DNA of 35,536 bases from an uncultured Roseburia sp. (GTDB lineage Bacteria; Bacillota; Clostridia; Lachnospirales; Lachnospiraceae), in assembly GCA_945836255.1 (NCBI GenBank), contig CAMAKU010000006.1:1-35536 (forward strand), in the 5' to 3' direction. Position numbers and translations under genes: made by a program. Of this stretch, positions 1 through 35,536 are shown one piece after another (the first letter of the stretch is position 1; each line of letters starts with the position of its first letter). Under the pieces are notes generated by a model, which had not been told where the DNA came from, did not search any database, and saw nothing but the letters and a program-made list of their open reading frames with translations.

Positions 1-257
1 GCGTAGTTCTGGAATACCATTGCGATATCACGATCCTTCGGCTCTACGTCGTTCATGCGCTTGCCGTCGATAATCAGATCGCCGCTGGAAATATCTTCAA
101 GACCGGCAACCATACGAAGGGTGGTAGACTTACCACATCCGGAAGGACCAACGAAGATGATAAACTCTTTGTCTTCGATGTCCAGATTGAAATCCTTAAC
201 GGCATGGAAACCGTTGGGATATACTTTGTTAATGTTCTTTAAAGAAATACTTGCCAT
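1..257 (-). CDS. Sugar ABC transporter ATP-binding protein (UgpC/MsmK-like), N-terminal part, truncated by window edge
   Basis: Minus-strand translation from ATG at 257: [85 protein letters not shown]; Walker [10 protein letters not shown] and Q-loop MVFQNY. Confidence 0.95.
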
Positions 258-285
258 AATGAAAAACCCTCTCTTACTCTAAATG

Positions 286-519
286 TTATTTTACAATGAA
301 TTCATCAATATCCGCCAGAATAGCATCCAAGTCTGTATCTTTCTGAATATTCAGTGTAAGATTCTGGGAAAGATCCAGACTAAAAATACCCATGATGGAC
401 TTCGCATCAATGACGTATCGGTCGCAAACCAGATCGAAATCATTATCATAGGTGGTAATGACATTGACAAAACGCTTTACCTTGTCAATGGAATTGATGT
501 TTACGGTAACTGATTTCAT
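286..519 (-). CDS. HPr-like phosphocarrier family protein lacking the catalytic His (Crh-like)
   Basis: 77 aa; AKSIMGIFSLDLS aligns with the HPr Ser46 region (KSIMGVMSLG); no HARP-type His15 motif; RBS aaaggag upstream. Confidence 0.8.
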   Translation of the reverse strand: MKSVTVNINSIDKVKRFVNVITTYDNDFDLVCDRYVIDAKSIMGIFSLDLSQNLTLNIQKDTDLDAILADIDEFIVK

Positions 520-756
520 AGATAAATCTCCTTTCTATGTCAAAAAATAACAACTCCACTAAAGGATGTCTTCATTATAAGAAAAGCAGGACGCGGTGTC
601 ATCGTTAATCTAACCGAAAAAACAGAGCAAAGTTCGTTATTTTGACTTGCAGGCGTCTTACTGTGGAAAATATACTTTTTTTCACCTTTTTTAAGTGGTA
701 TACTATTGAATAAGCATCGACTATATGATGGGAAGGCCGATTGAGGGAGATAATTT

Positions 757-2814
757 ATGGAAACAATCAAATATACAGGCAAATTAAAATGGTATTTTCA
801 GGCGCCGATTTATATGATCGCGTTATTTGTGATTGGAGATGTTCTTGTCTATTTCCGAAATATCAAGTATGGAGCGGTGATTACCGTATGTATCATCATT
901 TATGCGATTGTGGTTCTACTGTTGTATCATTCATGTGCGGCGCGGCTAAATGAGGAGATTATCCACTTTGCCACCCATTACGGAACGGTACAAAAGGAAT
1001 TGCTGGACAAGTTTCAGATCCCATACGCATTGATGGACTATACCGGCAAGATCTTGTGGATGAACGAGGAATTTTCCCGGATCACCGGCAGGGATAAGCA
1101 TTACAATAAGTCAGTGACATCCATTTTCAGTGAGATTACACGGGAAGAGATCGAGAAGGCAAAGGAAGACAACTTTATTATCGATATTACATTCGGAGAG
1201 CGCCAGTATGCGGCCAATATGTACCGCATGCAGTTTAATCAGGAACAGGATGCACAAGCCATGCAGATTATGACCATGGCAGACAATTTCAATTCGCTGA
1301 TTGCACTGCTGCTTTTTGACCAGACAGAACTCAACTACTATAAAGAAGAGAACGAGAAGCAGAAGTTGGTTGCGGGTCTGGTACATATCGATAATTACGA
1401 AGAGGTATTTGACTCCATCGAGGAGGTCAAGCGCTCACTGCTGACCGCCATCATTGATCGAAAGGTCAACAAATATTTCCAAAATATCGATGCCATTGTG
1501 CGAAAACTGGATCGTGACAAGTTCCTTGTGATTTTCCAGCAGCAGTATCTGGCGTGGCTGGAAGAGGACAAATTCTCGATCCTTGAGGATATTAAGACGA
1601 CCAAGGCAGGAAACGAACTGGAGATTACGCTGAGTATGGGCTTCGGTTCGGGTGGTGCCACCTACGTCCAGAATGCAGAGTTTGCCCGGGTGGCAATTGA
1701 TCTGGCCTTGGGACGCGGCGGCTCCCAGGCGGTCATCAAGGACAAGGGGGAGGTTTCTTACTACGGTGTGCGTGGCAAGGAGATCGAGCGCAACACAAGA
1801 GTCAAGGCTCGTGTCAAGGCACAGGCGCTGCGGGAGATCATGGAGACCAGAGAAGAGATCATCATCATGGGTCATTCCATTGCGGATGTGGATTCTTTTG
1901 GTGCGGCCATTGGCTTGTACTGTGCCGCGAGAGAACTGCGCAAGAGTGCGCGTATTGTGCTCAATACCGTAACCAGTTCACTGCGGCCGCTGGTAGAGAC
2001 CTTTACGGAAGCGAATGGCTATCCGGATGATATGTTTATCAATTCGGAAGAAGCGGTGGAGATTGCAGACCGGCAGACGCTGGTCATCGTTGTGGATACG
2101 AACCGGCCAAGTTATACAGACTGTCCGTCGTTATTGCAGATCAGTGATTCGGTGGTTGTTTTCGATCATCACCGACAGGGCAGCGAACAGGTGGAGAATC
2201 CCATTCTGTCGTATCTGGAGCCATATGCATCTTCTGCCTGTGAGATGATTGCGGAAGTGCTTCAATATTTTTCCGAGAAAATGCATTTGCGAGCAAATGA
2301 GGCAGATTGCATTTATGCAGGGATCTTAATTGATACAAATAACTTTATGACGAAGACAGGTGTGCGGACCTTTGAGGCAGCAGCGTATTTGCGCCGTTGC
2401 GGAGCAGAGGTTACGCGGGTCCGCAAGTTGCTACGGGAGGATATGGCAACCTATAAGGCGCGGGCCGAAGTGGTGCGTCATGCAGAAGTATACCGGGGCT
2501 TGTTTGCCATTTCTATTTGTGAGGCAAGACAGTTAGAAAGTCCCACGGTGGTGGGAGCCAAGGCGGCCAATGAGTTGCTCAATATTGTGGGCATCAAGGC
2601 ATCCTTTGTTTTGACGGAATACCAGCATAAGATCTATGTCAGTTCCAGATCCATCGATGAGATCGATGTGCAGCTGATTATGGAGCGTCTGGGTGGCGGT
2701 GGTCATCTGAATGTGGCAGGAGCGCAGATTGAGAACAGTTCCGTAGAAGAAGTAAAGCACAGGATACAGGATATTCTGGATCAAATGTTAGATGAAGGAG
2801 AGATCAAACTATGA
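757..2814 (+). CDS. gdpP: GdpP-type cyclic-di-AMP phosphodiesterase (TM, PAS, degenerate GGDEF, DHH/DHHA1)
   Basis: 685 aa; DHH motifs GHSIADVDSFGAAIG and VVVFDHHRQG, DHHA1 GGGGHLNVAGAQ; followed by rplI and dnaB as in many Firmicutes. Confidence 0.95.
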   Translation: METIKYTGKLKWYFQAPIYMIALFVIGDVLVYFRNIKYGAVITVCIIIYAIVVLLLYHSCAARLNEEIIHFATHYGTVQKELLDKFQIPYALMDYTGKILWMNEEFSRITGRDKHYNKSVTSIFSEITREEIEKAKEDNFIIDITFGERQYAANMYRMQFNQEQDAQAMQIMTMADNFNSLIALLLFDQTELNYYKEENEKQKLVAGLVHIDNYEEVFDSIEEVKRSLLTAIIDRKVNKYFQNIDAIVRKLDRDKFLVIFQQQYLAWLEEDKFSILEDIKTTKAGNELEITLSMGFGSGGATYVQNAEFARVAIDLALGRGGSQAVIKDKGEVSYYGVRGKEIERNTRVKARVKAQALREIMETREEIIIMGHSIADVDSFGAAIGLYCAARELRKSARIVLNTVTSSLRPLVETFTEANGYPDDMFINSEEAVEIADRQTLVIVVDTNRPSYTDCPSLLQISDSVVVFDHHRQGSEQVENPILSYLEPYASSACEMIAEVLQYFSEKMHLRANEADCIYAGILIDTNNFMTKTGVRTFEAAAYLRRCGAEVTRVRKLLREDMATYKARAEVVRHAEVYRGLFAISICEARQLESPTVVGAKAANELLNIVGIKASFVLTEYQHKIYVSSRSIDEIDVQLIMERLGGGGHLNVAGAQIENSSVEEVKHRIQDILDQMLDEGEIKL

Positions 2815-3257
2815 AAGTAATCTTATTACAGGATGTAAAGTCCCTCGGCAAGAAGGGTGATATTGTGGAAGTAAGTGAGGGCTATGCCCGTAACATGATT
2901 CTGCCGAAGAAGTTAGGTGTGGAGGCGAATAATAAGAACCTCAATGACTTGAAATTACAGAACCAGCATGCCGATAAGGTGGCTCAGGAGAATCTGGAAG
3001 CAGCACAGAAGATGGCAGAGCAGATTTCTCAGTGGCTGGTGGAGACGAAGATTAAGACAGGAGAAGGCGGCCGGACCTTTGGCTCTGTGTCTTCCAAGGA
3101 GATCTGTGCGGCAGTGAAAGAACAGTATGGAGAGACCATTGACAAGAAAAAGATTCATCTGGAGGATGCCATCCGTTCGCAGGGGACCTTTGAGGTCAAG
3201 GTGAAGTTACATCCACAGGTGACGGCAGTTATGCGAGTACACGTATCAGGAGAATAG
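2811..3257 (+). CDS. rplI: 50S ribosomal protein L9
   Basis: 148 aa MKVILLQDVKSLGKKGDIVEVSEGYARNMILPKKLGVEA, characteristic L9 N-terminus; 4-nt overlap with gdpP. Confidence 0.98.
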   Translation: MKVILLQDVKSLGKKGDIVEVSEGYARNMILPKKLGVEANNKNLNDLKLQNQHADKVAQENLEAAQKMAEQISQWLVETKIKTGEGGRTFGSVSSKEICAAVKEQYGETIDKKKIHLEDAIRSQGTFEVKVKLHPQVTAVMRVHVSGE

Positions 3258-3258
3258 A

Positions 3259-4596
3259 ATGGAAGAGGCACTTATCAAACGTACAATGCCAAACAGTCTG
3301 GAATCGGAGCAGTCAGTGATCGGTTCCATGATTATGGATCGGGATGCGATTCTGACGGCATCCGAGATTCTGACCAAGGATGATTTTTATCATCAGCAAT
3401 ATGGGGTGCTGTTTGAATCGATTGTAGAATTATATAATAGTGGACAACCAGTGGATCTGGTCACATTACAGAATAAGTTGCGGGAAAAGGATGTGCCGCC
3501 GGAGGTAGCAAGCCTGGAATATATCAGTGATCTGGTTGCGGCCGTTCCGGTGACGGTCAATGTGGCTTCCTATGCCCAGATTGTAAAGGACAAGGCATTG
3601 CTCCGCCAGATCATCAAGGTCAATCAGGAGATTGAGAATGACTGTTATCAGGGCAAGGAAAGTGTGACAGAGATTCTGGAAAAGACAGAGCACGATATTT
3701 TTGCACTGGTACAGAATCATGGAAGTTCCGAGTATGTGCCAATTCGTCAGGTGGTTATGAATGCGATTCATAAGATCGAGCAGGCCTCCAAGCAAAAAGG
3801 TTCCGTGACCGGAATTCCTACCGGCTTTATTGATTTGGATTATCAGACCGCCGGCTTACAGCCCTCCGACCTGATTTTGATTGCGGCGCGTCCGTCTATG
3901 GGTAAGACGGCATTCGTGTTGAATGTGGCACAGTATGTGGCGTTTCATGAGGATTTGTGTACAGCGATTTTTTCGCTGGAAATGTCAAAGGAACAGTTGG
4001 TGAATCGTCTGTTCTCTCTGGAATCCCGGGTGGACGCGCAGAAGCTTCGTACCGGTAATCTACAGGAATCGGAATGGGAGAAATTGATTGAGGGCGCCGG
4101 TGTCATTGGCAATTCCCATCTGATTATTGACGATACGCCGGGTATCAGTATTTCCGAACTCCGCAGTAAGTGCAGAAAATACAAGATGGACCAGGATCTT
4201 CGTCTTGTGATCATCGACTACTTGCAGTTGATGAGCGGTTCCGGTCGTTCCGAATCCCGACAGCAGGAGATTTCTGAGATCTCAAGATCCTTAAAGGCCC
4301 TTGCCAGAGAACTGAATGTGCCGGTAATTGCATTGTCGCAGTTGAGCCGTGCCGTGGAACAGCGACCGGATCACCGACCGATGCTTTCGGATCTTCGTGA
4401 ATCGGGAGCCATCGAGCAGGATGCGGATGTGGTTATGTTTATTTATCGAGATGATTACTACAATAAGGATACCGACCTGAAAAATATTTCCGAGATTATT
4501 GTGGCGAAGCAGAGAAACGGCCCCATCGGGACGATTAACCTGGCATGGTTGCCGGAATACACGAAGTTTGGCAATTTAGATCATACCCAGAAGTAA
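3259..4596 (+). CDS. dnaB: Replicative DNA helicase DnaB
   Basis: 445 aa; N-terminal PNSLESEQSVIGSMI, Walker A AARPSMGKTAF, LVIIDYLQLM, DLRESGAIEQDADVV. Confidence 0.98.
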   Translation: MEEALIKRTMPNSLESEQSVIGSMIMDRDAILTASEILTKDDFYHQQYGVLFESIVELYNSGQPVDLVTLQNKLREKDVPPEVASLEYISDLVAAVPVTVNVASYAQIVKDKALLRQIIKVNQEIENDCYQGKESVTEILEKTEHDIFALVQNHGSSEYVPIRQVVMNAIHKIEQASKQKGSVTGIPTGFIDLDYQTAGLQPSDLILIAARPSMGKTAFVLNVAQYVAFHEDLCTAIFSLEMSKEQLVNRLFSLESRVDAQKLRTGNLQESEWEKLIEGAGVIGNSHLIIDDTPGISISELRSKCRKYKMDQDLRLVIIDYLQLMSGSGRSESRQQEISEISRSLKALARELNVPVIALSQLSRAVEQRPDHRPMLSDLRESGAIEQDADVVMFIYRDDYYNKDTDLKNISEIIVAKQRNGPIGTINLAWLPEYTKFGNLDHTQK

Positions 4597-4624
4597 TCTG
4601 TCGAAATCTTACGATTAGATTTGC

Positions 4625-4653
4625 TTGTCCTGGTTTTTGTAAGGGTCTATACT
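4625..4653 (+). promoter_or_regulatory. Predicted sigma-A promoter for the MerR-type gene
   Basis: TTGTCC (4625-4630), 17-nt spacer, TATACT (4648-4653). Confidence 0.55.
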
Positions 4654-4707
4654 GTTAAGTGAAGAGATGCAAAGGAGAGCAGTATACATACAGGAAGGAC
4701 TGATTTT

Positions 4708-5376
4708 TTGGGACAGGCACGATACATGATTTCTGACGCAGCCCGTATGGTTTCGTTGGAGCAGCATGTTTTGCGTTACTGGGAAGATGAATTGCAACTG
4801 GATATCCCGCGGAATGAAATGGGACACCGCTATTATACGGAGGAGAACATCAAAGAACTTCTCCGGATCAAGGACCTTCGGGAAAAGGGATATCAATTAA
4901 AAGCGATACGCATGTATCTTAAGAAAGAAAAACGAAATGAGTTAAAAGAGCAGCAGGCGAGGAAGCAGGTGGATCTGGATGGCTTCGTTACGCTGACCAA
5001 TGGGAAGGAACTGGGGCTGTCGGAAGAGGTATCGGAAGTATTGCCATCATTGGAGGACGAGCCTATGTCAAGGATGCCGGAGCAGGCATCCCGTATCAAG
5101 ATGGAGCAGTTTCAGGCGTTGATGACTGAGATTGTTGCGCAGGCCATGCGGGACAATAACGAAGCGTTGACGACTCATGTGGAAGAGCGTATCCTCAAAG
5201 AGATGAACTATCTGATGCAGGAACATTATCAGATGGAAGAAGATTATTATAAGAAACTGGATGAAGCCATTCGTGGCGGGATTCGCAAGAAGCGGGAGAA
5301 ACGGGCAGAAAGCAGCCGGTTGTTTGCCAAAAAGAAAAAAGCCCAGCCCGAAGTGGCGCCGGTCTCTTGCCGTTAG
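4708..5376 (+). CDS. MerR-family transcriptional regulator (N-terminal HTH, long charged C-terminus)
   Basis: YMISDAARMVSLEQHVLRYWEDELQLDIPRNEMGHRYYTEENIKELLRIKDLREKGYQLKAIR; probable TTG start at 4708. Confidence 0.88.
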   Translation: MGQARYMISDAARMVSLEQHVLRYWEDELQLDIPRNEMGHRYYTEENIKELLRIKDLREKGYQLKAIRMYLKKEKRNELKEQQARKQVDLDGFVTLTNGKELGLSEEVSEVLPSLEDEPMSRMPEQASRIKMEQFQALMTEIVAQAMRDNNEALTTHVEERILKEMNYLMQEHYQMEEDYYKKLDEAIRGGIRKKREKRAESSRLFAKKKKAQPEVAPVSCR

Positions 5377-5450
5377 GCGCGCAGGCCAGGTGTGTTTGTT
5401 TTTGGGATGATTTTCAAGACCCGCTTGCAAGCGACCGTTTCCGGCAGTAA

Positions 5451-5502
5451 AAAACAGGATGGAATGGATCTCCCCATGAGGAAACCGATTCCATCCTGTT
5501 TT
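5451..5502. terminator. Bidirectional rho-independent terminator between convergent genes
   Basis: 15-bp perfect stem AAAACAGGATGGAAT / ATTCCATCCTGTTTT flanked by A- and T-rich tracts. Confidence 0.9.
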
Positions 5503-5527
5503 GTTATTCAATCGGTGGGCCAGATCA

Positions 5528-5734
5528 TCAACCCTGTGATGCTAAGAAATTATTGATCTCATCAACTAACATATCCGGATCAATTCCGTGAACCATAGCA
5601 GCCTGCTCGATGGTCTCCATCTGTGATGAAGGGCATCCCAGACAATGCATGCCGATATTTAATAAAATTGGTGCGACGTTCTCATCGATCTGTAATAACT
5701 CACCAATCATTGTTGACTTATTCACTGTAGCCAT
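5528..5734 (-). CDS. DUF1858 domain-containing protein (small CxxC-type redox-disulfide domain)
   Basis: 68 aa MATVNKSTMIGELLQIDENVAPILLNIGMHCLGCPSSQMETIEQAA; typical DUF1858 pattern with HCLGC. Confidence 0.88.
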   Translation of the reverse strand: MATVNKSTMIGELLQIDENVAPILLNIGMHCLGCPSSQMETIEQAAMVHGIDPDMLVDEINNFLASQG

Positions 5735-5820
5735 ACACTCTTCCTCCTTTTTTTCGATGGTGTTATTATAATGCCTTTTTATGGCTTTTGCAATTCTATT
5801 TCTTGTTTTTAAATAAGAAC

Positions 5821-5849
5821 TTGTAATTTAAAAAAAATTGATATATGAT
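5821..5849 (+). promoter_or_regulatory. Predicted sigma-A promoter for ferredoxin gene
   Basis: TTGTAA (5821-5826), 17-nt spacer, TATGAT (5844-5849). Confidence 0.5.
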
Positions 5850-5895
5850 GTGGGTACAGCAGTAGTAGACTGCAATACAACAACAATAATTGTGA

Positions 5896-6081
<186 letters not shown>

Positions 6082-6108
6082 TTGTCCATACATAATACAG
6101 AGCATAAT

Positions 6109-6140
6109 AAAAGAACGTCCGTGGAGGACGTTCTTTTTTT
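6109..6140 (+). terminator. Rho-independent terminator downstream of ferredoxin
   Basis: AAAGAACGTCC gtgg(a) GGACGTTCTTT followed by a T tract. Confidence 0.88.
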
Positions 6141-6175
6141 GTAAGCCCTTTTGTAAGCCCATGGGAAACGATAAC

Positions 6176-6922
6176 TTATAATTCTGCTAATGTACTTAGC
6201 GCATCCTTGGCAAGAATAATGGTGTAATGCTCCTTAAAGTAGGCATCCTGTCCATAGGAGAAATCCCCCTGAGATCCATATTCGGTGAGAATATTGCAGG
6301 TCTTGTTAAATTCTTCCGGTGTATGGTCACTCTTGCTGACAACCAGATAGAAGATATCGGTGGAAGGATTCTTATACAAGGTGTTCTGTCCGTGGTAATA
6401 ACCGCGAAGCACATGAGACAGACGGATCAGATCATCCAGTGACTGGAAGACGAATAACTTCGTGATATCTACCGGTACGGCTGGGTCTGCCACATCGGGA
6501 ACCGATGCGTCTGCTGCCTTGCCAATCTGGGCAGCCGCCTGCTGAGCCTTGCTGAATAATTCGATGATGTCATCAGCGGCAGAAGCGGCATGCATGACGT
6601 CGTCTTCGAATTCCGCATCGTCATCATCTTCCATATCCTCTGAGAACCGGGAAAATCTGGTATCCAGTTCTTCGGGATATTCTACTTTGGTTACTATCAA
6701 TAAAATGGAGTCGGCGGTCAGAGGAACTGCTTCGATCATCAGTGGAATATCCTCTGCGTCGAAACCGAACTCATAAGATGCCTGCTCCATCATCTCGCGA
6801 AACAAGAGCTTGGCTTTCTCGGTGCCATATGCTAATTCACTTAATTTTAGGTGTCTACTATCTAAATCTTCTCTGGTAAGGGTGCAGCGAATCTGGTTAT
6901 CGTTTACTTTTTCAATTTTCAT
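6176..6922 (-). CDS. mecA: MecA-family adaptor protein
   Basis: 248 aa MKIEKVNDNQIRCTLTREDLDSRHLKLSELAYGTEKAKLLFREMMEQASYEFGF, acidic central linker, C-terminal FLVV/Y-rich domain typical of MecA. Confidence 0.93.
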   Translation of the reverse strand: MKIEKVNDNQIRCTLTREDLDSRHLKLSELAYGTEKAKLLFREMMEQASYEFGFDAEDIPLMIEAVPLTADSILLIVTKVEYPEELDTRFSRFSEDMEDDDDAEFEDDVMHAASAADDIIELFSKAQQAAAQIGKAADASVPDVADPAVPVDITKLFVFQSLDDLIRLSHVLRGYYHGQNTLYKNPSTDIFYLVVSKSDHTPEEFNKTCNILTEYGSQGDFSYGQDAYFKEHYTIILAKDALSTLAEL

Positions 6923-6969
6923 AAGATCACATCCTTTACAGAAAACTAGGTAAACTTCTACCTATACTT

Positions 6970-6998
6970 ATTATAAACAAAGCAAAATGCAAAGTAAA
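6970..6998 (-). promoter_or_regulatory. Predicted sigma-A promoter for mecA
   Basis: Minus strand TTTACT (6998-6993), 17-nt spacer, perfect TATAAT (6975-6970). Confidence 0.6.
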
Positions 6999-7132
6999 GA
7001 AACCAAAGTATTAAAATTGTCTAAAAATGTTAAAAAACTATTAAATAAGGGAGATTATGTTGAATTTCAAAAAGGAATTTGCTATAAAATATGCAAGAGA
7101 TGCTTTTTTCGTTCTGGAAAGGAGCATATATC

Positions 7133-8455
7133 ATGTCATATGATCGGTCTGATAAGTACCAGGTCATCCGTACCATTTACGAATCAGCAGCTACGCGTGT
7201 AGTGCTTATCAGAGCAAAACAATCCGATGAACTGCGGATTATGAAGATCATCCATAAGGATGCGGCAGCATCGGAACCTTTTTTATTTGAAGCAAGTCTG
7301 TTACGGGAGTTAGATCATCCCGGAATTCCCCGGTTATACGAGACCATAGAAGATGAGGATTATTTTTATCTGATCGAGGAGTATGTTTGGGGAGATTCTT
7401 TAGACGAGTATTTGCTTTATCACCAACACATTTCCCAGGATACTTTTCTACAAATTGCATTGCAGTTATGTGGGATAGTAACATATCTACATTCGCATGA
7501 TCCAGAACCGATTTTATATCTGGATATGAAACCTAGTCATATTATAGTATGCGAAAATCAGATGAAATTAATCGACTATGGAATTGCGAAGTTTCTTACC
7601 AGTTCGGGAAATAATTTCCAAAAATATGGAACAAAAAAATATGCGGCGCCGGAACAGTTGCAGGGCGAAAGCCTGGATGAGCGTGCCGATGTCTACGGGG
7701 TTGGAAGAATGCTGTGGCTGATGCTTTGGTATTTACAGCCCAGAGATGTGATTCGGTTTTGGCCGGTTGTCCGAAAGGCGATACGGAAAAATCGCGACAG
7801 GCGGACCGGCAGTATCCGGTTGTTGACACAGCAGTTGCAGCAGACGAAGCGCCGTGCAGGAAAACAAAAAAAGAACAAAAAACATCTCTTACAAAAAATT
7901 GCCGTGATAGGAAGTGAAACGGGCGTTGGCTGTACCCATGTGGCGATTGCGCTTGTCTGCTATTTGAACCAGGCGGGGTTTTGCGCATATTACAGAAATG
8001 AGACAGGGCAACCGGTACTGGAGCGCATGGTGCAACACGACATGGCATGTATACATGAGGATGGAATTATATATCACGAATCATTTCAGGGATACATGAC
8101 ATATGGTCCCGCAGTGGCAGAAGGCGAACCTCCGAAAGGTATACAGATCGTGGATTGTGGCTGCGGCAGATCGGACGATGCAGATGCTGCTATCTATGTC
8201 TGCAGCGGAAGTGTCTGGCAGCAAGTTTCGGGTGTTCCGGCGTGGGTATCGGAAGAACATGCGATTATTGTGTGTAATCATTCTACCCGTTTTCAGGCTG
8301 GGAAATGTGCCAGGGAATGGAATCACCGGGTGTATTTTTTCCCATATCAGAACAATGCATTTCATGTTACGGCGGCAGTCAGAATACTTTTTTCAAACAT
8401 GGTGGAAAGGGAATTGATTTGTGAAAAGCAGAAGAAAAAAGTTACGATCGGTTAA
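7133..8455 (+). CDS. Ser/Thr protein kinase fused to a MinD/ParA-like P-loop domain
   Basis: Kinase motifs: RIMKII (VAIK Lys), FLFEASLLREL (alpha-C Glu), LYLDMKPSHIIV (catalytic loop), IDYGIAK (DFG-like), KYAAPEQ (APE); C-terminal IAVIGSETGVGCTHVAIALVCYL and IQIVDCG. Start at 7133 supported by the ggaaaggag RBS. Confidence 0.82.
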   Translation: MSYDRSDKYQVIRTIYESAATRVVLIRAKQSDELRIMKIIHKDAAASEPFLFEASLLRELDHPGIPRLYETIEDEDYFYLIEEYVWGDSLDEYLLYHQHISQDTFLQIALQLCGIVTYLHSHDPEPILYLDMKPSHIIVCENQMKLIDYGIAKFLTSSGNNFQKYGTKKYAAPEQLQGESLDERADVYGVGRMLWLMLWYLQPRDVIRFWPVVRKAIRKNRDRRTGSIRLLTQQLQQTKRRAGKQKKNKKHLLQKIAVIGSETGVGCTHVAIALVCYLNQAGFCAYYRNETGQPVLERMVQHDMACIHEDGIIYHESFQGYMTYGPAVAEGEPPKGIQIVDCGCGRSDDADAAIYVCSGSVWQQVSGVPAWVSEEHAIIVCNHSTRFQAGKCAREWNHRVYFFPYQNNAFHVTAAVRILFSNMVERELICEKQKKKVTIG

Positions 8456-9032
8456 TCGTCTGGTCATCGGTGTTATCGGGGTCAGACATGGCGTGGGCTG
8501 CACCCATGTGGCTTGCAGCATTGCCAATTATCTGCGCTCCGTGGAGAAGCGGACCGTACTGTTGATTGAGATGGATGAGGTGAGTCAGCTCTTGCCAATA
8601 ATGATGGATGAGCCGGTAAGTTATGCTGGTCATGTCGTTTATTCATATCAGGGGGTATGGTATGCTCTCTCAGCCGGTTCGAGGGAAGCGGAAGAGTTAA
8701 TCCGGCAACGGGAACCGGGGGCCATTGTGATAGATTTTGGTGTGTATCGCAATGAGAATGCACTGGTTTTGGACCAATGCAAAAAAAAGATCGTACTGGG
8801 AAGTCTGATGCCATGGTGCCGGGACGCATACGATTCGTTCATGGAGGAAATCAACAAGAATAAAAAAGACATGACGCAAATGGAATACTATAGTTTTATG
8901 CTGCAAAAGCAACAACAGGACGAATTTGTTAGGCGCTACCCCGTCTTGATGCGGGAACTTCCGGTGCTGAGCAACCCTTTTGCCATGGAGAAACGAGATT
9001 TTGCATGTTTGCAACGAATCATTTATCAGTAG
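8421..9032 (+). CDS. Stand-alone MinD/ParA-like P-loop protein with variant Walker A
   Basis: GTG start, 35-nt overlap with the kinase gene; VIGVIGVRHGVGCTHVACSIANYLRSVEKRTVLLIEMDE and AIVIDFGVYRNE resemble the ParA/MinD fold; same GVGCTHVA as the upstream fusion. Confidence 0.7.
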   Translation: MKSRRKKLRSVNRLVIGVIGVRHGVGCTHVACSIANYLRSVEKRTVLLIEMDEVSQLLPIMMDEPVSYAGHVVYSYQGVWYALSAGSREAEELIRQREPGAIVIDFGVYRNENALVLDQCKKKIVLGSLMPWCRDAYDSFMEEINKNKKDMTQMEYYSFMLQKQQQDEFVRRYPVLMRELPVLSNPFAMEKRDFACLQRIIYQ

Positions 9033-9112
9033 CTGCAGAAAGGAGGGTATAGAACAGTAGTAATATCAGAAGGGAAACAATATGCTTGATTTATAAAACG
9101 AAAAAAGATCTT

Positions 9113-9148
9113 TTAGGGAGATTCCGTGTGGAGTCTCCCTAATTGTTT
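9113..9148 (+). terminator. Putative rho-independent terminator
   Basis: TTAGGGAGA ttccgtgtggag TCTCCCTAA followed by TTGTTT. Confidence 0.65.
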
Positions 9149-9159
9149 GATTCTGGAAG

Positions 9160-9189
9160 ATGACATGCGGGCGTTGCTTGTGTTATACT
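9160..9189 (+). promoter_or_regulatory. Predicted promoter for the GH18 gene
   Basis: ATGACA (9160-9165), 18-nt spacer, TATACT (9184-9189). Confidence 0.45.
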
Positions 9190-9226
9190 AACAAAAACAA
9201 AAGAACCGTATATTAATGGAGGCAAC

Positions 9227-10966
9227 ATGGAGAGAAAGAACGGAAGGAATCGGTTTTTGGACAGAAGAGGACAGATTCCGATATATCAATATGCAATAGC
9301 AATCGCGGTACTGGTAGTGATTATCATTGGCATGATTTTTGTGATTCGCAGATATACACCTACCAAGGAACACATGAGCCTGGAGGATTTCTATGTTTTG
9401 ACTGTTGAGAATGAGGCGGCAGTCATTGTCAACGGAGAATACAAAGAGGTGACAACGGAGGATGAGGCGATTCATGCCGTGGCCATTGACGGCAATGTCT
9501 ATCTGGAGATCGGGTTCCTCAAAGATGTTCTGGATGACGGCTATGTATATGATGCCACAGAAGGAATCCTGCGGTATGTGACCGATAAGGATGTGGTATC
9601 AGCATCCCTGAACAGTGATGCTTACACCGTGGGCAAGACAAGAGAGTCCTTGGGTAAGGACGTTGTGATAGCGCAAAATGGCAATTACTTTGTTGCGCTG
9701 GATTTTATCACCATGTATACAGACCTGTCTTATAGCGTTGCGGAAGCGCCGAACCGGGTGATGATTGAGACGGCCGGTTACACCAAGAAAGTGGCGACTC
9801 TGAAAAAAGATGCCGCATTGCGACGGTTTGGTGGTGTTAAGAGCAAGATTTTAAAAGATGCGCAAAAGGGCGATGAGTTGATCGTGCTGGAGGACTATGG
9901 AAAATGGAGTCATGTGCTGACGGAGGATGGCGTTCTGGCATGTGTGCAGAATCGACGATTATCCAAGATTACGGAGCAGACGGTGGAGGCAACGCTTCCG
10001 GAGCGTACGTACAACCATCTGACCGTGAATGGCGACATTATCCTGGGCTGGCATCAGGTCACATCGGCCGCCGGCAACAGCAAGGTGTCTGAGGCGGTGG
10101 CATCTACGGGAATCACCGTTGTTTCGCCCACCTGGTTCTATCTGGATGATAATCAGGGCGGCATCGCCAGTCTTGCCAGCAGCGACTATGTTTCCTACTG
10201 CCATGAGAACAATATTCAGGTATGGGGATTAGTAAGCAATCTGGAGAATAAAAATGTGGATACCACCACAGTGCTCAATACCACATCTGCCAGAGACAAT
10301 CTGGTGAACAATCTGATTACCCAGGCCATCACATATAATCTGGACGGTATTAATGTGGATATGGAGGCACTGAGCGTTGCGGCGAAAGACGGCTATATCG
10401 AATTTATCAGAGAACTGTCAATCAAGTGCGAAAAGAATGATATTATTCTCTCTGTGGACAATTATGTGCCGACGGATTCCACGGCGTTTTACAATCGCAG
10501 CGTGCAGGCTGACTATGCGGACTATGTCATCATCATGGCATACGACGAGCATTATGCAGGGGATGATGAAGCGGGCTCGGTAGCGTCCATCGGTTTTGTG
10601 GAAGAGGGCGTCAAGAATACCTTGGCAGAAGTTCCGGCAGAGCAGATCATTTTGGGCATGCCATTTTACGCCCGTGTCTGGAAGTCCTCTGCGGATGGGC
10701 TGAGCAGCAGCGCATACGGTATGGATGAACTGGAGGCGTTTCTGGAACGGAATGGCGCAGTGAAGACCTGGTCAGAGAAAGACGGACAGTATTATGCGGA
10801 ATTCTCGGACGGCACAGCGACCTATATGGCATGGGTGGAAGATGTGACATCACTGGGCAAGAAACTGGATGTGATGAAAGCCAATCATCTGGCAGGCGCC
10901 GCTTTTTGGAAACTTGGTTTCGAGACAGACGCCGTGTGGGATACGGTGAGCAATTATTTCAAATAA
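9227..10966 (+). CDS. Membrane-anchored GH18-family glycoside hydrolase with SH3-like region (YaaH/SleL-like peptidoglycan or spore hydrolase candidate)
   Basis: 579 aa; N-terminal TM; SH3-like ALRRFGGVKSKILKDAQKGDELIVLEDYGKWSHV; GH18 active-site LDGINVDMEAL; YVIIMAYDEHYAGDDEAGSVA and ILGMPFYARVW. Confidence 0.88.
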   Translation: MERKNGRNRFLDRRGQIPIYQYAIAIAVLVVIIIGMIFVIRRYTPTKEHMSLEDFYVLTVENEAAVIVNGEYKEVTTEDEAIHAVAIDGNVYLEIGFLKDVLDDGYVYDATEGILRYVTDKDVVSASLNSDAYTVGKTRESLGKDVVIAQNGNYFVALDFITMYTDLSYSVAEAPNRVMIETAGYTKKVATLKKDAALRRFGGVKSKILKDAQKGDELIVLEDYGKWSHVLTEDGVLACVQNRRLSKITEQTVEATLPERTYNHLTVNGDIILGWHQVTSAAGNSKVSEAVASTGITVVSPTWFYLDDNQGGIASLASSDYVSYCHENNIQVWGLVSNLENKNVDTTTVLNTTSARDNLVNNLITQAITYNLDGINVDMEALSVAAKDGYIEFIRELSIKCEKNDIILSVDNYVPTDSTAFYNRSVQADYADYVIIMAYDEHYAGDDEAGSVASIGFVEEGVKNTLAEVPAEQIILGMPFYARVWKSSADGLSSSAYGMDELEAFLERNGAVKTWSEKDGQYYAEFSDGTATYMAWVEDVTSLGKKLDVMKANHLAGAAFWKLGFETDAVWDTVSNYFK

Positions 10967-11048
10967 ACATATGACAAAGATAAACTGTCATTACATATTC
11001 CGGTGAAATGAGCCATATAGTTATAGTAAGGAAGCATACTGTGATATT

Positions 11049-11777
11049 ATGAAGCAAAAAATCGAAATATGTATGGCAGTTTTATTTATTGCCGTAAGTG
11101 TGCTGGTGAGTGTCTGGAGTGTCAGGACGGTTACCAGCAAACAGATTGCCGCACAGACAAAAGTGGTCATTGACGCCGGGCATGGGGGAGACGATCCGGG
11201 AAAGGTGGCAGCGGACGGTACCAAGGAAAAGGATATCAATCTGGAAATTGGCCTGCGTCTGGGAGAATATTTAAAAGAACAGGGGATGTCCGTCCATTAT
11301 ACGCGGCAGACCGACCGGGGGTTGTACAGTGAAGGGGAATCCGCCACAAAGGCGGCTGACTTGCAGAAGCGTTGCCGAATCGTGGAGAATATCCAGCCGG
11401 ATATTACCATAAGCATTCATCAGAACAGTTACAGCGACAGCAGCATTTCCGGTGCGCAGGTCTTCTACTACACCACCTCGGAGGAGAGCAAACGGCTGGG
11501 AGAAGCCATACAGGAGCAACTGGTCCGCTGTGTGGATCCTACAAATCACAGGAAAGCGAAGGCGAATGACAGTTACTATATCTTGAAGAAGACGGTCAGC
11601 CCCACGGTAATCGTTGAGTGCGGCTTCTTAAGTAATGAAAAAGAATGCGAAAAATTGCAGCAGTCCGCGTACCAGAAGAAGTTGGTGGAGGGGATTTATC
11701 AAGGGATTTTGCAGTATCGGCAGGCTGCGGATTCGGCAGATTCTACGGGCGCTTCCGAGACAAACGCCGAAAGATAA
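11049..11777 (+). CDS. N-acetylmuramoyl-L-alanine amidase (Amidase_3, CwlD-like)
   Basis: 242 aa; TM anchor; VVIDAGHGGDDPGKVA, SIHQNSYSD, VIVECGFLSNEKE. Confidence 0.93.
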   Translation: MKQKIEICMAVLFIAVSVLVSVWSVRTVTSKQIAAQTKVVIDAGHGGDDPGKVAADGTKEKDINLEIGLRLGEYLKEQGMSVHYTRQTDRGLYSEGESATKAADLQKRCRIVENIQPDITISIHQNSYSDSSISGAQVFYYTTSEESKRLGEAIQEQLVRCVDPTNHRKAKANDSYYILKKTVSPTVIVECGFLSNEKECEKLQQSAYQKKLVEGIYQGILQYRQAADSADSTGASETNAER

Positions 11778-11781
11778 ATGA

Positions 11782-11809
11782 TTGTCATATCGTTTAAAAG
11801 TGATATAAT
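11782..11809 (+). promoter_or_regulatory. Predicted promoter immediately upstream of the Sua5/TsaC start
   Basis: TTGTCA (11782-11787), 16-nt spacer, perfect TATAAT (11804-11809). Confidence 0.5.
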
Positions 11810-11816
11810 GAGGAAT

Positions 11817-12866
11817 ATGAAAACGAGAGTATTTGTGGCTTTGGATAATCAGATAAAGGAGCAGGAATTGCAGGAGGCTTCATCGGTCATCCGTGCAGGG
11901 GGATTAGTTGCATTTCCTACAGAGACCGTTTATGGTCTGGGTGGAGATGCCACCAACCCGTCGGCTTCCCGCAAGATTTATGAGGCAAAGGGTCGTCCGT
12001 CGGATAACCCTTTGATTGTTCATATAGCACATTTTTCCCAGTTGGAAGATATCGTCTCGGAGGTGCCAAAGGAGGCACGCATTCTGGCAGAACATTTCTG
12101 GCCGGGGCCGTTGACTATGATTCTGCCCAAGAATGAGCAGATTCCTTATGAGACCACCGGAGGGCTGGATACGGTGGCGATACGGATGCCGTCCCATCCG
12201 GTTGCTCGTGCTTTTCTGGAGGATAGCGGCTGTATGATTGCTGCGCCCAGTGCCAATACATCGGGCCGGCCCAGTCCCACCACAGCGCAGCATGTGTGGG
12301 AGGATTTGCAGGGACGGATTGATGTAATTCTGGATGGCGGTGCCGTGGGGATTGGGATTGAGTCGACAATCATCGATCTGACGGAGGAGACACCGGTGAT
12401 TCTTCGCCCCGGCTTCATCACACAGGAGATGCTGCAAGAGGTGTTAGGTACGGTGAAGATGGATCCCGGGATTGACGGCAGTGATAGTCACCAGCCGCCG
12501 AAAGCACCGGGGATGCGTTACCGGCACTATGCGCCGAAGGCGGAACTGACCATTGTGGAAGGACGGCAGGAGGATGTGGTTGCCAGAATCAACCAGTTGA
12601 GTGCACAGGCCGTTTGTAGGGGCAAGCGGGTCGGTGTACTTGCCACGGAAGAGACGAAGGAATTCTACCACGCGGAGTATGTGATTGCCATCGGACAGCG
12701 GGATGATGAGGCCGAGATTGCCAGACATTTGTTTGATGTGTTGCGGCAGTTTGATGCGCTGGAGGTGGATGTGATTTATTCTGAGAGTTTTGATACGGCA
12801 GGTCTCGGACAGGCTATTATGAACCGTCTGTTAAAAGCGGCGGGACATAAGCGCATTTTTGTATAG
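11817..12866 (+). CDS. L-threonylcarbamoyladenylate synthase (Sua5/YwlC/TsaC family)
   Basis: GGLVAFPTETVYGLGGDATN, KGRPSDNPLIVHI, WPGPLTMIL, SANTSGRPSPT, C-terminal Sua5 domain PGMRYRHYAPKAEL. Start placed at 11817 (MKTRVFVAL); the track start at 11778 includes the promoter. Confidence 0.95.
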   Translation: MKTRVFVALDNQIKEQELQEASSVIRAGGLVAFPTETVYGLGGDATNPSASRKIYEAKGRPSDNPLIVHIAHFSQLEDIVSEVPKEARILAEHFWPGPLTMILPKNEQIPYETTGGLDTVAIRMPSHPVARAFLEDSGCMIAAPSANTSGRPSPTTAQHVWEDLQGRIDVILDGGAVGIGIESTIIDLTEETPVILRPGFITQEMLQEVLGTVKMDPGIDGSDSHQPPKAPGMRYRHYAPKAELTIVEGRQEDVVARINQLSAQAVCRGKRVGVLATEETKEFYHAEYVIAIGQRDDEAEIARHLFDVLRQFDALEVDVIYSESFDTAGLGQAIMNRLLKAAGHKRIFV

Positions 12867-12888
12867 ACAGGTTTTTATGGAGAAGAAT

Positions 12889-13362
12889 ATGGGTACAGTA
12901 AAGAGAGTGATATTTGCAGTGGGCAGCGGGACTTCCCGCGCACCTATGGCAGCGGCGGTGATGAAGCAGATGGCGCAGGGAATGGACATGGAGGTACTGG
13001 CCAGAGGCGTCGTGGTACAGTTTCCGGAGCCGATGAATCAGAAGACGGAGGCAGTGCTGATCAGCAACGGCATTGCACCGGACAATTTCGCTGCGGAGCA
13101 ATTGACGGATCAGGATGTGATTCCGGGCACATTGATTTTTACCATGGAGGAATCTCAGCGCGCCACCATCATGGAGGAGATTGCCGGCGCTAGCGAGGAC
13201 AATACATTTGTTTTATCCACTTATGTGGGAGATGAGATTGAGATTCTGGATCCGTATGGAGCGCCGTTGCAGACCTACGGCCTGTGCTTCGAGGTGATTA
13301 AGCGGTCCATTGAGAAACTGCTGGCGCTGATGCAGCAGGAAGACAAGGGGGAAGAATCATGA
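12889..13362 (+). CDS. Low-molecular-weight protein phosphatase family (YwlE-like) protein with substituted catalytic Cys
   Basis: VIFAVGSGTSRAPMAAAVM aligns with VCTGNTCRSPMAEA of LMW-PTP/YwlE but has Val in place of Cys; DPYGAPLQTY general-acid region retained. Start at 12889 favoured by ggagaag RBS (12877 also possible). Confidence 0.8.
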   Translation: MGTVKRVIFAVGSGTSRAPMAAAVMKQMAQGMDMEVLARGVVVQFPEPMNQKTEAVLISNGIAPDNFAAEQLTDQDVIPGTLIFTMEESQRATIMEEIAGASEDNTFVLSTYVGDEIEILDPYGAPLQTYGLCFEVIKRSIEKLLALMQQEDKGEES

Positions 13363-13844
13363 GTGATAAAAGAGAAGATTATATCAGTTGGGATGAGTAC
13401 TTTATGGGGGTAGCGATGCTTTCCGGTATGCGCTCCAAGGACCCGAACACACAGGTGGGGGCTTGCATTGTGAGTGATGACCATAAGATTCTGTCCATGG
13501 GCTATAACGGATTTCCCATGGGATGTTCCGACGATGAGTTCCCGTGGTGCCGTGAGGGAGATCCGTTGGAGAACAAATACTTCTACACCACTCATAGCGA
13601 ATTGAATGCGATCTTGAATTATCGTGGCGGCAGTCTGGACGGTTCCACGCTCTATGTATCGCTATTCCCGTGCAACGAGTGTGCCAAAGCCATTATACAG
13701 GCGGGCATCCGACGCATCGTTTATGATCAGGATAAATACGAACACACGCCGGCGGTCATGGCATCGAAGCGGATGTTGCGTGCAGCAGGGGTGGAGTTCC
13801 ATAAGTACGAACATACCGGCCGGGAAGTGGTAATTAATCTGTAA
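13359..13844 (+). CDS. dCMP deaminase (ComEB family)
   Basis: 161 aa; SKDPNTQVGACIVSDDHKILSMGYNGFPMGC, THSELNAIL, PCNECAKAIIQAGI zinc-deaminase motifs. Confidence 0.95.
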   Translation: MSDKREDYISWDEYFMGVAMLSGMRSKDPNTQVGACIVSDDHKILSMGYNGFPMGCSDDEFPWCREGDPLENKYFYTTHSELNAILNYRGGSLDGSTLYVSLFPCNECAKAIIQAGIRRIVYDQDKYEHTPAVMASKRMLRAAGVEFHKYEHTGREVVINL

Positions 13845-13902
13845 AAATTGATACATAAACGGAAAGTTGTCTATTGTTATTGCATTTATTAAGGAGTATT
13901 CT

Positions 13903-14202
13903 GTGAAAAGAGAACGTCATGAAGTGGCGGACACCCTGATTTTGATCGTGCAGATCGGCGTGACAATGCTGGTTCCCATCCTGTTATGTGGGATTGGCGG
14001 CGCGTGGCTGGATCAGCATTTTGGTACAAAGTGGATTGGCTTGGTAGGGTTTATTCTGGGTGCTATTGCCGGTTTTCAGAATGTGTACCGTCTGGTCAGG
14101 AAATATCTCGTAGATCAGAAGTCTCCCGGGCAGTTGCGCAGGGAGCAGGAAGAACAGGATAAGAGAGTAGTCGATGATAAAAGCATTAAAGAGATTAAAT
14201 AG
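13903..14202 (+). CDS. atpZ: AtpZ/AtpI-family small membrane protein
   Basis: TM protein KRERHEVADTLILIVQIGVTMLVPILLCGIGGAWLDQHFGTKWIGLVGFILGAIAGFQNVYRLV at the head of the atp operon; GTG start at 13903 with aaggag RBS. Confidence 0.82.
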   Translation: MKRERHEVADTLILIVQIGVTMLVPILLCGIGGAWLDQHFGTKWIGLVGFILGAIAGFQNVYRLVRKYLVDQKSPGQLRREQEEQDKRVVDDKSIKEIK

Positions 14203-14611
14203 TGCATTGCCCGGTTTGATTGCCGGCATTGTAATATGGGGCGTTCTGGTGCAGTTCATTGGAGTATGGTTTGTATCGGACAAGATCCGTTATACCAGCG
14301 GGCTCTGGATTGGAATTGCCTGTGCCATTGGGATGGCAATCCATCTGGCCGTGGTCATCGAGGAGGCCGTGCGTTTTGGCGGCGGCGATACGAAGCGGCT
14401 GTCGGTTAAGTCGGTGTTCCGATATCTTGTGGTTGTTCTTGTGTTCTTTGTTATGATGTACTTTAAGTTAGGCAACCTGATTAGTGCATTTTTAGGAGTT
14501 TTGGGGCTAAAGGTGAGTGCATATGCACAGCCTTTTATGCATAAAATGATTTTTAAGGACTTTGAGCCGGAAGAATCGTTGAATGAACAAAAAGAGGAGG
14601 TGAAATTGTGA
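14174..14611 (+). CDS. atpI: ATP synthase subunit I-like membrane protein
   Basis: 145 aa, multiple TM helices, between atpZ-like and atpB; 29-nt overlap with the upstream gene. Confidence 0.75.
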   Translation: MIKALKRLNSALPGLIAGIVIWGVLVQFIGVWFVSDKIRYTSGLWIGIACAIGMAIHLAVVIEEAVRFGGGDTKRLSVKSVFRYLVVVLVFFVMMYFKLGNLISAFLGVLGLKVSAYAQPFMHKMIFKDFEPEESLNEQKEEVKL

Positions 14612-15345
14612 ATGAAGCAATTTTAATGTCGGCTTCTGCAGATAACATTGATTTTATGATTCATGGTCTGTATTCCTTCGAACTGTTTGGACAGGAAGTC
14701 TGGATTACAACATCCCATGTATGCATAGCGATTGTTATGATGGTGCTGGTGATCTTTTCGATTATTGCCAATCGGAAGCTGGCCCACGCCACAGAAGTGC
14801 CTGATACCTTTCAGAATGTTCTGGAACTGATGGTGGAGAAATTGTCCGGCATCGTGGAGGGCAATATGGGTTCCCACGCGCCGAAGTTTACCAATTATAT
14901 CTGCACGATTTTCGTGTTTATCCTGGTAAGCAATATTTCCGGTCTTTTTGGTTTGAGACCGCCCACGGCAGATTACGGAACGACATTTGCGCTTGGTATC
15001 ATCACCTTTGCGTTGATTCACATCACAAAGTGGAGAAATCAATCGTTCAAGCAGATCTGGACCGATATGTGTTCTCCGCTACCGCCATGGTTTCCGCTGT
15101 GGCTGCCGATCAACCTGATTAGTGAAATCGCAGTTCCGATTTCGTTATCACTACGTTTGTTTGCCAATGTACTGTCCGGAACCGTAATGATGGCCCTGGT
15201 TTATGGTCTCCTTGCCAAGATAGCATATGTCTGGCCGGCAGTGCTCCATGTTTACTTTGATCTGTTTTCCGGAGCAATTCAAACATACGTATTCTGTATG
15301 TTGACAATGACATACATCACACAGTCCTATGGTGACGAAGAATAA
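14608..15345 (+). CDS. atpB: F0F1 ATP synthase subunit a
   Basis: 245 aa; NLISEIAVPISLSLRLFANVLSGTVMM with the conserved Arg; IQTYVFCMLTMTYI. Confidence 0.97.
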   Translation: MNEAILMSASADNIDFMIHGLYSFELFGQEVWITTSHVCIAIVMMVLVIFSIIANRKLAHATEVPDTFQNVLELMVEKLSGIVEGNMGSHAPKFTNYICTIFVFILVSNISGLFGLRPPTADYGTTFALGIITFALIHITKWRNQSFKQIWTDMCSPLPPWFPLWLPINLISEIAVPISLSLRLFANVLSGTVMMALVYGLLAKIAYVWPAVLHVYFDLFSGAIQTYVFCMLTMTYITQSYGDEE

Positions 15346-15355
15346 TTTATTTTAG

Positions 15356-15625
<270 letters not shown>

Positions 15626-15673
15626 TGGATGTAGTTTGGAATTTCCGAGGAAAGGAGGAACTACAGGGGAACT

Positions 15674-16176
15674 ATGACAAGATTATTTGATCTGGATTTT
15701 CAGTTGCTGTTCGATTCGGTATCGCTTGGCATTTCCGTATTCTTTCTGTTTCTGATCATGTCTTATCTGTTGTTCAATCCGGCACGTAAGTTGCTGCATG
15801 ACAGACAGGAAAAGATCCGTCAGGACATTGCTACGGCGGCTGGCGACAAAGAAGATGCGGCACGTCTGAAGGCAGAGTACGAAGAGAAACTCAAGAATGT
15901 AGATAAAGAGACGGAAGTTCTTCTGAGTGAGGCCAGACAAAAGGCACTGAAGAATGAAGCGAAGATCATTGCTGATGCAAAGGAAGAGGCGGCAAGGATT
16001 ATCGCCCGTGCCAATGAAGAGGCAGAACTTGAGAAGAAGCGGGCTGCGGACGAGATGAAGCAGGAGATGATATCCATCGCTGCCATGATGGCAGGCAAAG
16101 TCGTAGCGGCAAATATTGACACTACCATTCAGGATCGTCTGGTAGAGGAGACATTAAAGGAAATGGGTGATGCTAC

Positions 16177-16189
<13 letters not shown>
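15674..16189 (+). CDS. atpF: F0F1 ATP synthase subunit b
   Basis: 171 aa; single TM plus long charged helix, between c and delta. Confidence 0.95.
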
Positions 16190-18245
<2,056 letters not shown>

Positions 18246-18267
18246 AGAGCAAAGGCGGTGAGATGAA

Positions 18268-20608
<2,341 letters not shown>

Positions 20609-20619
20609 GGGAGGCGGAT

Positions 20620-21021
20620 ATGGCAGATAATTTGTTTACGGTGGAGATTATCACACCGGATCGGATTTTTTATCATGGGGAAGCGACCATGATTGAATTT
20701 AATACGGTGGAGGGTGAGATCGGTGTATTCAAAGATCATATCCCTTTGACCACAGTGCTTGCTCCGGGGATTGTGACAATCACAGAGCAGGAGGGTGCCA
20801 AGAAGGCTGCGGTACATGCCGGATTTGCGGAGATTTTGGGAGACAAAGTAACGCTGCTGGCGGAAGTTGCCGAATGGCCGGATGAGATTGATCTGGAGAG
20901 AGCCAGACGTGCAGAAGACCGCGCCAGAGAGCGTTTAGAGAAAAAAGATGCGAATCTGGATGTGGTCCGTGCAGAACTTGCGCTGAAGAAAGCGCTGGTT
21001 CGTCAGGATATTTTGGCATAA
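20620..21021 (+). CDS. atpC: F0F1 ATP synthase subunit epsilon
   Basis: 133 aa; FTVEIITPDRIFYHGEATMIEFNTVEGEIGVFKDHIPLTTVLAPG. Confidence 0.97.
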   Translation: MADNLFTVEIITPDRIFYHGEATMIEFNTVEGEIGVFKDHIPLTTVLAPGIVTITEQEGAKKAAVHAGFAEILGDKVTLLAEVAEWPDEIDLERARRAEDRARERLEKKDANLDVVRAELALKKALVRQDILA

Positions 21022-21033
21022 CAATGTAACAGG

Positions 21034-21069
21034 CTTCCTGTTCTGAGGGTATCGGGGCAGGAAGTTTTC
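21034..21069 (+). terminator. Rho-independent terminator of the atp operon
   Basis: CTTCCTG ... CAGGAAG stem followed by TTTT, 12 nt after the atpC stop. Confidence 0.7.
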
Positions 21070-21129
21070 CGTTGCATGGAGAACTGCTGACTGACAGCAG
21101 AATAAGAAGTGATACAGACAGGGAAAGAT

Positions 21130-23184
21130 ATGCGAGAAATAAATATCAAAATCAAACGGAGCAGTTTCTGGGGCGCACTGCTTCTGGGAATTTATTGTTC
21201 CATGGCAGCGTTTCTCTCGTTATCGAGCGAGGCGACAGTGGATAACAGTCCCGATATCGATATGCAGAGTGAATTAATGGTATTTACCAGAACGCTGTAC
21301 CGTTCTTTTTCGGCGAACCGTCTGCGAACATTCCTATTTGCTTTGGCGGTGGGATTGGTGATTTATATAGCATTACAAATCCATCGCACCTATAAGGAGC
21401 GCCTGATGCTTCTGGTGTACTCGCTGTTATTTGCTACAGCCCAACTAATTGCCATGATTTTCAAAAAGTGGGGCGGTTGGTATGCGATGATGGAGGCTAT
21501 GGAAGAGATCGGCGTCGCCCGGATACAGCCCTATCGTATTCTGGTCAAATGGAGTGCCTATGTCATCATTTGTTACGCATTGATTGCGGTGCTGCTTCAT
21601 TTCGTCAAACGGTTCATGGAGCAGGGAGCATTGGCATCCGGGCAGGAGTCGCAAACGCTGATGGGGCGTGTATGCAATAAAGGGAATCATATCATGGGAA
21701 CCGTATTTGAGATGAGTCGAAGGGATTTTTCCTGGCGTCGGTTTCTTTTGATGGCACTGTGTATGTTTGTGGCATGGCTTCCGTATTTCGTGATCTTTTA
21801 TCCGGGAACCAGCAATGAAGACACCGTGATTCAGATTATGGAATACTTTGAGATTCCCAGTTATATTCAGGATATGTCGCCAGTGCGAGGGGATGATATT
21901 TTTATCACCAATCATCATCCGTATGTACTGACACTGTTGTTTTCGCAGTTTGTTAAATTAGGATTATATTTTGAAGATATTCGGATTGGTGTGGCAGTTT
22001 ACTCCATATTACATATGAGTTTTCTGGCACTGGTATTCTCGGGATGCCTGCAATGTCTCTATCGTTGGGGCGTGTCGGGGAAACGTCTGGCTGCTATACA
22101 GTTGCTTTTGATGTTTTTCCCATTGTTCCCACTGTATAGTGTCTGCATGGTGAAAGATACGATTTATGCCGCCTTTTGTCTGATTTTTGTCATGATGATG
22201 TATCAGATTGCCAGGACAAAGGGACAGGCTCTTGGCAGCAAAGGCTTTGTGGCAGGACTCTTTGTTATCGCCTGTCTGATGGTGTTGACCAAAGTGTATG
22301 CAATGTACATTTTGCTGATTGTTGGAGTGGTATATCTATTCAAATATAGAAGATATATTCTTTCGATTCTGGTATCAATCGTAGCACCGGTGCTGTTATA
22401 CAAAGTGGTATTCTGCGGTTTGCTGTTGCCGGCGCTGCATGTGGCTCCGGGAGGAACCCAGGAAGCACTCTCTGTTCCGTTCCAGCAGACAGCCCGCTAC
22501 GTTACGGAGTATGGGGATGAGGTAACAGAGGAAGAAAGAGAAGCCATCGATGCCATCTTGCCCTACGATAAATTAACCAAATATTACGAACCGGAATTGT
22601 CAGATCCTGTCAAAAAGCATTATAATCAGGATGCAACAAAAGAAGAACTGGCAGCGTACTTTAAGGTCTGGTGGCAGATGTTATGGAAACATCCGGAGGT
22701 TTATGTAGAGTCAGTTCTGCACAATACGTACCAGTATTACGATATCAATAAGATTTCCAGTCTGGAGTACTACAAATTCAATGACTATCTGCAAAGGCAT
22801 GATAAAAAAGAGCAGTACACCTACCTATATGTAGAGAATGATGAGCAATATATCGAGCAGCGGTATGCCATCAATCAATGGATGCTTTTCATGCAGAAAG
22901 TGCCGGTATTGAATGTTTTTGCCTCGATTGGAATGCTCCCGTGGCTGTTTTTGTTTGTGTTATGTTATAATATTCGTTGGAAAAAACGAGAAGAACAGGC
23001 ACTATTGGTATTGCCGATCCTGACCATGGCAGTCTGTCTGTTGTCGCCGGATAATGGGAATACCCGATATATTATGCCGTTGTTGTACGTGTTGCCGTTT
23101 ATGTTCGCCATCGAATGCGTTCCCACGGGGAGCGCTGATCGGAGCGTAGGAAAGGAGTTCTTGGGAAATAATGGAACAAAATAA
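21130..23184 (+). CDS. Large polytopic membrane protein, DUF6020-like
   Basis: About 684 aa; many TM helices; YPGTSNEDTVIQIMEYF and NHHPYVLTLLFSQF; ATG at 21130 with agggaaag RBS preferred over GTG 21109. Confidence 0.75.
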   Translation: MREINIKIKRSSFWGALLLGIYCSMAAFLSLSSEATVDNSPDIDMQSELMVFTRTLYRSFSANRLRTFLFALAVGLVIYIALQIHRTYKERLMLLVYSLLFATAQLIAMIFKKWGGWYAMMEAMEEIGVARIQPYRILVKWSAYVIICYALIAVLLHFVKRFMEQGALASGQESQTLMGRVCNKGNHIMGTVFEMSRRDFSWRRFLLMALCMFVAWLPYFVIFYPGTSNEDTVIQIMEYFEIPSYIQDMSPVRGDDIFITNHHPYVLTLLFSQFVKLGLYFEDIRIGVAVYSILHMSFLALVFSGCLQCLYRWGVSGKRLAAIQLLLMFFPLFPLYSVCMVKDTIYAAFCLIFVMMMYQIARTKGQALGSKGFVAGLFVIACLMVLTKVYAMYILLIVGVVYLFKYRRYILSILVSIVAPVLLYKVVFCGLLLPALHVAPGGTQEALSVPFQQTARYVTEYGDEVTEEEREAIDAILPYDKLTKYYEPELSDPVKKHYNQDATKEELAAYFKVWWQMLWKHPEVYVESVLHNTYQYYDINKISSLEYYKFNDYLQRHDKKEQYTYLYVENDEQYIEQRYAINQWMLFMQKVPVLNVFASIGMLPWLFLFVLCYNIRWKKREEQALLVLPILTMAVCLLSPDNGNTRYIMPLLYVLPFMFAIECVPTGSADRSVGKEFLGNNGTK

Positions 23185-24208
23185 GCACAAACGGCCTGTT
23201 CCATGGAACAACACGGTGGTGGTCTGCATTACGGCGCTGCTGTGTTGTTTTTTGTGGGGAAGTGCCTTTCCGTGTATTAAAATCGGATATCAGATTTTTG
23301 GAATAGCAGGCGACCAGCCGGCAGCGCAGATTATTTTTGCCGGATTACGATTTACATTGGCAGGGATTTTGGCAGTACTGATCGGAAGTGTCATTTATCG
23401 CAGACTGCTTCTGCCGAAGAAGGAATCCCTTCGGCCGATTTTGCATCTGTCCCTTCTACAGACCACTCTGCAATATCTGTTCTTTTATATTGGTCTCGGG
23501 CAGACCACAGGTGTCAAGTCATCCATCATCGAGGCGCTCAGCGTCTTTGTGGCAATTTTTGTTGCTTGTCTGGTGTTTCGACAGGAGACCTTGCAAAGAA
23601 ATAACATTGTGGGAAGTGTGCTGGGATTTGCAGGCGTTGTGGTACTGGAACTATGGGGAAGTAATGAGTCGTCGGCAAATGTTGGCGGATGGCTGGGAAT
23701 CGGTGAACTCTGTATCTTACTGTCAACTGTGGCATATGCATTTTCATCTGTATACCTAAGAAAATATTCTGAGAAAGAATTGCCGTTTGTACTAAGCGGA
23801 TATCAGTTTATGGTGGGCGGCGTGACGCTGGTTCTTCTGGGAATGGTTATGACGCTGGCGGTACCGCAGAGTACGGGTATGGCGTTGGCAGACATGAGTG
23901 CGCAGCAGCGATTCCTGGAAACGATGCATATGATGAGCGATGGTCTGGGAAGCCGGTGGGGCAGTGGCATGGTATGGTATCTTGCACTGGTATCGGCAGT
24001 TGCCTATTCCCTGTGGGGTGTATTGCTGAAATACAATCCGGTATCCAGGGTGGCTGTCTATGGATTTATGACGCCGGTATTTGGCGTTGTGCTGTCAGCC
24101 GTTCTTTTGCAGGAAGCAGATACCATCGATCCGGGGATGACCGTGCTTTCTCTGGCACTGGTATCTGTGGGAACATTGCTTGCTCAGAAGAAATCCCGGG
24201 ATCGATGA
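23171..24208 (+). CDS. EamA/DMT-superfamily transporter
   Basis: 345 aa, about 10 TM; CFLWGSAFPCIKIGYQIF, AYSLWGVLLKYNPVSRVAVYGFMTPVFGVVLSAVLLQE. Confidence 0.9.
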   Translation: MEQNKHKRPVPWNNTVVVCITALLCCFLWGSAFPCIKIGYQIFGIAGDQPAAQIIFAGLRFTLAGILAVLIGSVIYRRLLLPKKESLRPILHLSLLQTTLQYLFFYIGLGQTTGVKSSIIEALSVFVAIFVACLVFRQETLQRNNIVGSVLGFAGVVVLELWGSNESSANVGGWLGIGELCILLSTVAYAFSSVYLRKYSEKELPFVLSGYQFMVGGVTLVLLGMVMTLAVPQSTGMALADMSAQQRFLETMHMMSDGLGSRWGSGMVWYLALVSAVAYSLWGVLLKYNPVSRVAVYGFMTPVFGVVLSAVLLQEADTIDPGMTVLSLALVSVGTLLAQKKSRDR

Positions 24209-24223
24209 CATCGCAATAGAAAA

Positions 24224-24727
24224 TTAATATTTACGAATCTGATCATCATCGTCGCCCACGTTGTGTTCAATGGCGCGGATAACCACATCGTAAGCGTAGG
24301 AGGGATTCACGGTAACTGTGGCAGTGTCTCCTACCTTTTTGCCGCGGATGGCTTTGCCTAACGGTGATTCAATGCTTACCATATTGCGCAGGGAACTGCT
24401 GCGGATGGAAGTAACCAGTTTGTACGTCTCTTCACAGTCGTCCTCCGGAATATAGATGGTCACCACAGAATTGATGCCCACCTCATCATCGGAAGAAGTA
24501 TCCTCGATCACGGTGGCATTTTTCAGCATTCGCTCCAGATAGCGGATACGGCTTTCGTTCTGATTCTTATCTTTTTTGGCAGCATAATATTCAAAATTCT
24601 CGCTGAGGTCTCCCTGGGCGCGGGCCTCTTTTACGGCCTCGATGGCTTCCTTGCGAACCACAAGCTTACGGTGGTCAATCTCCTCCTGAATCTTCTTTAC
24701 ATCGGATGGTGTCAAACGTTCTCCCAT
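24224..24727 (-). CDS. GreA/GreB-family transcription elongation factor
   Basis: 167 aa; EARAQGDLSENFEYYAAKKDKNQNESRIRYLERML coiled coil, SPLGKAIRGKKVGDTATV C-terminal domain. Confidence 0.9.
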   Translation of the reverse strand: MGERLTPSDVKKIQEEIDHRKLVVRKEAIEAVKEARAQGDLSENFEYYAAKKDKNQNESRIRYLERMLKNATVIEDTSSDDEVGINSVVTIYIPEDDCEETYKLVTSIRSSSLRNMVSIESPLGKAIRGKKVGDTATVTVNPSYAYDVVIRAIEHNVGDDDDQIRKY

Positions 24728-24852
24728 AGTGAACCTCCCAAAACAAAATAGTAGATATAGTATAACATAACCAAAGGGAAAAAATAATGTGGAAAAAATA
24801 TGGGTATGGTGGTAAAATATTACGGAATATGTATATGTGAAAGGATAAAGAC

Positions 24853-25569
24853 ATGGGAATCAGCGTTGTTTTATTAGCATATAAGGAAGAAGACAATCTG
24901 CGTGTATTGTTACCGCAGATCATAGAGCAGGTTGAAAAATGTAATGAAGAATATGAGATTCTGGTGGTAGATACTGCGAAGCCGCTGGATAATACCAAAG
25001 GCGTGTGCGAGGAGTATGGCGCGCGCTATATCAATCAAGAAGAGCCGGGATTTGGCGGCGCATTCCGCACGGCAATCAAGTACGCCACCAAGAGCAAGTT
25101 CCTGATTATGGACAGTGACGGTTCACATCCGCCAAAGAACATTCCGGAGATTCACAAGATGTTTGTGGAGGACAAATGTGACGTGGTCATTGGCTCCCGC
25201 TATGTTAAGGGTGGTGTCACCAATGATGCCAAGTCATCACAGATTATGTCCCATATGTTGAATTTCGCATTTCGTATCTGTCTGGGTCTGAAGGCCAATG
25301 ATCTGTCGACGGATTACCGGATGTATCATACAAAGCAGTTGAAGAAGGTGACATTGACCTGTGAGAATTATGATGTCTTAGAGGAAGTACTGTTGCGCCT
25401 GAAACTGAACAAAAAAGACAAGAACCTTAAGATTGGAGAGGTTCCCATTAATTTCCAGAAGCGGCTGTACGGGGAATCCAAGCGTCAGTTATTGAAATTT
25501 ATTATCAGTTACATTAAGACGCTGTTCCGCCTGATCGGCGTACGGATTAGCGACGCATTTACGAAATAA
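24853..25569 (+). CDS. Family 2 glycosyltransferase (dolichol-phosphate mannosyltransferase-like)
   Basis: 238 aa; ISVVLLAYKEEDNLRVLLPQI, MDSDGSHPPKNIPEI, VVIGSRYVKGG. Confidence 0.92.
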   Translation: MGISVVLLAYKEEDNLRVLLPQIIEQVEKCNEEYEILVVDTAKPLDNTKGVCEEYGARYINQEEPGFGGAFRTAIKYATKSKFLIMDSDGSHPPKNIPEIHKMFVEDKCDVVIGSRYVKGGVTNDAKSSQIMSHMLNFAFRICLGLKANDLSTDYRMYHTKQLKKVTLTCENYDVLEEVLLRLKLNKKDKNLKIGEVPINFQKRLYGESKRQLLKFIISYIKTLFRLIGVRISDAFTK

Positions 25570-25618
25570 AAGGATTCGAAGTTGATATAGATTGTGAGAA
25601 AGGAAATAGGGTACCAAC

Positions 25619-26101
25619 ATGAAAAAGTTGCTCAGCCAGATTTTAAAGTTCGGCGCTGTCGGCATTATCTGTTTTATTATTGATTTTATTATAACGATGA
25701 TCATCTCTACCGGATTGCGAGAGGGATTGGCAATGGGTACCTCCCAGGCGGCACTGGTAGGTGCGTTCTTTGGTTTTGTCATCTCCGTCATTGTCAATTA
25801 TCTGTTGTCAATGAAATACGTGTTTAAGCGCAGAGAAGATATGGATCGCAAGCGGGAATTCGTTATTTTTGTTGTTCTGAGCGTAATCGGTCTGGGCATC
25901 AATGAACTGATTATCTTATTCTGTATCGATGTGGTATACAATAATTGGGCTTGGCTGCATGCATTGGTAGGTGCAACCCTTGCTACGGCTGGTGCCAAGA
26001 TTATCGCTACAGGTGTTGTTATGGTCTATAATTTTGTTACCCGTAAGATCTTTCTGGAGCAGAAAGAAGATGAAGACAGCAGTATAGCAGATGGAGAATA
26101 G
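25619..26101 (+). CDS. GtrA-family membrane protein
   Basis: 160 aa, four TM helices; LLSQILKFGAVGIICFIIDFIITMII, NYLLSMKYVFKRRED. Confidence 0.9.
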   Translation: MKKLLSQILKFGAVGIICFIIDFIITMIISTGLREGLAMGTSQAALVGAFFGFVISVIVNYLLSMKYVFKRREDMDRKREFVIFVVLSVIGLGINELIILFCIDVVYNNWAWLHALVGATLATAGAKIIATGVVMVYNFVTRKIFLEQKEDEDSSIADGE

Positions 26102-27068
26102 AATGCAGCGATTATTAATTACCGGATTTTCCGGATTTGTCAGCAGACATTTCTTAAATTATTTAGTGGAACAGAATCTTTCCTATGAAGTATTGGGTGT
26201 GGATGTGAATCCGCCCCGTTTCACTCTTTCCGATTATGAACCGACGCTTGCCATGTCATTTCGTACGGTAAATCTTTTGGATCAGGATGCGGTGGATCAG
26301 ATTCTGGAAGAGTTTCGGCCGGATTACATTCTTCATCTGGCATCATTTTCCAGTGTGGCTTACAGTTGGGAGCATCCGGCGGACTGTTTTCGGAATAATA
26401 CCAATATCTTTTTAAATCTGACCGAAGGGTTGCGGGCCCATGGTCTGGAGGCTTGTCGCGTGCTTTCGGTGGGGTCTTCCGAGGAATACGGCAATGTGGC
26501 GGCAGAACAGTTACCGCTGGTAGAAGACAGACCACTGATACCGGTGAATCCCTATGCGGTTGCCCGGGTATCACAGGAAATGATGGCCCGTGTCCTAGTG
26601 GATGGGTATGGAATGAATATCCTGTTGACCCGGTCCTTTAATCATATGGGACCATTTCAGGATGAACGCTTTGTGATTCCCAGTTTTATCCGTAGGATTC
26701 TTGCTATCCGGGAAGCAGGCGAGAGCGAAGGGGAAATTGAGACAGGAGATGTCTCCATTATCCGTGATTTCGTAGATGTACGAGATGTGGTTCGTGCCTA
26801 TTACCTGCTGCTGATGGAGGGGCGACCGGGTGAGGTCTATAATATCTGCGGCGGCAAAGGAGTCGCTCTGGCTGACGTGATTCGTGAGATTGGCGATATT
26901 GTGGGCGTGCAGGTAAAGAGTCGTGTCAACCCGGCATTTGTCAGACCGGGAGATAATCAGATTGTAATTGGATCCGACGAGAAGATTCGCCGCGATATCG
27001 GATGGCAGGCAGAGATTCCCCTGCGAAAGACACTGGAAGATATGGTGGCTTACATGAGTACGAATTGA
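26091..27068 (+). CDS. NAD-dependent epimerase/dehydratase (RMD-like GDP-6-deoxy-hexose reductase candidate)
   Basis: 325 aa extended SDR; LLITGFSGFVSRHFLNYL, VGSSEEYG, NPYAVARVSQEMM, TRSFNHMGPFQ; close to gmd. Confidence 0.85.
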   Translation: MENRMQRLLITGFSGFVSRHFLNYLVEQNLSYEVLGVDVNPPRFTLSDYEPTLAMSFRTVNLLDQDAVDQILEEFRPDYILHLASFSSVAYSWEHPADCFRNNTNIFLNLTEGLRAHGLEACRVLSVGSSEEYGNVAAEQLPLVEDRPLIPVNPYAVARVSQEMMARVLVDGYGMNILLTRSFNHMGPFQDERFVIPSFIRRILAIREAGESEGEIETGDVSIIRDFVDVRDVVRAYYLLLMEGRPGEVYNICGGKGVALADVIREIGDIVGVQVKSRVNPAFVRPGDNQIVIGSDEKIRRDIGWQAEIPLRKTLEDMVAYMSTN

Positions 27069-27081
27069 CAAGTGTAGGGAT

Positions 27082-28929
27082 ATGATGAATAAGATACCAT
27101 GGCATATGCTTCGTCAGAAGAAAAGATACGCATTTTTACTAGGTTGCCTGATTGGCAGCCTAGTTTTTGTATGGATTTATGGTGTGGGGGTGCTGGATGT
27201 AACCAACACGGCGTGGTTACTGGATTCCAGCAAGAAAGAAGGGTTGTGGGATCTGACACAGCATTATCTGGGCTGGGTCTTCTACCGGCAGAGCCCATGG
27301 CGTTTCCCCCTGTGTTTGACCGACGGCTTATACAGCGAGCCCATTTCCATCGTGTATACGGATTCCATTCCGCTGTTTGCCATCTTCTTTAAAATCCTTT
27401 CGCCGTTGTTGCCATCGTCGTTTCAGTATTTCGGCCTGTTTGGTTTGCTTTGTTATCAACTGATGGGCGGATTTGGGGCGTTGGTTACAAAACGTGTGAC
27501 AGACCACTGGCTCATCAACGGAGCATCTGCCTTTTTGTTTGTCCTTGCACCGTGTCTGACGAAGCGAATGTTCTATCACACGGCATTGTCGGCGCATTTT
27601 CTGATTCTGGCTGCTTTTTGTCTGTGGCTCTATCGGGATACGTTCCGGCGTAGATGGACCTATCCTATTTTGTGGACCGTGCTGGTATCGCTCTCGGCGC
27701 TGATTAATGCCTATTTTACGCCCATGGTTCTGGGAGTTATGCTGTGTGCTCTGTTGCAGGAACTGTTGGCGGCTACAAGAAAGCGGGAAGTTGCAGGCAA
27801 AATCTGTCTTACCATAGGGATGACGGTGGTTGTGCTGGGGTTGACCTGTTATGGTGCAGGCTATTTTTATGGGGATGTTACGGCATCCACCACCGGGCTT
27901 AGGCAGTTATCATTTAATCTATTGCAGTTTTGCAATCCGGCCAATGCGTTGTGCGAAGTGGAAAATCAGCAGTATCTCTTTACCACACAGAATTATTCAT
28001 CTATTCTCCCGGAACTGCCCACAGTATCCGGCTGGCAGGAGGAGGGATTTTCCTATCTGGGATGTGGTATGCTTCTGTTGCTCGGGGTAGTCGGCATTTG
28101 CGGTCTGGTTCATGGGATCCGGGGAAAGAAACATTGTAGGAATGACATCGTCCATGACAAAAGAAAACGAAATTCGTTCATCATAAGTATCGCTGTTGGT
28201 GCAGTATGTTTTTTGTTTCTTGCCTTATCACCGAGGATTACGGCGGGAAGCAGCATTCTCTGTGAAATATCGTATCCCGGAATCATAGAACGGGCGCTGG
28301 GTGTCTTTCGCTCTACCGGAAGATTGATCTGGCCGGTGTATTACGGATGTATGACGGCGGCATTGCTGGGTGCCATTCGGTTTCTGCAGAAAAGAAAGAC
28401 ACTTATGATATTGCTTTTGGTGGGGGTCTGTGCGATACAGTTGTACGATCTGTCGCCGGCATTATCTTACAAACATGTTGTTTATGCCAAGGCAGCGGAT
28501 GCGCGGGAAGTGCCTTATGAGGAAGCGTTGGCGGCAGTTTATCAGTCATATCTGCCATCTGAGGTCTGGAAATATCTTGGGGAGCAGGCAGATGAGATTG
28601 TCTTTTACCCGCCTACCGAGTATGGCGTTGAGTGCGATCCGAAGACATCCTGCATTTTTGAGGAGTATGCACTGGATTATAATCTGAATCTGAATGTGAC
28701 TTATATGAGTCGTGATATGAGCAAACAGGCAGACCAGAGAACGTATGAACATTTTGCGGAGCGTAAAGCCGGGCAGCGGTATGCCAATATCATTTATATC
28801 TTTTTTGAGAGTTCGCAGATTCCTGCAGAGGCAGATAGCGGGCTGCATTATTATTTTGTAGACGGTTATATTGTCGGAACGGAACGGGATCTGGGGACAT
28901 GGAACGGGATCGGGATGCTGTCTTATTAA
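27082..28929 (+). CDS. Polytopic membrane protein, DUF6311-like (glycan-locus GT-C-like candidate)
   Basis: 615 aa; many TM helices; MFYHTALSAHFLILAAFCLWLY and GVFRSTGRLIWPVYYG. Confidence 0.7.
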   Translation: MMNKIPWHMLRQKKRYAFLLGCLIGSLVFVWIYGVGVLDVTNTAWLLDSSKKEGLWDLTQHYLGWVFYRQSPWRFPLCLTDGLYSEPISIVYTDSIPLFAIFFKILSPLLPSSFQYFGLFGLLCYQLMGGFGALVTKRVTDHWLINGASAFLFVLAPCLTKRMFYHTALSAHFLILAAFCLWLYRDTFRRRWTYPILWTVLVSLSALINAYFTPMVLGVMLCALLQELLAATRKREVAGKICLTIGMTVVVLGLTCYGAGYFYGDVTASTTGLRQLSFNLLQFCNPANALCEVENQQYLFTTQNYSSILPELPTVSGWQEEGFSYLGCGMLLLLGVVGICGLVHGIRGKKHCRNDIVHDKRKRNSFIISIAVGAVCFLFLALSPRITAGSSILCEISYPGIIERALGVFRSTGRLIWPVYYGCMTAALLGAIRFLQKRKTLMILLLVGVCAIQLYDLSPALSYKHVVYAKAADAREVPYEEALAAVYQSYLPSEVWKYLGEQADEIVFYPPTEYGVECDPKTSCIFEEYALDYNLNLNVTYMSRDMSKQADQRTYEHFAERKAGQRYANIIYIFFESSQIPAEADSGLHYYFVDGYIVGTERDLGTWNGIGMLSY

Positions 28930-28955
28930 CAGATAAAAGATGTAGTGGTGTTATC

Positions 28956-28974
28956 CCACAAATTGTGGTATACT
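28956..28974 (+). promoter_or_regulatory. Palindrome directly abutting a -10 element upstream of gmd
   Basis: CCACAA-A-TTGTGG (28956-28968) followed immediately by TATACT (28969-28974). Confidence 0.5.
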
Positions 28975-29007
28975 GACCGAAGAGTGGGAAAGAAAAGGAG
29001 TACGAAT

Positions 29008-30057
29008 ATGAGTAAAAATATTGCGCTGATTACAGGGATTACCGGACAGGACGGAAGTTATTTGGCCGAGTTCTTATTAGAAAAGGGCTATGAGGTTCAC
29101 GGTATTGTCCGTCGGTCTTCTGTTTCGACGACAGAGCGAATCGATCATCTGATCGCACAGAATGCGGTTACACTTCATGATGGCGATTTGTCAGATTCGT
29201 CTAGTATTATCCGCATCGTGAATGAGGTGCGCCCCACCGAGATCTACAATCTGGCGGCGCAGAGTCATGTAGGCGTCAGCTTTGATGCAGCAGAATATAC
29301 CGGAGATGTGGATGCGATTGGCGTTCTCAGAATCTTAGAGGCGGTACATATGCTTGGAATGGACAAGACCTGCCGCATCTATCAGGCGTCCACTTCGGAG
29401 TTGTATGGCAAGGTAGAGGAGGTTCCCCAGAATGAGAACACACCATTTCATCCATACAGCCCCTATGCGGTTGCAAAGCAGTACGGTTTCTGGATGATGA
29501 AGGAATATCGCGAGGCATATGGCATGTTTGCCTGCAATGGTATTCTGTTTAACCATGAGTCCGAAAGACGCGGTGAGAATTTCGTTACACGTAAGATTAC
29601 ACTTGCCGCAGGGCGCATCGCTTGCGGTCTGCAGGATCATCTGGAACTGGGCAATCTGGATTCCCTTCGTGACTGGGGATATGCTAAGGATTACGTGGAA
29701 TGCATGTGGTTGATTTTGCAGCAGGATGAGCCGGATGACTATGTCATTGCTACCGGTGTACAGCATACCGTTCGTGAGTTTACGACCCTTGCTTTTGCCA
29801 ATGATGGTATTGAACTGGAGTGGAAGGGCGAAGGAATGGACGAAAAGGGATATGATAAGGCCACCGGAAAGATGCTTGTCTGTGTCAATCCTCAGTGGTT
29901 CCGTCCGACGGATGTGGTTAATCTGTGGGGAGATCCAACCAAGGCAAAGACAAAACTGGGTTGGAATCCGCAGAAGACGAGTTATGAGGAATTGTGCCGC
30001 ATCATGGCGCAGCACGATCTGGAACTGGCACGTCAGGAAGCAAAGTTACAGGCATAA
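29008..30057 (+). CDS. gmd: GDP-mannose 4,6-dehydratase
   Basis: [106 protein letters not shown]; start at 29008 with aaggag RBS. Confidence 0.97.
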
Positions 30058-30080
30058 TTTTTATATACGAATTACTTAGG

Positions 30081-30107
30081 AATCGCCTGGAAGAATACCA
30101 GGCGATT
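30081..30107. terminator. Hairpin downstream of gmd, possible weak terminator or processing site
   Basis: 10-bp perfect stem AATCGCCTGG aagaata CCAGGCGATT; only a poor U tract (ctgttg). Confidence 0.55.
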
Positions 30108-30140
30108 CTGTTGTAACGCAGGACGTACGGGAGAAAAGAG

Positions 30141-31250
30141 ATGTACGTAAACACGGCAGGAAAGGAACGGCAATCCAACTTTGAATTACTTCGCATCGTG
30201 TTAATGATTACCATACCGGTGTATCATTTGATGTTATATAACGGCGTTTTTTACATGGATTACCACAAAAATGTGGTCCCCGGGTTATTCTTGTCCAGTG
30301 GGGGCGCGATTACAGCGGACTATGCTTTTATTGCATTGACCGCATACTTTCTATTAGAATCGAAGAAGAAGCCGGTAATCCGGCGCTTGTTGGTTTTTCT
30401 GGCACAGGTCGCAACCCTGTATCTGATCCGATTTGTGGTTATTCGTGGATTGTGGGGATTTGATTCCGGCAACTGGTTTGTGGAAGATTACATATTGGGC
30501 GGGGCATGGTGGTTTGTGACACCATATATGATTTTACTGCTGACGTATCCGCTATTGAATCGCCTGTATGAAGCAATTTCGGAAAAGGCGCATGGACTGC
30601 TTTGTATCTTGCTGGGCATCTGGTTTGTGGTCAACGGCATTACTCTGTGCATGAACCTATTAAACGATCTGGTAGCATTTTTGTTTACCTATACGGTGAT
30701 GGCATTCTTGCGAAGGCATGATTACCGGCGATGGTTCTTAAAGACACAAAAGTGGCAGATGCTCTTCTTGTACCTGGTGGGATTCCTCCTGACTTTTTTG
30801 GTGTCATGGTATGTCAAACTGCCCGGTGTTCTGGCATCGGACGAGGTGGCAAATGAGGTTGTCAAGCATCTGATTGGCAAATACACGCCGTTACAATTTA
30901 TTATGGGACTTGCCGTATTCTTTTTATTCCGGGATCTGACTGTTCCACAATCAAAAACCATAAATACATTGGCACGCAGTGTGTTTTTTGTGTTTTTGCT
31001 TCATGAGACAGTGATGGGGGTCTATTGGTATTTTGGCTGGATCAATGGTCAGTATTCTTATTATTCGACGTCTTCCTTCTGGTTGTGGCTTGGGATTTAT
31101 GTGTGCAGTTGTCTGCTGGTGGGATTTGCGGTACAACAAATCTACGATCGCTTTTTGGCACCGCTTTGGCTGCGACTAATCGACTGGGTGTGTGCCAGAC
31201 CATGGATGGAGCGTATTGAGGAACGAATTTGGAGAGAAAAAGATATGTAG
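30141..31250 (+). CDS. Acyltransferase family 3 membrane protein
   Basis: 369 aa, about 10 TM; RQSNFELLRIVLMITIPVYHLMLYNG (R..H motif of the AT3 family). Confidence 0.88.
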   Translation: MYVNTAGKERQSNFELLRIVLMITIPVYHLMLYNGVFYMDYHKNVVPGLFLSSGGAITADYAFIALTAYFLLESKKKPVIRRLLVFLAQVATLYLIRFVVIRGLWGFDSGNWFVEDYILGGAWWFVTPYMILLLTYPLLNRLYEAISEKAHGLLCILLGIWFVVNGITLCMNLLNDLVAFLFTYTVMAFLRRHDYRRWFLKTQKWQMLFLYLVGFLLTFLVSWYVKLPGVLASDEVANEVVKHLIGKYTPLQFIMGLAVFFLFRDLTVPQSKTINTLARSVFFVFLLHETVMGVYWYFGWINGQYSYYSTSSFWLWLGIYVCSCLLVGFAVQQIYDRFLAPLWLRLIDWVCARPWMERIEERIWREKDM

Positions 31251-32341
31251 CCATAGACTACGCAAAATTCATCATGGCTGTGCTGGTGGTTGCCATTCAT
31301 GTACAGCCATTTACAGGCGAGATCGCCTTTGTTTACAACAATATATTAGCGCGGATTGCGGATCCGCTATTTTTTGAAGTGACAGCCTTTTTGTTCTTTG
31401 AGAAAATCTTTGCCGCTTCAGAGGTAAAGACACGCAATATGCCCTGGCAGGTACTTGGAACTTATATGAAGAGGATTTTACAGTTGTATTTGGCGTGGTT
31501 TGTCATCTATTCGCCGGTGGTACTTCTGCGCACTTATAGTGAAGTTGTCACAGACGGTGTCCATGGCGGTAGGCTTCTCGGACAGATACTGCTGGCGTTG
31601 CTCCGTAAGTTTTGGCTCAGCGGGTTCTATGGGGCACTTTGGTTTTTGACCGCATTACTGTTGGCGATCCCCTTGACGTTTCTTGTTACAAAGTATCTGG
31701 GACCGCGCCTGTGCATCCTGTTGTCCGCGCCGTTGTTTCTGTTGACGGTGCTTCGGATGGAGTACAGCGCCCTCACAGATCACATGGCAATTGCAGATTA
31801 TGCGGATGCTCTGGTGGAAGGTGTGTTTGGCTGGTATGGCAATGGACTGACATACGGCTTTTTCTTTTGTGCCCTGGGAATGTGGGTGGCATGGAGACGT
31901 GAACAAAACAAGCAAGTGATTTCTTATAAAATGAGTATTATCTCCGTGGGAATTGGTCTGGTATGTCTGATTGTGGAAAGTTATGTGATACGCATCATGC
32001 AGTTGGGGCAGAGTTACGGCGCAATGTATTTCCTGATACCGGTCAGTTTTTTCCTGCTGTTGTTTCTTTTGGATGCGCCGATGGGGCAGTGTTTGTGGAA
32101 GACAGAGGACAAAAGAATGGAACATATGCAGATAAGTAAGCATTTGCGACAGGTGAGTGTCCTTATATTTACGATGCATTATGGCGTGATGGAACTATTA
32201 GAGTTTATGGCTTACCGATGTTTTCAGATGGAATGGAATCGGACGTTATTATATATAATGGTGCTTTTGATTACTATTCTAATGGCAGAAGGGATTTTGC
32301 GAGGGTCACAAAGAATTCGATGGATGCGATTCTTATACTAG
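31229..32341 (+). CDS. Acyltransferase family 3-like membrane protein
   Basis: 370 aa, about 10 TM; RYVAIDYAKFIMAVLVVAIHVQPF; TTG start overlapping the upstream gene by 22 nt. Confidence 0.85.
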   Translation: MERKRYVAIDYAKFIMAVLVVAIHVQPFTGEIAFVYNNILARIADPLFFEVTAFLFFEKIFAASEVKTRNMPWQVLGTYMKRILQLYLAWFVIYSPVVLLRTYSEVVTDGVHGGRLLGQILLALLRKFWLSGFYGALWFLTALLLAIPLTFLVTKYLGPRLCILLSAPLFLLTVLRMEYSALTDHMAIADYADALVEGVFGWYGNGLTYGFFFCALGMWVAWRREQNKQVISYKMSIISVGIGLVCLIVESYVIRIMQLGQSYGAMYFLIPVSFFLLLFLLDAPMGQCLWKTEDKRMEHMQISKHLRQVSVLIFTMHYGVMELLEFMAYRCFQMEWNRTLLYIMVLLITILMAEGILRGSQRIRWMRFLY

Positions 32342-32357
32342 GTGAAAGAAATCTAAG

Positions 32358-33482
32358 TTGCGAAAAAGATGGGAAAAGAATGATAAAATAATGCGAGAAA
32401 AGAGAGATGAGATTACAGGGTTGCGAGGCCTGACAGCTTGCTTTATAGCATATATTTTTCACTACACGGAACTGTTTCATACAATGCCGGAAATCAACCC
32501 GGTACAAACGGCGGTTATGGGATTCCTGGCGCGATACAGTGTATGTATGTCAGAAGTGTTTTTTATGATTAGCGGAATGCTACTATATTTTTCCTACCAC
32601 AGCCGTATTGCGCAGGGCCACATTTCTTTCCGGGATTTTATGATCCCCAAAATGAAGAAAATATATCCAATGATGATGGTCACGGCGTTTGTGACGTGGG
32701 CACTGCAAAAAATAGGCTATGCGTTGTATGGATGTTATATTCTGCATCCGGAGGGAGCCCAGGTGCGAAACTCTTTTAAAGCATTGCTTGTATCTCTGTT
32801 GGGATTGCAGACAGGCTGGATATCGGATAATGATACTTTGGCGGTGAATGGACCGAGTTGGTTTATCAGTGTGTTTTTTGTCTGTTATGGGATTTATTAT
32901 GGTATTACTTATCTGGTAAAAAAAGATTGGCAGAGGAATCTTTGCTATGGCTTTGTAGTCCTACTGGGACTATTTTTAATGATACGGCCACTGGGGCTGC
33001 CGCTGCTGTATTGTACCAGTGGAAGGGGATATTTTAGTTTCTTTGTTGGCGTGCTTATGGCGCAGGCAATTGCGCGCGAAGATGAGCAGATGCGTCAGCG
33101 AAGGTGTGTGCAGATGGCGGTGGTGCTTGTCTGTGCCATTGTCCTAGCAGAAGCGCTGCCGGAGGTTAGAACGCTCGCTTATGTCAGCGCATTTGTCTGG
33201 CCGGCACTTGTGTATCTTGTTTACAATCAAAAAGTGTTGCGCCGTATTATGGGATGGAAACCATTTGTCTGGCTTGGCAACTTGTGCATGCCGATTTTTT
33301 TGTGGAACATGGCAACGGATGTTGCAATTGAATTGGGTAACCGTCTTTTTAAACTGGAGTTGGACTATGCAAATATTTGGATATGGATGCTGCATATCAT
33401 CCTATCGCTGGTGGTGGCATGGACGGCTGATAAAATAGATCAAAGGACGAGAAAGGGGTTCATTCATGGAAAAACTATCTAA
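32358..33482 (+). CDS. Acyltransferase family 3 membrane protein
   Basis: 374 aa; EITGLRGLTACFIAYIFHYTELF and YSVCMSEVFFMISGMLLYFSY. Start is uncertain (TTG 32358 or ATG 32391). Confidence 0.87.
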   Translation: MRKRWEKNDKIMREKRDEITGLRGLTACFIAYIFHYTELFHTMPEINPVQTAVMGFLARYSVCMSEVFFMISGMLLYFSYHSRIAQGHISFRDFMIPKMKKIYPMMMVTAFVTWALQKIGYALYGCYILHPEGAQVRNSFKALLVSLLGLQTGWISDNDTLAVNGPSWFISVFFVCYGIYYGITYLVKKDWQRNLCYGFVVLLGLFLMIRPLGLPLLYCTSGRGYFSFFVGVLMAQAIAREDEQMRQRRCVQMAVVLVCAIVLAEALPEVRTLAYVSAFVWPALVYLVYNQKVLRRIMGWKPFVWLGNLCMPIFLWNMATDVAIELGNRLFKLELDYANIWIWMLHIILSLVVAWTADKIDQRTRKGFIHGKTI

Positions 33483-34707
33483 GCAAAAAAGAATCCGGCG
33501 ATTTATGGTGATCCTGATCGTTTTGTCCTGTGCAATCTTTTTTTTGGATTACGATGAGCGTGTTCTACCATACAATTCCACAATTCTGGCATTTTCCTAT
33601 AAATATGGATTTATTTCCCGGGGTCTTGCAGGGACGATTTATCAGTGGTTGGATTCGTGGATTCCCGCGAATATGATTACCTATGAAGCGGTCTTATATT
33701 TTACATTGATTGTTACACTGTTATTTTATGTCTTATTTTTTGTGTTCTGTTATCAGTGTATGAAGCGGTGCCAGGAGAAGTATCTGGGAGAATTTCAGTA
33801 TGTCATTCTCTTTTATGCAGTGTTTGTGATCTCCATGTTTGCCTACAAACGGAACTTCGGCCGATTGGATATTTACCTGTTGGCGTTGACGATCATCGGT
33901 GTTATGTGTCTGATTGCCAAGCGGGCAGAATGGCTTGTGATACCGCTGTCAATCCTTTGCGTGATGTTTCATCAGGGTTATGTGTTTATGTTTTACAATG
34001 TGCTGCTGGCACTTTTGGTTTATCGAATCCTATCGGAAGAGACCAAGAAGAAACGTATCTATTACGCGGCGATTCTCGGGTTGAGTCTGGTGGGAACTTC
34101 GGCGCTGTTCCTATGGTTTGAGTTTTTCAGTCACACGGATGGTGCCCGCTATGTGGATGAGATCATCGCCAATGCCAAAGCCATGACAAAGCCCTTTAAT
34201 GGCATGGAATATCACGATACGCTGATCGACCATGAGATTCTTGGGATTGATTTAAGCGATATTGAATACCCCTATCGTGTCATGAACTGGATTGAACTGC
34301 CAGTATTTCTTCTGATGATATCGCCCTATATCGTGCTAGGCATCCAATTGTTCCGCAGAATCATAGCGGCGGCTGATACACGAATGGCAAAAGCGAACTA
34401 TTTCTTTCTTGCCATTGCAGCAGGAACGCTGTTGCCGCTCTTTTTGATGAAATGCGATTATGCCCGCTGGGTATTCGCGTTGATTTCCTACTACGCTCTG
34501 GTGCTGATGGCGCTGGTGGCCATGGGAGATGTGATTGTGACGACGGAACTCCATCGGCTGATGACGGAGGTCAGACAGAAGTACCCGTTTGCCATATTGC
34601 TGTTGCTCCTGTCGGCACTGCTGACACCTCTGTGGGATGTGCATATCAACGGATTACTGCGGGGATTCAGTAATCCGATCAATGAGACCTTTTTGCAGTT
34701 ATGGTGA
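33466..34707 (+). CDS. Multi-pass membrane protein of unknown function (tandem paralog 1)
   Basis: 413 aa; about 10 hydrophobic segments; SYKYGFISRGLAGTI, FGRLDIYLLAL, FHQGYVFMFYN, LWFEFFSH, EILGIDLSD. Confidence 0.85.
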   Translation: MEKLSKQKRIRRFMVILIVLSCAIFFLDYDERVLPYNSTILAFSYKYGFISRGLAGTIYQWLDSWIPANMITYEAVLYFTLIVTLLFYVLFFVFCYQCMKRCQEKYLGEFQYVILFYAVFVISMFAYKRNFGRLDIYLLALTIIGVMCLIAKRAEWLVIPLSILCVMFHQGYVFMFYNVLLALLVYRILSEETKKKRIYYAAILGLSLVGTSALFLWFEFFSHTDGARYVDEIIANAKAMTKPFNGMEYHDTLIDHEILGIDLSDIEYPYRVMNWIELPVFLLMISPYIVLGIQLFRRIIAAADTRMAKANYFFLAIAAGTLLPLFLMKCDYARWVFALISYYALVLMALVAMGDVIVTTELHRLMTEVRQKYPFAILLLLLSALLTPLWDVHINGLLRGFSNPINETFLQLW

Positions 34708-34742
34708 TTGGCAAGGGATTTAATACAAAGTAAGAGGTTCGT

Positions 34743-35536
34743 ATGGAAACACTTCAGGGAATAGAAAAAAAGAGATATCGACAATTTATCGCCTGCATGG
34801 CGGCGTTTGCTGTATTTTATTATCTACGCTATTTTAAACATGTCATGACAGAGTATAACACGACGCTGTTTGCCATGTCCTATGAGTACGGATTTATTTC
34901 CCGTGGTCTGCTGGGGACAATCTGGGCAGGGTTGGATTGGCTGCTGCCCATGGACCTGATGACCTATGAGGCGGTGTACTGGTTTAATTACATCATAACC
35001 ATCCTGTTCTATGTTCTCGTCATTGTTTTTCTCGGGAAATGTGTAAAAAAGGTGGCTGCCAGTCATCGGCGGAATATGTATTACATGGCAATTGCCTGCG
35101 CCATTTATTTCTTCCCCATGTTCTGGTCGGAAGAGATGTTTGGGCGCTTGGATGTGTATCTGTATCTGCTGACCTTTGTTTGTCTGTTCTGTCTGATGGA
35201 AGAGAAAGCGGAATGGCTGATTGTACCTATTGGTATCGTGTGTATGTGTATCCATCAGGGGTTTGTCTTCACCAATGCCAATCTGATCCTGGTGCCGCTT
35301 TTCTATAAGATACTCACAAGCGACGGAAAACGGCGCAGAAAATACATCGTGTTGTTTGCGTCCTTTTTCCTCACTATTTCGGCGCTGTTTTTGTATTTTG
35401 AATTTTTCAGTCATGGAAACGGAGCTGCGATTTATGATGATGTGGTGGCATCGGCAAAAGCACTCTCCGAGGACGGAGAGGGTTATAACAAATCCATTCT
35501 TAAACATGAAATATTAGGCGAGGATGTCTATGATTC
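34743..35536 (+). CDS. Multi-pass membrane protein of unknown function (tandem paralog 2), truncated by window edge
   Basis: Absent from the ORF track because it has no stop in the window. METLQGIEKKRYRQFIACMAAFAVFYYLRYFKHVMTEYNTTLFAMSYEYGFISRGLLGTIWAGLDWLLPMDLMTYEAVYWF...FGRLDVYLYLL...IHQGFVFTNANLI...LYFEFFSHGNG...HEILGEDVYD; collinear with 33466-34707. Confidence 0.9.
   Translation, partial: METLQGIEKKRYRQFIACMAAFAVFYYLRYFKHVMTEYNTTLFAMSYEYGFISRGLLGTIWAGLDWLLPMDLMTYEAVYWFNYIITILFYVLVIVFLGKCVKKVAASHRRNMYYMAIACAIYFFPMFWSEEMFGRLDVYLYLLTFVCLFCLMEEKAEWLIVPIGIVCMCIHQGFVFTNANLILVPLFYKILTSDGKRRRKYIVLFASFFLTISALFLYFEFFSHGNGAAIYDDVVASAKALSEDGEGYNKSILKHEILGEDVYD

Follow-up and report, generated by a model that had tools for sequence, protein, structure and literature searches.

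A kinase/pseudo-MinD gene pair in Roseburia as a likely CpaE/TadZ counterpart retained after loss of a Tad-like pilus

The window, a 35,536-nt stretch from an uncultured Roseburia sp. (assembly GCA_945836255.1, contig CAMAKU010000006.1), contains a pair of overlapping genes on its forward strand. The first encodes a protein kinase domain fused to a pseudo-MinD domain, and the second encodes a stand-alone pseudo-MinD partner (Table 1). Both open reading frames are intact, and each has its own ribosome-binding site. The fusion gene likely starts at ATG 7133, given an AAAGGAG motif 8 nt upstream and the same start in its homologues from congeners at loci L038 and L039; the alternative start at 7091 is merely the first start codon past a stop codon. 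The preliminary description read the locus as a soluble kinase joined to a P-loop-like domain, free of transmembrane or PASTA regions and overlapped at its 3′ end by a second gene. This reading holds: both reading frames and their overlap were confirmed, the N-terminal part of the fusion matches Pfam PF00069 (E 7.7e-35), and neither protein has a transmembrane segment (maximum 19-residue hydropathy 1.48). On the reverse strand, positions 5528-5734 encode a 68-aa hybrid-cluster-protein-associated disulfide family protein (TIGR03980).

Table 1. Features of the gene pair and its neighbours in the window.
Feature	Position	Strand	Detail or basis
mecA, divergent neighbour outside the module, marks the conserved site	6176..6922	-	PF05389 E 2.6e-72; synteny
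Ribosome-binding site AAAGGAG of fusion gene	7118-7124	+	8 nt 5′ of ATG 7133
Kinase/pseudo-MinD fusion gene	7133..8455	+	440 aa; ORF call, Pfam, structure prediction
Hanks-type kinase domain of fusion	7169..7744	+	Pfam PF00069, invariant alignment columns, residue counts over 78 kinases
Predicted MinD/ParA-fold C-terminal domain of fusion	7883..8422	+	Family profile, alignment, structure prediction
Walker-A-like GSETGVGCTH of fusion	7910-7939	+	Cys at P-loop Lys position
Shine-Dalgarno-like GGAAAGGG of partner gene, within fusion gene	8404..8411	+	Direct sequence reading
Stand-alone pseudo-MinD partner gene	8421..9032	+	203 aa, GTG start; 35-nt overlap with fusion gene
Walker-A-like GVRHGVGCTH of partner	8478-8507	+	Cys at P-loop Lys position
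Terminator-like hairpin, ends two-gene unit before GH18	9113..9142	+	13 pairs (6 G-C)
GH18 protein, downstream neighbour outside the module	9227..10966	+	PF00704; in relatives also without the module

The kinase domain has a Hanks-type fold, and the best NCBIfam match of the fusion is to the PknB/Stk1-type PASTA kinases (E 3.4e-28). However, the fusion scores 99 bits against a family cut-off of 450, has neither a transmembrane segment nor PASTA repeats, and carries a pseudo-MinD domain. Its structure was predicted with a pLDDT of 89, and the Foldseek matches are protein kinases. All 75-78 family sequences covering these positions keep the kinase Lys, Glu, catalytic Asp, and DFG Asp, including the window protein (Lys38, Glu53, Asp131, and Asp148). 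In the catalytic loop, the metal-binding Asn is kept in 60 of 78 family kinases and is His in 18, among them the window kinase (His136), while Gln replaces the Lys of this loop in 20 of 78. Most family members retain the glycine-rich loop, which has been lost in the window lineage and is replaced in the window kinase by IYESAATRV. Judged by these residues, kinase activity is possible for the family and uncertain for the window protein. A separate, longer Pkinase ORF is also present in the window's genome.

Sequence searches with the partner alone returned weak matches only in Pfam, NCBIfam, and the PDB; those in NCBIfam (CpaE-type Ssd, E 0.0021; BcsQ, E 0.0026) and Pfam (BcsQ, E 0.0076) are sub-threshold. 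The profile of the family likewise gave weak ParA/FleN/Wzc matches, and the fold therefore had to come from structure prediction. The partner was predicted with a pLDDT of 91.8 and a pTM of 0.90, and Foldseek placed FlhG, ParA, FleN, and HypB as its nearest solved folds; the PDB matches listed did not include TadZ (3FKQ). The predicted structures assign the C-terminal domain of the fusion and the partner to the MinD/ParA fold with high confidence, which upholds the earlier claims that both are P-loop folds and that the partner is a paralogue of the fused domain.

The family shares its fold with the FleN/FlhG, MinD, and ParA ATPases (Foldseek E about 1e-6) and mostly keeps the Walker A Gly and Thr, the following His, the Walker B Asp, and the Gly after this Asp. 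Unlike those ATPases, it has lost the P-loop lysine: the residue is absent in 159 of 159 aligned family domains, with mostly Thr, Val, Ala, or Cys in its place. Since the replacement extends to all aligned domains, the MinD-like domains of the family are probably not ATPases. No C-terminal amphipathic membrane helix of the MinD/CpaE kind was seen.

The profile was built from 22 such domains and searched in 250 genomes of Lachnospiraceae, almost one for each genus. At a threshold of E 0.001, 94 of these contained the family, about 70 with strong matches, and members also occur elsewhere in the order and class, in further families. Neighbourhood analysis of homologs showed that the fusion-plus-partner arrangement is conserved, in line with the preliminary description: a partner lies directly downstream on the same strand at 63 of 78 kinase loci read and overlaps the fusion gene in 44 of these 63. 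A tree of 159 domains places the majority of fusion domains opposite the majority of partner domains, with exceptions and with weak deep support; this separation suggests an old duplication behind the two. The pair is under purifying selection between congeners (dN/dS about 0.24-0.33, a rough figure given the high dS), and selection is purifying in both domains of the fusion. The pair is not a chance reading frame because homologous pairs occur in dozens of genera and selection is purifying. In the congener comparison, the pair evolves faster than mecA and GH18. Single-protein scans of genome contigs gave no match with the window partner and three close relatives with a Tad-linked member, and the family alignment offered no conserved stretch usable for contig scanning.

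The order divergent mecA, pair, GH18, CwlD-type amidase, and Sua5 recurs across the family. The preliminary description considered that the two proteins might form a heterodimeric MinD/ParA ATPase switch that is regulated by the fused kinase and acts in the cell envelope alongside the flanking GH18 and amidase. Such a switch would fit the MinD/ParA folds, the conserved pairing, and this stable neighbourhood. However, nucleotide-driven switching is doubtful with the P-loop lysine missing family-wide, and the GH18 and amidase genes were rejected as functional evidence: the hairpin separates the partner from GH18, and mecA and GH18 are adjacent without the pair in many relatives. For these two reasons the link between pair and GH18 is positional. 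Vallitaleaceae-type loci, moreover, have the pair at the head of a Tad-like operon and contain no GH18, and an envelope ATPase switch is accordingly very improbable. At four loci where the kinase pair is missing (L145, L147, L149, and L150), an ORF of ~80 aa with the core LEGKxSTPxxI...EExxYMxDY fills the mecA-GH18 site; the one scanned had no Pfam match.

The complete Tad-like operon has the order kinase fusion, partner, SAF protein, a protein of ~200 aa, c28, CpaF, TadBC-like protein, and c31-c33. It is found in full at L028, L161, L164-L168, and L174, with c32/c33 unreached or unrecognised in L161. L175 has the same operon with c28 not recognised, and in Petrocella sp. FN5 (Vallitaleaceae, placed in Lachnospirales by NCBI) and its relatives at L225-L227 the order holds as far as the contigs reach. 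The operon is headed by the pair in families f4 and f22 and in Petrocella. At L028, a locus of f4, mecA and GH18 flank the entire operon, which occupies the site of the orphan pair in other genomes such as the window's. From this gene order, the ancestral context of the pair looks like a Tad-like pilus operon.

The SAF protein matches NCBIfam CpaB (6.4e-7, below the curated cut-off) and also Pfam SAF, while the operon ATPase matches NCBIfam TadA (1.8e-07 in L161, below the curated cut-off) and Pfam T2SSE (7.5e-06 in L028 and 3.3e-17 in L078). The c28 protein is MinD-like, and the platform candidate of the operon, the TadBC-like protein, is a membrane protein of ~600 aa with 5-7 hydrophobic segments. 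The pilin-like small proteins have an N-terminal hydrophobic segment. Neither platform nor pilin-like proteins are recognised by Pfam or NCBIfam, and their roles are assigned by gene order, topology, and mutual similarity. No prepilin peptidase was found in the relatives' operon.

Lachnospiraceae carry the operon as two separate halves. Half A consists of the pair, at times with SAF/CpaB, beside mecA, and half B consists of c28, CpaF, the TadBC-like gene, and the pilin-like genes, on a different contig from the pair in the loci read. Among motor-bearing genomes checked, SAF is in half A in 15 and in half B in 6, and no recognisable full-length copy was found at the opposite half where both were read; L192, half B of genome G209, has a weak SAF match (2e-04) besides its half-A copy. 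The specific CpaF motor occurs in 30 of the 250 genomes, and a family member is present in 29 of these 30 compared with 41 of the 220 without it (odds ratio 127; Fisher p 1.4e-17, which overstates the significance as the genomes are not independent and ancestry is uncorrected). Setting aside genomes whose only family member is isolated lowers the count to 28 of 30. Half B is thus almost never found without a family member.

The window's genome has half A only: no specific CpaF was found in it, at 83% completeness, which leaves this absence uncertain. Its pair is called an orphan because of this missing motor, and it is eroding in congeners. Within the genus, two genomes including the window's own (G000 and G002) keep both genes, two (G001 and G004) keep the fusion only, and one (G003) has a kinase without the P-loop domain. 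In the last of these (L141:7976-9235), the kinase gene stops after 271 aa, and a remnant of the lost P-loop domain, EKDYIYHGS, lies downstream. This erosion series, the missing CpaF, and the degenerate kinase motifs would all fit a decaying relic with no current function in the window's genome. Such a relic is nonetheless improbable, given two intact reading frames with good start sites, the retained catalytic Lys, Glu, Asp, and Asp, and dN/dS well below 1 in both domains.

Orphan pairs extend well beyond this genus. On the kinase tree, 34 of 62 Lachnospiraceae kinase rows have no motor, and 16 of these form a single clade with full support that consists of orphans throughout. Motor presence and absence require about 9 state changes, which implies that orphans have been kept through long stretches. 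The fusion also remains under purifying selection in congeners that have lost the partner (dN 0.17, dS 0.70). Furthermore, the window's genome retains a canonical Tad locus on another contig, C20, with a TadA-type ATPase, T2SSF, and a TadZ-like gene. These observations would fit a stand-alone signalling or positioning module, in which orphan pairs were recruited from the pilus to the envelope, cell division, or the canonical Tad pilus. However, the pair evolves faster than its neighbours, the glycine loop and catalytic Asn are missing from the window kinase, congeners lose the module stepwise, and no pilus-independent gene association was found, all of which make recruitment rather unlikely. 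The TadZ-like gene of C20 (L221:2528-3595; 355 aa) adjoins the canonical TadA-type ATPase and has no recognisable Walker A and no Pfam match.

CpaE/TadZ is among the known systems closest to the pair. It links a receiver domain with a MinD-like domain, which dimerises and is arranged around CpaF, the secretion ATPase, and Caulobacter CpaE dimers with receiver domains have been modelled around CpaF (PMC13170226). The family resembles CpaE/TadZ in its MinD/ParA fold with a deviant or degenerate Walker A, and in the N-terminal receiver-like domain of some members (L031 and L071-L073). CpaB and CpaF are its neighbours in a Tad-type operon in Vallitaleaceae-type families, whereas in Lachnospiraceae this set is split and in the window's own genome the pair is not encoded with them. 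Receiver-like members lie in Tad-like loci at L031 and L072, with marginal profile support for the receiver assignment. The window fusion differs from CpaE/TadZ in carrying a Hanks-type kinase at the position of the receiver domain, and its partner has no N-terminal domain. The family also comprises two tandem paralogues rather than one, and most Lachnospiraceae pairs sit apart from the pilus operon. CpaE/TadZ dimerises in an ATP-dependent manner and localises to the cell pole; in the family, ATP dependence is doubtful because the P-loop lysine is always lost.

Two single-chain proteins (L078:9635-12325 and L079:7714-10038) each combine an N-terminal domain and a coil with a tandem pair of P-loop domains, so that the two paralogues are naturally fused; the L078 copy adjoins SAF and CpaF. 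Other members lie in different surroundings. L033 (G049:C2:161001-181000) places a kinase/pseudo-MinD fusion in a T7SS-type locus with WXG100, EssC-like, DUF4176, and PP2C genes and a T2SSE ATPase. At L169, L171-L173, and L180, an FtsK/EssC-like ORF of ~1520 aa lies beside a receiver-type member and a Tad-like operon; the L169 ORF, the only one scanned, contains FHA. L071:1-13475, as well as L076 and L077, has a receiver-like and P-loop member in a conjugative element, which in L071 carries VirD4-type, TrbL, VirB4-type, and Tn916-type integrase genes. With members in T7SS loci, conjugative elements, and Tad-like loci, the family seems to serve several envelope-spanning machines.

According to the available portion of PMC11217815, T7SSc-j loci contain kinases, PPM phosphatases, TadZ-like receiver domains, and Tad neighbours. 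The gene set around L033 is similar, and the L169-type loci resemble the T7SS-Tad neighbours in that portion. In contrast, that portion describes no kinase/pseudo-MinD fusion that heads a Tad operon together with a partner, and no T7SS genes were recognised among the scanned window proteins by Pfam or NCBIfam. A literature search for a Tad-linked kinase/MinD fusion found no paper.

The pair is probably a kinase-type counterpart of CpaE/TadZ that was retained after loss of the pilus. The kinase would occupy the position of the receiver domain, with the second pseudo-MinD protein as its usual partner. The two pseudo-MinD domains may pair as a heterodimer, dock on the pilus motor or the membrane platform, and thereby carry the kinase to the motor, where it could gate assembly through phosphorylation of a machine component. 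In the window lineage, the machine would be gone and the pair left as an orphan, which may be slowly decaying or may act on a different target, for example the canonical Tad locus in its own genome. A more far-reaching version is possible, if still speculative: a distinct Lachnospirales Tad-like machine under Ser/Thr-kinase control, with fusion and partner serving as its CpaE and with orphans that, after the pilus had been lost repeatedly, took on a new job in dozens of gut genera as a free-standing kinase/pseudo-ATPase module.

If correct, a kinase-type CpaE/TadZ counterpart would explain an unannotated but conserved gene pair in about a quarter of the sampled genera of Lachnospiraceae, which are dominant gut commensals. 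It would define a Tad-like pilus with a Hanks-type kinase in place of the CpaE/TadZ receiver domain and make Tad switching in Gram-positive bacteria directly testable. The split operon and its orphan pairs would provide a natural experiment on a pilus-positioning protein without its pilus.
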